Positions 1 to 64,000 of a DNA stretch of 64,000 nucleotides are shown here, one piece after another (the stretch's first letter is position 1; each line of letters opens with the position of its first letter). The stretch comes from Janibacter melonis (lineage in GTDB: Bacteria > Actinomycetota > Actinomycetes > Actinomycetales > Dermatophilaceae), in assembly GCF_020567375.1 (NCBI RefSeq), contig NZ_JAJBZM010000002.1:517036-581035 (forward strand). Reading direction: 5' to 3'. The translations under genes were made by a program, and so were the position numbers. The notes below the pieces were generated by a model. It saw only the letters and a list, made by a program, of their open reading frames with translations, did not search any database and was not told the DNA's origin.

Positions 1-859
1 CGACGAGCCGGCGACGGCGAGCTGGCCGACCCCCTTCGGCGCGGGTCGTCCCGGCTGGCACCTCGAGTGCTCCGCGATGGCGCGCAAGTACCTCGGCGAC
101 GCCTTCGACATCCACGGCGGCGGCATCGACCTGCGCTTCCCGCACCACGAGAACGAGCAGGCGCAGTCGCACGCGGCGGGGCTGGGCTTCGCCCAGTACT
201 GGCTGCACAACGGCTGGGTCACGGTGCGCGGCGAGAAGATGGGCAAGTCCCTCGGCAACGCGCTCGAGGTCTCCGCGCTCACCCGCACCTACGCACCGCT
301 GACGATCCGCTACTTCCTCACCGCCGCCCATTACCGCTCGATGATCGAGTACCACGAGGGCTCGCTCGAGGAGGCCGGTGCGGCGGTCGAGAGGATCGAG
401 GGCTTCCTGCGCCGGGCGCTGCCCGACGAGACGACCCTCGAGGCCGACCCGACCGTCGCGATCCCCGACGACTTCGCGGCGTCGATGGACGACGACCTCG
501 GGGTCGCGGGTGCGCTCGCCGTCGTGCACGAGCACGTGCGCCGCGGCAACATCGCCCTCGACGACGGCGACCGCGAGGAGGCCGCCGTCATCGCCCGCAC
601 GGTCGTCGCGATGACCGACGTCCTCGGGCTCAACCCCCTCTCGGCCACGTGGGGCCGCGGAGCGGGCAGCACCGACCACGAGCTCGTCGACGCCCTCGAC
701 GCCCTCGTCCAGCTGCAGGTCGAGACCCGGGAGCAGGCTCGCGCCGCTCGCGACTTCGAGACCGCAGACAAGATCCGTGACGCGTTGACCGCAGCCGGCA
801 TCACCGTCGAGGACACCGCCCGCGGTGCCCGGTGGAGCCTGGCGAAGAAGGAGAGCTGA
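1..859 (+). CDS. cysS: Cysteinyl-tRNA synthetase, C-terminal part (5' end outside window)
   Basis: Class I aminoacyl-tRNA synthetase charging tRNA-Cys in the cytoplasm. The reading frame is already open at base 2, so the HIGH-motif half lies upstream; 285 residues are visible. Seen directly: the zinc-ligand region (LECS, then PHHENE), the adenylate-binding loop KMGKSLGN (the KMSKS motif) near base 240, and the helical anticodon-binding tail ending in WSLAKKES. The TGA stop overlaps the ATG of rlmB (TGATG), so the two are translationally coupled. A mycothiol ligase (MshC) is a homologous alternative, but the long C-terminal helical domain and the coupling to rlmB favour true CysS. Confidence 0.95.
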
Positions 860-1809
860 TGGCAGGCAACAGCCAGCGCCGGGGCGCGGTGCGCCGCACC
901 GGGTCCAAGAAGGGTGCCCAGGTCGGCTCCGGCGGCCAGCGCCGTCGGGGTCTCGAGGGCAAGGGGCCGACGCCCAAGGCATCGGACCGCCCGAACCACA
1001 AGGCGTACACGAAGCCCGACCGCTCGAGCTCGCGCTCCAAGCCCGGCAGCGGTGGGCGCAAGAAGTCCGGCGGGTCCGAGATCGTCGCCGGTCGTAACCC
1101 CGTCATCGAGGCGCTGCGCGCCGAGGTGCCGGTCTCGACGATGTACGTCGCGGGCCGGGTCGAGAGCGACGACCGCGTCCGAGAGGCGCTGACCATCGCC
1201 GCGTCGCGCGGCCTGCCCGTCCTCGAGACGCCGCGCACCGAGCTCGACCGCATCACCGACGGCGCGACCCACCAGGGTCTGGCCATCCAGGTGCCGCCCT
1301 ACGAGTACGCCCACCCGAGCGACTTCGTCCAGGTCGCCGGCACCGACGCCCCGCTCGTCGTCGCCCTCGACGGCATCACCGACCCACGCAACCTCGGGGC
1401 GATCATCCGCTCCGTCGCCGCCTTCGGCGGGCACGGCGTCGTCGTGCCGAGCCGTCGCTCGGTCGGCATGACCGCGAGCGCGTGGAAGACCTCCGCGGGC
1501 GCCGCGGTGCGCGTGCCCGTCGCGCAGGCGAGCAACCTCACCCGCGCGCTCGAGGACTACCGCAAGGCCGGCTTCTTCGTCGTCGGTCTCGACATGGACG
1601 GGGACGTCGAGCTGCCGGGCCTGTCCCTGGCGACCGAGCCGCTCGTCGTCGTCGTCGGCAGCGAGGGCAAGGGCCTGTCCCGCCTCGTGCGCGAGACGTG
1701 CGACCAGATCGTCTCGATCCCGATGAGCAGCGCCATCGAGTCGCTCAACGCCGGCATGGCTGTCGGCGTGACGATGTACGAGATCTCGCGGCGGCGCGCC
1801 GACGCCTGA
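859..1809 (+). CDS. rlmB: 23S rRNA 2'-O-methyltransferase RlmB (SpoU/TrmH family)
   Basis: SPOUT-class methyltransferase expected to methylate G2251 of 23S rRNA. The protein is 316 aa. The first ~70 residues form a basic Ser/Gly/Lys-rich extension common in actinobacterial members. A substrate-binding domain (GRNPVIEAL) follows, then the knot motifs [28 protein letters not shown] and [12 protein letters not shown]. The ATG at 859 overlaps the cysS stop; an in-frame start at 832 would lie inside cysS and has no support. Another SpoU-family 2'-O-methyltransferase is possible, but the cysS-rlmB order is conserved in actinobacteria. Confidence 0.93.
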
Positions 1810-1833
1810 TCCTCGGGTCGGGCGACGGGGGAG

Positions 1834-2436
1834 TCAGCGGGTGCGAAGGACCGCGGCGTCGGCGACCTTGTCGCTGAGGGTGCGGCCCTCGTCGTCGAAG
1901 AGCATCCACACGGCGCTGATGAGACCGGCGAAGCCGGCGACGAGCGCCTTGAGCAGGGCCTGCTCGAAGGTGGGGAGCTCGCCCGTGCGCGCGTTGACGA
2001 CCCTCAGGCCGCAGATCTTGCGGCCGAGGCTCTGGCCGGTGCGCGAGACGCGGTAGGCCTGGTTCCACAGCTCGAAGGCGAGCGCGAGCAGGACCGAGAG
2101 CAGCATGGCCAGGACGCCGAGGGCGACGAGCGCGCCGTTGCCGGTGCCGGGCACCGTGCACGTGCCGTCGTAGCTCCCGCACGGGACCTGGTCGGGGCTG
2201 CCGGCGACGACGAGCCAGGTGCCCAGGAGCACCGGCACGAGGACGACCGGGAGGGTGAGGAGGCTGTCGAGGAGCGAGGGCAGGATCCGCTCGACGAAGG
2301 TCGCCTGCCGCCCGAAGCGGGCCTCGACGTAGGCCTTCGTGCCCGGGACCTGGGCCGGGTCGCCCATCGCCATGGCGAGACCGGGCGCCGGGATCGGCTG
2401 CCCGGGGCGGGGCGGGACCGGCGGGGTGTCGCTCAC
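1834..2436 (-). CDS. RDD family membrane protein
   Basis: 200 aa protein with a short Pro-rich N-terminus (PPVPPRPGQPIPAPG) followed by an RDD domain. Hydrophobic segments lie near residues 45-65 and 90-115 and around 160-180. The conserved RDD tail pattern GQSLGRKICGLRVVNARTGE is visible. The GTG start at 2436 shares four bases (GTGA) with the stop of the upstream DUF4032 gene and is preceded by AAGGAG, which fixes the start. RDD proteins are poorly characterised membrane proteins; some have been linked to ion or compatible-solute transport. No substrate can be inferred here. Confidence 0.85.
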   Translation of the reverse strand: MSDTPPVPPRPGQPIPAPGLAMAMGDPAQVPGTKAYVEARFGRQATFVERILPSLLDSLLTLPVVLVPVLLGTWLVVAGSPDQVPCGSYDGTCTVPGTGNGALVALGVLAMLLSVLLALAFELWNQAYRVSRTGQSLGRKICGLRVVNARTGELPTFEQALLKALVAGFAGLISAVWMLFDDEGRTLSDKVADAAVLRTR

Positions 2437-3680
2437 GGGCTCTCCTTCGTGGTGACGGGCAGCATCTGGGTGTCGGTGCCGAGGACGGCGCGCTCGTCGG
2501 GCTTGCCGGGCAGGACGTCGCGCAGGTAGTCGGCGACGGCCTCGTCGATGGGCACGTCGTGGCCGAGGCGCTCGGCGAGGTACCACCGGTGCTCGAGGAC
2601 CTCGTGGAAGAGCTCGGCGGGCTCGAGCTTGCCGCGCAGCGTCGCCGGGATGGCGCGGGTCGTCGGCTCGTAGATCTGCGAGAGCCACGCGTGGGCGACG
2701 ATCTCCTCGTCCTCGCCCTGGCGGTCGGTGCCGGCGCGGTAGCTGTCGAGGTCGTTGAGCAGGCGGCGGGCCTGGTTCTCCTCGACGTCGAGACCGGTGA
2801 GGCGCAGCAGCCGTCGGCTGTGGTGCCCGGCGTCGACGACCTTGGGCTGGATCTGCAGCCGGGTGCCGTCGAGGTCGGTCGCGATGGACAGCTCGTCGAC
2901 GTCGAAGCCGAGGGCGTTGAGCCGTCGTACGCGCTGGTCGACCCGCCACGTGTCCCCGCTGTCGAACCACTCGTCCTCGGTGAGCTCGGCCCACAGCGCG
3001 TGGTAGCGGGTGACGATCTGCTCCGAGACCGCGACGGGGTCGACGCCCTCGGGCAGCACGCCCGAGGCCTCGAGGTCCATGAGCTCGCCGGCGATGTTGA
3101 CCCGGGCGATGTCGATGTCGTGCTCGCGCTGCCCGCGTGTGAGCGCGTTGTGCAGCTCACCGGTCTCGGCGTCGACGAGGTAGGCGGCGAAGGCCCCCGC
3201 GTCGCGCCGGAAGAGCGTGTTCGACAGCGAGACATCGCCCCACCAGAAGCCGATGAGGTGCAGGCGCACGAGGAGGACGGCGAGCGCGTCGAGCAGCCGG
3301 GTCGCGGTGTCGGCGCGCAGGTGCTGGCTGAAGACGGCGCGGTAGGGCAACGAGAACTGCAGGTGCCGGGTAAGAAGGCAGGCGTCGAGCGGTTCGCCGT
3401 GCTCGTCGACCCGTCCCGTGACGACGCCGAGCGGCTCGACGCACGGCTGGTCCAGGCGGCGCAGCTGGCGCAGCATCTGGTACTCGCCCCGGGCGATCTC
3501 GGCCTTGATCTCCTTGACGGCGATGACCCCGCCGGAGAGGCGCACGAAGCGCACGACGTGCCGGGAGATGCCTCGGGGGAGCGCGGCGAGGCGGTCCTCG
3601 GGCCACTCCTCGAGCGGGGTGCTCCAGGGCAGGCTCAGCAGGGCCGGGTCGGGCTGGGCCGCGGAGATCTCGAGCGTCAC
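2433..3680 (-). CDS. DUF4032 / lipopolysaccharide-kinase-like protein
   Basis: 415 aa cytoplasmic protein with a kinase-like core followed by a DUF4032-type C-terminal half. Kinase-like motifs are visible: VIAVKEIKAE (candidate ATP-binding Lys, residue ~56), GDVSLSNTLF (catalytic-loop-like) and AYLVDAETGE (DFG-like Asp). The start is GTG at 3680, with a weak CACGAT box six bases upstream. The gene overlaps the downstream RDD gene by GTGA, so the pair is one transcription unit. The family is common in actinobacteria; its substrate is unknown to me. Kinase activity is inferred from motifs only. Confidence 0.8.
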   Translation of the reverse strand: MTLEISAAQPDPALLSLPWSTPLEEWPEDRLAALPRGISRHVVRFVRLSGGVIAVKEIKAEIARGEYQMLRQLRRLDQPCVEPLGVVTGRVDEHGEPLDACLLTRHLQFSLPYRAVFSQHLRADTATRLLDALAVLLVRLHLIGFWWGDVSLSNTLFRRDAGAFAAYLVDAETGELHNALTRGQREHDIDIARVNIAGELMDLEASGVLPEGVDPVAVSEQIVTRYHALWAELTEDEWFDSGDTWRVDQRVRRLNALGFDVDELSIATDLDGTRLQIQPKVVDAGHHSRRLLRLTGLDVEENQARRLLNDLDSYRAGTDRQGEDEEIVAHAWLSQIYEPTTRAIPATLRGKLEPAELFHEVLEHRWYLAERLGHDVPIDEAVADYLRDVLPGKPDERAVLGTDTQMLPVTTKESP

Positions 3681-3785
3681 GACCTCATCGTGTCACGCAG
3701 GAGGGCTGCCGGTCCGTGGTCGGAGGAGGCAGAGACGGGCCGGCACCCGTGGAGGTGCCGGCCCGTCGTCGCGTGCTGCGCGTCG

Positions 3786-4889
<1,104 letters not shown>

Positions 4890-4963
4890 GGCGTCGTTGC
4901 CTTTCCTTCACCGGCAGGTACGTGCCGGACGATCCGTCGTAAAGGGTGGGGTGGTGCGCGCCG

Positions 4964-4969
4964 ATCGTA
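4964..4969 (-). promoter_or_regulatory. Candidate -10 box of the MalK/UgpC-type ATPase gene
   Basis: On the minus strand TACGAT matches TANNAT and lies about 75 bases before the ATG at 4889. No convincing -35 hexamer is seen at 16-18 bases. An AGGAAAG-type ribosome site lies in the leader. Confidence 0.4.
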
Positions 4970-5021
4970 GCCCGGCGGCGTCCCCTTCGCCCGGTGGTCG
5001 CCCCAACCGTTACCCGCCGGT

Positions 5022-5055
5022 TGCAAGAAGTGTCGGCCGTTGCCGACTTCTTGCA
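5022..5055. promoter_or_regulatory. Palindromic operator between ugpC-type and lacI-type genes
   Basis: A perfect 10-bp inverted repeat, TGCAAGAAGT (5022-5031) and ACTTCTTGCA (5046-5055), with further CGGC/GCCG pairing inside. It overlaps the TTGCCG -35 element (5040-5045) of the lacI-type gene. This placement predicts autorepression and control of the divergent ATPase gene by the adjacent LacI-family protein. Confidence 0.7.
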
Positions 5056-5069
5056 GCCCCGGTTATCGT
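5040..5069 (+). promoter_or_regulatory. Promoter of lacI-type gene (leaderless)
   Basis: -35 TTGCCG (5040-5045), 18-base spacer, -10 TATCGT (5064-5069). The GTG start codon follows after six bases, so transcription should begin at or next to the start codon. This supports GTG 5076 over any upstream start. Confidence 0.6.
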
Positions 5070-5075
5070 GCGCCC

Positions 5076-6125
5076 GTGGACCATCCCTCGCAGCCCGCGC
5101 CCGGGAGCCCGGCCGCGCGCCGCTCCCGGCTCGCCGACCTCGCGGCGCACGCGGGCGTGAGCGAGGCGACCGTCTCGCGGGTCCTCAACGAGCGGCCGGG
5201 GGTCTCCGAGAGCACCCGGCAGGCCGTCCTCACCGCGGTCGACGTCCTCGGCTACGACCGCCCGACCCGGCTGCGCACGACGGCGGTCTCGCTCGTCGGT
5301 CTCGTCATCCCCGAGCTGACCAACCCGATCTTCCCCGCCTTCGCCCAGGCCATCGAGGTCTCGCTCGCGCACCGCGGCTTCACCCCGGTGCTGTGCACGC
5401 AGTCCGAGGGCGGCGTCCACGAGGACGACTACGTCGAGATGCTCCTCAGCCGCGGGGTCGCCGGGATCATCTACGTCTCCGGGCAGCACGCGGACGCCGG
5501 CACCTCCCCCGAGCGCTACGCCCGGCTGCGCGAGCGGGGGCTGCCGATCGCCCTCGTCAACGGCTACATGGAGGGGGTCGACGCCCCCTTCGTCTCTGAC
5601 GACGACGTCGCCGCGATGGACCTCGCGGTCACCCACCTCGCCGAGCTCGGCCACGAGCGGATCGGCCTGGCGCTCGGGCAGGAGCGCTTCGTGCCCGCGC
5701 GGCGCAAGGTCGCCGGCTTCCGCGCGTCGATGGCGGCGCTGGGGCTCGAGGTGCCCGACGAGCACGTCGTCCACACCTTCTTCAGCGTCGAGGGGGGAGC
5801 GGTCGCGGCCGCCGACCTCGTCGAGCGCGGCGTCACGGCGATCGTGTGCGGCTCCGACCTCATGGCGCTCGGCGCGATCCGCCAGATCCGCACGACGGGG
5901 CGCTCCGTGCCGCACGACGTCTCGGTCGTCGGGTACGACGACTCGCCGCTCGTCGGCTTCACCGACCCGCCGCTCACGACGATCCGCCAGAGCGTGCAGG
6001 CGATGAGCCAGGCAGCGGTGCGTGCGCTCACCGACGAGATCGCCGGCGACGCCGCGGCCCGCGGCGAGTTCGTCTTCCGCCCCGAGCTCGTCGTGCGCCG
6101 CTCCACCGGGGCCGTCCCGACCTGA
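5076..6125 (+). CDS. LacI family transcriptional regulator
   Basis: 349 aa. The N-terminal helix-turn-helix and hinge read RLADLAAHAGVSEATVSRVLNERPGVS, followed by a periplasmic-binding-protein-like effector domain (LVIPELTNPIFPAFAQAIE; VVGYDDSPLVGFTDPPLTTIRQ near the C-terminus), the standard LacI/GalR layout and length. The GTG at 5076 is chosen because a -10 box sits six bases upstream and the HTH then begins ~20 residues in. The likely operator is the palindrome at 5022-5055. Neighbourhood suggests control of sugar uptake through the divergent MalK-type ATPase; the effector is unknown. Confidence 0.9.
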   Translation: MDHPSQPAPGSPAARRSRLADLAAHAGVSEATVSRVLNERPGVSESTRQAVLTAVDVLGYDRPTRLRTTAVSLVGLVIPELTNPIFPAFAQAIEVSLAHRGFTPVLCTQSEGGVHEDDYVEMLLSRGVAGIIYVSGQHADAGTSPERYARLRERGLPIALVNGYMEGVDAPFVSDDDVAAMDLAVTHLAELGHERIGLALGQERFVPARRKVAGFRASMAALGLEVPDEHVVHTFFSVEGGAVAAADLVERGVTAIVCGSDLMALGAIRQIRTTGRSVPHDVSVVGYDDSPLVGFTDPPLTTIRQSVQAMSQAAVRALTDEIAGDAAARGEFVFRPELVVRRSTGAVPT

Positions 6126-6140
6126 GCCGCCCTGGAGCCC

Positions 6141-6230
6141 GAACTTTCCCGCCCAGGGCGGGAACATGCGACCTCGGGAACGAAATGTTCTTGCCCGAGG
6201 TCGAGCTTTCCCGCCCTGGGCGGGAAAGCT
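6141..6230. repeat. Nested palindromic element between convergent genes
   Basis: A 90-base intergenic block made of three palindromes. The outer two are TTCCCGCCC/GGGCGGGAA-type hairpins (about 6145-6164 and 6205-6230). Between them GACCTCGGG...CCCGAGGTC (6169-6202) pairs around GAAC/GTTC. The two outer hairpins are near-inverted copies of each other. It separates the lacI-type gene from otsB, which are convergent, so it probably ends transcription in both directions. The structure is more elaborate than a simple terminator. Confidence 0.65.
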
Positions 6231-6249
6231 GAGGCGGGGCGAAGGGGGG

Positions 6250-7017
6250 TCAGCCCCCGGAGCGCAGGGAGCGCAGGAGCGCGAGCACGGCGGGGACGTC
6301 CTCGCAGCGCTCGACGCGGTGGCGGGCGGCGGTGTCGCCCTCGCCGACCTTGATCGTCACGTCGTCGGGGCCGGTGGCCTCGAAGACGTGCTCGTCGGTG
6401 ACGTCGTCGCCGAGGTAGACGAGCGCGTCGCTGCCGAGCTCGCGGGCGAGGGCGAGCAGGGCGGTGCCCTTGTCGGCCTCGGCGACGCTCAGCTCGACGA
6501 CCGACTTGCCCCGCATGAGACGCACCCCCTCGGCCGTCGCCGCGTCGTCGGCGATCTCGTCGACGACCGCCACGTCGGCCTCGTCGAGCCCGCGGGTGTG
6601 CAGGACCGCCGCGCTGGGCTTGAGCTCGAGACGCGCCCGCGGGCTGCGCTGCGCGACCTGTGCCTGGAGGTGCCCGACGAGCGCGGCGAGCCGGGCCCGG
6701 GCAGCGGGGTCGAGCTCGGGGGCGGTGCCGCGGCTGGACTCGCCGCCGTGGCTGCCCAGCCGGGTGAGCCTGTCGTCGGACCCGGTGAGGGTCACCAGCG
6801 TCTCGAGGTCGCGCCCGGAGACGAGCGCGGCGTCCGTGCCCGGGACGGCGGCGAGGGCGCGCAGGTCCTCGAGCGTGCCCTCCTGAGCACGGGCCTGCAT
6901 GGGGTCGAGGACGAGCGGGGCGAGCACCCCGTCGAAGTCGGAGGCGACGAGCAGCCGCTCGACCCCGGCGACCCGCTGCAGCGCCGCGACGAGGTCGTCG
7001 GGCAGGGCTGCGGTCAC
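6250..7017 (-). CDS. otsB: Trehalose-6-phosphate phosphatase
   Basis: 255 aa HAD-superfamily phosphatase completing trehalose synthesis from trehalose-6-phosphate. The nucleophile motif is ASDFDGVLAPL (~residue 25); then VSGRDLETL, the K-containing GKSVVELSVAEADKGTALL, and the acidic motif IV VYLGDDVTDEHVFE. The GTG start at 7017 overlaps the otsA stop (GTGA), so the two are translationally coupled. Its end abuts the palindromic block at 6141-6230. Confidence 0.93.
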   Translation of the reverse strand: MTAALPDDLVAALQRVAGVERLLVASDFDGVLAPLVLDPMQARAQEGTLEDLRALAAVPGTDAALVSGRDLETLVTLTGSDDRLTRLGSHGGESSRGTAPELDPAARARLAALVGHLQAQVAQRSPRARLELKPSAAVLHTRGLDEADVAVVDEIADDAATAEGVRLMRGKSVVELSVAEADKGTALLALARELGSDALVYLGDDVTDEHVFEATGPDDVTIKVGEGDTAARHRVERCEDVPAVLALLRSLRSGG

Positions 7018-8459
7018 GACGCGTCCCGTCGGCGCTCGGGGCGCTCGGGCGCGGCCTCGAGGTTGGCGAGGAAGCGGTCGGCCCACACCCGCACGTCGTG
7101 GTCGGCGACCCGCCGACGCAGCGCGCGCATGAGCCGCTCCTTGTCCTTGGTCTCGGTGCCGATGGCGCGCAGGATCGTCTGCTTGAGCCCCTCGATGTCG
7201 TGGGGGTTGCACACGAAGGCCTGGTGCAGCTCGTGCCAGGCGCCGGTGAACTCGCTGAGCACGAGCGCCCCGCCGTTGTCGTGGCGGCAGGTGACGTACT
7301 CCTTGGCCACGAGATTCATCCCGTCGCGAAGGGGGGTGACGAGCATGACGTCGGCGGCGAGGAAGAGGGCGGCCATCTCCTCGCGCGGATAGCTCTGGTG
7401 CAGGTAGTGCACGGCCGGCGACCCGATCGCGCCGTGGTTGCCGTTGATCCGACCCACGGTCGTCTCGACCTCGGTGCGCAGCTGCTTGTACGCCTCGACG
7501 CGCTCGCGGCTCGGCGTGGCGACCTGGACGAAGGTGACGTCGGGCGTGCTCAGCCGGCCGTCGGCGAGGAGCTCCTCGTAGGCCTTGAGCCGGTGCCGGA
7601 TGCCCTTGGTGTAGTCGAGCCGGTCGACGCCGAGGAGGAGGGTCTTCGGGCTGCCGAGCGACGAGCGGATCTCCGCGGCCCGCTCCTGGACCTCCGGGGT
7701 TCGGGCGAGGGCGTCGAGGCCCTCGAAGTCGACGCTGATCGGCACGGCGCTCGCCCGGACGGTGCGCTGGGGGCGCCCCTCGTCGGAGGGGAGGGTGACG
7801 GTCTCCCCCTTCGTGCTCGCGCCGAGGTGCTGGCGGCACGCCCGCACGAAGTTCTGCGCGTCGGCCTGGCGCTGGAAGCCGAGGTAGTCGGCCCCGAGGA
7901 GGCCGGTGAGGAGCTGCTGGCGCCACGGGAGCTGGGCGAAGAGCTCGACCGGCGGGAAGGGGATGTGGTCGAACCACCCGATCCGCACGTCGGGGCGCAG
8001 CTCGCGCACCATCGCCGGGACGAGCTGGAGCTGGTAGTCGTGGACCCACACGACGGCGCCCTTCGCGGCGACCTCGGCGATGGCCTCGGCGAAGCGGCGG
8101 TTGACCCGCTCGTAGGCCTGCCACCACACCCGGCGGAAGCGCGCGGGGACGATGACGTCGTGGTAGATCGGCCACAGGGTGTCGTTGCTGAAGCCCTCGT
8201 AGTACTGCTCGACCTCCTCGGCCGAGACCGGCACCGGGTGGAGCCACATGCCCGCCTCGTCGAAGGGCTCGGGCGCGTCACCGGTGTCGCCGGCCCAGCC
8301 CACCCAGGCGCCGTCGCGGCCGCGCATCACCGAGTCCATCGCCGTGACGAGACCCCCGGGGGAGCGGTGCCACTCGACCTCGCCGTCCGGTCCGACGACC
8401 CGGTCCACGGGCAGCCGGTTGGCTGCGATGACGAAGTCGAAGGTCGTGCGGCGTGCCAT
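7014..8459 (-). CDS. otsA: Trehalose-6-phosphate synthase (GT20)
   Basis: 481 aa cytoplasmic glycosyltransferase joining UDP- or GDP-glucose to glucose-6-phosphate. It begins DFVIAANRLPVDRV and has the GT20 motifs SPGGLVTAMD, VWVHDYQLQLVPAMVR, IGWFDHIPFPP, LLGVDRLDYTKGI and TPLRDGMNLVAKEYV. The ATG at 8459 is preceded by GAGGGAGACC. Together with otsB it forms a two-gene trehalose operon, giving osmotic and desiccation protection. The conserved TPLRDG codons carry one copy of the recurrent CGAAGGGGG motif (7327-7335) using the rare Leu codon CTT. Confidence 0.95.
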   Translation of the reverse strand: MARRTTFDFVIAANRLPVDRVVGPDGEVEWHRSPGGLVTAMDSVMRGRDGAWVGWAGDTGDAPEPFDEAGMWLHPVPVSAEEVEQYYEGFSNDTLWPIYHDVIVPARFRRVWWQAYERVNRRFAEAIAEVAAKGAVVWVHDYQLQLVPAMVRELRPDVRIGWFDHIPFPPVELFAQLPWRQQLLTGLLGADYLGFQRQADAQNFVRACRQHLGASTKGETVTLPSDEGRPQRTVRASAVPISVDFEGLDALARTPEVQERAAEIRSSLGSPKTLLLGVDRLDYTKGIRHRLKAYEELLADGRLSTPDVTFVQVATPSRERVEAYKQLRTEVETTVGRINGNHGAIGSPAVHYLHQSYPREEMAALFLAADVMLVTPLRDGMNLVAKEYVTCRHDNGGALVLSEFTGAWHELHQAFVCNPHDIEGLKQTILRAIGTETKDKERLMRALRRRVADHDVRVWADRFLANLEAAPERPERRRDAS

Positions 8460-8505
8460 GGTCTCCCTCACTGCGGCGGCCCCTGCCCCGCCACCATATG
8501 ACCCC

Positions 8506-8534
8506 TTCACGTGGAGAGGGCTGGGGACTACCGT
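8506..8534 (+). promoter_or_regulatory. Promoter of CBS-domain gene (leaderless)
   Basis: -35 TTCACG (8506-8511), 17-base spacer, -10 TACCGT (8529-8534), then six bases to the ATG at 8541. Spacing predicts a transcript starting at the start codon. Confidence 0.6.
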
Positions 8535-8540
8535 CTGATC

Positions 8541-8969
8541 ATGAAGATCTCGGACGTGCTGCGGGACAAGGGCCAAGACGTCGTGACCATCGGTCCCGAC
8601 GCCACCGTCGGCGAGCTCCTCGCCCTCCTCGCCGAGCACCGCATCGGTGCCGTCGTCGTCTCCACGGACGGGGCGAGCGTCGACGGGATCGTCAGCGAGC
8701 GCGACGTCGTGCGCCACCTGCACTCCGAGGGTGTGGCGATCGTCGACGGGCCGGTGCGCTCGATCATGACTGCCGAGGTGCACACGTGCAGCGCCGGCGA
8801 CCAGCTCGTCGACCTCGAGAGCGCGATGACCCAGCGGCGGATCCGCCACGTGCCCGTCGTCGAGGACGGCCGGCTCGTCGCCATCGTCTCGATCGGCGAC
8901 GTCGTCAAGCACCGCATCCGCGACCTCGCCGCCGAGCGCGACCAGCTCGAGGCCTACATCCGCCAGTAG
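8541..8969 (+). CDS. CBS-pair domain protein
   Basis: 142 aa protein made almost entirely of two CBS motifs: GPDATVGELLALLAEHRIGAVVV...GIVSERDVVRHL and CSAGDQLVDLESAMTQRRIRHVPVV...LVAIVSIGDVVKHR. CBS pairs bind adenosine nucleotides and usually sense energy state. Stand-alone proteins of this size are frequent in actinobacteria and have no assigned target. The ATG at 8541 is chosen over an upstream in-frame ATG (8511) because a leaderless promoter ends at 8534. Confidence 0.88.
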   Translation: MKISDVLRDKGQDVVTIGPDATVGELLALLAEHRIGAVVVSTDGASVDGIVSERDVVRHLHSEGVAIVDGPVRSIMTAEVHTCSAGDQLVDLESAMTQRRIRHVPVVEDGRLVAIVSIGDVVKHRIRDLAAERDQLEAYIRQ

Positions 8970-9039
8970 GACGCGGCGCGGCCCGACACGCTCAGCCGGC
9001 GCACAGCCGGTGCTGCGAGAGCGCCCAGCGCGGTGCCCC

Positions 9040-9045
9040 TACCCT
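9040..9045 (+). promoter_or_regulatory. -10 box of Ser/Thr kinase gene (leaderless)
   Basis: TACCCT followed by seven bases and ATG (9053). No clear -35 element. Confidence 0.5.
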
Positions 9046-9052
9046 GGACGGC

Positions 9053-10831
9053 ATGACGACCGAGCTCATCCCGGGAGATCCCGCGCCCGAGGAGCCGGAC
9101 GGCCAGGACAGCACCTCCGAGGACCTCGTCGTCGACGACTTCGCGCGGATCGGCCCCTACCGGGTGGTCCAGCAGCTCGGCGAAGGGGGGATGGGCGTCG
9201 TCCACCTCGCCCTCGACCAGCGCGGTCGCGCCGTCGCGGTGAAGGTGCTGCGTCCCCACGTCGCCCACGACGAGGACGCCCGGGCCCGGCTCGCCCGCGA
9301 GGTCGCGACCCTCGCGCGGGTGCGCTCGCCCCGGGTGGCCCCGGTCTTCGACGCCGACCTCGACGGCGACCAGCCCTACATCGTCACCCGCTACGTCCCC
9401 GGGCCCTCGCTCGACGCCCACGTCAAGGAGCACGGCACCCTCTCGGCCGAGGAGCTGCTGCGCCTCGGGCGGGGTCTGGCCGAGGCGCTGCGATCGCTGC
9501 ACGAGATCGGCGTCGTCCACCGCGACCTCAAGCCGGGCAACGTCCTGCTCGTCGACGGCGACCCCGTGCTCATCGACTTCGGCATCGCCCACGACGCCGA
9601 CGCGTCGCGGATGACGATGACCGGTCTCGTCATGGGCACCCCCGGGTACCTCTCGCCCGAGATCATCGAGGGCGCCGAGGTCGACGCCGCCACCGACTGG
9701 TGGGGCTGGGCGGCCACCCTCGTCTTCGCGGCGAGCGGGCATCCCCCCTTCGGCCGGGGCGGCATGGAGGCCGTCCTGTCGCGCGTCACCCGGGGCGACG
9801 TCGACCTCACCGGGGTCGACCCCCGCCTCGCGCCGCTCCTCTACGCCGCGCTCACCCCCGACACCGCCCGGCGGCCGCACGCCGACGAGGTGCTCGAGGC
9901 CCTCGAGACGTACGCGAAGGGGCACCCCGTCACCGAGGCGCTCCCGCAGCGCGCGCGGGCGATGCCCGGCAGCGAGCCGACGAGCGTCGTGCCGGCCGCG
10001 CCGCAGACCTCCGTGCTGCCCGCGGTCGCCCCCGCCCCGGCACCCCGGCCCGAGCCCGCGCCCTCCGTCGCCCCGCGGCCGACGCCCCAGCCGCCCGCGC
10101 ACCAGCCGTACTCGCCGCAGGCCTACGCCTCGCAGCAGCTCGCCCCCCAGCCCGCGCCGCATCAGCTCGACCCCTCGCCCCAGGCCTGGCCGGGCACGAC
10201 GCCGTCCTCGCGCGAGGGCGACCCCCGGATCGGGCTGCCTCGGCGCACCGGCGTGCTCCTCGGTCTGCTCGCGGCCGTCGTCGGGGGAGCGGCGGTCGCG
10301 CCGCTGCTCACCGCGGTCGTCGTCTTCGTCGGCTCGGCTCTCGCCCGTCTCGTCGACCGCTCGATGACCTCGACGGTCATGCGCCGCTACCAGCACGGCC
10401 GGCGCCGCAGCGACGGCGCGGTCGCCGCCGCGAAGTCCCCGCTCCACCTCGTCGTCGCCGTCGTCGGCGCGCTCGCGGCGATGCTCCTGCCCCTCGCGGT
10501 CGGTGCGAGCACGCTGCTGCTCGTCTCCGTCGCCTTCTCGCTGCTCGCCGTCGACGTCGGCCCCGATCACCCGGCCGGGCTCGCGCTCGCCGGGCTGATG
10601 ACGGCGCTCGTCGTGTGGTGGGGCCCGGGCAGCGCCTCGTTGCGGCGCGGCACCCGGAGCATCGCCCGGTCGCTGACGGGCAGCCCCGCGGCACGCACGG
10701 GCATCACCCTCGCGCTGTGGGCGCTCGGCGTCGTCCTGCTCGGTCTTGCGCTGAGCGCGGGCTTCCCCTCGACGTGGTGGCCGCTCGTCGAGTCGCCCCT
10801 GCCCGACACGACCTGGCTCCCGGCGCGGTGA
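9053..10831 (+). CDS. Membrane-anchored Ser/Thr protein kinase
   Basis: 592 aa Hanks-type kinase. Visible: glycine loop QLGEGGMGVVH (~residue 42), VAVKVL lysine, catalytic loop VVHRDLKPGNVLL, LIDFGIAH (DFG), GTPGYLSPE activation-segment end. The kinase domain ends near residue 295. A Pro/Ala/Gln-rich linker (~310-390) follows, then about five hydrophobic segments (from GVLLGLLAAVVGGAAVAPLLTA onward). It has no PASTA repeats, so it is not the PknB cell-wall type. The start is set by a -10 box seven bases upstream. The glycine loop is encoded with a CGAAGGGGG motif (9181-9189). A ThrE-like exporter gene begins 10 bases after the stop. Confidence 0.92.
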   Translation: MTTELIPGDPAPEEPDGQDSTSEDLVVDDFARIGPYRVVQQLGEGGMGVVHLALDQRGRAVAVKVLRPHVAHDEDARARLAREVATLARVRSPRVAPVFDADLDGDQPYIVTRYVPGPSLDAHVKEHGTLSAEELLRLGRGLAEALRSLHEIGVVHRDLKPGNVLLVDGDPVLIDFGIAHDADASRMTMTGLVMGTPGYLSPEIIEGAEVDAATDWWGWAATLVFAASGHPPFGRGGMEAVLSRVTRGDVDLTGVDPRLAPLLYAALTPDTARRPHADEVLEALETYAKGHPVTEALPQRARAMPGSEPTSVVPAAPQTSVLPAVAPAPAPRPEPAPSVAPRPTPQPPAHQPYSPQAYASQQLAPQPAPHQLDPSPQAWPGTTPSSREGDPRIGLPRRTGVLLGLLAAVVGGAAVAPLLTAVVVFVGSALARLVDRSMTSTVMRRYQHGRRRSDGAVAAAKSPLHLVVAVVGALAAMLLPLAVGASTLLLVSVAFSLLAVDVGPDHPAGLALAGLMTALVVWWGPGSASLRRGTRSIARSLTGSPAARTGITLALWALGVVLLGLALSAGFPSTWWPLVESPLPDTTWLPAR

Positions 10832-10841
10832 GCGAGCAGCA

Positions 10842-12488
10842 GTGAGCGATCGACCCAGAGGCGCACGGACCGGTCGGCAGGCCTGGCTGCCCGGGCAGTA
10901 CCGCCAGCCGCGCCAGACCCAGCCGATCCCGACCCAGCCCGGTCTGCCGAGCCAGCCGATCCCCGTCAAGCCGGCGACCGCACCGACCAAGCCGCCGCAG
11001 GGCACCAAGCCGGCCCAGCCGAGGCCGCGGCGCCGCCCGACCGTGCGCGGCGAGGCCCCGACGGAGACCCTGCCGATGCTCGGGTCGCTGCGAGGGACGC
11101 CCTACCGCGACCCCCGTGTCACCCGTGCCGTCGCCGAGGAGCACGCGGTCGCCGAGGTCATCGACGTCTGCCTGCGCGTCGGCGAGCTCATGCTGCGCAG
11201 CGGCGCCGGTGCGCCGTCCGTCGAGGCCGCCGTCATCGGGGTCGCCGTCGCGGCCGGTGTCGACGAGATGGACATCGACCTGACGATGCAGTCCCTGCAC
11301 ATCCAGGCGCGCACGCCGTCGGGGTCGAGCATCTCGCGGCTGCGGGTCGTGCGCGCGCCCCAGATGGACTTCGGACGGCTGGCGTCCGTGCACTCTCTCG
11401 TCGACGACGTCATCTCCGGCGAGACGAGCATCGACCAGGCGCGGGTGCGCCTGCAGGAGATCCGTCGGGCGCCGCGCACGTGGGCCCGGTGGATCGTCAC
11501 GACGAGCCAGGGCGCGGTCGCCGCGGGCGTCGCGATGGCGCTCGGCGCCGGGTGGGTCGGCGTGCTCGTCGCGCTGCTCACCGCGATCGTCGTCGACCGC
11601 GTGCTGCGGGCCCTGTCGGCGGTGCACCTGCCCGACTTCTACACGGGCGCGATCGGGGGCGCCGTCGCGACCGTCGTCGCCTTCGTCGCATACGCCCTGG
11701 GGTCTATCGAGTGGTTCCCGATGACGCCCTCGGACTTCGCCTACGTCGTCGCCGGCGGCATCGTCATGCTCCTGCCCGCGCGCACCATCACCTCGGCGAT
11801 GGAGGACATCATCGGGGGCTACCCGGTGACCGGCACCGCCCGGCTCTTCGCGGTGCTCCTGCACTCCTTCGGCCTCATCGTCGGCGTCGCCGCAGGTCTG
11901 ACCGCCTCGCTGGCCGTCGTCGAGATGCTCGGCGTCGTGCTCAGCCCGCCGGACGTCGGCCGGCTGGCCTGGGCATCGGCGAGCCCTCAGACGGTGCTCA
12001 TCGGCTCGGCGATCGTCGGCGCGGCCGGGGCGATCACCGTGCAGGCGCGACGCCGCATGCTCGTGCCCGCGGCCCTGCTCGGCGTCGTCGCCGTCGGCCT
12101 CGCGAGCTATCTCACCCAGAGCGGTCTGGGCCGGGTGACGGCGACCGGCGTCGCGGCGGTGACGCTCGGCTTCGCCGCCCGTCTCGTCGCGCTGCGGATG
12201 GACTCGCCGCCGATCACGCTGGGCATCCCCGCGAGCTTCGGTCTCATGCCCGGTCTGTCGATCTTCATCGGGCTCTACCACCTCACGGTGCCAGGGTCGG
12301 ACGCCGGCGCGCAGGGGTGGACCAGCGTGCTCACCGCGCTGGGCATCATCTTGGCCATCGCCACCGGCGTCACCCTCGGCGAGGTGCTCGCCGCCCCGCT
12401 GGACTCGCCGGTCAACCAGAGACGACGTCTCGCGGGCGTGCGGGACACGCGAGACGACCCCTCGGGGGCGAGCCACCCGGGGACGTGA
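10842..12488 (+). CDS. ThrE-type threonine/serine exporter
   Basis: 548 aa integral membrane protein. Residues 1-75 are Pro/Gln/Lys-rich and cytoplasmic. The ThrE domain then begins (VIDVCLRVGELMLRSGAGAPSVE), with about ten hydrophobic helices including GAIGGAVATVVAFVAYALG, MLLPARTITSAMEDIIGGYPVTGTARL and FGLMPGLSIFIGLYHLTVPG. The family exports threonine and serine using the proton gradient. The start is GTG at 10842; no strong ribosome site is seen, so coupling to the kinase gene 10 bases upstream is likely. Both the RLRVVRAPQMDF and AMEDIIGGYPVTGTAR stretches are typical of the family. Confidence 0.88.
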   Translation: MSDRPRGARTGRQAWLPGQYRQPRQTQPIPTQPGLPSQPIPVKPATAPTKPPQGTKPAQPRPRRRPTVRGEAPTETLPMLGSLRGTPYRDPRVTRAVAEEHAVAEVIDVCLRVGELMLRSGAGAPSVEAAVIGVAVAAGVDEMDIDLTMQSLHIQARTPSGSSISRLRVVRAPQMDFGRLASVHSLVDDVISGETSIDQARVRLQEIRRAPRTWARWIVTTSQGAVAAGVAMALGAGWVGVLVALLTAIVVDRVLRALSAVHLPDFYTGAIGGAVATVVAFVAYALGSIEWFPMTPSDFAYVVAGGIVMLLPARTITSAMEDIIGGYPVTGTARLFAVLLHSFGLIVGVAAGLTASLAVVEMLGVVLSPPDVGRLAWASASPQTVLIGSAIVGAAGAITVQARRRMLVPAALLGVVAVGLASYLTQSGLGRVTATGVAAVTLGFAARLVALRMDSPPITLGIPASFGLMPGLSIFIGLYHLTVPGSDAGAQGWTSVLTALGIILAIATGVTLGEVLAAPLDSPVNQRRRLAGVRDTRDDPSGASHPGT

Positions 12489-12514
12489 GCGGGTCCCCCT
12501 TCGTCGAGGGGCGG

Positions 12515-12544
12515 TTGACCCGAAAGGTCACGAGAAGGTAACGT
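12515..12544 (+). promoter_or_regulatory. Promoter of first rpf gene
   Basis: -35 TTGACC (12515-12520), 18-base spacer, -10 TAACGT (12539-12544). The leader of about 65 bases contains CGTGCGCG...CGCGCACG pairing (12546-12584) and ends in a GAGAGGA ribosome site. The second rpf gene has the same box spacing. Confidence 0.6.
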
Positions 12545-12616
12545 CCGTGCGCGTCGCGCGTCTGACCCCTGGACGGCGCGCACGTGCGTTGATCCCCCTG
12601 AGAGGACCCTCCCCTG

Positions 12617-13339
12617 ATGTTCTACGCGCCCAAGCACGCCCTGCCCACCCACCGCTCGACCGCCCGCCGGCGCGTCACCGGTGTCGCCGTCGCCGGTGCG
12701 ACCGCCGCCGTCGGCACCGTCGCGACCGCGGGCTCCGCCTCCGCCGGCACCGTCTGGGACCGCGTCGCCGCGTGCGAGTCCGGCGGCAACTGGTCGATCA
12801 ACACGGGCAACGGCTTCTACGGGGGCCTGCAGTTCCACCCGCGCACGTGGACCGGCTTCGGCGGCGGCCGGTACGCCGCGTACGCCCACCAGGCGAGCAA
12901 GTCGCAGCAGATCGAGATCGCCAAGAAGGTCCTCAAGGCCCAGGGCCCCGGCGCCTGGCCCGTGTGCTCGCGCCGTGCCGGCCTGACGACCGCAAACGGC
13001 CTGGCCGTCGGCACCGAGCCGCAGCGCGCCGCCCGCTCGCAGGTGCGCGTCTCCGAGAACGGCTACGTCGCCGTCGACGGCATCCGCGGCCGTCAGACCA
13101 ACCGCGCCATCGAGAGCTGGATCGGCTCGCGCCAGGCGCGCAACGGCGTCCTCTCCGCGAAGTGGGAGGTGCACCGCCTCCAGCGCAAGGTCGGCGTGCC
13201 CGCCGCGCAGCGCAACGGCAACATCAACGACGCGACCTTCGTCTCCGCGCTCCAGCGCACGCTCGGCGTGAGCCGGACGGGCTCGTGGGACGTCAGGACG
13301 GTCAAGGCGCTGCAGAACCACCTCAACACGGTCGGCTGA
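12617..13339 (+). CDS. Resuscitation-promoting factor (Rpf) family protein 1
   Basis: 240 aa secreted peptidoglycan-cleaving protein. A signal peptide ([20 protein letters not shown], cleavage after SASA) leads into the Rpf transglycosylase domain: [20 protein letters not shown] with the catalytic Glu in [15 protein letters not shown] and [13 protein letters not shown]. The remaining ~110 residues form two degenerate peptidoglycan-binding repeats ([30 protein letters not shown]). Rpf proteins restart growth of dormant actinobacteria by wall remodelling. It is paired with a close paralogue 361 bases downstream, which has its own promoter. Confidence 0.93.
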
Positions 13340-13355
13340 CCCGACCCGCGTCCAG

Positions 13356-13395
13356 CGAAGGGGGCCCGCTCACCACGGTGAGCAGGCCCCCTTCG
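13356..13395 (+). terminator. Hairpin terminator after rpf1
   Basis: 19-base arms 13356-13374 and 13377-13395 with one mismatch and a two-base loop. The stem base is CGAAGGGGG/CCCCCTTCG, the motif that recurs across the window. No U-tract follows, as is common at this GC content. Confidence 0.75.
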
Positions 13396-13442
13396 TCACG
13401 CCACCCGAGCTGCCCCCAGCCTGTGGACCCCCGCCCCGCTGC

Positions 13443-13503
13443 GTCGCGAGCTATCGGCCCCGCTCCGTCGCGAGCTATCGGCCCCGCTCCGTCGCGAGCT
13501 ACC
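13443..13503. repeat. 24-bp tandem repeat (2.5 copies)
   Basis: Two exact 24-base units (13443-13466, 13467-13490) starting GTCGCGAGCTATCGG, and a partial third (13491-13503) that runs directly into the palindrome at 13498-13545. It lies in the 361-base gap between the two rpf genes. No coding signal is seen. Confidence 0.85.
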
Positions 13504-13545
13504 ACGCCGTACTGGTCGTGATCACCACCAGTACGGCGTGGTAGC
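13498..13545. repeat. 48-bp near-perfect palindrome (element A, CTAC...GTAG ends)
   Basis: Two 24-base arms with one mismatch, centred on TGA|TCA between 13521 and 13522. The arm begins GCTACCACGCCGTACTGGT. It shares 19 of 24 arm positions with the palindrome at 31981-32030, so these look like two copies of one dispersed element. Confidence 0.8.
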
Positions 13546-13614
13546 CGGGGTCTGGACAGGCCGGGGTGGGGCGGATGGGGCCAGAGTTACAGGTCTGTAT
13601 TTACGCGCCAGGTG

Positions 13615-13644
13615 TTGTTGGTGTGACTGGAGTGCACATAGCGT
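13615..13644 (+). promoter_or_regulatory. Promoter of second rpf gene
   Basis: -35 TTGTTG (13615-13620), 18-base spacer, -10 TAGCGT (13639-13644), giving a ~50-base leader before ATG 13701. The architecture parallels the first rpf promoter. Confidence 0.5.
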
Positions 13645-13700
13645 CGCGGACGGCTCCCGCGAGGACCCCCTGACCTCGCGCCAACCGAAAGGCCCGCCAC

Positions 13701-14429
13701 ATGCTCGCCACCACCGACTTCCCCGAACGCTCCTCCCTTCGCCGCCGCATGCGCCTGCGCGCCGGTGTCGCCGTCCTCGGCGCGACGGGTGCCGTCGTCG
13801 GCGGGATCGGCCTGGCGAGCAGCGCCGGCGCCGTCGGCACGGTCTGGGACCGCGTCGCCGCGTGCGAGTCCGGCCAGAACTGGTCGATCAACACCGGCAA
13901 CGGCTACTACGGCGGGCTGCAGTTCTCCGCGCAGACGTGGAGCGGCTTCGGCGGCGGGCGCTACGCCGCCTACGCCCACCAGGCCACGCGCTCGCAGCAG
14001 ATCGAGATCGCCCAGAAGGTGCTCCGGGTCCAGGGCCCCGGCGCCTGGCCGGTGTGCTCGCGTCGCGCGGGCCTGACCCGCACCAACGGCCTGGCCGTCA
14101 ACCCCTACACCGGCGGCGACCGTCCCTCGCGCGACGACGCCCGCCCCCCGGTCACCTCGACCGGTGGCAAGCTCGCCGTCGACGGCGTCATGGGCCCGCG
14201 CACGAACGCCGGCATCGAGACCTGGGTCGGCGGCTCCGTCAACGGCTGGCTCGACACGAGCGACAAGATGAAGATGCAGGGCAAGCTCGGCGTCGCCCGC
14301 GACGGCGCCATCGGCCCGCTGACGACCAAGGCCCTCCAGCGTCGCGTCGGCGCCACCCCCGACGGCGCCTGGGGCCCGCAGACCACCTCGCGCCTGCAGA
14401 GCTACCTCAACGGCAACGTCCTGCGCTGA
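13701..14429 (+). CDS. Resuscitation-promoting factor (Rpf) family protein 2
   Basis: 242 aa paralogue of the protein at 12617. A signal peptide ([20 protein letters not shown], cleavage after SAGA) precedes the Rpf domain [20 protein letters not shown] with catalytic Glu, [23 protein letters not shown]. The C-terminal part carries two peptidoglycan_binding_1-like repeats ([33 protein letters not shown] and [16 protein letters not shown]), better preserved than in protein 1. The Rpf domains of the two are nearly identical while linkers and tails differ, so this is a tandem duplication with divergent wall-targeting regions. Confidence 0.93.
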
Positions 14430-14453
14430 CCCGCTCGCCCACCCGGGCGCACC

Positions 14454-14484
14454 GATGGCCGCGACCTGACAGGTCGCGGCCATC
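14454..14484 (+). terminator. Hairpin terminator after rpf2
   Basis: Perfect 14-base arms (GATGGCCGCGACCT and complement) with a three-base loop, 25 bases after the stop. Confidence 0.85.
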
Positions 14485-14507
14485 GGCATGCTGCGGCGAC
14501 GGGGAGA

Positions 14508-14579
14508 GCTGGCGGGGGGACTCGAACCCCCAACCACCTGTTTACAAGACAGGTGCGCTGCCAGTTGCGCCACGCCAGC
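14508..14579 (-). tRNA. tRNA-Thr (anticodon TGT)
   Basis: Minus strand, 72 bases. Acceptor stem GCTGGCG/CGCCAGC; anticodon stem CCTGT/ACAGG with loop CTTGTAA, giving anticodon TGT (reads ACA, threonine); T-arm GGGGG-TTCGAGT-CCCCC. CCA is not encoded. The gene stands alone between the rpf2 terminator and the CDF transporter gene. Confidence 0.93.
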
Positions 14580-14645
14580 GGCGGCGGCCGGGGCCGCCCT
14601 GCGCCCCGCGCGGGACGCGGCCACGATGCTACGGCAGGGGAGGGG

Positions 14646-15641
14646 TCACCCCTTCGCCCGTCCTCGACGGTCGAGCTCCTCGGGGATCTCGCGGACGGGC
14701 ACGACGACGACGTCGTCGACCTTCCAGTCCAGCCCCCGGGCGACCTGCGCGGCGTGCTCGAGGTCGCCGAGGTCGGGGGTGTGGCCGGCGTGCGGTACGA
14801 CGAAGCTCTCGACGTGGAAGACGTGGCCCATGTCGCGCACGCGGCTGCCGCTGCGACGCACCCAGGCGATCTCCTCGAGCGCCTCGTCGACCTGGCGGGT
14901 CAGCGGGTGCGGCTGCGAGCCCTCGACCGTGCGGGCCTGCGAGTCGACGAGCGCCCCGGACGCGTGCCGGACGTTGGTCCAGCCGTCGTGGATGATCGAG
15001 AAGGAGATGGCGATGGCGACGACCGCGTCGGCCCACCACAGCCCGAGACCGATGCCGAGCACGCCTACGACCGTCCCGGCGGCGGTGCGCCAGTCGGCCT
15101 TCTGCATGTCGGCGTCGGCGTAGAGGACCCGGTCGTGCAGCGCGTCGGCGAGCGGCATCTTCATCCGTCCGAGGATCACCGGGCCGACACCCGTGTAGAC
15201 CATGGCGGCGATCATCACCCAGCCCGCCCACACCGCGTGACCGAAGAGCTCGACGGTGGCGACCGGGGGGTGCTCGGCCTTGATCAGCCCCATCGCGGAG
15301 TCGACGGCGAGGTAGGTGCCCGTGCCGAGCAGGGCGACGGCTGCGGCGAGATGACCGGCGCCGACGGCGCGGTGGTAGCCGTACGGGTGGTCGGGGTCGA
15401 CCGGGCGGCGGGCCCGGCGCTGGGCAAGGAGGAAGGCGATCGGCGGGGTGAAGGCGAGGAGGTCCTCGACCCACGCCGTCTTCATCGCCTGCGAGCTGCC
15501 CATCGCGAGGTAGACGACGGCGACGGCGGTCGTCATGAAGGCGATGGTCACCCACTCGAGGTGGATCGCGCGCGTCAGGGCCCGGCGCTGCTCGTCGGGC
15601 AGCTGGGTGCGGCCGAAGGACAGAGCCCCCTCGGTGCTCAT
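14646..15641 (-). CDS. Cation diffusion facilitator (CDF) family transporter
   Basis: 331 aa membrane protein with about six hydrophobic segments and a cytoplasmic C-terminal domain. The CDF hallmark DHPYGYHR is present, with the metal-site region WVEDLLAF in helix 2 and [12 protein letters not shown] in helix 5. The C-terminal domain ([27 protein letters not shown]) has the CDF cytoplasmic fold. The metal cannot be assigned; Zn, Fe and Mn are all possible. The ATG overlaps the stop of an upstream lipoprotein gene (ATGA), so the two are coupled. Confidence 0.87.
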
Positions 15642-16099
15642 GGCGCCCTCCCGTGGTCGTCGAGCCAGCGCTCGAGCGAGGACTGCAGGGCGTTCTCACC
15701 GGCCGGCACGGCCATGACGTGCGCGTGCCTGCCGTCCGGCCCGGAGATCTCGACGTAGGGACGGGTCATCCCGACCTTCGAGCTCCAGGCGCTCTTGTCG
15801 GTGAGCCCGCCGACGACGACGTCGACGTCGCCGCGCTCGAGGGCGGCGACGAGCGCCTCCTCGCCGTCGACCCGCCAGGTGGGGCGGGCGCCGAGCGACT
15901 CGGCCCACGCGGTGACGAGCTCTACCTCGGAGCCCGTCGGTGGGTCGGTCGTGACGTCGGTCCACGGCGGGTGGTGCGAGACCCCGACCCTCAGCTCGCC
16001 GGTGGAGCGGATCTGCTCCAGGGTGCCGTCGGGGTCGCGAGGGATGCTCGCGCAGCCGGTGAGCAGCGCGAGGACGAGCAGCAGAGCCGCCGCACGCAT
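15638..16099 (-). CDS. Half-size solute-binding lipoprotein
   Basis: 153 aa. The N-terminus [20 protein letters not shown] is a lipoprotein signal with lipobox LTGC. The rest matches the first lobe of family 3 solute-binding proteins ([16 protein letters not shown]...[46 protein letters not shown]) and then a short unrelated end. Normal members are ~250-280 aa, so the second lobe is largely missing with no frameshift evident. It overlaps the CDF transporter gene by ATGA. It could be a metal-binding accessory of that transporter or a decaying gene; context favours a real gene. Confidence 0.75.
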
Positions 16100-16102
16100 C
16101 GC

Positions 16103-16816
16103 TCAGCCAGACGTCTGGCCGTCGTCGACGACGAAGGAGGTGCGGGCGCCGTCGCCGTCACGGGCGATGAGACGCAGCTGGTTGCGGTGGAAGCCGTGGT
16201 CGATGCCCCACAGCACGGCCTGGCTGCGCGAGGAGACGCCCATCGTCCGGTAGGCGGCGCGGATGTACGACTTCACCGAGTTGATGCTCAGGTAGCACTG
16301 CTTGGCGATCTCCTGGTTGCTCAGCCCCTCGGTGACGAGCGCGATGACCTCGGACTGGCGCGGGGTCAGGCCCTGCTCCTGCCCGGGCCAGCCGGCCGCG
16401 CGGGGCTCGACGTCCGTCGCGGCCTGCGGGGTGAGCAGGGTCTCGCCGGCGCAGATCCGGCGCAGCGCGGAGACGAGCTCTTGGGCGCTCATCGACTTCG
16501 AGAGCACGCCGGACAGGCCGCGGTCGCGCGCCGCGGCGATGACCTCGGGCCCGGCGGCCCAGGTGTAGAGCACGGTGTGCCCGACCTTGTCGTCGGAGAC
16601 GATCGTGTCGAGCTTGCGGGGGGCGTTCGACGGCGCGGCGAAGGCGTCGTACAGCGCGATGTCGACGGGCTGCGACAGCGGCATGTCGCAGTCCAGCTCG
16701 ACGACGCGGATCTCGTCGGCGAAGGGGGCGAGCATGGCCGCGACGCCGTGGACGACGACCTCGTAGTCGTTGAGGACAGACAGGCGGATGGGCCCGCTGG
16801 GACCGGCTTCGTGCAT
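16103..16816 (-). CDS. LuxR/NarL-family response-regulator-like protein
   Basis: 237 aa. An N-terminal receiver-like domain ([20 protein letters not shown]; candidate phospho-acceptor in [23 protein letters not shown] lysine) is followed by a LuxR-type HTH ([45 protein letters not shown]). The acidic cluster before the phospho-site is ND rather than DD, so phosphorylation by a sensor kinase is uncertain. No kinase is adjacent. A -10 box TATTTT lies six bases before ATG 16816 on the minus strand, which predicts a leaderless transcript. The gene is divergent from the catalase gene and may regulate it. The coupled lipoprotein gene follows after three bases. Confidence 0.85.
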
Positions 16817-16822
16817 GGGCCC

Positions 16823-16828
16823 AAAATA
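16823..16828 (-). promoter_or_regulatory. -10 box of LuxR-type gene (leaderless)
   Basis: TATTTT on the minus strand, six bases before the ATG at 16816. Its A/T richness stands out strongly here. Confidence 0.5.
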
Positions 16829-16861
16829 GCCCGTCCGATGCTCACTGCCGAGTCCGCGCAT

Positions 16862-16879
16862 ACACCCCAAGGGGGGTGT
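16862..16879. promoter_or_regulatory. Palindrome in the LuxR/catalase intergenic region
   Basis: ACACCCC (16862-16868), four-base spacer, GGGGTGT (16873-16879). It is a compact 18-base dyad midway between two divergent genes. It could be an operator for either gene; it resembles short C4/G4 dyads bound by copper-sensing CsoR-type regulators, but no such regulator is nearby. Confidence 0.45.
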
Positions 16880-16963
16880 CTGCTCCCGCGTCCCGCGGGA
16901 GGCCTGCGTGCTTGTGTCGAGGGACGGCGCGAGACCTCGCGCCGACCCGACCGGGAAGCAGCC

Positions 16964-19048
<2,085 letters not shown>

Positions 19049-19061
19049 CGAGAGGAGCAGC

Positions 19062-20243
19062 ATGAGAGCACTCACCTGGCAGGGCACCCGCGACGTGCAG
19101 GTCGTCGACGTGCCGGACCCCCGCATCCAGGAGCCCACCGACGCCGTCATCAAGGTGACGTCGACGGCGATCTGCGGGTCCGACCTCCACCTCTACGAGC
19201 CCCTCGGGCCCTTCCTCGCCCAGGGCGACGTCCTCGGCCACGAGACGATGGGCGTCGTCGAGGAGGTCGGCGCCGAGGTCACCCACATCAAGCCCGGCGA
19301 CCGCGTCGTCATCCCCTTCAACATCTCCTGCGGGCACTGCTGGATGTGCCGGCGCGGCTACACCGCCCAGTGCGAGACGACCCAGGTCACCTCGCAGGAC
19401 AAGGGGGCGGCCCTCTTCGGCTACACCGAGCTCTACGGCTCGGTGCCCGGCGGCCAGGCGGAGTACCTGCGCGTCCCGCAGGCGCACTTCGGGCCGATCA
19501 AGGTGCCGGACGGGGTGCCCGACGAGCGCTTCCTCTACCTCTCCGACATCCTGCCCACCGCCTGGCAGGGCGTGGAGTGGGCCGAGGTGAGCGAGGGCGA
19601 CACGCTGGCGGTCTTCGGGCTCGGCCCGGTCGGTCTGCTCGCCACGCGCATCGCCCGTCACCGCGGCATCCGTGTCATCGGTGTCGACAACGTGCCCGAA
19701 CGGCTCTCCGCCGCCCAGGCGTACGGGGTCGAGGTGCTGAGCACCGACGAGGTCGACGACATCCCCTCGGCGATCAAGGAGATGACCGACGGCCGCGGCG
19801 CCGACGGCACCCTCGACGCGGTGGGCATGGAGGCGCACGGCACGCCGGTCCTCGGCGCGGCCGTAAAGGGCGCGGGACTGCTGCCCGACGCGATCGCCAA
19901 GCCGCTCATCAAGAAGGCCGGGGTCGACCGTCTCGCCGCGCTCTACGACTCCATCAAGTCCGTCCGTCGCGGCGGCACGGTCTCGGTGAGCGGGGTCTAC
20001 GGGGGTCAGTCCGACCCGATGCCGATGATGGAGATGTTCGACCGCGGCATCGCGCTGCGGATGGGCCAGTGCCACGTGCGGCGCTGGGTCGACGACATCA
20101 TCCCGGTCCTCACCGACGACGCCGACGTCTTCGGGGTCGAGACCCTCGCGACGCACCGGCTGCCGCTCGAGGACGCGCCGCACGGCTACGACATCTTCCA
20201 GAAGAAGGAAGACGGCTGCATCAAGGTCGTCCTCAAACCGTGA
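19062..20243 (+). CDS. Zinc-dependent alcohol dehydrogenase (formaldehyde-dehydrogenase-like)
   Basis: 393 aa medium-chain dehydrogenase. Catalytic zinc Cys in TAICGSDLHLYEP, GHETMGVVEEVG signature, the structural-zinc Cys cluster ISCGHCWMCRRGYTAQCE, and the NAD-binding GLGPVGLLATRIARHRG. The insertion and length fit the glutathione-independent formaldehyde dehydrogenase-like branch, whose members act on varied alcohols or aldehydes. GAGAGGAG precedes ATG 19062. It follows catalase by 13 bases and overlaps the next gene (GTGA). Substrate not inferable. Confidence 0.9.
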   Translation: MRALTWQGTRDVQVVDVPDPRIQEPTDAVIKVTSTAICGSDLHLYEPLGPFLAQGDVLGHETMGVVEEVGAEVTHIKPGDRVVIPFNISCGHCWMCRRGYTAQCETTQVTSQDKGAALFGYTELYGSVPGGQAEYLRVPQAHFGPIKVPDGVPDERFLYLSDILPTAWQGVEWAEVSEGDTLAVFGLGPVGLLATRIARHRGIRVIGVDNVPERLSAAQAYGVEVLSTDEVDDIPSAIKEMTDGRGADGTLDAVGMEAHGTPVLGAAVKGAGLLPDAIAKPLIKKAGVDRLAALYDSIKSVRRGGTVSVSGVYGGQSDPMPMMEMFDRGIALRMGQCHVRRWVDDIIPVLTDDADVFGVETLATHRLPLEDAPHGYDIFQKKEDGCIKVVLKP

Positions 20244-21259
20244 GCACCGACGCGTCCCACGCCGTCCCCGCGTCCGGGGGCGTCGCCCTCGTCGCGGGGG
20301 CGTCGCGCGGGCTCGGCTTGCTCGTGAGCATCGAGCTCGCCCGCCGCGGCTACCGGGTGCACGGCTGCGGCCGTGACGCAGGGACCCTCGACCGGGCCGC
20401 GACCATCGTCGCGGCCCGGTCCGGGCGTGGCGAAGGGGGAGCCGGCTCCCCCTTCGTCCCCGCGGTGTGCGACGTCCGCGACGCGGACGCCGTCGAGAGC
20501 TGGGTGCGCTCCGTCGTCGACCTCGAGGGCGGGGTCGACGTCGCGATCCACGTCGCCGGGATCATCCAGGTCGGGCCGGTGTCCTCGACGACGCTCGGGC
20601 ACTTCCGTGACGCCGTCGACACGATGCTCATGGGCCCGGTCCACGTCGCGCTCGCCGTGCTGCCCTCGATGCGCGCCGCCGGCAGCGGGCGGATCGGTGT
20701 CGTCAGCTCCGTCGGCGGGGTCGTCAGCGTGCCGCACCTCCTGCCCTACTCCGTCGCGAAGTTCGGTGCCGTCGGGCTCACCGAGGGCCTGCGGGCCGAG
20801 CTCGCCGGGACCGGCGTCACCGCGACGACCGTCGTGCCCGGCCTCATGCGCACCGGCGGCCACGTCGCCGCCCAGCTCGTCGGGGACGCCGAGCGCGACT
20901 ACGCGTGGTTCGCCCCCGGCGCCTCGCTGCCGGTGCTGTCGATCGGGGCCGAGCGCGCGGCCCGGCGCATCGTCGACGGCGTGCTCGCCGGCCGCTCGCA
21001 GGTCGAGCTCACCCCCCTGACGATGATCGGGCGACGCGTCCACGGCATCGCCCCCGCCCTCACCGTCGGCGTCATGGGGCTCGCCGCCCGGCTGCTGCCC
21101 GACGGGCCCGACCGCGGCCCGTCGATGTCCGCCGAGCGTCCCCGGGTCACCGGGGCCACGGCTCGAGAGCGCCTCGGCTCCCGCGTCGTCGACGCCCTGA
21201 GCGTCCTCGGCGACCGCGCCGCCCGCCGCACCAACGAGCGCGTGGACGGCGGCGCATGA
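20240..21259 (+). CDS. Short-chain dehydrogenase/reductase with internal palindrome
   Basis: 339 aa SDR. Cofactor motif VALVAGASRGLGLLVSIELARRG, the NNAG-equivalent HVAGI, catalytic Ser in GVVSSVGG and YSVAK (YxxxK). The C-terminal ~80 residues extend past the usual SDR end. Residues ~61-72 (SGRGEGGAGSPF) are encoded by a perfect 26-bp palindrome (20431-20456) and look like an insert between beta-strand 2 and the VCDVRD motif. GTG start overlaps the ADH stop, and the ATG of the next gene overlaps its own stop, placing it inside the coupled operon. Confidence 0.88.
   Translation: MSTDASHAVPASGGVALVAGASRGLGLLVSIELARRGYRVHGCGRDAGTLDRAATIVAARSGRGEGGAGSPFVPAVCDVRDADAVESWVRSVVDLEGGVDVAIHVAGIIQVGPVSSTTLGHFRDAVDTMLMGPVHVALAVLPSMRAAGSGRIGVVSSVGGVVSVPHLLPYSVAKFGAVGLTEGLRAELAGTGVTATTVVPGLMRTGGHVAAQLVGDAERDYAWFAPGASLPVLSIGAERAARRIVDGVLAGRSQVELTPLTMIGRRVHGIAPALTVGVMGLAARLLPDGPDRGPSMSAERPRVTGATARERLGSRVVDALSVLGDRAARRTNERVDGGA
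20431..20456. repeat. Perfect 26-bp palindrome inside the SDR gene
   Basis: Arms CGAAGGGGGAGCC and GGCTCCCCCTTCG meet with no loop. It has the same sequence style as the intergenic terminators of this window but sits in-frame in a coding region, adding Gly/Ala/Ser-rich residues. Confidence 0.95.
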
Positions 21260-22278
21260 GCCTGCGACCCGACCCCGGCCTCGTCGACCGCGCGCGCACC
21301 CTCGGGGCGGCCGTCGCCGACGGCGGGGACCTCGACGAGGTGCTCGCCCTCGCCCGCGAGCTGAGCCCGACGGCCCAGCGCCTCGGGTCGGACAGCGCGC
21401 CCTACCTCACCGCGCTGCTCTCGGTCGGCGCGGGCGACCTCACGGTCGCCCGGGTCGTCGAGCCGCACCTCGACGCCGTCGCGATCCTCGCCCAGAGCGC
21501 CGTCGCGCACGAGACGAGCGACGTGACGAGCGACGGCGTGTGGGGCGTGTACGCCGCCGAGGGCCCCGGTCACCACCTGGCCGGCACGCCGGACGAGCAC
21601 GGCGCCTGGACGCTCACCGGTCGCAAGCCCTGGTGCTCGCTGGCCTCCGAGGTGAGCCATGCCGTCATCACCGCCCACACCGGTCCGGGCATGCGACGCG
21701 CCTTCGCCGTCGACCTCGGGCACCCGGGCGTCTCGCACCCCGAGCAGCGGTGGGTCTCGCGCGGGCTGACCCGGGTGCGCTCGACGAGCCTCGAGCTCGA
21801 CGGCGTGCCCGCCCTCCCTCTCGGCGAGGACGGCTGGTACCTGCGACGCCCGGGCTTCGCCTGGGGCGGGATCGGCGTCGCTGCCGTGTGGCTCGGTGCG
21901 GCGACGGCGCTGCGCGACGCGCTCTGCGCCGCGAGCGCCCGACGAGAGCCCGACCAGGTGGCCCTCGTGCACCTCGGCCGAGCCGACACCCTGCTCCATG
22001 CCGCGACCAGCGTGCTCGGCGACGCGGCCCGGGCGATCGACGCCGGGCAGGCCACCGGGGGCGCGGGCGAGCTGCTCGCGGCGCGGGTCCGGGCGACGTG
22101 CGCCGAGGCCGCCGAGGAGCTCGTGCGCATCACCGGCCACGCCCTCGGGCCGGGCCCGCTCACCGGCGACGAGGAGCACGCCCGACGGGTCGCCGACCTC
22201 ACCGTCTACGTCCGCCAGCACCACGCCGAGCGCGACCTCGCCCGGCTCGGCTCCCTCGTGCTCGGGGGCGGGCGATGA
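21256..22278 (+). CDS. Acyl-CoA-dehydrogenase-like flavoprotein
   Basis: 340 aa, shorter than the ~380 aa of standard acyl-CoA dehydrogenases. The middle beta domain is recognisable (VWGVYAAEGPGHHLAG, WTLTGRKPWCSLASEVSHAVITA, matching the family G-x-K-x-W-C-S pattern) and the helical C-terminal domain follows (WLGAATALRDALCAASARREPDQVALVHLGRADTLLHAA). The N-terminal helical domain is reduced and no catalytic Glu is obvious. It may be an oxidase or monooxygenase of this fold rather than a beta-oxidation enzyme. ATGA overlaps at both ends tie it to the SDR and the PIG-L/methyltransferase genes. Confidence 0.78.
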   Translation: MSLRPDPGLVDRARTLGAAVADGGDLDEVLALARELSPTAQRLGSDSAPYLTALLSVGAGDLTVARVVEPHLDAVAILAQSAVAHETSDVTSDGVWGVYAAEGPGHHLAGTPDEHGAWTLTGRKPWCSLASEVSHAVITAHTGPGMRRAFAVDLGHPGVSHPEQRWVSRGLTRVRSTSLELDGVPALPLGEDGWYLRRPGFAWGGIGVAAVWLGAATALRDALCAASARREPDQVALVHLGRADTLLHAATSVLGDAARAIDAGQATGGAGELLAARVRATCAEAAEELVRITGHALGPGPLTGDEEHARRVADLTVYVRQHHAERDLARLGSLVLGGGR

Positions 22279-23651
22279 GCGGGCCCCGCCCCTTCGACGC
22301 CGCCGACCCCGGCACGGACGAGGCGACCTGGCTGCTCGACCCGCGGTGGGACACGGTGCCCTCGACGTCGGCAGCGGACCTCGTCGCCCCCTTCGAGCAG
22401 GTCGTCGTCCTCGCCCCCCACCCCGACGACGAGAGCCTCGGCCCGGGCGGGGTCCTCGCGGCCGCCGCGGCCGCCGGGATCCCCACCCACGTCGTCCTCG
22501 CCTCCGACGGCGAGCGCTCGCACCCGCAGGGATCGACCGACCCCGCCGCGCTCGCCGCGGTGCGGCGCGAGGAGGTCGCCGCCGCGGTGGCGCACCTCGG
22601 CGCCTCGGTCGAGCTGCACCGCCTCGCCCTCCCGGACGGCGGGCTCGCCGACCACGTCGAGACGATGGCCGCGGCGGTCGTCGACCTCGTCGGCGACCGG
22701 CTCGCCCTCGTCCTCGCCCCGTGGCGCGAGGACGGGCATCCCGACCACCACGCGGCCGCCGACGCGGCCTGCCTCGTCGAGCGCACGACGCAGGCCCAGG
22801 TGGCCCTCGTGCCCGTGTGGCTGTGGCACTGGGCCACCCCCGACGAGCTGCCGTGGGACCAGCTCGAGCTCGTCGACCTCGGGCCGGCCGAGCTCCGCGC
22901 GAAGGCTGCCGCCGTGGCGAGCCACCGCAGCCAGGTCGAGCCGCTCGGCCCGGGGCACGGCGACGGCGTGCTGCTGGGGCAGCACGTGCGCGTGCGCTTC
23001 GAGCGGGTCGTCGAGACGATCATCCGCACGACGCCGCTGCCCCGCGTCCCCCGCGAGGACGGGTCCTGGGAGCGCGGCGCGGCCTTCGACGCGATGTACG
23101 CCGCCGACGACGACCCGTGGGACTTCGGGTCCTGGTACGAGCGGCGCAAGCGGGCGCTGACGCTCGCCGTGCTCGCGAAGGAGCGCTACGGCCGGGTGCT
23201 CGACCTCGGCTGCGCGACCGGTGAGCTCACCCACGGGCTCGCCGGGCGGGCCGACGCGATCACCGCGGTCGACCTCAGCGAGAGCGCGCTCGAGATGGCC
23301 CGTGCCCGTCCGCCGGCGCGCTCGGCGCCGCAGGTCCGGTGGGTGCAGGGCGAGTGCCCCGACGTCCTGCGCGAGCTGCTCGAGACCGGCGAGGACTACG
23401 ACCTCGTCGTGCTCTCCGAGATCGGCTACTTCCTCACCGGCTCCGAGCTGCTCTCGACGCTGCGGTCGGTCCGTCGGCTGCTCGCGGACGGCGGCGAGCT
23501 CGTGCTCGTCCACTGGAGCCACCCGACGGCCGACATCCCGCTCGACGGCGTCGCCGTGCACGCCCAGGTGCGCTCCGTGCTCGGCGAGCCACGGGTCGCC
23601 TACCGCGACGCCGACGTGCTCCTCGACGTCTACGGCGGGCAGGTCCGGTGA
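22275..23651 (+). CDS. PIG-L (LmbE) deacetylase fused to SAM methyltransferase
   Basis: 458 aa two-domain protein. Residues ~40-255 are a PIG-L/LmbE deacetylase with zinc motifs APHPDDESLGPGG (~residue 49) and HPDHHAA (~153). Residues ~270-458 form a class I methyltransferase of the NodS type: YAADDDPWDFGSWYERRKRALT, motif I VLDLGCATGELTHGLAG, AVDLSESALEMAR. PIG-L enzymes remove N-acetyl groups from GlcNAc-containing conjugates; NodS-type enzymes N-methylate the freed amine. A coupled deacetylation and N-methylation of a sugar is the natural inference. Start and stop overlap both neighbours by ATGA/GTGA. Confidence 0.88.
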   Translation: MSGPRPFDAADPGTDEATWLLDPRWDTVPSTSAADLVAPFEQVVVLAPHPDDESLGPGGVLAAAAAAGIPTHVVLASDGERSHPQGSTDPAALAAVRREEVAAAVAHLGASVELHRLALPDGGLADHVETMAAAVVDLVGDRLALVLAPWREDGHPDHHAAADAACLVERTTQAQVALVPVWLWHWATPDELPWDQLELVDLGPAELRAKAAAVASHRSQVEPLGPGHGDGVLLGQHVRVRFERVVETIIRTTPLPRVPREDGSWERGAAFDAMYAADDDPWDFGSWYERRKRALTLAVLAKERYGRVLDLGCATGELTHGLAGRADAITAVDLSESALEMARARPPARSAPQVRWVQGECPDVLRELLETGEDYDLVVLSEIGYFLTGSELLSTLRSVRRLLADGGELVLVHWSHPTADIPLDGVAVHAQVRSVLGEPRVAYRDADVLLDVYGGQVR

Positions 23652-24358
23652 GCGACCGGGTCGCGCGGGTCGCCGTCGTCGTGCCCGCCCGCGACGAGCA
23701 GCTGCTCGTCGGCTCGTGCCTGGCGGCCCTGCTCACGAGCCGCGACCACCTCCGGCGCTCACGCCCCGACGTCGTCGTCGACCTGCTCGTCGTCCTCGAC
23801 CGCTGCACCGACGCCACGGCACCGGTCGTCGCGGCCGCCGGTGTCTCCGCGGTCGTCAGCGACCACGGCCAGGTGGGCGCGGCCCGCGCGGCCGGCGCCC
23901 GGGGCGTGCTCGCCCGGTCCCGTGCCGCCGGGGTGCCCGACGACGCGCTGTGGCTCGCCTCGACCGACGCCGACACCGTCGTGCCGGTCGACTGGCTGGC
24001 CGTCCAGGTCGAGCTCGCCGAGGGCGGCCTCGACGCCGTCGTCGGCACCGTCGAGCCCGGTGACGTGGAGGACCCGCGGGCCCTCCTCGCCTGGCACTGC
24101 CGCCACGAGCTCGGCGAGGGCCACCCCTACGTGCACGGCGCCAACCTCGGCGTGCGCGCCAGCACCTACCTCGCCGTCGGCGGGTACCCGCCCCTCCCGC
24201 TCCACGAGGACGCCGTCCTCGTCGACGCAGTCCGCGCGACCACCGACCGCTGGGTCGCCACGGACCGCACCCGCGTCTGCAGCTCCGGCCGTCGTGCCGG
24301 CCGCTGCGACGGGGGCTTCGCCACCTACATCGACGAGATCACCAGAGAGGCGGTCTAG
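23648..24358 (+). CDS. Family 2 glycosyltransferase
   Basis: 236 aa GT-A fold glycosyltransferase. VAVVVPARDEQLLVGSCLAAL at the N-terminus, the metal-binding ASTDADTVVP (DxD), and acceptor-side motifs HGANLGVRASTYLAVGGYP and HEDAVLVDAV. No membrane segment, so it is cytoplasmic or peripheral. GTG start overlaps the stop of the preceding fusion gene; the next gene starts on the base after the TAG stop. Donor and acceptor unknown. Confidence 0.88.
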   Translation: MSDRVARVAVVVPARDEQLLVGSCLAALLTSRDHLRRSRPDVVVDLLVVLDRCTDATAPVVAAAGVSAVVSDHGQVGAARAAGARGVLARSRAAGVPDDALWLASTDADTVVPVDWLAVQVELAEGGLDAVVGTVEPGDVEDPRALLAWHCRHELGEGHPYVHGANLGVRASTYLAVGGYPPLPLHEDAVLVDAVRATTDRWVATDRTRVCSSGRRAGRCDGGFATYIDEITREAV

Positions 24359-25429
24359 ATGCGCATCGCGGTCCTCGCGACGTCTCGTAACCCCCTTCGC
24401 CAGCCCTGGCTCGGGGGCCAGGAGTCGCACACCGGCCTGCTCGCGCAGGCCCTGCGCGCTCGAGGGCACCACGTGACGTTGCACGCCCGGCCCGGGTCGG
24501 ACCCGGCGCTGGCCGACGAGATCGTGCCCTACCCCGACCTGCCGCCGTTGTCGGTGGCGGCCGCCGCAGACCCCGACGTGCCCCCGCTCGCGATGATGCG
24601 CGACCACGCGGCCTTCACGAGCGCGATGTCGCTCCTGCTGCGCGACGGCGGGGTCGACCTCGTGCACAACCAGAGCCTGCACCACCTGCCGCTCGCGATG
24701 AGCGCGGTCCTCGACCTCCCCCTCGTCACGACCCTGCACACCCCGCCCCTGCCGATGATGGAGATGGGCGTCGCGCTCGCCGACCCGCGCAACCGCTACG
24801 TCGGCGTGAGCCAGACGACGGCCCGAGCCTGGACGACCCTGCCGCAGCCCGCGACGGTCATCCGCAACGGCGTGCCCACCGGTGGCGGCCCTCCCGGCCC
24901 GGGCGGCGACCACCTGCTGTGGGTCGGTCGGATCACCGCCGAGAAGGGCGTCGACATCGCCATCGCCGTCGCCCGGGCCATGGGGTGCCGGCTGCGCATC
25001 GCCGGGCCCGTCTACGACCCCGAGTACTTCGAGTCCGTCATCGCCCCGGTGCTCGGCCCCGACGTCGAGCTGCTCGGCCACCTCAGCTCCGAGGAGCTCG
25101 TGCACGAGCGCGACCACAGCGCCGTGAGCCTGGTGACCTCGCGCTGGGAGGAGCCCTTCGGTCTCGTCGCGGCCGAGTCGATGGTGCGCGGCACCCCGGT
25201 CGTCGCGCTCGACCGTGGGGGTCTGCGCGAGGTCGTCGGGCCGCGCGGCGGTGTGCTCGTGCCGGGCCAGGAGGACGACGGGCTCGTCTGCCGCGTCGTC
25301 GAGGGGGTACGGGCGGCCCTCCGCCTCGACCGCCAGGACGTCGCGGACTGGGCGCGCAGCACCCACGACATCGAGCTCATGGTCGACCGCTACGAGCAGC
25401 TCTTCGAGGACGTCGTGAGGTCGCGATGA
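24359..25429 (+). CDS. Family 4 glycosyltransferase
   Basis: 356 aa GT-B glycosyltransferase. N-terminal WLGGQESHTGLLAQALRARGHHVTLHA, donor-binding LLWVGRITAEKGVDIAIAVARAMG, and the E-x7-E motif SRWEEPFGLVAAESMVRGTPVVALDRGGLREVV. This is the MshA/PimB-like superfamily, but specificity cannot be read. Together with the PIG-L domain encoded two genes upstream it recalls the mycothiol logic (GT4 then deacetylase). Coupled to the next gene by ATGA. Confidence 0.9.
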   Translation: MRIAVLATSRNPLRQPWLGGQESHTGLLAQALRARGHHVTLHARPGSDPALADEIVPYPDLPPLSVAAAADPDVPPLAMMRDHAAFTSAMSLLLRDGGVDLVHNQSLHHLPLAMSAVLDLPLVTTLHTPPLPMMEMGVALADPRNRYVGVSQTTARAWTTLPQPATVIRNGVPTGGGPPGPGGDHLLWVGRITAEKGVDIAIAVARAMGCRLRIAGPVYDPEYFESVIAPVLGPDVELLGHLSSEELVHERDHSAVSLVTSRWEEPFGLVAAESMVRGTPVVALDRGGLREVVGPRGGVLVPGQEDDGLVCRVVEGVRAALRLDRQDVADWARSTHDIELMVDRYEQLFEDVVRSR

Positions 25430-26400
25430 AGGTCGGGATCTACGTGCACCACCACGGCGCAGGCCACCTGCGCCGGGCCCGCTCGATCGCCGAGGAGCTG
25501 CGCGCACGGGGGGCCGAGGTCACCCTGCTCGGCTCGCGCGGCGACGTCGACATCGCCCTGCCCCGCGACGACGACGGGCCGCCCGCCGACCTCGTCGGCA
25601 CCACCGCCGACGGGCAGCTGCACTGGGTCCCCCTCCGCCACGAGGGACTGCGCGAGCGGATGGCGGCGGTCGCCGCCTGGGTCGCGCAGGAGGACCCCGC
25701 CGTCATGGTCGTCGACGTCTCCGTCGAGGTCACCGCCTTCGTCCGCCTGCTCGGCGTCCCCGTCGTCGTCGTCGCCCAGCCCGGGCTGCGCGACGACCCG
25801 GCCCACGAGCTCGGCTGCCGCCTCGCCGAGGCGATCATCGCGCCCTGGCCCTCGTCGGTCTGCCCGGCGCCGCACCTGCGCCGCTGGGAGGACAAGGTCG
25901 CCCACGTCGGCGGGATCAGCGCGCTGCGCCCCGGCCCGCCGGTGCCCCGCGAGCCGCTCGCCGTCCTCCTCGGCGGGGGTGACGGCTGGCCCGACCCCGC
26001 GCTGCCCGAGATGGTCACCTCGGCCGTGCCCGACCTGCGCTGGCAGGTCGTCGGCGGGTCGAGCTGGGTGAGCGACCTCGGACCGCTGCTCCAGCGGGCC
26101 TGCGTCGTCGTCAGCCACGCGGGCCAGAACGCGGTCGCGGATCTCGCCGCCCTCGAGGTGCCGGCGGTCGTGGTGCCGCAGCCGCGCCCCTTCGACGAGC
26201 AGGACTGGATGGGTCTCGCCCTCGCCCAGGGCCGCTACTGCGTCACCGTCGGCGCGGCCCTCGCCGCGCACCCCGAGGAGGTCGACTGGTCGCACGTCGT
26301 CCACGCGGCCCAGGACTTCCCCACCCGGTGGCAGGACTGGGGCACCGACGGGGCCGCCGAGCGAGCCGCCGAGGTCATCCTGAGGGTCGGCCGTGGCTGA
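25426..26400 (+). CDS. GT-B glycosyltransferase (MurG/GT28-like C-terminus)
   Basis: 324 aa. The N-terminal Rossmann motif is VGIYVHHHGAGHLRRARSIAEELRARGAEVTLLG; the C-terminal donor-binding part LLQRACVVVSHAGQNAVADLAALEVPAVVVPQPRPFDEQ resembles the GT1/GT28 UDP-sugar site (the GxGQ/HAG region of MurG and UGTs). It belongs to a MurG-like family found beside other glycosyltransferases in actinobacteria. ATG overlaps the previous stop; the next gene starts eight bases before its stop. Confidence 0.85.
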   Translation: MKVGIYVHHHGAGHLRRARSIAEELRARGAEVTLLGSRGDVDIALPRDDDGPPADLVGTTADGQLHWVPLRHEGLRERMAAVAAWVAQEDPAVMVVDVSVEVTAFVRLLGVPVVVVAQPGLRDDPAHELGCRLAEAIIAPWPSSVCPAPHLRRWEDKVAHVGGISALRPGPPVPREPLAVLLGGGDGWPDPALPEMVTSAVPDLRWQVVGGSSWVSDLGPLLQRACVVVSHAGQNAVADLAALEVPAVVVPQPRPFDEQDWMGLALAQGRYCVTVGAALAAHPEEVDWSHVVHAAQDFPTRWQDWGTDGAAERAAEVILRVGRG

Positions 26401-27238
26401 GGGCACCGTCGTCGTCACCGTCGCGCACGGGCGCCACGACCACCTGCTGCGCCAGCGCCGCCTGCTGCGCGAGGTGGCCCCCGGCACCCCGCACGTCGTC
26501 GTCGCGATGGACGACGCACAGATCGTCGCCCTGCTGCGCGACGACCCCCACGTCGGCGTCGTCGAGGTGGCCGGCCACCCCGACGGGCTGCCGCTCGCCG
26601 CCGCCCGCAACGCGGGCGTCTCGACCGCGCTGGACTCCGGCGCCGATCTCGTCGTCCTGCTCGACGTCGACTGCCTGCCCGGACCGGGACTGCTCGAGGG
26701 CTACGAACGGGCCGCGGCCCAGGTGCCCGACGACCTGCTCTGCGGGCCGGTCACCTACCTGCCCGAAGGGGTCCTGCCCGAGCTGGCCGACGAGCTCGCC
26801 GGGCTCTCCCGGCCGCACCCCGCCCGTCCGGCACCCCCGCCGGGGGAGCTCGTGAGGGACGGCGACCACGACCTCTTCTGGTCGCTCTCCTTCGCCGTCA
26901 CCCCGTCGACCTGGCGCACGCTCGGCGGCTTCTGCGAGGAGTACGTCGGGTACGGCGGCGAGGACACCGATCTCGCGTGGACGGCCCGCGACCGCGGCGT
27001 CGGGCTCACCTGGGTGGGCGGCGCGCAGGCGTACCACCAGTGGCACCCCGTCTCCTCGCCGCCGGTCGAGCACGTCGTCGACATCGTGCGCAACGCCCGT
27101 GTGGCGCACCGGCGGTGGGGCCGCTGGCCGATGCGTGGATGGTTGGCCGAGCTCGAGGCGCTCGGGCTCGTGCGCTGGGAGGCCGACGGACCGGTGGTTG
27201 CGGGGGAGTCGGTCCCCGGCCCTACCATCGGCTCGTGA
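26393..27238 (+). CDS. Family 2 glycosyltransferase with galactosyltransferase-like C-terminus
   Basis: 281 aa. DxD in VVLLDVDCLPGPGLL (~residue 85), and FCEEYVGYGGEDTDLAWTARDRG, the G-x-E-D motif of the glyco_transf_7C group. Its start is GTG 26393, overlapping the upstream gene by eight bases. Its stop is overlapped by the GTG of the aminotransferase gene, and its 3' end contains that gene's -10 box. It is the last of four glycosyltransferases in the run. Confidence 0.87.
   Translation: MAEGTVVVTVAHGRHDHLLRQRRLLREVAPGTPHVVVAMDDAQIVALLRDDPHVGVVEVAGHPDGLPLAAARNAGVSTALDSGADLVVLLDVDCLPGPGLLEGYERAAAQVPDDLLCGPVTYLPEGVLPELADELAGLSRPHPARPAPPPGELVRDGDHDLFWSLSFAVTPSTWRTLGGFCEEYVGYGGEDTDLAWTARDRGVGLTWVGGAQAYHQWHPVSSPPVEHVVDIVRNARVAHRRWGRWPMRGWLAELEALGLVRWEADGPVVAGESVPGPTIGS
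27223..27228 (+). promoter_or_regulatory. -10 box of aminotransferase gene (leaderless)
   Basis: TACCAT followed by six bases and GTG 27235. It lies inside the end of the glycosyltransferase gene, giving the last cistron a possible promoter of its own. A weak TTGCGG lies 19 bases upstream. Confidence 0.45.
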
Positions 27239-28569
27239 TCACCCAGCAGCGCGTCCTCGCGACCCAGATCCCCGGCCCGCGGTCGGTCCAGATGCAGCAG
27301 CGCAAGCTCGCCGCCGTCGCCGACGGGGTCGGCACCGGCCTGCCGGTCTACGTCGAGGCCGCCGAGGGCGGCATCGTGCGTGACGTCGACGGCAACCAGC
27401 TCATCGACTTCGGCTCCGGCATCGCCGTGACGAGCGTGGGCAACCGCAACCAGCGCGTCATGGACGCCGTGACCGCGCAGGTGCAGGACTTCACCCACAC
27501 GTGCTTCATGGTCACCCCCTACGAGGAGTACCTCGAGGTGTGCGAGGCGCTCGCCGAGGTCACTCCCGGCGACCACGCGAAGAAGTCCGCGCTCTTCAAC
27601 TCCGGCGCCGAGGCGGTCGAGAACGCCGTGAAGATCGCGCGGCACGCGACCGGCCGCAGCGCGGTCGTCGCCTTCGACCACGGCTACCACGGCCGCACCA
27701 ACCTCACGATGGCGCTCACGGCGAAGAACATGCCGTACAAGGACGGCTTCGGCCCCTTCGCGGGCGAGGTGTACCGGGCGCCGATGGCCTACCCCTACCG
27801 CTGGCTCACCGGCGAGAAGCAGTGCGCCGACGAGGCCTTCGACGCCTTCACCTCGATGGTCCACGCGCAGGTCGGCGAGCAGAACTGCGCAGCCGTCATC
27901 CTCGAGCCGATCCAGGGCGAAGGGGGATTCATCGTCCCGCCCGCCGGGTGGACGAAGCGGGTGGCCGACTGGTGCCGCGAGCACGGCATCCTCTTCGTCG
28001 CCGACGAGGTGCAGTCGGGCTTCTGCCGCACCGGTGACTGGTTCGCCAGCGACCACGAGGGCGTCGTCCCCGACCTCATGACGACGGCCAAGGGCATCGC
28101 CGGCGGCATGCCGCTCGCGGCGGTCACCGGTCGCGCCGAGCTCATGGACGCCGTCCACGGCGGCGGTCTCGGCGGCACCTACGGCGGCAACCCCGTCGCC
28201 TGCGCGGCGGCCCTCGCGAGCATCGAGACGATGCGCGAGGAGGACCTCGCCGGGCGCGCCCGCGAGATCGAGGCGATCCTCGTCCCGCGCCTGCAGGCGC
28301 TCGCCGACTCGACGGGCGTCATCGGCGAGGTCCGCGGCCGGGGCGCGATGATCGCGATCGAGCTCGTGTCGGACCTCGACCTCAAGACGCCGGCGCCCCA
28401 GCTGGCCGCCGCGGTCAACGCCGCGTGCCACGAGCGCGGTCTCGTCACCCTCACCTGCGGCACCTACGGCAACGTCTTCCGCTTCCTGCCCCCGCTCACC
28501 ATCGGCGACGACCTCCTCGCCGAGGGGCTCGACATCCTCGAGGAGGCCTTCGCGCAGGCCCTGCGCTGA
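27235..28569 (+). CDS. gabT: 4-aminobutyrate--2-oxoglutarate transaminase (class III PLP)
   Basis: 444 aa PLP enzyme converting GABA to succinate semialdehyde, or acting on a related omega-amine. Family motifs: FNSGAEAVENAVKIARHATGR, AFDHGYHGRTNLTMALT, ILEPIQGEGGF, VADEVQSGFCRTG, and the PLP Lys in TTAKGIAGGMPLAAV (~residue 285). No succinate-semialdehyde dehydrogenase lies next to it. Its GTG overlaps the glycosyltransferase stop, but it may also be transcribed alone from the internal -10 box. GEGGF is encoded with the recurrent CGAAGGGGG motif (27918-27926). Confidence 0.9.
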   Translation: MITQQRVLATQIPGPRSVQMQQRKLAAVADGVGTGLPVYVEAAEGGIVRDVDGNQLIDFGSGIAVTSVGNRNQRVMDAVTAQVQDFTHTCFMVTPYEEYLEVCEALAEVTPGDHAKKSALFNSGAEAVENAVKIARHATGRSAVVAFDHGYHGRTNLTMALTAKNMPYKDGFGPFAGEVYRAPMAYPYRWLTGEKQCADEAFDAFTSMVHAQVGEQNCAAVILEPIQGEGGFIVPPAGWTKRVADWCREHGILFVADEVQSGFCRTGDWFASDHEGVVPDLMTTAKGIAGGMPLAAVTGRAELMDAVHGGGLGGTYGGNPVACAAALASIETMREEDLAGRAREIEAILVPRLQALADSTGVIGEVRGRGAMIAIELVSDLDLKTPAPQLAAAVNAACHERGLVTLTCGTYGNVFRFLPPLTIGDDLLAEGLDILEEAFAQALR

Positions 28570-28586
28570 CCCCCTTCGCCGTGCCC

Positions 28587-28616
28587 ACGCCGTCTCCCGT
28601 CCGCGGGAGGCGGCGT
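28587..28616 (+). terminator. Hairpin terminator after gabT
   Basis: ACGCCGTCTCCCG and CGGGAGGCGGCGT pair with one mismatch and a short loop. It would end the long plus-strand run that begins at the catalase gene. Confidence 0.65.
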
Positions 28617-28634
28617 GCGTCACATCCGGGGGAG

Positions 28635-28669
28635 TTGTCTACGACACCGCGTAGTACTACATTGGGTAG
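28635..28669 (+). promoter_or_regulatory. Promoter with alternating CTAC/GTAG operator, DoxX-like gene
   Basis: -35 TTGTCT (28635-28640), 17-base spacer, -10 TACATT (28658-28663). Four tetramers CTAC (28639), GTAG (28651), CTAC (28657), GTAG (28666) overlap both boxes, including the perfect palindrome GTAGTACTAC at 28651-28660. This suggests a dimeric repressor covering the promoter. The region is conspicuously A/T-richer than its surroundings. Confidence 0.6.
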
Positions 28670-28720
28670 TGCCAGCAGGAAGGGATCCTGCCGGACCCGG
28701 TTCCCGATCAGGAGGACACC

Positions 28721-29290
28721 ATGACCGCCACACAGGACGCCCGCCGCACCACCGGTGCGCACGTCACCCACCACGAGGACGTCGTCCGCTCGCCGATCGC
28801 GCGGTACGTCATGGGCGCGCTGCGCGTCGTCCTCGGCTTCACCTTCCTCTGGGCCTTCGTCGACAAGCTCTTCGGCTTCGGCTACACGACCCCGGCCGGC
28901 GCCGGCTGGCTCGACGGCGGCTCGCCGACGACGGGCTTCCTCACGAAGAACCCCGCGGTCACCGAGGGCCCCCTCGGCGACGTCTTCGCCGGCTTCGCCG
29001 GCGGGGTCTGGGACTGGCTCTTCATGGCCGGTCTGCTCGGCATCGGCGTCGCGGTCCTGCTCGGCGCGGGCATGAAGGTCGCCGCCTGGGCGGGTGTCGT
29101 CCTCCTCGGCCTCATGTACCTCGCCGAGCTGCCGATCGGCCGTCCGGATGCCGGCTTCACCAACCCGCTCGTCGACAGCCACTGGGTCGAGGCGCTCGCG
29201 CTGCTCGCCCTGGCCTACACCTTCAGCGGTGACACCCTCGGCATCGGCCGGTGGTGGGGCCGGGTCGTCGGCGACGGCTTGCTGCGCTGA
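28721..29290 (+). CDS. DoxX-like membrane protein
   Basis: 189 aa with four hydrophobic segments (IARYVMGALRVVLGFTFLWAFV; WDWLFMAGLLGIGVAVLLGAG; AAWAGVVLLGLMYLAEL; ALALLALAYTF). The layout and motifs (RVVLGFTFLWAFVDKL; HWVEALALL) fit the DoxX/thiosulfate-quinone-oxidoreductase-like family. A strong AGGAGG ribosome site precedes ATG 28721. Monocistronic: own promoter with operator upstream, 36-base perfect palindrome terminator downstream. A role in membrane redox or thiol stress is suggested by family only. Confidence 0.8.
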   Translation: MTATQDARRTTGAHVTHHEDVVRSPIARYVMGALRVVLGFTFLWAFVDKLFGFGYTTPAGAGWLDGGSPTTGFLTKNPAVTEGPLGDVFAGFAGGVWDWLFMAGLLGIGVAVLLGAGMKVAAWAGVVLLGLMYLAELPIGRPDAGFTNPLVDSHWVEALALLALAYTFSGDTLGIGRWWGRVVGDGLLR

Positions 29291-29303
29291 CCGCGCCGCA
29301 CCC

Positions 29304-29339
29304 TGACGGCTCCCCGGGAGATCTCCCGGGGAGCCGTCA
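29304..29339. terminator. 36-bp perfect palindrome terminator
   Basis: Arms 29304-29321 (TGACGGCTCCCCGGGAGA) and 29322-29339 with no mismatch and no loop bases beyond the AGATCT centre, 13 bases after the DoxX-like stop. Confidence 0.85.
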
Positions 29340-29427
29340 GGCATCTCCCGGCGAAGGGGGAGGAGGCGTCGGCTAGCGTCGGCCCGGGACGACCGCCGGG
29401 TCGCCCCGGCTGACGGACGGAGACGGC

Positions 29428-30405
29428 ATGCGTGCGGAGACCCTCGCCTGGCTCGACGCGCGCAGCTCGAGCCACGAGGACTGGCCGCTCGCCGATCTCG
29501 TCGCCCGCAAGGTCGCCGGCGGCACCCGGGTGAGCGTCGTCGTCCCCGCGAAGGACGAGGCCGCCACCGTGGCCGACGTCGTCGGGGGGATCCGCGCCGA
29601 GCTCGTCGAGCGAGCCGCGCGCGACCACGGGCACCCGCTCGTCGACGAGCTCGTCGTCGTCGACTCCGACTCCCGCGACGGCACCGCCGAGATCGCGCGG
29701 GCCGCGGGCGCGGTCGTCCACGCGAGCGCCGCGATCCGCCCCGACCTCGGCACCCACCCCGGCAAGGGCGAGGCGCTGTGGAAGTCGCTCTTCGTCACCA
29801 GCGGCGACCTCCTCGTCTTCGTCGACGCCGACCTCCGGCTGTGGGGCACCCACTTCGTCACGGGGCTGCTCGGCCCGCTGCTCGCCCACCCGCAGACCCA
29901 GCTCGTCAAGGGTTACTACGACCGGGTGCTCGACCGCGAGGGCGAGGCCGCGAGCACCCAGGGCGGTCGGGTGACCGAGCTCGTCGCCCGGCCGCTTCTC
30001 GACCTGTGGTGGCCCGAGCTGGCCGGCGTCATCCAGCCGCTCGCGGGGGAGTGGGCGGCGCGCCGCGAGCTCATGAGCTCGCTCGCCGTGCCGACCGGCT
30101 ACGGCGTCGAGATCGCGACCCTGCTCGACACCTACGCGCGGTACGGCCTCGACGCGATCGCCCAGGTCGACCTCGGCGTCCGCGCCCACGAGCACCAGCA
30201 GGACCACGACCTGGCCGTCATGGCCGCCGAGCTGCTCGCCGTCGCCCGCTCGCGGTGCGACGGCGACCCGGGGGCGCCGCGTGCCGCGGTGCTCCAGCAG
30301 CACACCCGGGCCGAGGGCTGGCGGGAGCGGCCGGTGCCGCTCGCCGTGCGACCACCGGCCGCCGACGTGCCCGGGGCGACCCCGGGCGGAGGAGGACCCC
30401 GATGA
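29428..30405 (+). CDS. gpgS: Glucosyl-3-phosphoglycerate synthase
   Basis: 325 aa GT81/GT2-type enzyme transferring glucose from a nucleotide sugar to 3-phosphoglycerate, the first step to glucosylglycerate and methylglucose lipopolysaccharide. Seen: VVVPAKDEAATVADVVGGIR, ELVVVDSDSRDGTAEIA, GKGEALWKSL, the DxD VFVDADLRLWGTHF, LVKGYYDR and PTGYGVEIATLLDTYARYGLDAIAQVDLGVRAHEHQ. The last ~40 residues are a Pro-rich tail. The FolP-like gene overlaps by ATGA, the same gpgS-folP2 order known from mycobacteria. Confidence 0.92.
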   Translation: MRAETLAWLDARSSSHEDWPLADLVARKVAGGTRVSVVVPAKDEAATVADVVGGIRAELVERAARDHGHPLVDELVVVDSDSRDGTAEIARAAGAVVHASAAIRPDLGTHPGKGEALWKSLFVTSGDLLVFVDADLRLWGTHFVTGLLGPLLAHPQTQLVKGYYDRVLDREGEAASTQGGRVTELVARPLLDLWWPELAGVIQPLAGEWAARRELMSSLAVPTGYGVEIATLLDTYARYGLDAIAQVDLGVRAHEHQQDHDLAVMAAELLAVARSRCDGDPGAPRAAVLQQHTRAEGWRERPVPLAVRPPAADVPGATPGGGGPR

Positions 30406-31268
30406 GCCTGCGCCTGGGGCGGCGCACCTTCGCCGACACCGATCTGCTCGTCATGGCGATCGTCAACCGCACGCCCGACTCCTTCTACGACCGCGGGGCG
30501 ACCTTCGCCGACGACACGGCGATGGCCCGGGTCGACGCCGTCGTCGCGCAGGGCGCCGACCTCGTCGACATCGGCGGGGTCAAGGCGGCGCCGGGCGGTG
30601 AGGTGTCGGTCGCCGAGGAGGTCGACCGGGTCGTCGGCTTCGTCGCCGCCGTGCGCGAGCGACACCCCGACCTCGTCATCAGCGTCGACACATGGCGCCA
30701 CGAGGTCGCCCGCGAGGTGTGCGCCGTCGGCGCCGACGTGCTCAACGACGCCTGGGGCGGGGTCGACCCGCGGCTGCTCGACGTCGCCGCCGAGCACGGA
30801 GCGGCCGTCGTGTGCACGCACACAGGCGGTGCCGCCGTGCGCACGCGGCCCTTCCGCACCGGCTACGACGGCGACGTCGTGCGCCACGTCCTCGACGGCG
30901 TCCTCGACTACGCCCACCGCGCGGTGGCCGCGGGCGTCGACCGTGAGTCGGTGCTCGTCGACCCGGCGCACGACTTCGGCAAGAACACCCACCACACGCT
31001 CGAGGTGACACGGCGTCTCGACGAGATGGTGCAGGCGGGGTGGCCGGTCCTCGTCTCGCTGTCGAACAAGGACTTCGTCGGCGAGACCCTCGACCGGCCC
31101 GTCGACGAGCGGGTCGTCGGCACGCTCGCGACGACCGCGGTCTCCGCCTGGCTCGGTGCGCGCGTCTACCGGGTGCACGAGGTCGCCGAGACGCGTCAGG
31201 TCCTCGACATGGTCGCGACCCTCCGCGGCGAGCGCCCGCCGGCCCGCACGGTGCGAGGTCTGGCATGA
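30402..31268 (+). CDS. Dihydropteroate-synthase family protein (FolP2-like)
   Basis: 288 aa TIM-barrel protein. DHPS signatures: LVMAIVNRTPDSFYDRG, QGADLVDIGGVKAAPG, SVDTWRHEVAREV, VDPAHDFGKNTHHTLEV and YRVHEVAETRQVLDMVATL. Mycobacterial FolP2, encoded beside gpgS, does not behave as a functional DHPS, and the altered GGVKAAPG (canonical GG-ESTRPG) fits that divergent class. It should not be taken as the folate-pathway enzyme. Coupled by ATGA to both neighbours. Confidence 0.88.
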   Translation: MSLRLGRRTFADTDLLVMAIVNRTPDSFYDRGATFADDTAMARVDAVVAQGADLVDIGGVKAAPGGEVSVAEEVDRVVGFVAAVRERHPDLVISVDTWRHEVAREVCAVGADVLNDAWGGVDPRLLDVAAEHGAAVVCTHTGGAAVRTRPFRTGYDGDVVRHVLDGVLDYAHRAVAAGVDRESVLVDPAHDFGKNTHHTLEVTRRLDEMVQAGWPVLVSLSNKDFVGETLDRPVDERVVGTLATTAVSAWLGARVYRVHEVAETRQVLDMVATLRGERPPARTVRGLA

Positions 31269-31978
31269 GCCTCGTCGCCGCGGTCGTCGTCCCCGCCGCC
31301 CCCGCCCTGCTGCCCGGTCTCGGTGGCTCGGCCGACCCGCTCGGCCCCCTTCGCTCGACCGCCCGCGACGTGGTCGCCGAGGCCCTCGCCGCGGCGCCGG
31401 GTGCACGGGTGGTCGTCGTCGCGTCCGCGACCCATCGCGAAGGGGGAGCCGCCCGTCGCCCGGTGCGCCAGGAGTGGCCGCTCGACGCGCCGTCCGGGGC
31501 GGCCCGGTACACGCACGGCCGGGTCATGCCCGACGCCCTGCCGACGGGGCTGGAGATCGGGCGCGAGCTGCTCGACGGCCTCGGCGCGGGCGAGCGGGTC
31601 CGTCTGGTCAGCGTGGCCGACGACGCGGCGCCGCCGGAGTGCGCGACCCTCGGTGCCCGGCTCGTCGCGGACGCCCCGACGGTGCTCGTCGTCGTCGGCG
31701 ACGGGTCCGCGACCCGCACCCTCAAGGCCCCGGGCCACCTCGACGAGCGCAGCGAGGACTTCGACGCGGCCCTCTCGCAGGCGCTGGCAGCCGTCGACGG
31801 CCCGGCCCTGCTCGCCGTCGACCCCCACCTCGCGGACGCCCTGTGGTGCCGGGGCCGCCCCGCCCTGCAGGTCCTCGGCGGCGCCGCTTCGCAGGCGAGC
31901 GCGCTGCACGGCCGCGTCGTGCTCGACGTGGCGCCCTACGGCGTCGGCTACCTCGTCGCGACCTGGCTCCCGCGCTGA
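31265..31978 (+). CDS. LigB-like (class III extradiol dioxygenase-type) protein
   Basis: 237 aa. The sequence VVVPAAPALLPGL...DPLGPLRSTARDVVAEALAAAPGARVVVVAS matches the class III extradiol dioxygenase subunit B-like family of actinobacteria, which is distantly related to LigB and is widespread but unassigned. Metal-ligand histidines are not clearly conserved, so dioxygenase activity is doubtful. ATG overlaps the FolP-like stop, making it the third cistron of the gpgS unit. The gene carries two copies of the recurrent 9-mer in opposite orientation (31345, 31438). Confidence 0.72.
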   Translation: MSLVAAVVVPAAPALLPGLGGSADPLGPLRSTARDVVAEALAAAPGARVVVVASATHREGGAARRPVRQEWPLDAPSGAARYTHGRVMPDALPTGLEIGRELLDGLGAGERVRLVSVADDAAPPECATLGARLVADAPTVLVVVGDGSATRTLKAPGHLDERSEDFDAALSQALAAVDGPALLAVDPHLADALWCRGRPALQVLGGAASQASALHGRVVLDVAPYGVGYLVATWLPR

Positions 31979-31980
31979 CG

Positions 31981-32030
31981 CGCTACGGCGCAGAACTGGT
32001 CGCGATCGCGACCACTACTGCGCCGTAGCG
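31981..32030. repeat. 50-bp near-perfect palindrome (element B), probable bidirectional terminator
   Basis: 25-base arms with two mismatches centred on GCGA|TCGC between 32005 and 32006; the arm begins CGCTACGGCGCAG. It lies between convergent genes and contains the last codons of the GntR-type gene. It shares 19 of 24 arm positions with element A at 13498. Confidence 0.8.
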
Positions 32031-32422
32031 GGGGCCGATGCGGGGCCGGGCTCGTCCCGCAGGGCGGCGAAGGCGTCGTCCACGGCTGCTCGTGCCTGGT
32101 GCGGTGTCACCCCGAGGGCGGCGATCTCGGCGACGAAGACCGCGGCCGAGCGTCGCAGGCGCGCCTCCGCTCCGCCGCTCACCGGGTGCCAGGCCCGGGT
32201 GCCCCCGCCGCGGCGCGTCTGCACCAGCCCGGCGGCCTCCAGCTCCTTGTAGGCGCGGGCCACCGTGCCGGTCGCCAGACCGAGGTCGCCGGCGAGCTGG
32301 CGGACGGATGGCAAGCGCTCGTCGTGCGGGATCTGACCGGTCTCGATGAGGGCCGCGAGCTGGCGACGGACCTGCTCGAAGGGAGGGGTGGGGTCCGCGA
32401 CGTCGACGCTCACCTCGCTCAT
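32015..32422 (-). CDS. GntR family regulator (YtrA-like)
   Basis: 135 aa. N-terminal winged helix PPFEQVRRQLAALIETGQIPHDERLPSVRQLAGDLGLATGTVARAYKELEAAGLVQTRRGGGT, followed by only a short helical tail, typical of the YtrA subfamily that controls nearby membrane proteins. The ATG at 32422 overlaps the stop of the upstream membrane-protein gene. Likely autoregulated through the CTTGTRTCAAG boxes upstream of that gene. The TAG stop lies inside palindrome B. Confidence 0.88.
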   Translation of the reverse strand: MSEVSVDVADPTPPFEQVRRQLAALIETGQIPHDERLPSVRQLAGDLGLATGTVARAYKELEAAGLVQTRRGGGTRAWHPVSGGAEARLRRSAAVFVAEIAALGVTPHQARAAVDDAFAALRDEPGPASAPATAQ

Positions 32423-33342
32423 CGGCCGGCCACCTCTCTCGGCTGCGCGGTGGGCATCGCGACGAGGGCCGGTCGGACGAGCAGGCTGCTCGCCGCCCAG
32501 GCCGTGCCGAAGCACGCGGCGAGAGCGAGGGCCCCGCACAGCAGCGCCAGTGCGCCGTAGCCCGTCGGCCGGCAGCTCGCCCCCGCCAGGCCGGCGGTCA
32601 TGAGGACAAGGACCGGCACGAGGGTCACGCAGGACGCGAGCGTCAGGCCGAGGAGGACGTCTCGTGCCGACCAACGTCGCATCGCGGCGTCGAGGGCGCG
32701 GTCCTGCGAGACCACCGGCCGCCGCGCCACGACGACGAGCGTGACCGCGGCGAGCAGGGCTGCCAGGGTGAGCGCTGCGGCGACGGGGAGGGCGTAGAAC
32801 GACCCGGGCCAGGGCCCGCGCAGGTGCGAGACCTCCAGCCCCGAGGCATCGACGCACCGGGTCGCGAGCGCGCGACCGGCCCGTCCGAGGTCGTCCGCGT
32901 CGCCCAGGGCGGTCCCGAGGGCGAGAGTCGCCGCGACGGCCCCCAGCGCCACGGCGGCGGTCCGGGCATGCGCCCGCGGGAGCACCTCGAGCACCGAGCG
33001 CGGCGCGAGGCTCGCCGTGCGGACCCGGGTCGCGGCCCGGCGCACCGTGAGCTCCGCGAGGCAGCAGCCGGCGAGGAAGACCAGTGCGGCGAGGGCGGGC
33101 CCGGCCGAGGCGACCTGACCGGGGCCGCCCAGGCCGCCGCCGGCACCGGAGGTCACGGCGACACCGGTGACCGCGGCCGCGACGAGCGCCCCGAGACGCA
33201 GGAGCACGAGCCGGCGGTGGGTCCGCGCGACCTCGTCGTGAGCCTCGGGCGGCACGACGAGGGACTGGCGCCGCAGGACGGCCACGACGACCCCGGCGAC
33301 GAGCGCCAGCAGGGCGAGGGGGAGGACGAGCAGACCGGCCAT
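32419..33342 (-). CDS. Multi-pass membrane protein of unknown function
   Basis: 307 aa, about seven hydrophobic segments (from LLVLPLALLALVAGVVVAVL at the N-terminus to LALLCGALALAACFGTAWAAS near the end). I recognise no family. ATG 33342 has AAGGAG seven bases upstream; an earlier in-frame start at 33360 lies inside the operator and is not preferred. It is coupled to the YtrA-like regulator gene by ATGA, so it is probably the regulated target. Cys residues recur (GCCLAEL, RCVDASG, ASCRP) and may matter. Confidence 0.75.
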   Translation of the reverse strand: MAGLLVLPLALLALVAGVVVAVLRRQSLVVPPEAHDEVARTHRRLVLLRLGALVAAAVTGVAVTSGAGGGLGGPGQVASAGPALAALVFLAGCCLAELTVRRAATRVRTASLAPRSVLEVLPRAHARTAAVALGAVAATLALGTALGDADDLGRAGRALATRCVDASGLEVSHLRGPWPGSFYALPVAAALTLAALLAAVTLVVVARRPVVSQDRALDAAMRRWSARDVLLGLTLASCVTLVPVLVLMTAGLAGASCRPTGYGALALLCGALALAACFGTAWAASSLLVRPALVAMPTAQPREVAGR

Positions 33343-33350
33343 GACCACTC

Positions 33351-33408
33351 CTTGTATCAAGCGACTACGACAAGCAGAGGATCCACCCGTCGGTCACCTT
33401 GTGTCAAG
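33351..33408. promoter_or_regulatory. Two operator-like CTTGTRTCAAG boxes
   Basis: CTTGTATCAAG (33351-33361) and CTTGTGTCAAG (33398-33408), 47 bases centre to centre. The second contains a perfect minus-strand TTGACA -35 hexamer. The first lies over the leader of the membrane-protein gene. They are good candidates for the YtrA-like regulator's binding sites. Confidence 0.6.
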
Positions 33409-33423
33409 GAGGCAGGACAAATG

Positions 33424-34188
33424 TCAGCGCGGGGGCATCCGCAGCGCGCCGTCGAGGCGGATGACCTCGCCGTTGAGCATCGAGTTGTCGACGACGTGGG
33501 CGACGAGCTTCGCGTACTCCGCCGGCTGGCCGAGGCGCGAGGGGTGCGGCACCTGCGCCTCGAGGACGGCCGTCGCCTCGGCGGGCAGGCCCGCGAGCAT
33601 CGGGGTGGCGAAGGTCCCCGGCGCGATCGTCGTGACGCGGACGGCCTTGTCGGCCAGGTCGCGGGCCGCGGAGAGCGTGAGCCCGACGACGCCCCCCTTC
33701 GAGGAGGCGTAGGCGGCCTGGCCGACCTGGCCGTCGTAGGCGGCGATGGAGGCGGTCATGACGACGACGCCCCGGTCGCCGTCGACCGGCTCGAGCTCGG
33801 CCATCGCGGCGGCGGCGAGGCGCAGGACGTTGAAGGTGCCGACGAGGTTGACCTCGATCACCTGGCGGAAGGTCTCGAGGGCGAGCGGGCCCTTGCGGCC
33901 GACGACCCGGCCGGGCGTGCCGATCCCGGCGCAGGTGACCGCGATGCGCAGCTCGCCGAGCTCGGAGGCGGCCGCGACGGCGGCGAGGACCTGGTCCTCG
34001 TCGCGCACGTCGGTGGCGACGAAGCGGGCTCGCTCCCCGAGCTCGGCGGCGAGCTGCTCGCCGGGGCTCGAGGCGAGATCGGCGATGACGACGGCGGCCC
34101 CCAGGTCGTGGAGGTGGCGGGTCGTGGCCTCGCCGAGGCCCGAGGCCCCGCCGGTGACCAGGGCGACGGTGGTGTCCGTGATGCGCAT
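33424..34188 (-). CDS. SDR oxidoreductase, 3-hydroxyacyl-CoA dehydrogenase type
   Basis: 254 aa classical [33 protein letters not shown] cofactor loop, [38 protein letters not shown] (Ser and YxxxK), and the C-terminal [18 protein letters not shown]. Closest in style to HSD17B10/2-methyl-3-hydroxybutyryl-CoA dehydrogenases. ATG 34188 is chosen over 34221 because a minus-strand -10 TATGCT lies seven bases before it. A beta-oxidation role fits with the acyl-CoA dehydrogenase nearby. Confidence 0.88.
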
Positions 34189-34195
34189 GGCCGCG

Positions 34196-34201
34196 AGCAT
34201 A
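34196..34201 (-). promoter_or_regulatory. -10 box of SDR gene (leaderless)
   Basis: TATGCT on the minus strand, seven bases before the ATG at 34188; it settles the start. Confidence 0.5.
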
Positions 34202-34265
34202 GTGAGCCAGACGACCTCCACCCCGCTGGCCGGACCCGGGGGCTCGCGGGAGAGACTCTGTGCTC

Positions 34266-35213
34266 ATGACCCCTGCTGAGCGCACGCCCCTCGAGGCCGC
34301 CGTCGACCGCTGGGGCGGCCGGCTCGAGACCGTCGACCTCGACGGCGACGCGCACATGGCCGTCTTCGCCGGTCCGGAGGGGGCGAGCGCCACCCCGGCC
34401 GTCCTCGTGCACGGGCTCGGGGGGCACGTGACGAACTGGGTCCTGCTCGCCGACGAGCTGCGCCGCGAGCGCGACGTCTACGCCGTCGACCTCGGCGGTC
34501 ACGGGCTGACCCGCGCCGACGTGCACGCGCCGAGCGTCGGGTCCAACGCCCAGCTCGTACGCCGCTTCGTCGACGAGGTCGTCCTGCCGCGCACCGGCGC
34601 CGACGAGGTGCTCCTCGTCGGCAACTCGATGGGCGGGCTCGTCGTCACCCTCGTCGCCTCGCGGGACGAGCGCGGGATCGCCGGGGTCGTCCTGCTCAAT
34701 CCGGCGCTGCCGGCGCCGCGCAGCCGTCCCCACGTGCAGGCGCGCACCCTCGCCACCCTCGTGCGGCCCGCCCTGAGCCGCGCGGTGCGCACGCGCCGCG
34801 GCACTCCGATCACCCTCGAGGAGGAGGTCGAGCGCTCGCTGCGGATGTGCGTCGGCGACTGGAGCCGGATGGACCGCGACGCCCTCGACGCCCATGTCGT
34901 GATGGCGCGCAGCCAGCACGGCTTCACCGAGCTGGCCCGCGCGCAGACCGAGGCGGGGCGCACGATGATCGCCGCCCTCGGGCGTCACCGCGTCGTCGCC
35001 GAGCGGCTGCGCCGGATGTCGGTGCCGGTGCTCCTCGTGCACGGCACCGAGGACCGGCTCGTCGACGTCTCAGCAGCCCGCTGGGCGGCGAAGGTCGCCA
35101 CGGACATCACCTACGAGGAGCTCAGCGGTGTCGGCCACGTGCCGATGCTCGAGATCCCGGCCCAGACCGCCGAGATCGTGCGGCGCTGGGAGCGCGAGCA
35201 CGTCGGGCACTGA
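34266..35213 (+). CDS. Alpha/beta hydrolase
   Basis: 315 aa. Oxyanion-hole motif LVHGLGGHVTNW, nucleophile elbow VGNSMGGLV (Ser ~124), Asp in LLVHGTEDRLVDV and His in SGVGHVPMLEIP complete the triad. A cap domain lies between ~140 and 230. No signal peptide. Substrate unknown. Start at ATG 34266; an in-frame ATG two codons upstream (34260) has no better support. Confidence 0.88.
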   Translation: MTPAERTPLEAAVDRWGGRLETVDLDGDAHMAVFAGPEGASATPAVLVHGLGGHVTNWVLLADELRRERDVYAVDLGGHGLTRADVHAPSVGSNAQLVRRFVDEVVLPRTGADEVLLVGNSMGGLVVTLVASRDERGIAGVVLLNPALPAPRSRPHVQARTLATLVRPALSRAVRTRRGTPITLEEEVERSLRMCVGDWSRMDRDALDAHVVMARSQHGFTELARAQTEAGRTMIAALGRHRVVAERLRRMSVPVLLVHGTEDRLVDVSAARWAAKVATDITYEELSGVGHVPMLEIPAQTAEIVRRWEREHVGH

Positions 35214-35249
35214 CCGGCTCGCCGGCCGGTGCCTGCGCCGGCGCGCGCC

Positions 35250-36413
35250 TCAGCGCACCGAGCGCAGCAGGTCCCGCGAGATGACGAGACGCTGGATCTG
35301 GTTGGTCCCCTCGAAGATCTGCGTCACCTTCGCCTCGCGGAAGTAGCGCTCGACGGGGAAGTCAGCGGTGTAGCCGGCGCCGCCGAGCACCTGGATCGCG
35401 TCGGTCGTCACGCGCATCGCGGCGTCGGTCGCGACGAGCTTGGCCACCGCGGCCTGGCGGCCGAAGGCGCGCCCGGCGTCGCGCAGCCGCGCGGCGTGGA
35501 GGTAGGTCGCCCGGGCCGAGGTGACCGCGGCCTCCATGTCGGCGAGGAGGAAGGCCAGGCCCTGGTTGTCGGCGATGCTCCGCCCGAACTGCTGGCGCTC
35601 GGCCGCGTACCGGGCGGCGGCATCGAGGGCGCCCTGTGCCAGACCGGTCGAGGCGGCGGCGATGCCGAGGCGGCCGGCGTCGAGGGCGGACAGGGCGATC
35701 GTCATGCCCTGGCCGATCTCGCCCACCCGGTGGTCGTCGGCGACCGGCACGTCCTCGTAGTAGACCTCGCGCACGGTGTCGCCGTGCAGGCCCATCTTGC
35801 GCTCGGGGGTGCCGAAGGTCAGGCCGGGCGCGTCCGCGGGCACGACGAAGCACGTGATGCCCCGGCCGCCGTCGTCGCTCGTCCGGGCGAAGGTCGTGTA
35901 GAAGTCGGCGTGCCCGGCGTGGCTGATCCACGCCTTGCGGCCCCGGACGACCCAGCCGTCGTCGGTGCGCGTCGCCCGGGTCGTCATCGAGCCGACGTCG
36001 GAGCCGGCGAGGGGCTCGGAGAGCGCGTAGGCGCCGAGCTGAGTACCGGAGAGCATCTCCGGGAGCATCCGCTGCTGCTGCTCCGGGGTGCCGAAGGCCG
36101 CCACCGGGTAGCAGGTGAGCCCGTGCACGGAGGTGCCGACGGCCACCGACATCCACACCGAGGCGATCTCCTCGACGACCTGGAGGTAGACCTCGTAGGC
36201 CTGACCACCGCCGCCGAGCTCTTCCGGGTAGGGCAGCGAGAGCAGACCGGCCTCGCCGAGCTCGGCGAAGACCTCGCGCGGGAAGACCTCACCGCCCTCC
36301 GCGGCGCGCTCGGTCTCGTCGACGGCCGGGCGCAGCACCCGGTCGCAGATCGTGCGGGTCATCTCGATGAGGTCGTCACCGATCTCCGTGGGCATGAGCC
36401 GGGTTGCGGGCAT
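35250..36413 (-). CDS. Acyl-CoA dehydrogenase
   Basis: 387 aa FAD enzyme of beta-oxidation type. Family signatures YALSEPLAGSDVGSM, WISHAGHADFYTTFARTS, ERKMGLHGDTVREVYYEDV, QFGRSIADNQGLAFLLADM, and the C-terminal VLGGAGYTADFPVERYFREAKVTQIFEGTNQIQRLVISRDLL with the catalytic Glu in FEGTNQ. Full length. ATG 36413 has a minus-strand -10 TACGCT seven bases upstream, arguing against longer forms starting inside the divergent gene. Confidence 0.93.
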   Translation of the reverse strand: MPATRLMPTEIGDDLIEMTRTICDRVLRPAVDETERAAEGGEVFPREVFAELGEAGLLSLPYPEELGGGGQAYEVYLQVVEEIASVWMSVAVGTSVHGLTCYPVAAFGTPEQQQRMLPEMLSGTQLGAYALSEPLAGSDVGSMTTRATRTDDGWVVRGRKAWISHAGHADFYTTFARTSDDGGRGITCFVVPADAPGLTFGTPERKMGLHGDTVREVYYEDVPVADDHRVGEIGQGMTIALSALDAGRLGIAAASTGLAQGALDAAARYAAERQQFGRSIADNQGLAFLLADMEAAVTSARATYLHAARLRDAGRAFGRQAAVAKLVATDAAMRVTTDAIQVLGGAGYTADFPVERYFREAKVTQIFEGTNQIQRLVISRDLLRSVR

Positions 36414-36420
36414 GTCTCGC

Positions 36421-36426
36421 AGCGTA
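36421..36426 (-). promoter_or_regulatory. -10 box of acyl-CoA dehydrogenase gene (leaderless)
   Basis: TACGCT on the minus strand, seven bases before ATG 36413. Confidence 0.5.
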
Positions 36427-36474
36427 GACGAGCGGGCCTCGAGACCACCCAGCCCCGTGTGGTGCCATGGGGAC

Positions 36475-37623
36475 GTGCGCACCTCAGCCCTGCCCGTGAC
36501 GCTCACCGCCGCGGTGAGCGCCCTCGCCCTGGCCTCCTGCACCGGCCCCGCCGACGAGCCCATGGCCTCGACGACCCCGTCGACGACGTCGTCGGCCACC
36601 CCTTCGTCCTCCGCCACCTCGGCCTCGAGGCCCACGCCCACCTCCCGCATCTCCGGCGCCCCGGCGGGCCTGCGTGACGTCGTCACCGCCCGCTACGGCT
36701 CGGCCGTGACCGGCTCGGCGGAGCGCGGCCGCTGGCGCGGTGACGACGTCGCCGTGGTCACCGGCAGCGGCGACCAGGACGGCGACGTCACCCTCGCCGT
36801 GCGCCCGAGGGGACGCCAGGGCTGGAAGGTCGTCGGCGGCTGGTGGCCCTCGCTCGGCCCGACGAAGGGCAAGGCGCAGCTCGGCGGCCGTGGGCACGTC
36901 CTGCTCATCGGCTCGGACGCCCGCCCGGGCGAGGACCCCGCCCGCACCCGGGCCGACGCCCTCCAGCTGCTCGGCGTCGACGGCACCGGCGGCGCCGGTC
37001 TCATGGGCTTCGCGCGCGACCTGTGGGTCCCGATCCCCGGTCACGGCGAGGGCAAGCTCAACTCCGCCCTCGTCTACGGCGGCCCGCAGGGCCAGGTCGA
37101 CACGGTGCGCCGCCTCACTGGCATCACCCCCACCGGCTACGTGCTCACCGGCTTCGAGGGGTTCGAGGGCGTCGTCGACGACCTCGGCGGGCTGAGCTTC
37201 CGCGCGCCCTTCAGCATGGACAGCCATCTCACCGGCGGGCAGATCGACAAGGGCGCACGCCGGCTCAGCGGCCGTCAGGCGCTCGCGTGGTCGCGCGAGC
37301 GCAAGAGCCTGCCCGGCGGTGACTTCGACCGCTCGCGCAACCAGGGGCTGCTCCTCGCGGCGGCCGCGCTCCAGGCCCGTCTCGCCGGCCCCTCCGCGCT
37401 GCCCCGCGCGCTCACCGTCGTGGACCGGCACACCGAGTCCGACCTCACCGGCGAGGAGATGCTCCTCTTCGCGGCCGCCTTCTACCGGGTCGACCCGGGA
37501 CAGGTGGGCCGAGCCGTGGCGAAGGGGCCGACCGGCACCGCCGCCGGCCAGTCCGTCGTGCGCCTCGACGACGCCTCCCGGGCCGCCTTCCGCGACTTCC
37601 GCGACGGGCGCATCAGCGGCTGA
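36475..37623 (+). CDS. LCP (LytR-CpsA-Psr) domain lipoprotein
   Basis: 382 aa. The N-terminus VRTSALPVTLTAAVSALALASC ends in a lipobox (LASC), followed by a long Thr/Ser/Pro-rich linker (~30-65). The LCP domain spans ~135-350: VLLIGSDARPGEDPARTRADALQLL (conserved Arg/Asp), GFARDLWVPIPGHGEGKLNSALVYGG, VDDLGGLSFRAPFSM, ALAWSRERKSLPGGDFDRSRNQ. LCP enzymes attach glycopolymers to peptidoglycan. Most are anchored by a transmembrane helix; a lipid anchor is unusual. Start GTG 36475, with TGCCAT six bases upstream. Confidence 0.85.
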   Translation: MRTSALPVTLTAAVSALALASCTGPADEPMASTTPSTTSSATPSSSATSASRPTPTSRISGAPAGLRDVVTARYGSAVTGSAERGRWRGDDVAVVTGSGDQDGDVTLAVRPRGRQGWKVVGGWWPSLGPTKGKAQLGGRGHVLLIGSDARPGEDPARTRADALQLLGVDGTGGAGLMGFARDLWVPIPGHGEGKLNSALVYGGPQGQVDTVRRLTGITPTGYVLTGFEGFEGVVDDLGGLSFRAPFSMDSHLTGGQIDKGARRLSGRQALAWSRERKSLPGGDFDRSRNQGLLLAAAALQARLAGPSALPRALTVVDRHTESDLTGEEMLLFAAAFYRVDPGQVGRAVAKGPTGTAAGQSVVRLDDASRAAFRDFRDGRISG

Positions 37624-37656
37624 CGAGCCGTCCCGGGTGCCCGCGACGGTGGGACC

Positions 37657-38478
37657 TCAGCCGCCGAAGGGCAGCTCGCCCGGCCGCAGCGGCGCCAGCT
37701 CGGGCCGCTTCGCGTCGAGCGCGTCCCCGGACGACCGGCCGGTGAGCCGACGGTGGACCCAGGGCCCGGCGTACTCCCTGGCCCACCGGCTGCTCTCGGC
37801 GAGACGCTCCCGGCGCGGCGCCAGGGCTGCCGGCGGCAGCGGGGCGTCCCACGCGCCGCGGTCGGTCTCGACGCCGAGCGCGTCGAGGGCGGCGAGCGCG
37901 ACCCGACGGTGGCCCTCCGGGGAGAGGTGGATGCGGTCCTGCGACCACATCCGCCAGTCGCGCAGCGAGCGCATCGTCCACAGGTTGAGCACGTGGGCGC
38001 CGTGCCGCTGGGCGATGGAGAAGAGGTTGGCCGTGTGCACCGCGTGCCGGGGGCGAAGGGAGGCCAGCAGCCCCGCCTTCGCCGGGTCGGTCGGGGTCGC
38101 GAGGAGCACGTCGGCGCCGGTCGCGCGGATCCGGACGACGGCGGCCTCGAGCCGGTCGGCGATCGCGTCGAGGTCGACGCTCGGCCGCAGGATGTCGTTG
38201 CCACCGCCGACGAGGGAGACGAGGTCGGCCCCCATCGGCAGCGCGAGCTCGAGCTGGCGGCCCACGACGTCGTCGAGCTTGCGCCCCCGGACGGCGAGGT
38301 TCGCGTAGCGGAAGGGCTGGTCCGCGTCGCCGGCCGCGTCCTCGTGCCGCTGGGCGAGCGCGTCGGCGAGCCGGTCGGCCCAGCCGAGGTACGAGCCCTC
38401 GACCCGGGGGTCCGGGTCGGACATCCCCTCGCTGAAGGAGTCGCCAATCGCGACGTAGCTGGACCAGGTGCGGGTCAT
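37657..38478 (-). CDS. SGNH/GDSL family hydrolase
   Basis: 273 aa. Block [13 protein letters not shown] (nucleophile Ser), block [12 protein letters not shown], block V Asp/His in [16 protein letters not shown]. No signal peptide, so intracellular. The C-terminal ~60 residues are Arg/Trp-rich and variable. The ATG overlaps the stop of ung (ATGA). This ung-GDSL pairing does not reveal a substrate; esterase or acyl-hydrolase activity is the family expectation. Confidence 0.88.
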
Positions 38479-39149
38479 GGGAGCCTCCAGTCGACCGGCT
38501 GCGCGCCCTGGCGGGTGAGCAGCTCGTCGGTGCGCGAGAAGGGACGGGAGCCGAAGAAGCCGTTCCGGGCGGACAGCGGCGAGGGGTGGGCGGACTCGAC
38601 GACCGGGACGTCACCGAGGGCGGGGGCGAGGGAGCGGGCGCCGCGGCCCCACAGGATCGCGACGAGCGGACCGCCGCGGGCGGCGAGGACCTCGATGGCG
38701 CGGTCGGTGACCTCCTCCCACCCCTTGCCCTGGTGCGAGGCCGGGGCACCCGGTCGCACGGTGAGGGTGCGGTTGAGCAGCATAACGCCCTGCTCGGTCC
38801 ACGGGGTGAGGTCGCCGGTGCTCGGCATCGGCACCCCGAGGTCGTCGACGAGCTCGCGGTAGATGTTGCCCAGGCTGCGCGGCACGGGGCTGACGTCCGG
38901 CGCGACGGCGAAGGACAGCCCGATCGCGTGCCCGGGGGTCGGGTAGGGGTCCTGGCCGACGACGAGGACGCGGACGTCCTCGAGCGGGATGGTGAAGGCG
39001 CGCAGGACGTGCTCGCCGCTCGGCAGGTAGCCGCGGCCGGCCTCGACCTCGGCTCTCAGGAAGTCGCCGAGCGCGGCGATGGTGCCCGCCACCGGCTCCA
39101 GGGCCTGCGCCCACGACGGGTGGACGAGGTCGGCGAGGTCGCGGGGCAC
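38475..39149 (-). CDS. ung: Uracil-DNA glycosylase
   Basis: 224 aa family 1 UDG removing uracil from DNA. Water-activating motif [49 protein letters not shown], and the Leu-loop [30 protein letters not shown] 39149 is preferred because a minus-strand TAGGTT -10 box ends seven bases upstream; a TTG at 39158 would add three residues (MAL). Coupled to the SGNH hydrolase gene. Confidence 0.93.
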
Positions 39150-39156
39150 GAGCGCC

Positions 39157-39162
39157 AACCTA
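39157..39162 (-). promoter_or_regulatory. -10 box of ung (leaderless)
   Basis: TAGGTT on the minus strand, seven bases before GTG 39149. Confidence 0.45.
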
Positions 39163-39196
39163 ACCCCGGCGAAGGGGATGGCACCCCGCCGGGTGG

Positions 39197-39610
39197 TCAG
39201 GCCCGGTCGACGCCGAGCGAGTCGAGCAGGGCGACGACCCGGTCGCGGATGGCGTCGCGGATCGGGCGCACGGCCTCGACCCCCTGACCGGCGGGGTCGT
39301 CGAGCGGCCAGTCCTCGTAGCGCGTGCCGGGGAAGACCGGGCAGGCGTCGCCGCAGCCCATGGTGACGACGACGTCGCTGGAGCGGACCGTCTCGGGCGT
39401 GAGGACCTTCGGCTGCGCGGCGCTGATGTCGATGCCGACCTCGGCCATCGCATCGACGGCTGCGGGGTTGACCGCGTCGCCCGGCGCGGACCCGGCCGAG
39501 CGGACCTCGACGGCGCCACCGGCGAGGTGCGCGAGCCAGGCCTGGGCCATCTGCGAGCGCCCGGCGTTGTGGACGCAGACGAAGAGGACGGAGGGATGGG
39601 CGGCGGTCAT
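39197..39610 (-). CDS. arsC: Arsenate reductase, low-molecular-weight phosphatase type
   Basis: 137 aa. P-loop [16 protein letters not shown] (C-x5-R), [27 protein letters not shown] with the resolving cysteines, and [12 protein letters not shown]. It reduces arsenate to arsenite using thioredoxin or mycothiol/mycoredoxin. Last gene of the arsI-acr3-arsC operon: its ATG overlaps the acr3 stop (ATGA). Confidence 0.93.
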
Positions 39611-40701
39611 CGGGTCTCCTGGGGTGACGGGGTGGCGGACGCCCATCGGGGACGCCGGCGCAGGGCGAGCGAGACGTAGACGAGCCCGACGAGGACGGGG
39701 ACCTCGATGAGCGGTCCGACGACCCCGGCCAGGGCCTGGCCGGAGGTGACGCCGAAGGTCGCGACGGCCACGGCGATGGCGAGCTCGAAGTTGTTGCCGG
39801 CGGCGGTGAAGGCGAGGGTCGTCGTGCGCTCGTAGCTCAGCCCGAGGCTGCTGCCGAGGAGGTACCCACCGCCCCACATGACGGCGAAGTAGACGAGCAG
39901 CGGCAGGGCGATCCGCGCGACGTCGAGGGGCCGGCTCGTGATCTGGTCGCCCTGGAGGGCGAAGAGCAGGACGATCGTGAAGAGCAGCCCGAGCAGGGCG
40001 AAGGGAGAGATCCGCGGCAGGAAGGTGCCCTCGTACCAGGCGCGGCCGCGCACCCCTTCGCCGATCCGGCGCGAGAGGTAGCCGGCGAGCAGCGGCACCC
40101 CGAGGAAGACCAGGACCGAGACGGCGATCTGCCCGAAGGAGACGTCGAGGGCGGCCTGCTCGAGGCCGAGCCAGCCCGGCAGGACGGTGAGGTAGAACCA
40201 GCCGAGGGCGGCGAAGGCGAGGACCTGGAAGAGCGAGTTGAGCGCGACGAGCACGGCGGCGGCCTCGCGGTCACCGCAGGCGAGGTCGTTCCAGATGATG
40301 ACCATGGCGATGCAGCGGGCCAGCCCGACGATCACGAGGCCGGTGCGGTACTCGGGCAGGTCGGGCAGGAAGACCCAGGCGAGGGCGAACATCAGCGCCG
40401 GGCCGAGGACCCAGTTGAGGACCAGGGAGCCGGCCATGAGGCGGCGGTCGGAGGTGACGGTGCCGAGGCGGTCGTAGCGGACCTTGGCCAGCGGCGGGTA
40501 CATCATGACGAGCAGCCCGATCGCGATGGGCAGCGAGATGCCGTGCAGCTGCACCGCGTCGAGCGCCGGGCCCAGGCCGGGGATCGTGCGGCCCAGGGCC
40601 AGGCCGAGGACCATCGCGACCCCGATCCACACCGGCAGGAAGCGGTCGAGCGTGGACAGGCGGCCGGTGACGTCCGCGGGTGCGTCGTGGGTGGTCGTCA
40701 C
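39607..40701 (-). CDS. acr3: Arsenite efflux transporter ACR3
   Basis: 364 aa, ten hydrophobic helices. [21 protein letters not shown] start, [17 protein letters not shown] with the conserved Cys essential in ACR3 carriers, and [22 protein letters not shown] with conserved Glu. It pumps arsenite out through the membrane. GTG 40701 overlaps the arsI stop (GTGA). Confidence 0.93.
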
Positions 40702-41165
40702 GCGTCGGCACCCGCGGGGGCGCAGCAGGGCGAAGGGGAGCCGAGCACCGGCAGCGACGCGGTGGCCGGGCGGGCGTCGGCCGGGTCCTCGTCCTTGACG
40801 ACGTAGACCTCCCACGGCGCGCCGGCGGGGTCGTGGACCCACACCTTGTCCTGCAGGGCGTAGCAGCACGTCGTGTCGTCCTCGTCGAAGGTCGCCAGCC
40901 CGGCGTCGGCCAGACGGGTCCGCGCCGCGGTGACCTCCTCGCCGGAGCCGACCTCGACGCCGAGGTGGTTGAGGGCCCCCTTCGCCCCGGTGCCGCGCGT
41001 GGCCTCGTCGCTCTGGATGAGCACGAGCTTCAGCGGCGGCTCGGCGATCGCGAAGTTCGCGTACCCCGGGCGGCGCTTGTGGGGCTCGACGCCGAAGAGG
41101 GTGGAGTAGAAGGCGACGGACGCCTCGAGGTCGACGACGTCGAGGGCGAGCTGCACACGGCTCAT
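40698..41165 (-). CDS. arsI: ArsI/CadI family C-As lyase (VOC fold)
   Basis: 155 aa vicinal-oxygen-chelate protein. QLALDVVDLEASVAFYSTLFGVEPHK, metal His in GALNHLGVEV, the vicinal Cys pair in DDTTCCYALQDKVWVHDPAGAPWEVYVV. This matches ArsI, which cleaves the C-As bond of trivalent methyl- and aryl-arsenicals; the same family includes CadI. A second CC pair lies at the C-terminus (SPCCAPAG). First gene of the operon, downstream of the ArsR operators. Confidence 0.9.
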   Translation of the reverse strand: MSRVQLALDVVDLEASVAFYSTLFGVEPHKRRPGYANFAIAEPPLKLVLIQSDEATRGTGAKGALNHLGVEVGSGEEVTAARTRLADAGLATFDEDDTTCCYALQDKVWVHDPAGAPWEVYVVKDEDPADARPATASLPVLGSPSPCCAPAGADA

Positions 41166-41184
41166 GGCGGGTCCTCCCGGTCAG

Positions 41185-41204
41185 ATATCGACGGGTGTCG
41201 ATAT
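41185..41204. promoter_or_regulatory. ArsR operator 1
   Basis: Perfect dyad ATATCGAC-GGGT-GTCGATAT, nearest to arsI. Confidence 0.85.
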
Positions 41205-41222
41205 GCCAGACCCTGGCACCGC

Positions 41223-41242
41223 ATATCGACGTATGTCAATAT
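41223..41242. promoter_or_regulatory. ArsR operator 2
   Basis: ATATCGAC-GTAT-GTCAATAT, one mismatch from operator 1's dyad, 38 bases away centre to centre. It ends six bases before the arsR ATG, so binding would block arsR transcription. Confidence 0.85.
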
Positions 41243-41248
41243 GGAGGC

Positions 41249-41608
41249 ATGACCGCCCCCACCGCCGACGGACGCCCGCTGCTGGCCCAGGCCGTCGAGC
41301 GGTGCTGCGCCGCCGAGGGCAGTGCGCCGATCACCCGCGAGGACGCCGAGGTCGTCGCCCGCCTGCTCAAGGCCGTGGCGGACCCCGTGCGCCTGCAGAT
41401 CCTCGGCGTCGTGCGCTGCTCGCCGCAGCAGGAGGTCTGCGCGTGCGACCTGCCCGCACCGCTCGGGCTGGCCCAGCCCACCGTGAGCCACCACCTCAAG
41501 GTCCTCGTCGACGCCGGCCTGCTCACCCGCGAGCGGCGCGGCCAGTGGGCGTGGTTCACCCTCGTGCCCGAGCGGCTCGCGCTCGTGCGCCGCGCCCTCG
41601 AGGTCTGA
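41249..41608 (+). CDS. arsR: ArsR/SmtB family arsenic-responsive repressor
   Basis: 119 aa winged-helix repressor. LLKAVADPVRLQILGVVRC, then the metal-sensing CACDLP in the recognition region (QQEVCACDLPAPLGLAQPTVSHHLKVLVDAGLLTRERRG). A CC pair (VERCCAAEG) at the N-terminus may also bind As(III). Divergent from arsI-acr3-arsC, with two near-identical operators between. ATG 41249 is preceded by GGAGG; the in-frame upstream start would lie within operator 1. Confidence 0.92.
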   Translation: MTAPTADGRPLLAQAVERCCAAEGSAPITREDAEVVARLLKAVADPVRLQILGVVRCSPQQEVCACDLPAPLGLAQPTVSHHLKVLVDAGLLTRERRGQWAWFTLVPERLALVRRALEV

Positions 41609-41641
41609 GCGGGACGGGCGACGTCGGGGCCGCCGTGCTCG

Positions 41642-41647
41642 TAGAGT
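41642..41647 (+). promoter_or_regulatory. -10 box of PLP decarboxylase gene (leaderless)
   Basis: TAGAGT, then seven bases and ATG 41655. Confidence 0.45.
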
Positions 41648-41654
41648 GCGCCCC

Positions 41655-43031
41655 ATGCATGGCCAGACTGACGCGACCATCGAGCGGCTGGGCCGCCAGG
41701 TCCTCGAGTACGCCGAGGGGCGGCTCAAGCTCGACCCGGTGCCGCTCGACTACACGCTGACCCCCGAGGAGCTCCTCGACCGGGCCGGCCAGACGGTGAC
41801 CCCCGACGGGCTCGGTGGCGAGCGGGCGATGGACATCTTCGCCGAGGTCCTCGCCCCGGCCTGCCTGTCGGTCGACCACCCCCGCTACCTCTCCTTCATC
41901 CCGTGCGCGCCGAGCGACGCGGCGGCGATGTTCGACCTCGTCGTCGGCGCCTCCTCGGTCTACGCCGGGTCCTGGCTCGAGGGCTCCGGCGCGGTCTTCG
42001 CCGAGAACCAGGCGCTGCGCTGGATCGCCGACCTCGCCGGTCTGCCCCCGCAGGCGGGCGGCGCCTTCGTGCCCGGCGGCACGATCGGCAACCTCTCCGC
42101 GCTCGTCGCGGCGCGCCACAGTGCGCGGGCCCGGGCCGCGAGCGCGACCGCCGAGGGCTCGCCGACGCTGCGCCCGTGGCGGGTCGCGGCGACCGCCGGC
42201 GCGCACTCCTCGATCCAGTCGGCGTGCGACGTCATGGACGCCGAGCTCGTCACCGTCGAGCCCGACGCCGACCTGCGGCTCACCGGCCCCGCCCTGCGCG
42301 AGGTGCTCGAGCGCGAGGGGCCCGAGAGCTTCTTCGCCGTCGTCGCCACGGCCGGCACGACGAACTTCGGGGTCGTCGACGACCTCGAGGCCGTCGCCCA
42401 GGCCTGCGCCGACCTCGGCATCTGGTTCCACGTCGACGGCGCGTACGGCGGCGCTGGTCTCGCGGCCCCGAGCGTGCGCCACCTCTTCGCCGGCGTCGAG
42501 CGGGCCGACTCCTTCATCGTCGACCCCCACAAGTGGCTCTTCGCCCCCTTCGACTGCTGCGCCCTGCTCTACCGCGACCCGCTCCTCGCCCGGGCGGCGC
42601 ACACCCAGAAGGCCGGCTACCTCGACGTCCTCACCGAGGCGCCGGACTGGAACCCCACCGACTACTCCGTCGGGCTCACCCGGCGCGCTCGCGGGCTGCC
42701 GCTGTGGTTCAGCCTCGCGACGCACGGCACCCGGGCGTACACCGACGCCGTCGAGCGCACGCTCGAGGTGGCCCGGCACGCCGAGCGCGAGATCGCCGCC
42801 CGCCCCGAGCTCGAGCTCGTGCGGCACCGCGACCTGTCGGTCGTCGTCTTCCGTCGTCTGGGCTGGCAGCCCGCCGACTACCAGGCGTGGTCGGACCGGA
42901 TGCTCGGCGACGAGTTCGCCTTCGTCGTCCCGACGACGCACGCCGGCGAGACCCTGGCCCGCTTCGCGATCGTCAACCCGCAGACGACGACGGATGACAT
43001 CGACGCCATCCTCGACACGATGCGGGAGTGA
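41655..43031 (+). CDS. Group II PLP-dependent amino-acid decarboxylase family protein
   Basis: 458 aa. HPRYLSFIPCAPSDAAAMFDLVVGASSVYAGSW, VPGGTIGNLSALVAARH, AHSSIQSACDVM, VATAGTTNFGVVDDL, WFHVDGAYGGAGL, and the PLP Lys in IVDPHKWLFAPFDCCALLYRD (~residue 296). This is the glutamate/tyrosine/aromatic-amino-acid decarboxylase fold; substrate is not determinable by eye. Start ATG 41655 agrees with the leaderless promoter; a GTG three codons upstream falls inside the -10 box. Confidence 0.9.
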   Translation: MHGQTDATIERLGRQVLEYAEGRLKLDPVPLDYTLTPEELLDRAGQTVTPDGLGGERAMDIFAEVLAPACLSVDHPRYLSFIPCAPSDAAAMFDLVVGASSVYAGSWLEGSGAVFAENQALRWIADLAGLPPQAGGAFVPGGTIGNLSALVAARHSARARAASATAEGSPTLRPWRVAATAGAHSSIQSACDVMDAELVTVEPDADLRLTGPALREVLEREGPESFFAVVATAGTTNFGVVDDLEAVAQACADLGIWFHVDGAYGGAGLAAPSVRHLFAGVERADSFIVDPHKWLFAPFDCCALLYRDPLLARAAHTQKAGYLDVLTEAPDWNPTDYSVGLTRRARGLPLWFSLATHGTRAYTDAVERTLEVARHAEREIAARPELELVRHRDLSVVVFRRLGWQPADYQAWSDRMLGDEFAFVVPTTHAGETLARFAIVNPQTTTDDIDAILDTMRE

Positions 43032-43094
43032 CCGCAGGGGCGTGTGGGACGGCTGAGCACGTCTGGTGAGACGGTGTCCAGCCGCCACGCCGCA

Positions 43095-43127
43095 CGAATG
43101 ACATCCGTGTCATTCGCGCGATAGGCT
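43095..43127 (+). promoter_or_regulatory. Promoter with overlapping operator, DUF3263 gene
   Basis: Perfect dyad CGAATGACA-TCCG-TGTCATTCG (43095-43116). A -35-like ATGACA (43098-43103) lies in its left arm, 18 bases before the -10 TAGGCT (43122-43127). A repressor on the dyad would block RNA polymerase. Confidence 0.6.
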
Positions 43128-43163
43128 GCGCTTGCAGTCCCCGCCGTCCACGAGAGGTCACCC

Positions 43164-43454
43164 GTGACACCCGCCTCCCAGCAGCAGACGCAGAGCCCGT
43201 CGGCGCAGCTGAGCGACCGCGACCGCGAGATCCTCGCCTTCGAGCGCCAGTGGTGGACCTACCAGGGCGCGAAGGAGCAGATGATCAAGGAGCTCTTCGA
43301 CATGAGCTCCACGCGCTACTACCAGGTGCTCAACGCGCTCATCAACAACCCGGCGGCGCTCGCCGAGGACCCGATGCTCGTCAAGCGGCTGCGGCGCATG
43401 CGCCAGGCCCGTCAGCGCAGCCGCAGCGCGCGCCGGCTCGGCTTCGACGCCTGA
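43164..43454 (+). CDS. DUF3263 family small protein
   Basis: 96 aa basic protein. LSDRDREILAFERQWWTYQGAKEQMIKELFDMSSTRYYQVLNALINNP is the DUF3263 core, with HTH-like helices that suggest DNA binding. The tail is Arg-rich. GTG 43164 follows GAGAGG. A conserved actinobacterial family of unknown role; its promoter carries a strong dyad, possibly autoregulatory. Confidence 0.85.
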   Translation: MTPASQQQTQSPSAQLSDRDREILAFERQWWTYQGAKEQMIKELFDMSSTRYYQVLNALINNPAALAEDPMLVKRLRRMRQARQRSRSARRLGFDA

Positions 43455-43476
43455 GCCGACCACCGGCGGTGAGCGA

Positions 43477-43504
43477 CGAAGGGGGACCCACGGGTCCCCC
43501 TTCG
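43477..43504. terminator. Hairpin terminator built from CGAAGGGGG
   Basis: Perfect 13-base arms (CGAAGGGGGACCC and complement) with a two-base loop, 22 bases after the DUF3263 stop. Confidence 0.85.
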
Positions 43505-43539
43505 TGCTGCCCGGCCCGTGCGTGCGGCAGGGTGGGGGC

Positions 43540-43992
43540 ATGAGCGAGCTGGACTGGAGCACGACGCAGGGCCTCGCGGCGATCAAGGAGCACCTCGCCG
43601 GCGAGATCGACGGCTGGCGCGAGCCGGTGACCTTCGCGGTCGCGCTCAGCCCCGCGACCTCGGACCCCGAGTGGGAGATCGGCCACCTCAACCCCGTCGG
43701 CGGGCGTCACGGCCTGGCCGCCGTCGTCCTCGCGACCGTCATCGGGCACGACGGCTCGACGGCCACCGTGCCGCTGACGACCGCTCACCTCGACGCCGCG
43801 ATCACCTCGCTCGAGCCGGCGCAGGCCTGCACCGAGGTCGAGCACCCGAACCTCGCCGACTGGCGCCGGGTGCGTGCCGAGCTCGAGGGCAACCCCGGGC
43901 GCGAGGTCGTCGCCGTCTTCGTCGCCGACCTCGCCGACCCCGTGACGAGCGAGGCCGACGGCGAGATGCGGGCGGCGCTCGAGCGCACCTGA
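43540..43992 (+). CDS. Hypothetical protein, 150 aa
   Basis: No family recognised. Soluble, acidic, with no signal peptide or membrane segment. Reads as a genuine gene: strong third-position GC, ATG 43540 preceded by GGGTGGGGGC, bounded by a terminator upstream and the next gene's leader downstream. Notable segments are PATSDPEWEIGHLNPVGGRHGLAAVVLATVIGH and VEHPNLADWRRVRAELE. Confidence 0.72.
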   Translation: MSELDWSTTQGLAAIKEHLAGEIDGWREPVTFAVALSPATSDPEWEIGHLNPVGGRHGLAAVVLATVIGHDGSTATVPLTTAHLDAAITSLEPAQACTEVEHPNLADWRRVRAELEGNPGREVVAVFVADLADPVTSEADGEMRAALERT

Positions 43993-44111
43993 GGCCACCC
44001 GCGCCGGCCGTCGCGGTCGTGACGGACTCGTGACCAACCGGTCCTCGACCTGCCGCGTCCTGGTCTACGAGGGAGCGAGACACGCTCTCCGACCAGACAG
44101 GGGACCAGATC

Positions 44112-44681
44112 ATGAAGACGCAGCTCGCCGCCATCGCCGTCGGCGTCACCGCTCTCACCGCCCTCCCGGCGGCCTCGGCCACCGCGCAGCAGCACGCCTC
44201 CGGTGAGGTCGTCGCCGAGCACGTGAGCGTGCAGACCGTCCTCGACGGTGCGATGGGCCCGGTCATCAAGGGCAACCAGCACCGCCTGCGCCTCGTCACC
44301 GACATCGAGGGGATGTCGGACCCCCGGCACGCCGCGAAGATCCAGTCCTACTACTGCCCCTCCGGCGCCCGGATCACGAACAGCTGGACCTCGAGCCGCT
44401 GCGTCTACCGGGGCACGAGCTTCCTCACCTACGACCGCTCCGACTACCGGGTGAGCGGCACCATGCGCTCGGCCCGGGTCGTGGGGCTGGTCCAGACGGG
44501 CAAGACCTCCCTCGTCGCCGACCTCACGCTGCGCGCGTACGGCGACGAGGAGGTCGGGGGCTGGTACCCCGGGTCGGTCACCCGGTCGGTGGAGGCGACG
44601 GTCTCCGGAGAGCTGCAGGGCGCGACGGTCCGCTACGAGGAGCGCAAGGGCTCGGGCATCCACCGGCACGAGCGCGCCTGA
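44112..44681 (+). CDS. Hypothetical secreted protein, 189 aa
   Basis: Signal peptide MKTQLAAIAVGVTALTALPA with AxA-type cleavage near SATA. The mature part has one Cys pair (YYCPSG...SSRCVYRG) that could form a disulfide, and beta-rich composition (SARVVGLVQTGKTSLVADLTLRAYG). No family recognised. GGGACCAGATC precedes ATG 44112. Stands alone before the groEL regulatory region. Confidence 0.72.
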   Translation: MKTQLAAIAVGVTALTALPAASATAQQHASGEVVAEHVSVQTVLDGAMGPVIKGNQHRLRLVTDIEGMSDPRHAAKIQSYYCPSGARITNSWTSSRCVYRGTSFLTYDRSDYRVSGTMRSARVVGLVQTGKTSLVADLTLRAYGDEEVGGWYPGSVTRSVEATVSGELQGATVRYEERKGSGIHRHERA

Positions 44682-44768
44682 CCTGGACGCACGACGACGG
44701 GGTGGTCCGCAGGGGGCGGGCCGCCCCGTCGTCATGCACCGGGGCGCGTCTCGCGGGCCTCGACGGCG

Positions 44769-44795
44769 TTTGCACTCGACGGTCGAGAGTGCCAA
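44769..44795. promoter_or_regulatory. CIRCE element 1 (HrcA operator)
   Basis: TTTGCACTC-N9-GAGTGCCAA matches the CIRCE consensus TTAGCACTC-N9-GAGTGCTAA with one change in each arm. Confidence 0.9.
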
Positions 44796-44803
44796 TATCG
44801 GCA

Positions 44804-44830
44804 TTAGCACTCTCCTCGTGAGAGTGACAG
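44804..44830. promoter_or_regulatory. CIRCE element 2 (HrcA operator)
   Basis: TTAGCACTC-N9-GAGTGACAG: left arm perfect, right arm decayed at three positions. Its centre is 35 bases from element 1. Predicts heat-shock control of groEL by HrcA. Confidence 0.85.
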
Positions 44831-44849
44831 AACCGACCGGTGCAGGTGA

Positions 44850-46660
<1,811 letters not shown>

Positions 46661-46674
46661 TCGAGCCCCCCTCG

Positions 46675-46718
46675 CTGGTCGAGGTGCGACGAGCTCTGCG
46701 AGGAGCCTCGAGACCACC
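46675..46718. repeat. Imperfect inverted repeat after groEL
   Basis: CTGGTCGAGGTGCGACGAGC pairs imperfectly with GAGGAGCCTCGAGACCACC. From memory, intergenic sequences of this kind (GGTCTCGAGGCTCC...) are dispersed repeats in several actinobacteria. Only one copy is clear in this window. Confidence 0.5.
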
Positions 46719-46744
46719 GACACCGCTGCACCACCGCTGACGAC

Positions 46745-46778
46745 GGGGTGGACCTCCCAGATCTGGGGGGTCCACCCC
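46745..46778. terminator. Hairpin between groEL and kup
   Basis: 17-base arms (GGGGTGGACCTCCCAGA and near-complement) with one T-G wobble and no loop. Ends transcription ahead of the kup promoter. Confidence 0.75.
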
Positions 46779-46797
46779 TTCGTCGTCCCGGCAGGCG

Positions 46798-46803
46798 TAC
46801 TGT
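46798..46803 (+). promoter_or_regulatory. -10 box of kup (near-leaderless)
   Basis: TACTGT, eight bases before GTG 46812. Confidence 0.4.
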
Positions 46804-46811
46804 CCTCCTCC

Positions 46812-48731
46812 GTGACCTCAGCACCTGGTGCCGTCGAGCGCGACGGCAGCACACATCACGGGGGCGCCGCCGGGCTCGTCCTGGCCGCCCTCGGCGTCGT
46901 CTTCGGCGACATCGGCACGAGCCCCCTGTACGCCCTGCGCACCGTCTTCGCCCTCGACGGGGGCATCGTCGGCGCCTCGCAGGAGGACGTCTTCGGCGTC
47001 GTGTCGATGATCTTCTGGTCGGTGACGCTCGTCGTCTCGATCAAGTACATCGGCTTCATCCTGCGGGCCGACAACGACGGCGAGGGCGGCATCATGTCGC
47101 TCGCCCACCTCACCCGCCGCAGCGTGCGCCCCGGAGGCCGCCGCTTCGCCCTGGCGATGATCCTCGGCGTCTTCGGCGGCTCGCTCTTCTTCGGCGACAG
47201 CCTCATCACCCCGGCGATCTCGGTGCTCTCCGCGGTCGAGGGCCTGCGCGTCGCCGCCCCGGCCCTGTCGGACTACATCGTGCCCATCGCCGCGGTGATC
47301 GTCGTCGTCGTCTTCAGCGTCCAGCGCTTCGGCACCCACAGCGTCGGGCGCTTCTTCGGCCCGGTCATGGTCGTGTGGTTCCTCACCCTCGGCGGGCTCG
47401 GGCTGTGGCACGTCGTCCAGGACCCCGAGGTCCTCCTCGCGCTCTCGCCCCACCACGCGGCCCTCTTCGTCCTCGACCGCCCCTTCGTCGCCTTCGTCGC
47501 GATGGGCGCGGTCGTCCTCGCGATCACCGGTGCCGAGGCCCTCTACGCCGACATGGGGCACTTCGGGCGGCCCCCGATCGCTCGTGCGTGGTTCCTCCTC
47601 GTCTTCCCGTGCCTCACCCTCAACTACCTCGGGCAGGCCCAGCTGGTCATGCAGGACAGCCACGAGACGGCCAACCCCTTCTTCCACCTCGCGCCGGGCT
47701 GGGCCCAGCTGCCGCTCGTCGTCCTCGCGACGCTGGCGACCATCATCGCCAGCCAGGCGGTGATCTCCGGGGCCTTCTCCGTCGCCCGCCAGGCCGAGCG
47801 GCTCGGCTTCTTCCCCCGCCTCACCGTGCGCCAGACGAGCGAGAGCTCGGGCGGGCAGATCTACGTGCCGTCGGTGAACTGGCTGCTCTTCGCCGGCGTC
47901 ATGATCCTGATGGTGACCTTCCGCGACTCCGAGCGCCTCGCGACGGCGTACGGCGTCGCCGTCACCCTCGACCTGCTGCTCACGACCTCGCTCTTCAGCG
48001 TCTACGCCGTCGCGGCGCTGCGCTGGTCGACCCCGAAGGTCGTCCTCTTCGCCGGGGTCTTCGGCACCGTCGAGCTGCTCTTCTTCAGCGCCAACATCGC
48101 CAAGGTCCTCCACGGCGGGTGGCTGCCGCTGCTGGTCGCGTGCACCCTCGCGACGGTGATGACGACGTGGGGCCGCGGCCGCGAGCTCGTCACCACCCGC
48201 CGCGAGAAGCTCGAGATGCCGCTGAGCACCTTCCTCGACGAGGTCGCGACGAGCACGAAGATCCTGCGCGTGCCCGGGACGGCCGTCTTCCTCCACCCCA
48301 ACGCCGAGACGACCCCGCTCGCGCTGCGCGAGAACCTCCAGCACAACCACGTCCTGCACGACGAGGTCGTCATCGTCACGACGCAGTCCCTCAACGTCCC
48401 CTTCGTCCCCGACTCCGAGCGGGTCGTCGTCGACGACCTCGGCAACCCCTACGACCACGTGAGCCACGTCCTGCTGCGCTACGGCTTCAGCCAGGAGCCC
48501 GACATCCCCGCCGGGCTGGCGATCGCGCGGGACGAGGGCCTCGACATCGACCTCGACGGCACGACGTACTTCCTCTCGCGGATCACCGTGCACCAGAGCC
48601 AGCGGCCCGGGATGCACCCGTGGCGCAAGCGTCTCTTCATCGCGCTCGCGCACAACGCCGCCGACCCCACCGACTACTTCAACCTGCCGCTCGGCCGCAC
48701 GATCACCATGGGGGCTCAGGTCAAGCTCTAG
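46812..48731 (+). CDS. kup: Kup family potassium uptake protein
   Basis: 639 aa. N-terminal VVFGDIGTSPLYALRTVF signature, IKYIGFILRADNDGEGGIMSLAHL, about twelve transmembrane helices through ~450, then the cytoplasmic C-terminal domain (STFLDEVATSTKILRVPGTAVFLHPNAETTPLAL...). Proton-coupled potassium uptake. GTG 46812 has a TACTGT -10 box eight bases upstream. No regulatory RNA is seen. Confidence 0.93.
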   Translation: MTSAPGAVERDGSTHHGGAAGLVLAALGVVFGDIGTSPLYALRTVFALDGGIVGASQEDVFGVVSMIFWSVTLVVSIKYIGFILRADNDGEGGIMSLAHLTRRSVRPGGRRFALAMILGVFGGSLFFGDSLITPAISVLSAVEGLRVAAPALSDYIVPIAAVIVVVVFSVQRFGTHSVGRFFGPVMVVWFLTLGGLGLWHVVQDPEVLLALSPHHAALFVLDRPFVAFVAMGAVVLAITGAEALYADMGHFGRPPIARAWFLLVFPCLTLNYLGQAQLVMQDSHETANPFFHLAPGWAQLPLVVLATLATIIASQAVISGAFSVARQAERLGFFPRLTVRQTSESSGGQIYVPSVNWLLFAGVMILMVTFRDSERLATAYGVAVTLDLLLTTSLFSVYAVAALRWSTPKVVLFAGVFGTVELLFFSANIAKVLHGGWLPLLVACTLATVMTTWGRGRELVTTRREKLEMPLSTFLDEVATSTKILRVPGTAVFLHPNAETTPLALRENLQHNHVLHDEVVIVTTQSLNVPFVPDSERVVVDDLGNPYDHVSHVLLRYGFSQEPDIPAGLAIARDEGLDIDLDGTTYFLSRITVHQSQRPGMHPWRKRLFIALAHNAADPTDYFNLPLGRTITMGAQVKL

Positions 48732-48881
48732 GAGCGGGCGAAGGGGGATCCCCCCGTCGTCGCTCGGCTCGCCCCCGGGTCGACCCACCGGAACGCCCCC
48801 GGGCGGTGCGTGACAGATGACATGGTCGGTGCCGCAGGGGTGCCCCCTAGGCTCGTCAGGCCACCGAGGAGGGGACCACCC

Positions 48882-49631
48882 ATGACGACCGATGTCGCCG
48901 CGAGCACGACCGAGCTGACGAAGACCTACGGCCGGGGAGACGCCACCGTCGTCGCCCTCGACCGCGTGAGCATCGAGGTGACCGCGGGGCAGTTCACCGC
49001 GATCATGGGCCCGTCCGGCTCGGGCAAGTCCACCCTCATGCACTGCCTCGCCGGGCTGGACTCGGTGACGTCGGGGCAGGTGCGGATCGGCGACGTCGAG
49101 ATCACCGGGCTCGGCGACAAGGCCCTCACCCGGCTGCGGCGCGACAGCGTCGGCTTCGTCTTCCAGGCCTTCAACCTCGTGCCGACGCTCTCGGCCCGCG
49201 AGAACATCCTGCTGCCGATGACGATCGCCGGGCGCAAGCCCGACCAGGAGTGGTTCGACCACGTCGTGCGCACCGTCGGGCTCGAGGACCGTCTCGGCCA
49301 CCGCCCCTCCGAGCTGTCCGGCGGTCAGCAGCAGCGCGTCGCGTGCGCGCGTGCGCTCGTCAGCCGGCCGCAGATCATCTTCGCCGACGAGCCGACCGGC
49401 AACCTCGACTCGACGAGCTCGGCCGAGGTCCTCGCCTTCCTGCGTCGCAGCGTCGACGACTTCGGGCAGACCATCGTCATGGTCACCCACGACCCCGTCG
49501 CCGCGAGCCACACCGACCGGGTGCTCATCCTCAGCGACGGCCGGGTCGTCGACGAGGTGTGGCAGCCGACGCGGGAGTCGGTGCTCGACGCGATGATGGC
49601 GCTGTCGGCGCGCACGGGGACCCAGGGATGA
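48882..49631 (+). CDS. ABC transporter ATPase, MacB/LolD type
   Basis: 249 aa. Walker A MGPSGSGKSTLMH, Q-loop FVFQAFNLVPTLSARENI, signature ELSGGQQQRVACARALVSRP, Walker B IIFADEPTGNLDSTSS, H-loop MVTHDPVAASHTDRV. Partners the FtsX-type permease encoded immediately downstream (ATGA overlap). ATG 48882 follows GAGGAGGGGACC. Members export peptides, lipids or antibiotics by a mechanotransmission cycle. No sensor kinase gene adjoins it. Confidence 0.93.
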   Translation: MTTDVAASTTELTKTYGRGDATVVALDRVSIEVTAGQFTAIMGPSGSGKSTLMHCLAGLDSVTSGQVRIGDVEITGLGDKALTRLRRDSVGFVFQAFNLVPTLSARENILLPMTIAGRKPDQEWFDHVVRTVGLEDRLGHRPSELSGGQQQRVACARALVSRPQIIFADEPTGNLDSTSSAEVLAFLRRSVDDFGQTIVMVTHDPVAASHTDRVLILSDGRVVDEVWQPTRESVLDAMMALSARTGTQG

Positions 49632-52150
49632 TCCGCGCGGCCCTGACGTCGCTGCTCGCGCGCAAGCTGCGGCTGCTCCTCTCGGCCGTCGCCGTCGTCC
49701 TCGGCGTCGGCTTCGTCGCCGGCTCGCTGATCTTCACCGACACCCTCGGCCGGGCCTTCGAGGGCATCACCGAGGGCACCGTCGGCGACGTCGTCGTCGC
49801 CGCGTCCGACTCCGGCGAGGGCTTCTCCACCGCGACGATCAGCGCGGCCGAGGTGGCCCGCTTCGAGGACCTCGACGGGGTTGCCCGCGTCGACGGCAAC
49901 GTCGAGGCCTTCGGCGTCTTCGTCGTGGGCGAGAACGGCAACGTCGTCGGCGGGCAGGGGGCACCGGCGCTCGCCTTCAACCACAACGACGCGCCGAACC
50001 AGCTGGGTCGGCAGGTCGTCACCTACGACCAGGGCCGCCCGCCGCAGCGCGAGGGCGAGGTCGCCATCGACGCGCAGACCGCCGAGCGCGCGGGGCTGAG
50101 CCTCGGCGACGACGTCGAGATGGTCACCGCCGGTCAGTACCCGCAGATCGACGCCAGGCTCGTCGGCATCCTCGAGTTCGGCGAAGGGGGAGTCGTCGGC
50201 GCCTCGATCTCGGTCTTCGACACCAAGAGCGCCCAGAAGTACTTCCTCGACGGCAAGGACGTCTACAGCTCGGTGTGGCTGACGACGACCGACGACGCCG
50301 CTCCCGCCGACGTCGCGAAGGAGGCCGCCGCGATCACCCCGAAGGGGTACACCGCCGAGACCGGCGCCGCCGTCGCCGAGCGGACGGCGACGCAGGTGCA
50401 GGAGGCGCTGGGCTTCATCACGACCTTCCTGCTCGTCTTCGCCGGGATCGCCCTGCTCGTCGGCTCCTTCATCATCGTCAACACCTTCTCGATCCTCGTC
50501 GCCCAGCGCGGGCGCGAGCTGGCCCTGCTCCGCGCCATCGGGGCGAGCCGCGGCCAGGTCACCCGCTCGGTGATGATCGAGGCGCTCGTCGTCGGCCTCG
50601 TCGGGTCCACCGTAGGCCTCGTCGTCGGCGTGCTCCTCGCCCTGGGCATCCAGGGGCTCTTCTCGCTCCTCGGCCTCGACCTCAGCGGGTCCGGGCTGAT
50701 CTTCGCGCCGCGCACGGTCGTCGCGGCCTACGCCGTCGGCGTCCTCGTGACGGTCCTCGCCGCCTACGTCCCGGCCCGCCGGGCGGGCTCGGTCGCGCCC
50801 GTCGAGGCGATGCGCGAGCAGACGAGCGAGTCGACCCGCACGCGACCCGTGCGTCTGGCCCTCGAGGTCGCGGTGCTCGTGCTCGGTGTCGCCGCCTTCC
50901 TCGCCGGGCTCTTCGTCGTCGACACGGACGAGCTCGTCTGGGTGGGTCTGGGCACAGTCGGGATGCTCCTCGGCCTGGCCTTCCTCTCCCCGCTCGTCGG
51001 ACGCCCGCTCATCCGCGCGCTCGGCTGGGTCTACCGCCGGGTCTTCGGCCCGATCGGGCACATGGCGGAGCAGAACGCCATCCGCAACCCCGGCCGCACC
51101 GCGGCGACGGCCTCGGCCCTGATGATCGGGATGACCCTCGTCGCGCTCATGGGCGTGCTCGCCTCGAGCACGAAGGCCACGGTCGACCAGCAGATCGCCG
51201 ACAGCTTCCGTGCCGACTACGTGCTCTCCAACGCCGTCAACCAGCCCTTCTCGCACACCCTCACCACCGAGGCGGCGGAGGTGCCGGGCGTCGCCGAGGT
51301 CTCGCCGGTGCGCTACGCGCCGCTCGAGGTCGACGGGGAGCGGCGCTTCGTCCAGGCCGTCGACCCGGCCACCGTCGAGCGCATCCAGACCATCGACATC
51401 CAGCGCGGCGACGCGGACCTGTCGGGCTCGACCGTGCTGATCTCGGCGACCCGGGCCGGAGACCTGCAGCCCGGCGACCCCGTGACGGTCAGGCTCGGCG
51501 GGCAGTCCCGCGAGCTCACGGTGTCGGGCATCTACGCCAACCCGGGCAGCCAGCCCGACGTCCTCGTCAGCCTCGACACCCTCTCCGCCCTCGGGGCGCC
51601 CGAGGCGGACAGCTCGACCTTCGTCTTCCTCGAGGACGGGGCCGACCGGGCGCAGGTCGTCAGCGGTCTCGAGCAGATCATCTCGGGCCAGCCCCTCGTC
51701 TCGCTCAAGGACCAGGCCGACTACGCCGCGGAGCAGCGGGCGAGCATCGACCAGGTGCTCTTCCTCATCTACGGCCTGCTCGCCATGGCGATCGTCATCG
51801 CGGTCTTCGGGATCATCAACACGCTGAGCCTGTCGGTGCTCGAGCGCACCCGCGAGATCGGCCTGCTGCGCGCCGTCGGGCTCTCGCGCGGCCAGCTGCG
51901 CCGCATGGTGCGCCTCGAGTCGGTCGTCATCGCCCTGCTCGGCGCGATCCTCGGGATCGTGCTCGGCGTCGTCGCCGGGGTCGCGATCCAGCGCTCGCTC
52001 GTCGACGACGGCATCACCGAGCTGGCGATCCCGTGGGTGCAGATCGTCGTCTTCCTCGTCCTCGCCGCGATCATCGGCGTCCTCGCCGCCCTGTGGCCCG
52101 CGTGGCGCGCCTCGCGGATGGACGTGCTCCGGGCGATCGGCAGCGAGTAG
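49628..52150 (+). CDS. FtsX-family ABC permease
   Basis: 840 aa. Four-helix FtsX core repeated: helix 1 near residue 20 (LRLLLSAVAVVLGVGFVAG), a large extracytoplasmic domain (~40-255), helices ~260-400 (LGFITTFLLVFAGIALLVGSFIIVNTFSILVAQRGRELALLRAIGASRGQV), a linker, a second extracytoplasmic domain, and terminal helices (LFLIYGLLAMAIVIAVFGIINTLSLSVLERTREIGLLRAVGLSRGQLRRMV). The RxxELALLRAIG and RTREIGLLRAVG motifs contact the ATPase. Substrate unknown. Confidence 0.93.
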   Translation: MIRAALTSLLARKLRLLLSAVAVVLGVGFVAGSLIFTDTLGRAFEGITEGTVGDVVVAASDSGEGFSTATISAAEVARFEDLDGVARVDGNVEAFGVFVVGENGNVVGGQGAPALAFNHNDAPNQLGRQVVTYDQGRPPQREGEVAIDAQTAERAGLSLGDDVEMVTAGQYPQIDARLVGILEFGEGGVVGASISVFDTKSAQKYFLDGKDVYSSVWLTTTDDAAPADVAKEAAAITPKGYTAETGAAVAERTATQVQEALGFITTFLLVFAGIALLVGSFIIVNTFSILVAQRGRELALLRAIGASRGQVTRSVMIEALVVGLVGSTVGLVVGVLLALGIQGLFSLLGLDLSGSGLIFAPRTVVAAYAVGVLVTVLAAYVPARRAGSVAPVEAMREQTSESTRTRPVRLALEVAVLVLGVAAFLAGLFVVDTDELVWVGLGTVGMLLGLAFLSPLVGRPLIRALGWVYRRVFGPIGHMAEQNAIRNPGRTAATASALMIGMTLVALMGVLASSTKATVDQQIADSFRADYVLSNAVNQPFSHTLTTEAAEVPGVAEVSPVRYAPLEVDGERRFVQAVDPATVERIQTIDIQRGDADLSGSTVLISATRAGDLQPGDPVTVRLGGQSRELTVSGIYANPGSQPDVLVSLDTLSALGAPEADSSTFVFLEDGADRAQVVSGLEQIISGQPLVSLKDQADYAAEQRASIDQVLFLIYGLLAMAIVIAVFGIINTLSLSVLERTREIGLLRAVGLSRGQLRRMVRLESVVIALLGAILGIVLGVVAGVAIQRSLVDDGITELAIPWVQIVVFLVLAAIIGVLAALWPAWRASRMDVLRAIGSE

Positions 52151-52184
52151 CCGACGACCGGGCGGTCGAGCGCCCGTGAGGCGG

Positions 52185-52213
52185 CGAAGGGGGATCGGTC
52201 CGGTCCCCCTTCG
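52185..52213. terminator. Hairpin terminator built from CGAAGGGGG
   Basis: CGAAGGGGGA and TCCCCCTTCG arms with a partly paired nine-base loop, between the convergent FtsX and WXG100 genes. Confidence 0.8.
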
Positions 52214-52220
52214 CCCCGGC

Positions 52221-52517
52221 TCAGCGTCGCCCGAAGGCGGCCTGGACCCCGGCCTCCGCGGCGTCGTAGGCCTCGCCCGCGTCGGCCAGGGCCCGGCCGA
52301 TCTCCTCGAGGCTCTCCTTGACCTGCCGCTGCGTGGTGCGCCAGTCGGTGACGAGGTCCTGGAAGCGAGAGGACGCGGTGCCCGACCACTCGTCCTGCAT
52401 CGCGACGAGCGTGCTCATCATCGAGGCGACCGAGCTCTCGACGTCGGCCGAGATCGAGGCGACGGTGCCCGACCCCGCGGCGAGGGTCGCGGTGCTCACG
52501 GCGAAGGTGCTGCTCAT
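52221..52517 (-). CDS. WXG100 (ESAT-6-like) protein
   Basis: 98 aa helical-hairpin protein. The turn motif DEWSGTASSRFQDLV (W-S-G, ~residue 45) separates two amphipathic helices; the C-terminal helix ends LADAGEAYDAAEAGVQAAFGRR with the YxxxE-like secretion signal partially present (YDAAE). WXG100 proteins are substrates of ESX/type VII secretion. No EccC-type ATPase or partner WXG gene adjoins; the neighbour is a DUF2339 membrane protein. ATG 52517 follows AGGAGAGCCACC. Confidence 0.88.
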   Translation of the reverse strand: MSSTFAVSTATLAAGSGTVASISADVESSVASMMSTLVAMQDEWSGTASSRFQDLVTDWRTTQRQVKESLEEIGRALADAGEAYDAAEAGVQAAFGRR

Positions 52518-52564
52518 GGTGGCTCTCCTGTCGGTGTGCTGCGGGGCCGGTGCGACCCCTGCCC

Positions 52565-54589
52565 TCAGACGGTAGGAGCCGGCGGCCCCTGCGCCGCGGG
52601 GTTCTCCACAGCCCCCCGGGCGCGACGCGCCCGCTCCAGCGCGCTGGCGTAGCCGGCACCCATCGCGAGCAGCAGCACCCCGGCGACGATGAAGCTCAGC
52701 ACGCGCGGCAGGCCGTCGAGCGCGGAGAGGTCGAAGAAGAGGAGCTTGACGACGGCCGTCGCCGCGAGACCGAGACCGGCGAGCACAGAGACGCCGGCGT
52801 CCTCGCTGCGGCCGAGGCCGCGCACGAGCAGACCGGCCGCCAGGGCCATCCACACGACGGTCGCCAGGGCGTGCCCGACGAGGAAGCCCGAGGCGGCGGG
52901 GTCGTCGCCGAGACCCGCGGCCCGGCCGAGGACGGATCCGCCGAGCACGAGGGGCAGAGGCAGGGCGAGCGCCGCGGCGCACACGGCGACCCGGGAGGCC
53001 TCCGGCGAGCCGGGCACGAGGGCGCGCAGGGCCAGGGCGACGAGGGCGAGGAGCACGACGACGCAGACCGCCTCGAGGACGTGCACCGCGTCGACCCGGT
53101 CGGCCTGGCTGCGCGAGACGAGCGCCGGCAGGTGCCGGGTCGCGGGGAGCAGGGCGAGCAGGGCGACGGGGAGGGCGACGACGCCGACCGAGGTCGAGCG
53201 CAGCCCGGCGGCGGCCGCCACCCAGCCGACGGCGACGACGAGCAGCGCGAGCGGCACGAAGGACTCGCCCGGGCCCCGGGTGGCCAGGAGCAGCAGCGCG
53301 AGCGCGGCGACGACGAGGCTCAGCTCGCGCAGCCGGGAGAGGGCCGGTACACCGGCGACGGGGCCGACCCATGCGGCGACGAGGTGGGCCGCGGCGAGCA
53401 CGAGGAGCACGACGACGGCGACGGGCCGGTCCTCGGTGCCCCCGGCGAGCAGCGCGGGGAGCGCGGCGACGAGCGCGAGGGCGGCCAGCGGGGCGGGCAG
53501 GCCCGCTCGGGCGCCAGGACCGCGCACGAGCGGGGCGAGGGTCGTCGCGAGGACGAAGAGCGCGAGGACGAGCGCCATGAGCGTGCCCTCGTGCCCGTCG
53601 TCCTGGGCGGCGACGGCGACGACCGCGTAGAGCGTCGTGGGGACGACACGCGCCACCTCGAGGACAGGCCAGCTGCGGCCCACCTGGGCCGGGTAGCTGG
53701 CGATCGTGAGGGTGAGCAGGAAGGCGCCGACGAGGAGCACCTCGGAGCCGCCGACGACCGGGGCGAGCACCGCGACCCCGACGACGACGAGCACGGCGAG
53801 CAGCTGGCTGCGCCAGGCCCGGGCGATGACGAGGCCGCCCGCGGCGAGCAGACCGGCGACGACGAGGCCGAGGGCGGCGGGCACCCAGTCGTAGATCCGC
53901 GTGACGGCGAGGACGTCGAGGTAGGCGGCGGCGACACCGGTCGCCGCGAGCCCGAGCGCGCCGACCGGGCTCTCCTGACGACGGCGCACGACCGCCGCGG
54001 ATCCGAGGAGAGCCGCCGAGAGGACCGCGCCGGACAGGACGCGGGCGAGCGGGCCGAAGATCCCGGCCTGGATCGCGATCGCGAGCAGGAAGGCGACGCC
54101 GATGAGCGTGATGCCCGCGCCGACGACGGCGAGCAGCCGGGCCACGACGCCGTCGCGCTGCCACCAGGGCTCGAGGGGCGCCGGGGCGAAGGGGGAGGCC
54201 GGCGGCGCGGGCGGGGCGGTGACCGGGCCGCGAGGGGGCGCGGCGGGCGCGGCTGCGGCGGACGCCGGCGCGGCCCCTGCGACGGGGGCCCCCACCCGGA
54301 CGGGCTCGGGGGCCTGCGGCGGCGCGGGGACCGCGCCGGCGGGCGTGGTGCGCGGGGCGGGGGCAGGGCCTGCGGGAGCCGTGGTGACGACCGGTCCGCT
54401 CGACGGGACCGGGGCGGCGACGGGGGGCGGGGCGCTCACCCCTTCGGCCCCGGCGTCGCGCTCGAGGGCGACGCGCACGCGGGCGAGGTGGTTGCCGACG
54501 CGGTACAGCTGGCTCATCGCCTCGGCGAACTCGTCCTCGAGCGTGCTCAGCTCGTCACGGTAGCCGGAGGTGCGGGGCGGGATGCTCAT
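52565..54589 (-). CDS. DUF2339 large polytopic membrane protein
   Basis: 674 aa. Cytoplasmic N-terminus with a short helical segment (RDELSTLEDEFAEAMSQLYRVGNHLARVRVALER), an Ala/Pro-rich linker (~45-140), then about twenty closely packed hydrophobic helices to the C-terminus (start WWQRDGVVARLLAVVGAGITLIGVAFLLA). This architecture is DUF2339, whose function is unknown. ATG 54589 is preferred over 54661, which would add residues without family character. The WXG100 gene follows 47 bases downstream on the same strand with its own ribosome site. Confidence 0.85.
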   Translation of the reverse strand: MSIPPRTSGYRDELSTLEDEFAEAMSQLYRVGNHLARVRVALERDAGAEGVSAPPPVAAPVPSSGPVVTTAPAGPAPAPRTTPAGAVPAPPQAPEPVRVGAPVAGAAPASAAAAPAAPPRGPVTAPPAPPASPFAPAPLEPWWQRDGVVARLLAVVGAGITLIGVAFLLAIAIQAGIFGPLARVLSGAVLSAALLGSAAVVRRRQESPVGALGLAATGVAAAYLDVLAVTRIYDWVPAALGLVVAGLLAAGGLVIARAWRSQLLAVLVVVGVAVLAPVVGGSEVLLVGAFLLTLTIASYPAQVGRSWPVLEVARVVPTTLYAVVAVAAQDDGHEGTLMALVLALFVLATTLAPLVRGPGARAGLPAPLAALALVAALPALLAGGTEDRPVAVVVLLVLAAAHLVAAWVGPVAGVPALSRLRELSLVVAALALLLLATRGPGESFVPLALLVVAVGWVAAAAGLRSTSVGVVALPVALLALLPATRHLPALVSRSQADRVDAVHVLEAVCVVVLLALVALALRALVPGSPEASRVAVCAAALALPLPLVLGGSVLGRAAGLGDDPAASGFLVGHALATVVWMALAAGLLVRGLGRSEDAGVSVLAGLGLAATAVVKLLFFDLSALDGLPRVLSFIVAGVLLLAMGAGYASALERARRARGAVENPAAQGPPAPTV

Positions 54590-54844
54590 GCCCCCAGCGT
54601 GCCGCCACAACACGCCGGGGGCATGAGTCTGGCTACTCACAGCCTCGACCAGACGCCACACCTGGTCGAGGGGGTAGCACCCCTAGTCAGGAAGCCCGGG
54701 GCCGGCTGGCCCGTCGGGGAGGAGACGGTGGGATCCGTTGCCGGCACCCGTGCTTCCTGACTCCTAGTGGACACCCGTGGCCTTGGACGACCCTGCTCTC
54801 CACCTGGGAAAAGGCTGATCTTCTCGGGCCACGGGGTCCGGGTC
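54590..54844. other. Structured intergenic region, no gene seen
   Basis: 255 bases between two minus-strand genes. Contains a 10-bp inverted repeat cCTCGACCAG/CTGGTCGAGg (arms 54643-54652 and 54662-54671) and a perfect 11-bp inverted repeat AGTCAGGAAGC (54685-54695) / GCTTCCTGACT (54752-54762) enclosing a GC-rich 56-base loop. It may hold the HtrA-gene terminator, the DUF2339 promoter or a small RNA; I cannot tell which. Confidence 0.5.
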
Positions 54845-56140
54845 TCAGCCCTCGGTGCGCTCGCCGAGGGTCACGTCGACCTGCGTGCTCTTGCCGTCGC
54901 GGATGACGGTCAGCTTCACCGTCGAGCCGACCGCCTCCTCGCGCACGTGGGCGACGAGAGATTCGGCGGAGGTCACCGGCGTGTCGCCGACCGCGACGAC
55001 GAGGTCGCCGACCTCCAAGCCGGCCTTCGCGGCGCCGGAGCCCTGCGAGACCTGCTCGATCCTCGCGCCCGAGCGGGTCGCCGACCCGCTCTTCGCGGTG
55101 CCGTCGCTCGGGGTGACGCCGAGGAAGGCGTGCTGGGCGGAGCCGTCCGTGATGAGCTGGTTGGCGATCATCCGGGCCTGGTCTACGGGGATGGCGAAGC
55201 CGATGCCGATCGAGCCGGACTGGCCCCCCGAGCTGCTGCCCGTGCTCGCGATCGAGGAGTTGATCCCGACGAGGCGGCCCGACGCGTCGACGAGAGCGCC
55301 GCCGCTGTTGCCGGGGTTGATCGCGGCCGAGGTCTGCACGGCGTTGGTGACGACGGTCTCGCCCTGGCTCTGGCCCTGGGCGAAGGGGTCCTGGCTCGAG
55401 GAGTCGCTCGTCGAGACCGGGCGGTCGAGGGCGCTGACGACACCTGTGGTGACCGTGCCGGACAGGCCGAGCGGGTTGCCGATCGCCATGACTGGGTCGC
55501 CGACGGCGAGGGAGTCGCTCGCCCCGAAGGTGATGGGAGTCAGCTCCTTCGGCGGGTCGGTGATGGTGAGCACGGCGAGGTCGGTCGAGGGGTCCGTGCC
55601 GGCGATCGTCGCGGCGTAGGTGTTGCCGTCCGAGAGGGTGACGGTGATCTGCGAGCCCGCGCCCTCCCCGGCACCGGTCGCGACGTGGTTGTTCGTGAGG
55701 ACGTGCCCCTTGTCGTCCATGACGACGCCGGAGCCCTGGCCCTCGCCCTGCGCGCTCTTGACGGTGATCGACACGACGCTCGGGCCGACGGCCGAGGCGA
55801 CGGACTGCCAGTCGGGGGCGGACTTCTGCGCGTCGGTCACCGGGACGACGCTGCTCTGCGGCAGCTGCGAGGAGGCCGAGGTCGTCGTGCCCTGGTCACC
55901 GTCGGCCAGGGTCGTCGCGGCGAAGGTGCCGCCGCTGGCCAGGGCCGCGGCGAGCACGGCCACCGCGGAGAGCTCGCCCACGCGGCGCAGCCCGCCGCGT
56001 CGGCGCGGCTGCTGGGGCGGGAGGGTGCCGACGGACGCCGGCGGGGGCGGCGGGTAGCTCGTGCCGCTCTGGGGGGTCTGGTGGGCGCCGAAGGGCTGCG
56101 TCTCATCAGGACGGGGGAGGGGGGAGGTGTCGTCGTGCAT
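54845..56140 (-). CDS. HtrA/PepD-type serine protease with PDZ domain
   Basis: 431 aa. Cytoplasmic Pro-rich N-terminus (~1-55), one transmembrane helix (~62-85, LSAVAVLAAALASGGTFAATTLA), trypsin-like domain with triad His in LTNNHVA (~150), Asp in STDLAVL (~187), Ser in NPGNSGGALV (~276), and a C-terminal PDZ domain (HAFLGVTPSDGTA...AGLEVGDLVVAVGDTPV). Envelope stress protease acting outside the membrane. ATG 56140 follows AAGGAGCAGCACC. Downstream of an OmpR-family two-component pair on the same strand, the layout of mycobacterial mprA-mprB-pepD. Confidence 0.92.
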   Translation of the reverse strand: MHDDTSPLPRPDETQPFGAHQTPQSGTSYPPPPPASVGTLPPQQPRRRGGLRRVGELSAVAVLAAALASGGTFAATTLADGDQGTTTSASSQLPQSSVVPVTDAQKSAPDWQSVASAVGPSVVSITVKSAQGEGQGSGVVMDDKGHVLTNNHVATGAGEGAGSQITVTLSDGNTYAATIAGTDPSTDLAVLTITDPPKELTPITFGASDSLAVGDPVMAIGNPLGLSGTVTTGVVSALDRPVSTSDSSSQDPFAQGQSQGETVVTNAVQTSAAINPGNSGGALVDASGRLVGINSSIASTGSSSGGQSGSIGIGFAIPVDQARMIANQLITDGSAQHAFLGVTPSDGTAKSGSATRSGARIEQVSQGSGAAKAGLEVGDLVVAVGDTPVTSAESLVAHVREEAVGSTVKLTVIRDGKSTQVDVTLGERTEG

Positions 56141-56180
56141 GGTGCTGCTCCTTCGGGTCGCGCGGTCCGCGTCGCGGATG

Positions 56181-56211
56181 CCTACGACTCCTATGAGACT
56201 CCTACGAGTCG
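56181..56211 (-). promoter_or_regulatory. Direct-repeat box upstream of HtrA gene
   Basis: GACTCCTATGA (56186-56196) is followed at once by GACTCCTACGA (56197-56207): an 11-base-spaced direct repeat, the usual geometry for OmpR/PhoB-type regulators. A partial third CCTACGA precedes it. It lies 46-67 bases upstream of the protease ATG and is a likely site for the response regulator encoded at 57906. Confidence 0.6.
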
Positions 56212-56268
56212 TGACGGCCCTGGTGATGGGCTGTGAGGACTCTGTGCCTCGCGAGCCGGGCGGGCGGG

Positions 56269-56358
56269 CTACAAGACCCTGCCAGCAGCCCTTCGTCGTG
56301 CCAGGAGCCTCTCGAGAGGGTCCTGGTACGGCGAAAGGCAGCCAGCAGGGTTTCGTAG
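56269..56358. repeat. 90-bp imperfect palindrome (element C, CTAC...GTAG ends)
   Basis: Two 45-base halves meet at CTC|GAG (56313/56314); about 36 of 45 positions pair. It begins CTAC and ends GTAG like elements A and B but has a different and longer arm. It lies between the sensor-kinase stop and the HtrA promoter box. It may act as terminator or be a small non-autonomous insertion. Confidence 0.7.
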
Positions 56359-56385
56359 CTGGTCGCGAGGTGGGCGAAGGGGGAG

Positions 56386-57906
56386 TCAGGCGGCCAGCGG
56401 GAGGGTGACGCGGAAGGTCGCGCCGCCACCGGGGGTCGGGCCGACCGAGACCTCCCCGTGGTGCTGCTCGACGAGCGCGGCGACGATCGCCAGGCCGAGG
56501 CCGGATCCCCCCTTCGCCCGCGACCGCGCCCTGTCCGCCCGGAAGAAGCGCTCGAAGACCCGTGCCGCGGTCTCGTCGTCCATGCCGACGCCGTGGTCGC
56601 GGACCTCGACGACCGCCCGGCCGTCCGCGGTGCCGACGGCCACCTCGATGGGCACCCCGGAGCCGGCGTGCATGAGGGCGTTGGAGAGCAGGTTGCCGAC
56701 GACCTGGCGCAGCCCGGCGTCGTCGCCGCGCACGACGACCGGCGAGAGCTCGCCGGCCAGCCCGACGAGGTGGATGGGGCGCTCGGGGTCGCGGGCGCGG
56801 GCGTCGTGCGCGGCCTCGGCGCACAGGACGAGCAGGTCGACCTCCGCGTGCTCGAGGGGCCGCTCGTCGTCGAGCCGGGCGAGGGTGAGCAGGTCGTCGA
56901 CGAGCACGCTCATCCGCGAGGCCTCGCCCTCGATCCGCTGCATCGACGTGTCGAGCGCGACCTCGTCGGCGATGGCGCCCTGGCGGTAGAGCTCGGCGTA
57001 CCCGCGGACCGTGGCCAGGGGCGTGCGCAGCTCGTGCGATGCGTCGGCGACGAACTGGCGCATGCGCGTCTCGGAGGCCTCCTGGGCGGAGAAGGAGCCC
57101 TCGATGCGACCGAGCATGACGTTGAGCGAGTCCGAGAGCGAGGCGACCTCGTCGTGGCTCGTGCGGACGGGGACGCGGCGGCTGAGGTCGCCGGCGGCGA
57201 TGGCCGCGGCGACGTCCTCGATCTTGCGCAGCGGTCGCAGGGCGCGCTGGGTGGCGAACCAGCCGAGCACGCCGGAGATGATCGACACGACGACGCCGAT
57301 GACGAAGGTGAGGGAGAGCAGCCGGGCGACGGTGTGCTGCTGCCCGCGAAGGGGGATCCCCACGGCGTAGGTCGTGCCCTGCGTGTCGACGGTGCCGGCG
57401 ATGAAGCGCCACTCCGTCGTGCCGTCCGTCGAGGGGACGGTGAAGGGGCGGCCGGTGACGACCCGCGAGTCGTCGGGGGCGAGGTAGGGCAGCGCGGGCT
57501 GGCTCTGCTCCGCCGTCGGGTTGATCGCCTGGCGACGGTCCTCGTCGACGGGCATGTACGCGAAGGCGTAGGCGTTGGGCAGCGTCCGGTCGTCGTCGCT
57601 GTAGTAGATGAGCTGCCGGGCCACCGGGTCCTTGACCGAGCGCAGCTGCTGGTCGGTGCTCGCGAGGAGGTCGCGGCGCATGAGGTACGAGGTCGCGAAG
57701 CTCGACAGCGTGAGCGCTGCCATGAGGAGCACGAGGAGGATGACGACGAGCCGGTAGGTGAGCGGGATCGACTCGAGCCCGCGCACCACCCGCTCGCGGG
57801 TGCGCTCGCGGCGCGGGCCGACCGAGGCGGGTCGGCGCGGCGTGGGCTCCTCGTCTCCCGACGACGGGGTGAGGGTGTCCCCCTTCGCCGTGTGACGCAG
57901 GATCAT
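56386..57906 (-). CDS. Two-component sensor histidine kinase (MprB-like)
   Basis: 506 aa. Cytoplasmic N-terminus, TM1 ~50-70 (YRLVVILLVLLMAALTLSSFATSYL), extracytoplasmic domain, TM2 ~190-212 (LLSLTFVIGVVVSIISGVLGWF), HAMP, H-box VADASHELRTPLATVRGY (His ~291), N-box QVVGNLLSNALMH, G1 DHGVGMDDE, G2 GGSGLGLAIV. ATG 57906 overlaps the regulator's TGA by one base (TGATG). Probably senses envelope stress, inferred from the adjacent HtrA gene. Confidence 0.92.
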   Translation of the reverse strand: MILRHTAKGDTLTPSSGDEEPTPRRPASVGPRRERTRERVVRGLESIPLTYRLVVILLVLLMAALTLSSFATSYLMRRDLLASTDQQLRSVKDPVARQLIYYSDDDRTLPNAYAFAYMPVDEDRRQAINPTAEQSQPALPYLAPDDSRVVTGRPFTVPSTDGTTEWRFIAGTVDTQGTTYAVGIPLRGQQHTVARLLSLTFVIGVVVSIISGVLGWFATQRALRPLRKIEDVAAAIAAGDLSRRVPVRTSHDEVASLSDSLNVMLGRIEGSFSAQEASETRMRQFVADASHELRTPLATVRGYAELYRQGAIADEVALDTSMQRIEGEASRMSVLVDDLLTLARLDDERPLEHAEVDLLVLCAEAAHDARARDPERPIHLVGLAGELSPVVVRGDDAGLRQVVGNLLSNALMHAGSGVPIEVAVGTADGRAVVEVRDHGVGMDDETAARVFERFFRADRARSRAKGGSGLGLAIVAALVEQHHGEVSVGPTPGGGATFRVTLPLAA

Positions 57907-58631
57907 CAGGCCTCCGGCGGCATCCGCAGGAGGTAGCCGAAGCCGCGCTTGGTGTGGATGAGCGGGGGCAGGCCCTCGGTGTCGATCTTGCGCCGCAGGT
58001 AGGAGATGTAGGACTCGACGATGCCCATCTCGCCGCGGAAGTCGTAGTCCCACACGTGGTCGAGGATCTGCGCCTTCGACAGCACGCGGTTGGGGTTGAG
58101 CATGAGGTAGCGCAGCAGCTTGAACTCCGTCGGCGAGACGTCGACGACCTTGCCGGCCCGGCGCACCTCGTGCGCGTCCTCGTCGAGCTCGAGGTCGGCG
58201 AAGCGCAGGACCGACTCGGCGTCGCCCTCCTCGAGGGTGCGGCGCAGGATGACGCGGATGCGCGCGACGACCTCCTCGAGGCTGAAGGGCTTCGTCACGT
58301 AGTCGTCGCCGCCGACGGTCAGGCCCTTGAGCTTGTCGTCGAGGCTGTCGCGCGCGGTGAGGAAGAGGACGGGCACGTGCTGACCACGGCCGCGCAGCCG
58401 GTTGGTCACCTCGAAGCCGTCGAAGTCGGGGAGCATGACGTCGAGGACGACGAGATCGGGCTGCATCGTCGCGGCGAGGTCGAGCGCCGTGCGGCCGTCA
58501 CCGGCCACCTCGACCTCGAAGCCGTTGAACTTCAGCGAGGTCGCGAGGAGCTCGCGGATGTTCGGCTCGTCCTCGACGACGAGCAGTCGCGCCTCGACCG
58601 GCGCCTGGCTTGACGTGGGGCTCGGGACCAT
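57906..58631 (-). CDS. OmpR-family response regulator (MprA-like)
   Basis: 241 aa. Receiver domain LLVVEDEPNIRELLATSL with phospho-Asp in VVLDVMLPDFDGFEV (~60) and Lys in DDYVTKPFSLEE; winged-helix output domain VSPTEFKLLRYLMLNPNRVLSKAQILDHVWDYDF...VESYISYLRRKID...TKRGFGYLL. Partner of the kinase encoded downstream. Start ATG 58631; extended forms upstream have no ribosome site. Candidate target: the direct-repeat box upstream of the HtrA gene. Confidence 0.93.
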   Translation of the reverse strand: MVPSPTSSQAPVEARLLVVEDEPNIRELLATSLKFNGFEVEVAGDGRTALDLAATMQPDLVVLDVMLPDFDGFEVTNRLRGRGQHVPVLFLTARDSLDDKLKGLTVGGDDYVTKPFSLEEVVARIRVILRRTLEEGDAESVLRFADLELDEDAHEVRRAGKVVDVSPTEFKLLRYLMLNPNRVLSKAQILDHVWDYDFRGEMGIVESYISYLRRKIDTEGLPPLIHTKRGFGYLLRMPPEA

Positions 58632-58764
58632 GCTCCCAGTGTGGGCGCGGATCCTGGGAGAGGCCTGTGCGCCGGGTGGGTGATCTGCGGGTGCGCCCGG
58701 CGCCAGACCTGCGAGGATGGGGTGACTCGCCCGGCCCAGGGGGGCCGGCAGGACGGAGCCAGTC

Positions 58765-58929
58765 ATGTTGTGGATCGCCGGCGGCATCGCCGCAGTCATC
58801 GCCGTCATCGCGGTCGCGTACGACCGCATGCACAAGGGGGCGTCGATGCAGTCCGACCCCTCGAACGTCGCCAAGGACGCCGGCACCTCGCTGCGCTACC
58901 ACAACAACAGCGGCGGCACCTCGCTCTGA
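58765..58929 (+). CDS. Small single-pass membrane protein, 54 aa
   Basis: Starts MLWIAGGIAAVIAVIAVAYD, a single N-terminal transmembrane helix, followed by a short polar tail (HKGASMQSDPSNVAKDAG...NNSGGTSL). Third-position GC and an ACGGAG ribosome site support translation. No family recognised. A strong hairpin terminator follows 19 bases after the stop. Confidence 0.7.
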   Translation: MLWIAGGIAAVIAVIAVAYDRMHKGASMQSDPSNVAKDAGTSLRYHNNSGGTSL

Positions 58930-58939
58930 CGCAGACCTC

Positions 58940-58996
58940 GACGGCGAAGGGCGAAGGGGGATCCCCCCTTCGCCCTCTCGCGTCACCAGGCCTCGT
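58940..58996. repeat. 57-bp direct repeat, copy 1 (contains terminator hairpin)
   Basis: Identical to 59691-59747 except at one base (58988). Contains the hairpin GGGCGAAGGGGG / CCCCCTTCGCCC (58949-58975). Confidence 0.9.
58949..58975. terminator. Terminator hairpin, copy 1
   Basis: 12-base arms on either side of an AT centre, built on the CGAAGGGGG motif; follows the 54-aa gene. Confidence 0.8.
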
Positions 58997-59075
58997 TCCC
59001 CTGCGCGGGGACGGGCCGCGCCCTACCCTCGGGTCTGGGCCGACGACCCACGTCGGCCGAGTGAGGGGATGAGCT

Positions 59076-59675
59076 GTGGATCTGAAGAAGTACGCCTTGA
59101 CGGTCGCGGCCGGTGCGGTCGCCGTGGGCCTGTCGTCGACCTCGGCCGCGGCCGGCACGACCAGCCCCGCTGCCGCCGAGTCGGTCGCGGCCACCACCGC
59201 GACGTGCTCCGGACGGGGCTTGTACGGGCCGGCCACCACCAACTGGACGATGTCGAGCCGGGCCAGGGACACCGCTCGCGCCGTGATCTACGACGCGAAG
59301 ACGTGCGACAAGCGAGGTCTGGTGTGGCGCTCCACGCGCGACAAGACCCTGCTGAGCCTCGGCCTGGTCACGCCGTCGCAGGCCTGGGCGACCCCGGACA
59401 ACCGGTCGAGCTCTCCCTCGTACAAGCGGTACGCCGACACGGTCCGCGCGCTGCAGACCAGGCCGCGCACCTACCGGTGGAACGGCGCGACGTACTCGGT
59501 CTGGCCGCGCGTCGCCTACGACAACACCTCGGGCGCGTGGGACGAGGCCGTCCGCTCAGGCCTCATCAGCCGCTCGGACGCTCGGCAGATGCAGAGCTCG
59601 TTCGGCTACTACGTCGGCTACCGCGTCTACGTCACCGACGGAGGCCGCCTGGCGTACGCGTTCGCGGGCGAGTGA
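59076..59675 (+). CDS. Hypothetical secreted protein, 199 aa
   Basis: Signal peptide KKYALTVAAGAVAVGLSS with AxA cleavage near SAAAG. Mature region has two Cys (ATCSGRG, KTCDKRG) and Tyr/Arg-rich segments (YGPATTNWTMSSRARDTARAVIYDA; FGYYVGYRVYVTDGG). No family recognised. GTG 59076 follows GAGGGGAT. The gene is flanked by 57-bp direct repeats that each carry a terminator, suggesting it was duplicated into or gained at this place. Third-position GC is slightly lower than in its neighbours. Confidence 0.75.
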   Translation: MDLKKYALTVAAGAVAVGLSSTSAAAGTTSPAAAESVAATTATCSGRGLYGPATTNWTMSSRARDTARAVIYDAKTCDKRGLVWRSTRDKTLLSLGLVTPSQAWATPDNRSSSPSYKRYADTVRALQTRPRTYRWNGATYSVWPRVAYDNTSGAWDEAVRSGLISRSDARQMQSSFGYYVGYRVYVTDGGRLAYAFAGE

Positions 59676-59690
59676 GCCGGAGGCCTCGCT

Positions 59691-59747
59691 GACGGCGAAG
59701 GGCGAAGGGGGATCCCCCCTTCGCCCTCTCGCGTCACCTGGCCTCGT
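59691..59747. repeat. 57-bp direct repeat, copy 2 (contains terminator hairpin)
   Basis: One mismatch to copy 1 at 58940-58996, 751 bases away. Its last base coincides with the end of the minus-strand acidic-protein gene. Confidence 0.9.
59700..59726. terminator. Terminator hairpin, copy 2
   Basis: Same hairpin as at 58949-58975; serves the convergent secreted-protein and acidic-protein genes. Confidence 0.8.
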
Positions 59748-59968
59748 CAGCGGGGTGCGTCGCCCTCGTCGGGGACGTAGTCGGGGTTGGGGTGCTCGTC
59801 GGTGTCGTCGACGGTGGCGCCCATGCCGCCGCCCTTGTTGACGTCCGGGGTCTCGGGGACGTTGTCGGCACCGCCGACGGAGGTCTCGGCGTTGAGGGCG
59901 CTCGAGCCGGCCTCGGAGACGGTGCCGCCCTCCTGGTCGTCGGGGCGGGAGTCGTCGTGTGTGCTCAT
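59747..59968 (-). CDS. Small acidic, disordered protein, 73 aa
   Basis: Composition is Asp/Glu/Gly/Pro-rich with almost no hydrophobic residues (STHDDSRPDDQEGG... DDTDEHPNPDYVPDEGDAP). No family recognised. A minus-strand -10 TACGTT lies six bases before ATG 59968, which supports expression. It could be a stress-related disordered protein; function unknown. Confidence 0.65.
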   Translation of the reverse strand: MSTHDDSRPDDQEGGTVSEAGSSALNAETSVGGADNVPETPDVNKGGGMGATVDDTDEHPNPDYVPDEGDAPR

Positions 59969-59974
59969 GTCCTC

Positions 59975-59980
59975 AACGTA
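59975..59980 (-). promoter_or_regulatory. -10 box of acidic-protein gene (leaderless)
   Basis: TACGTT on the minus strand, six bases before ATG 59968. Confidence 0.45.
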
Positions 59981-60016
59981 GTCGCAGATCAGGCGTCTGC
60001 GGCCGGGCCGAGAGGG

Positions 60017-61660
60017 TCAGCGCTCGAGCAGGTCCTCGGCGTCGATGATCCGGTAGGCGTAGCCCTGCTCGGCGAGGAAGCGCTGGCGGTGTGCGGCCAT
60101 CTCGGCGTCGACGGTGTCCCGGGCGACGACGGTGTAGAAGTGCGCGGTGCGGCCGTCCTCCTTCGGGCGCAGGACGCGACCCAGCCGCTGGGCCTCCTCC
60201 TGGCGTGAGCCGAAGGTGCCGCTGATCTGGATCGCGACGGTCGCCTCGGGCAGGTCGACGGAGAAGTTGGCCACCTTGCTCACGACGAGCAGGCGGGTGC
60301 GCCCCTCACGGAAGTCGGCGAAGAGCTGCTGGCGCTCCTTGACCGGGGTCTGGCCCGTGATGAGGTCGCAGCCCAGGCGCTCGACGACCTCGTCGAGCTG
60401 GTCGAGGTACTGACCGATGACGAGGGTCGGCTCGTCGGCGTGCTTCGCGACGAGCGCCTCGACGACGTCGAGCTTCGCCGGGGTCGTCGAGGCCATCCGG
60501 TAGCGGTCCTCGGGCTCCGAGGTCGCGTAGGCCATCCGCATCGACTCCGACATCGACACCCGCACCTCGACGCAGTCGGCGGGGGCGATGTAGCCCTGCG
60601 ACTCGATGTCCTTCCACGGCGCGTCGAATCGCTTGGGGCCGATGAGGCTGAAGACGTCGCCCTCACGGCCGTCCTCGCGCACGAGCGTCGCCGTGAGACC
60701 GAGCCGGCGCCGCGCCTGCAGGTCGGCGGTCATCCGGAAGATCGGGGCCGGCAGCAGGTGCACCTCGTCGTAGACGACGAGGCCCCAGTCGCGGGCGTCG
60801 AGCAGCTCGAGGTGGGGGTAGACGCCCTTCCGCTTGAGGGTGAGCACCTGGTAGGTCGCGATGGTGACCGGGCGGATCTCCTTGCGCGCCCCGGAGTACT
60901 CGCCGATCTCGTCCTCGGTGAGCGAGGTCCGGGCGATGAGCTCGTCCTTCCACTGCCGGGCCGAGACGGTGTTCGTCACGAGGATGAGGGTCGTCGCGCT
61001 CGCCTTGGCCATCGACGCGGCGCCGACGAGCGTCTTGCCCGCCCCGCACGGCAGGACGACGACGCCGGACCCGCCGTCCCAGAAGCCGTCGACCGCCTGC
61101 TCCTGGTAGGGCCGCAGCGTCCAGCCGTCCTGCGCGAGCGAGATGGGGTGCGCCTCGCCGTCGACGAACCCGGCTTCGTCCTCGGCCGGCCAGCCGACCT
61201 TGAGCAGCTCCTGCTTGAGCGTCCCGCGCTCGGAGGGGTGGACGAGGACGGTGTCCTCGTCGACGCGGTCGCCGAGGAGCGGCTTGATCTTCTTGTGCCG
61301 CAGGACCTCGGTGAGCACAGCGCGGTCGGTCGTCACGAGGACGAGCTGGCCCTCGTCGTCCTTGCGCAGGGTGAGCCGCCCGTAGCGGTCCATCGTCTCG
61401 GCGATGTCGACGAGCAGGCCCTGCGGCACGGGGTAGCGCGAGTGGGTGACGAGCGCGTGGACGACCTGCTCGGCGTCGTGCCCGGCCGCCCGCGCGTTCC
61501 ACAGCCCGAGCGGGGTGACCCGGTAGGTGTGGATGTGCTCGGGGCTGCGCTCCAGCTCGGCGAAGGGGGCGATGGCGCGTCGCGCCTGCGCCGCCGCCGG
61601 GTGGTCGACCTCGAGCAGGAGGGTCTTGTCGGACTGGACGATGAGCGCGCCGTCAGGCAT
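60017..61660 (-). CDS. XPB/Ssl2-type DNA repair helicase
   Basis: 547 aa SF2 helicase. N-terminal damage-recognition-like region (~1-175), Q/motif I LRPYQEQAVDGFWDGGSGVVVLPCGAGKTLVG, motif II VVYDEVHLLP, motif III LTATLVREDGREGD with the RED motif, motif V/VI SKVANFSVDLPEATVAIQISGTFGSRQEEAQRLGRVLRPK. A 3'-5' ATP-dependent helicase thought to act in nucleotide excision repair. In mycobacteria it adjoins a helicase-associated-domain gene; here the tail of such a gene appears at the window edge. Confidence 0.93.
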   Translation of the reverse strand: MPDGALIVQSDKTLLLEVDHPAAAQARRAIAPFAELERSPEHIHTYRVTPLGLWNARAAGHDAEQVVHALVTHSRYPVPQGLLVDIAETMDRYGRLTLRKDDEGQLVLVTTDRAVLTEVLRHKKIKPLLGDRVDEDTVLVHPSERGTLKQELLKVGWPAEDEAGFVDGEAHPISLAQDGWTLRPYQEQAVDGFWDGGSGVVVLPCGAGKTLVGAASMAKASATTLILVTNTVSARQWKDELIARTSLTEDEIGEYSGARKEIRPVTIATYQVLTLKRKGVYPHLELLDARDWGLVVYDEVHLLPAPIFRMTADLQARRRLGLTATLVREDGREGDVFSLIGPKRFDAPWKDIESQGYIAPADCVEVRVSMSESMRMAYATSEPEDRYRMASTTPAKLDVVEALVAKHADEPTLVIGQYLDQLDEVVERLGCDLITGQTPVKERQQLFADFREGRTRLLVVSKVANFSVDLPEATVAIQISGTFGSRQEEAQRLGRVLRPKEDGRTAHFYTVVARDTVDAEMAAHRQRFLAEQGYAYRIIDAEDLLER

Positions 61661-61711
61661 CGAGCCCCGTTCGGGAGGGTGCGGGTGTGGGTGAGGTCCG
61701 GCGGTGCCGGC

Positions 61712-62182
61712 TCAGTAGGTGTCGTAGTCGTAGCCGCTGCTGCTGTCCTGGCTGATCGCCCAGGCGAAGAAGGAGGCCACGGCGATGATCGCGAGGACGG
61801 ACAGGACGGCGAAGACGATCCAGCCGATCTTCGTCAGCCTCGAGGCGGAGGCCGGGTCGGAGGACTGCTTGACCAGACCCATGATGCCGAGGATCAGCGG
61901 GGCGATGCCGACGAGCGTGCAGTAGCACGACAGCGTGAGCAGCGCCGACAGGATCGTCAGCACCAGGGCCGAGACGTTGAGGTCGCTGCTGCCCCCGGCG
62001 GGCGGCGGGCCGTAGGGATTCGGGGAGTACGGGGTCTGGCCGTACTGGGGCTGCTGGCCGTAGCCGGGCTGGCTCGCGCCGTACGGGCTCGGCTGCTGGC
62101 CCTGCGGGCCACCCGAGCTCTGACCCCCGGGCTGCTGCGGGTCCTGGCCGGGCTGGTGCGGCGGGTAGGGGTCCATGCTCAC
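61712..62182 (-). CDS. DUF4190-like small membrane protein
   Basis: 156 aa. Residues 1-65 are Pro/Gln/Gly/Tyr-rich (QPGYGQQPQYGQTPYSPNPYG), then two transmembrane helices (LVLTILSALLTLSCYCTLVGIAPLILGIMGL and IGWIVFAVLSVLAIIAVASFFAWAI) separated by a short polar loop. This layout is typical of DUF4190 proteins. GTG 62182 is assumed; an ATG two codons later (62176) is equally possible. No function known. Confidence 0.78.
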   Translation of the reverse strand: MSMDPYPPHQPGQDPQQPGGQSSGGPQGQQPSPYGASQPGYGQQPQYGQTPYSPNPYGPPPAGGSSDLNVSALVLTILSALLTLSCYCTLVGIAPLILGIMGLVKQSSDPASASRLTKIGWIVFAVLSVLAIIAVASFFAWAISQDSSSGYDYDTY

Positions 62183-62284
62183 GTGCGAGTCCTCGTCTGG
62201 CGTCGTCGGGAGGCGCGTCCCCCGCTGGGTCGCCAGGGTACGCGGGCACGGCCTGCCCCACGACGGGGAGCGGTCCCCGGCCGC

Positions 62285-62782
62285 TCAGCGCAGGTGCTGC
62301 TGGACGAGCGCGAGCGTCGCGTCGTCGAAGGCGACGAGCGTCACCTCGTCGACGTCGGCGGTCGAGGCCGAGATGGTCTCGACCGCGCAGGCGACGGCGT
62401 CCCCCTTCGGCCACCCGTAGATGCCGGCACTGACGAGCGGGAAGGCGAGCGTCCGCGCGCCGATCTCCTCGGCGACCTCGAGGCTGCGGCGGTAGCAGGA
62501 CGCGAGGAGGTCCCGGTCGCGCTCGCCCGCCGAGTAGTTCGGTCCGACGGTGTGGATGACCCAGCGGGCGGGCATCTCGCCCGCGGTGGTCCAGCCGGCG
62601 TCGCCGGTCGCGAGCCCGTGCGGGAAGCGCTCGACGCAGTCGCGCAGGACTGCCGGCCCTCCCGCGCGGTGGATCGCTCCGTCGACGCCCCCGCCGCCGC
62701 GCATCGCGCGGTTCGCGGCGTTGACGACGGCGTCGACGCGGGCCTGGGTGATGTCGCCGCGGACGGCGTGCGGTGTCGGCAT
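62285..62782 (-). CDS. Macrodomain ADP-ribose hydrolase
   Basis: 165 aa single macrodomain. GDITQARVDAVVNAANRAMRGGGGVDGAIHRAGG is the MacroD-type signature, with catalytic Asn/Asp region; VGPNYSAGERD and LAFPLVSAGIYGWPKGDAV complete the ADP-ribose pocket. Predicted to hydrolyse O-acetyl-ADP-ribose or mono-ADP-ribosyl-protein. No ADP-ribosyltransferase or sirtuin is adjacent. Divergent from the HMG-CoA-lyase-like gene, 33 bases between starts. Confidence 0.92.
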   Translation of the reverse strand: MPTPHAVRGDITQARVDAVVNAANRAMRGGGGVDGAIHRAGGPAVLRDCVERFPHGLATGDAGWTTAGEMPARWVIHTVGPNYSAGERDRDLLASCYRRSLEVAEEIGARTLAFPLVSAGIYGWPKGDAVACAVETISASTADVDEVTLVAFDDATLALVQQHLR

Positions 62783-62815
62783 GCCCCCATGCTGCACCGG
62801 TGGGAGGATGACGGG

Positions 62816-63754
62816 GTGAGTGCGACGCTGCCCCAGGTGGTCCCCGGAGCCGACCTGCCCGACGCCGTGACGATCTACGAGGTCGGGCCGCGTGACGGCC
62901 TGCAGAACGAGTCGACGGTCGTGCCGACCGCGGTCAAGGCCGACTTCGTGCGGCGGCTCGTCGCCGCGGGGCTCGGCACGGTCGAGACGACCTCCTTCGT
63001 CAGTCCCCGGTGGGTGCCCCAGCTCGCCGATGCCGAGGACCTGCTCACCGAGCTCGGCGACGAGGGCCTCGGCCACCGCCGGCCGGTCCTCGTGCCCAAC
63101 GAGCGCGGGCTCGACCGCGCGATGGAGCACGGGGTCGGCGCGATCGCGATCTTCGGCAGCGCGACGGAGACCTTCGCCCAGCGCAACCTCGGGCGCTCGC
63201 TCGCCGAGTCGGTGCAGATGTTCGCCCCCGTGGTGCGCCGCGCGCTCGACAGCGACCTGTGGGTGCGGGCGTACGTGTCGATGTGCTTCGGCGACCCGTG
63301 GGAGGGCCCGGTGCCGGTCACGCAGGTGGCCGACGCGTGCGAGTCCCTCATGGAGCTCGGCGCCCACCAGCTCTCGCTCGGAGACACCATCGGCACCGGC
63401 ACCACCGGGCACGTCGAGGCGCTGCTCCTCGAGCTCGAGCGGCGCGGCATCGGCGCCGACGTCATCGGCGTGCACTTCCACGACACCTACGGGCAGGCGC
63501 TGGCCAACACCCTCACCGCCCTGCGGGCCGGTGTGCGGGTCGTCGACGCCTCCACCGGCGGGCTCGGCGGGTGCCCGTACGCGAGGTCGGCGACGGGCAA
63601 CCTCGCGACCGAGGACCTCGTGTGGGCCCTCGACGGGCTGGGCATCCGCACCGGGGTCGACCTCGGCGCGCTCGTCGAGACGAGCGTGTGGATGGCCGAG
63701 CAGCTCGGTCGTCCGGCGCCCTCGCGGGTCGTCAAGGCGCTCTCCGGGGGCTGA
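62816..63754 (+). CDS. Hydroxymethylglutaryl-CoA lyase
   Basis: 312 aa TIM-barrel enzyme of the HMGL-like family. TIYEVGPRDGLQNESTVVPTAVKADFVRRL, VETTSFVSPRWVPQLADA, LGDTIGTGT, metal site HFHDTYGQALAN and the catalytic-Cys loop GGLGGCPYARSATGNLATEDLVW. Cleaves HMG-CoA to acetoacetate and acetyl-CoA in leucine breakdown. GTG 62816 follows GGGAGGATGACGGG. No other leucine-catabolic gene is in view. Confidence 0.92.
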   Translation: MSATLPQVVPGADLPDAVTIYEVGPRDGLQNESTVVPTAVKADFVRRLVAAGLGTVETTSFVSPRWVPQLADAEDLLTELGDEGLGHRRPVLVPNERGLDRAMEHGVGAIAIFGSATETFAQRNLGRSLAESVQMFAPVVRRALDSDLWVRAYVSMCFGDPWEGPVPVTQVADACESLMELGAHQLSLGDTIGTGTTGHVEALLLELERRGIGADVIGVHFHDTYGQALANTLTALRAGVRVVDASTGGLGGCPYARSATGNLATEDLVWALDGLGIRTGVDLGALVETSVWMAEQLGRPAPSRVVKALSGG

Positions 63755-63791
63755 GGGACGGGTCCGCGGCGGCGCCAGGGCGGCCAGGTGT

Positions 63792-63806
63792 GACCGCGGG
63801 GCGGTC
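63792..63806. terminator. Short hairpin between convergent genes
   Basis: GACCGC-GGG-GCGGTC, set in a region of repeated AGGTGTGRCC words. Confidence 0.45.
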
Positions 63807-63840
63807 AGGTGTGGCCGGGGGCGGCCGGTCTGCGGCCGCG

Positions 63841-64000
63841 TCAGCCGGCGACTGCGACGCCGGTGATCCGGTGGATCGAGTACGTCCGCTGCTCGTCCTC
63901 GACACTCCCGCGCACGCGTCCCCCTTCGACCGCCTCGGGCAGCAGGAGCACCCGGCGCACGTCGCCGATCGCGTCGGCGACACCGAGCCACACGTGCACC
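63841..64000 (-). CDS. Helicase-associated (Helicase_C_3-like) protein, C-terminal end
   Basis: Minus-strand frame open at the window edge and ending at TGA 63843-63841; 52 residues visible. Its tail ...EGGRVRGSVEDEQRTYSIHRITGVAVAG matches the C-terminus of the helicase-associated proteins that accompany XPB-type helicases in actinobacteria (Rv0862c-like). Most of the gene lies beyond base 64000. Confidence 0.65.
   Translation of the reverse strand, partial: VHVWLGVADAIGDVRRVLLLPEAVEGGRVRGSVEDEQRTYSIHRITGVAVAG

Follow-up and report, generated by a model that had tools for sequence, protein, structure and literature searches.

A modular, stress-associated gene block in Janibacter melonis that may make an amino-sugar glycoside

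What might a run of nine tightly packed genes behind a catalase make in Janibacter melonis? Here we address this question for a block at 19062-28569 of a 64,000-nucleotide stretch of the genome (the window; contig NZ_JAJBZM010000002.1, positions 517,036 to 581,035). The nine genes share the plus strand and lie directly 3' of a long catalase gene (16964..19048, +)—after re-derivation of the borders, 13 bp separate the end of the catalase from the start of the ADH gene, and the junctions from ADH to the aminotransferase measure, in order, -4, -4, -4, -4, 0, -4, -8 and -4 bp. A preliminary description of this DNA had given the same layout, and it stands; it had also read the overlaps as implying coordinated stoichiometry, which gene overlaps cannot show. 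By itself, overlap is weak evidence in a compact genome: 8 of the 9 neighbouring pairs from catalase to aminotransferase overlap or abut, but so do 12 of the 36 same-strand pairs in the rest of the window. Judged from comparison of genomes, the feature that stands above chance is instead the gene sets conserved elsewhere, and the argument below is built on these. The family assignments of the block proteins agree with Pfam and NCBIfam.

The conserved core, which we call module A, comprises by its predicted protein families an ACAD-fold flavoprotein (21256..22278, +), a PIG-L/LmbE de-N-acetylase fused to a NodS-like SAM methyltransferase (22275..23651, +; PF02585 and PF05401 over cut-off), and GT2a, a small GT2 glycosyltransferase with a DxD motif (23648..24358, +; PF00535). 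Of 80 named loci, mostly from Micrococcales and picked by the deacetylase-methyltransferase alone, 77 have the genes of module A side by side on one strand; the same holds for 14 of 20 further loci. The core is found in both Actinomycetota and Pseudomonadota, and on Pseudomonadota plasmids the ACAD, PIG-L and methyltransferase genes are adjacent as separate genes in 14 of 15 records (by annotation). The preliminary description had treated conservation outside this strain as decisive, and the block is indeed conserved: two more family genomes (L222 and L223) share the gene order from catalase to GT2b, the last glycosyltransferase gene of the block. The flanks of the named loci are diverse—the commonest upstream family, Ferritin/Dps, accounts for just 6 of 54.

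The flavoprotein had been labelled ACAD-like, a name that is right about the fold and wrong about the catalytic residue of the dehydrogenases. An acyl-CoA dehydrogenase fold is confirmed in a model with pLDDT 91.6: VIA aligns it to 4kto_A, a putative isovaleryl-CoA dehydrogenase (Z 33.4, rmsd 2.6, 329 aligned), and Foldseek places a putative acyl-CoA dehydrogenase first and KijD3 second. The top ranks of VIA-align are true acyl-CoA dehydrogenases, many of them tied, VIA being mute on families absent from its list; in the profile search DszC leads (1.5e-14), with KijD3 at 7e-13. The catalytic glutamate of acyl-CoA dehydrogenases sits in the EGT loop or in helix G. All 43 flavoproteins compared carry Gln at the EGT column with no Glu within 3 columns, and at the helix-G site none of the 43 has a Glu even within 2 columns. 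Among eight control dehydrogenases from the same genome, picked regardless of motif, seven have the Glu at EGT and the eighth (L262) has it at helix G. The "ACAD" lacks the catalytic glutamate at both sites, and its resemblance to flavin monooxygenases is as strong as that to dehydrogenases. It has the ACAD fold in common with the class D flavin monooxygenases and nitrososynthases (DszC, KijD3, DnmZ and the 3mxl nitrososynthase); however, its identity to these is about 18-23 percent, and VIA ranks dehydrogenases ahead of them.

In the PIG-L domain of the fusion protein, the HPDDE motif (H49, P50, D51, D52 and E53) and D153, H155, D157 and H158 are invariant in 16 of 16 rows, and profile hits of the fusion include 4isc, NodS (3ofj), 1uan and diacetylchitobiose deacetylase; the 3ofj match (E 1.5e-27) ranks second behind 4isc. 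The methyltransferase domain scores 50.8 bits against PF05401 (cut-off 24), yet Methyltransf_25 scores higher at 53.4, and the cut-off of the NodS equivalog NF041650 is missed (52.6 vs 300 bits). In GT2a (model pLDDT 94.7) the DxD aspartates D107 and D109 are invariant in 34 rows; a fold search returned generic GT2 enzymes only (WrtF, TarP and GpgS), and the glycosyltransferase of the Acinetobacter soli set is matched by profile at E 5e-43. Nod factors are synthesised by NodC, NodB and NodS, a pathway whose deacetylase has the NodB fold rather than that of PIG-L. The logic is the same—a GT2, N-deacetylation and N-methylation by the NodS family—but the block has PIG-L, and an ACAD-fold flavoprotein in place of an acyltransferase.

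Downstream of GT2a lies what we class, by predicted family, as module B: a GT4 glycosyltransferase (24359..25429, +; PF13439 and PF00534), a MurG-like glycosyltransferase with a GT28 C-terminal domain (25426..26400, +; PF04101), and the GT2-type GT2b (26393..27238, +; PF02709 at 22.4 bits, slightly below the cut-off of 23). Relatives of the GT28 protein (E<=1e-10) occur in 28 of 59 family genomes, this one included, and GT2b adjoins GT28 in most family loci. Both modules are present in 21 of the 59, B only in 7, A only in 5 and neither in 26, a co-occurrence with a Fisher p of 6e-6 that is uncorrected for kinship. The modules lie <=10 kb apart in 16 of the 21 two-module genomes, with B upstream, downstream, convergent or divergent, and Nostocoides sp. 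Soil756 (L059) is a carrier in which they adjoin; in one of the seven B-only genomes (G034), diverged relatives of module A adjoin module B.

The remaining genes are attached more loosely. Catalase, ADH (19062..20243, +; zinc-dependent medium-chain, PF08240 and PF00107) and SDR (20240..21259, +; short-chain dehydrogenase, PF00106) appear, from the loci compared, to form a looser cassette in which ADH and SDR are facultative. The ADH passes no NCBIfam cut-off, and its relatives (62-75 percent identity) lie directly 3' of GT2a in 7 of 100 loci. The catalase, with its C-terminal domain (Catalase, Catalase-rel and Catalase_C in Pfam), scores 897 bits against the HPII equivalog model, whose cut-off is 1102. 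Seventeen family genomes have a long catalase as well as module A, and in 8 of them the two lie <=11 kb apart; of the 18 short catalases in genomes with module A, none is that close (two lie within 40 kb). Few of the named loci have a long catalase (L092 and L122). Divergent from the catalase is a LuxR/GerE-type gene (16103..16816, -; PF00196, E 1.4e-14), a candidate regulator of the locus by its position. Of 149 fetched loci, from sets that partly overlap (the contigs of L069 and L234 have the same length), 11 hold a homologue at E<=1e-8. An inverted repeat lies between the two near 16862; a conserved operator there was rejected, the strict pattern having no match beside module A in relatives and its sole match (in L103) lying about 8 kb from the module.

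At the other end, the aminotransferase gene (27235..28569, +) encodes a GabT, or 4-aminobutyrate aminotransferase, over the NCBIfam GABA transaminase cut-offs (747 vs 639 bits, and 599 vs 507 bits for TIGR00700, whose cut-off is 506.65). A gabT lies beside the block in 2 of 37 rows, in the same place in one genome (L223) and on the opposite strand in the other (L228), and the enzyme is an ordinary GABA transaminase and probably a lineage-specific passenger. A class III aminotransferase does occur in eight 20-kb loci of the 100-locus set, but at 31-33 percent identity it is distant, and we read it as a different enzyme. With GabT found in the same place once and ADH and SDR facultative, a single nine-gene pathway, as the preliminary description had implied, was rejected; its broader assignment to a glycoconjugate pathway yet to be named agrees with the presence of a deacetylase, a NodS-like methyltransferase and several glycosyltransferases.

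The preliminary description had tied the product to oxidative stress through the catalase, and the neighbourhoods support such a link, both in the family linkage above and in other phyla. The locus neighbours are catalase and otsBA in Acinetobacter, catalase and Dps in Sphingomonas, a Mn-catalase and a universal stress protein in Roseivivax, and Ku/LigD in Bradyrhizobium; two Comamonas have an otsA-quartet-otsB arrangement. In a plain tally of neighbours, stress genes adjoin most loci of the other phyla examined. The window has its own otsBA (6250-8459), some 8.5 kb upstream of the catalase; relatives of its otsA occur in 4 of 149 loci, all in Pseudomonadota and none actinobacterial, and a trehalose link in actinobacteria was rejected. 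In Acinetobacter baumannii, ACICU_02432-02435 are consecutive genes for a glycosyltransferase, a SAM methyltransferase, LmbE and an ACAD-related protein (PMC5660220, PMC6240043)—four annotated activities that the block shares, though deacetylase and methyltransferase are encoded separately there, and module B, ADH and SDR are absent from the listed operon. The set is down 31-62 fold alongside otsAB and catalase in a transcriptome of colistin-dependent mutants (PMC5660220; locus tags matched via product names and order). The excerpts of these two papers give the operon no function, the gene set is not named in those of PMC12029717 or PMC12742793, and the open-licence PMC literature searched, seen in part, yielded no function assignment for it. 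Taken with the neighbours in other phyla, the published transcriptome suggests a stress-survival metabolite.

We favour, at somewhat better than even confidence, the view that the block is modular and associated with stress and that it makes a soluble amino-sugar glycoside, which is de-N-acetylated, N-methylated, flavin-oxidised and extended by module B. In the order of steps that we infer, GT2a would join an N-acetylhexosamine to an acceptor, the PIG-L domain would strip the acetyl group, and the fused NodS-like domain would methylate the liberated amine; the flavoprotein could then oxidise the sugar, possibly at nitrogen. In the family of the window, module B would append more sugars, and the catalase-ADH-SDR cassette would tend to accompany the glycoside genes, perhaps under the divergent LuxR-type regulator. 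A bolder version, which we consider unlikely, would make the metabolite general to Actinomycetota and Pseudomonadota: a glycoside of an N-methylated amino sugar, N-oxidised to a hydroxylamine or nitrone by a nitrososynthase-like ACAD-fold flavoprotein and produced alongside catalase, Dps and trehalose in a survival programme. Its acceptor may be trehalose in some lineages, as the Comamonas arrangement hints.

These readings compete with a surface or envelope locus, in which a cell-wall or capsule oligosaccharide is built or decorated and the stress genes are mere neighbours. The four glycosyltransferases and the weak similarity of GT28 to MurG point that way, and in some family genomes module B is part of a larger cluster that also holds GT4s, an acyltransferase and a protein with a WcbI domain; such company, sometimes kept by module B in B-only genomes too, would fit a surface glycan. 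However, the ten proteins scanned include no polyprenyl-phosphate transferase, flippase, polymerase or exporter, all nine block proteins lack a clear membrane segment (that of GT28 is marginal), and in the 100-locus set module A mostly occurs without module B inside the fetched flanks; we hold this reading to be fairly unlikely. It is quite improbable that co-regulated stress and glycoside genes lie side by side here with the glycoside acylated, as in Nod factors, and the ACAD-like enzyme supplying an unsaturated chain: the fold, with its VIA match to a dehydrogenase, and the NodS-like domain would suit it, but the glutamate is missing at both sites in all 43 flavoproteins and present at one of the two in all eight own-genome dehydrogenases, and the block has no acyltransferase. 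A low-molecular-weight thiol or cofactor akin to mycothiol or bacillithiol seems least credible of all. The pairing of a GT4 with a PIG-L deacetylase is common to the block and to both pathways (MshA-MshB and BshA-BshB), and the catalase linkage would be apt, but the block proteins fall below the curated cut-offs for MshA (GT4, TIGR03449, 35.8 of 462.5 bits), MshB (PIG-L, 20.7 of 224), BshA (35.1 of 273.7) and BshB (49.2 of 182.5). The genome has its own MshA (C2:496404, 593 bits), MshB (C1:1104265) and MshC (C1:224406), all over cut-offs and outside the block, and the block has neither a cysteine ligase nor an acetyltransferase; both pathways were rejected, in line with the doubt that the preliminary description had voiced about mycothiol.

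The consequences reach beyond this strain. Proteins of the gene set that are named acyl-CoA dehydrogenases lack the catalytic glutamate of that enzyme, which corrects their annotation. If the amino-sugar glycoside reading is true, the four-activity set, which occurs in bacteria as far apart as soil actinobacteria and the plasmid carriers Acinetobacter and Sphingomonas, often next to catalase, Dps or trehalose genes, would fill a gap in the chemistry by which bacteria survive.

The nine + strand genes at 19062-28569 lie in a 3.49 Mb genome, in a window with about 70-77 percent G+C and actinobacterial relatives at the protein level. In order, they encode a Zn-ADH (19062-20243), an SDR (20240-21259), an ACAD-like flavoprotein (21256-22278), a PIG-L deacetylase-methyltransferase fusion (22275-23651), a GT2 (23648-24358), a GT4 (24359-25429), a GT28-like protein (25426-26400), a GT2-type protein (26393-27238), and a class III aminotransferase, GabT (27235-28569). 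The recomputed junctions (-4, -4, -4, -4, 0, -4, -8, and -4 bp) bear out the preliminary description of genes that overlap or abut, and the 694-residue catalase (16964-19048) stops 13 bp upstream, the same spacing as described there; overlapping or abutting same-strand pairs are common in the window (12/36 outside the block). The single nine-gene pathway of that description gives way to a modular composition: a conserved triad (ACAD-like gene, fusion, and GT2; module A), a linked glycosyltransferase trio (GT4, GT28-like, and GT2-type; module B), catalase, ADH, and SDR as a looser cassette, and GabT, probably a passenger.

Relatives were fetched with the fusion as the only query. Within the order, the fusion was found at >190 bits in 18 of 99 genomes, the window's own included, and its two halves occur apart in some of the others. 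From another genome collection we kept the best 80 of 494 confirmed fusion loci, most of them titled as Micrococcales; in these best 80, the ACAD-like gene lies directly 5' of the fusion in 79 (the exception, L084, lies at a contig end), GT2 lies directly 3' in 78, and both flank it in 77. The neighbours of the triad in this set are diverse, the top Pfam families being Ferritin/Dps upstream (6/54) and Zn-ADH downstream (7/56); thus, the triad is kept together while its surroundings change. A further set of 20 loci, which overlaps the first (e.g., L059 and L226 are on equally long contigs) so that counts are not summed, has the ACAD-like gene upstream in 18, GT2 downstream in 16, and both in 14. 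Here GT2 precedes the ACAD-like gene in L054, L055, and L129, is farther downstream in L041, lies on the opposite strand in L043, and is absent within range of the fusion in L107.

Module A also extends beyond Actinomycetota. A plasmid search yielded 56 records with a match; from these and two follow-up searches we opened 15 regions, chosen for variety rather than at random. Adjacent separate genes annotated acyl-CoA dehydrogenase, PIG-L, and SAM methyltransferase occur in that order in 14—Acinetobacter (2), Pandoraea (2), Comamonas (2), Sphingomonas (2), Bradyrhizobium, Komagataeibacter, Roseomonas, Paracoccus, Roseivivax, and Kitasatospora—while the Leisingera region has PIG-L in a different setting. 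A glycosyltransferase adjoins on the same strand in nine of the 14 and on the opposite strand in two, with none annotated in three (the gene table is incomplete); glycosyltransferases from Acinetobacter soli, Comamonas antarctica, and Sphingomonas parapaucimobilis match the window's GT2. Besides Actinomycetota, the fused form turned up in L133, whose contig is labelled Stenotrophomonas maltophilia and may reflect a mislabelled assembly or a transfer.

Module B was followed in 59 genomes (52 genera) of the window's family, of which 28 carry the GT28-like gene and 26 the fusion: 21 have both, seven GT28 only, five the fusion only, and 26 neither (Fisher p 6e-6, kinship not corrected). One genome scored as GT28 only, G034, has diverged triad relatives adjoining module B; at this locus (L241) a DNA photolyase gene (9033-10394, - strand) separates the two. 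The fusion and GT28 lie within 10 kb in 16 of the 21 genomes with both, whether downstream, upstream, convergent, or divergent; that the modules have come together repeatedly and in varying orientations speaks for a functional link between them. Module B without module A was observed in L242 and L247, both among other glycosyltransferases, with an AT3-SGNH acyltransferase nearby in the former and a WcbI-domain protein in the latter.

The window's order from catalase to the last glycosyltransferase recurs in genomes G251 and G275, with GabT following in G275 and not in G251. Elsewhere, ADH and SDR adjoin only module B, as in L235, or the catalase-ADH-SDR cassette is found past module B on the other strand, as in L227. 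Of the 59 family genomes, 25 encode a long catalase (at least 600 bits), among them 17 of the 26 that have the fusion (Fisher p 0.003), and in eight of those 17 it lies within 11 kb of the fusion; none of 18 short catalases in fusion-bearing genomes is within 11 kb, and two are within 40 kb.

The AlphaFold model of the flavoprotein is confident (pLDDT 91.6). Foldseek places a putative acyl-CoA dehydrogenase on top, followed by a mixture of KijD3, DnmZ, a further nitrososynthase, DszC, and true dehydrogenases, and in VIA dehydrogenases lead, with ties. A profile including proteobacterial members ranks DszC, TdsC, one Thermus dehydrogenase, two type-2 domain proteins (one of them described as a flavin monooxygenase), and KijD3 above human SCAD. 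We aligned 43 family members with eight dehydrogenases of the same genome, chosen without regard to motif; seven of the eight carry the EGT-loop glutamate and the eighth has a glutamate at the helix-G site. The 43 members share an invariant glutamine beside a one-residue gap at the EGT site, with no glutamate within three columns of that site or two of the helix-G site, so the protein is not an ordinary acyl-CoA dehydrogenase; it may be an oxygenase.

The other enzymes of module A look intact by their motif residues (PIG-L HPDDE and D-H-DH in 16 rows; GT2 D107 and D109 in 34). By far the best match to the fused methyltransferase domain is PDB 4isc (E 1.3e-61), titled only 'Methyltransferase'—a solved structure thus exists for a relative, without an assigned function. 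No clear membrane segment shows in any of the nine proteins (in GT28, two windows come out barely above threshold), and a family scan of the block found no lipid-carrier enzyme, flippase, or exporter, which favours a soluble product. Mycothiol assembly, which the block had been said to recall without matching, is ruled out: MshA, MshB, and MshC score above curated cut-offs elsewhere in the genome.

Stress genes recur around the quartet of glycosyltransferase, methyltransferase, PIG-L, and ACAD-related genes in the plasmid regions, again a varied rather than random draw. In Comamonas antarctica and C. endophytica, it sits between trehalose synthase and phosphatase genes, all co-directional and with almost no gaps. 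Acinetobacter ursingii has catalase and otsBA nearby, and A. soli trehalose synthase; Sphingomonas parapaucimobilis has catalase and Dps, Roseivivax Mn-catalase and a universal stress protein, Bradyrhizobium Ku and LigD, Komagataeibacter a 'general stress protein', and Pandoraea CsbD. In Roseomonas there is only BrkB. Sphingomonas FARSPH has no annotated stress gene, with a partial long catalase at the edge of the stretch. In a table for A. baumannii, glycosyltransferase, SAM methyltransferase, LmbE, and ACAD-related genes are listed as one operon, whose levels drop 31- to 62-fold in mutants dependent on colistin, alongside trehalose synthase, phosphatase, and a catalase (PMC5660220). We equate it with the quartet from how its genes are named and arranged; in one A. 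baumannii record, tblastn hits for PIG-L/methyltransferase and ACAD relatives are neighbours. A second paper puts the same set next to blsA (PMC6240043), and the passages of the two papers that describe the set give it no function. The window has its own otsB and otsA (6250-8459, - strand; PF02358, PF00982), lying about 8.5 kb upstream of the catalase and the same pair that flanks the quartet in the two Comamonas; otsA was not found at the other actinobacterial loci examined.

Divergent from the catalase is a LuxR/GerE regulator (16103-16816, - strand) with no Pfam receiver-domain match in its N-terminal part; similar regulators occur in 11 of 149 loci, some duplicates. An inverted repeat between the two (16862-16879; 7-base arms, 4-base gap) is a possible operator, and a strict pattern did not find it at relatives' loci.

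The observation of an unassigned glycoconjugate locus is thus real: the locus is conserved and built of modules, and it has a link to stress genes. From its enzyme families we infer that it would make an amino-sugar glycoside, a reading that the glutamate control on the flavoprotein supports.
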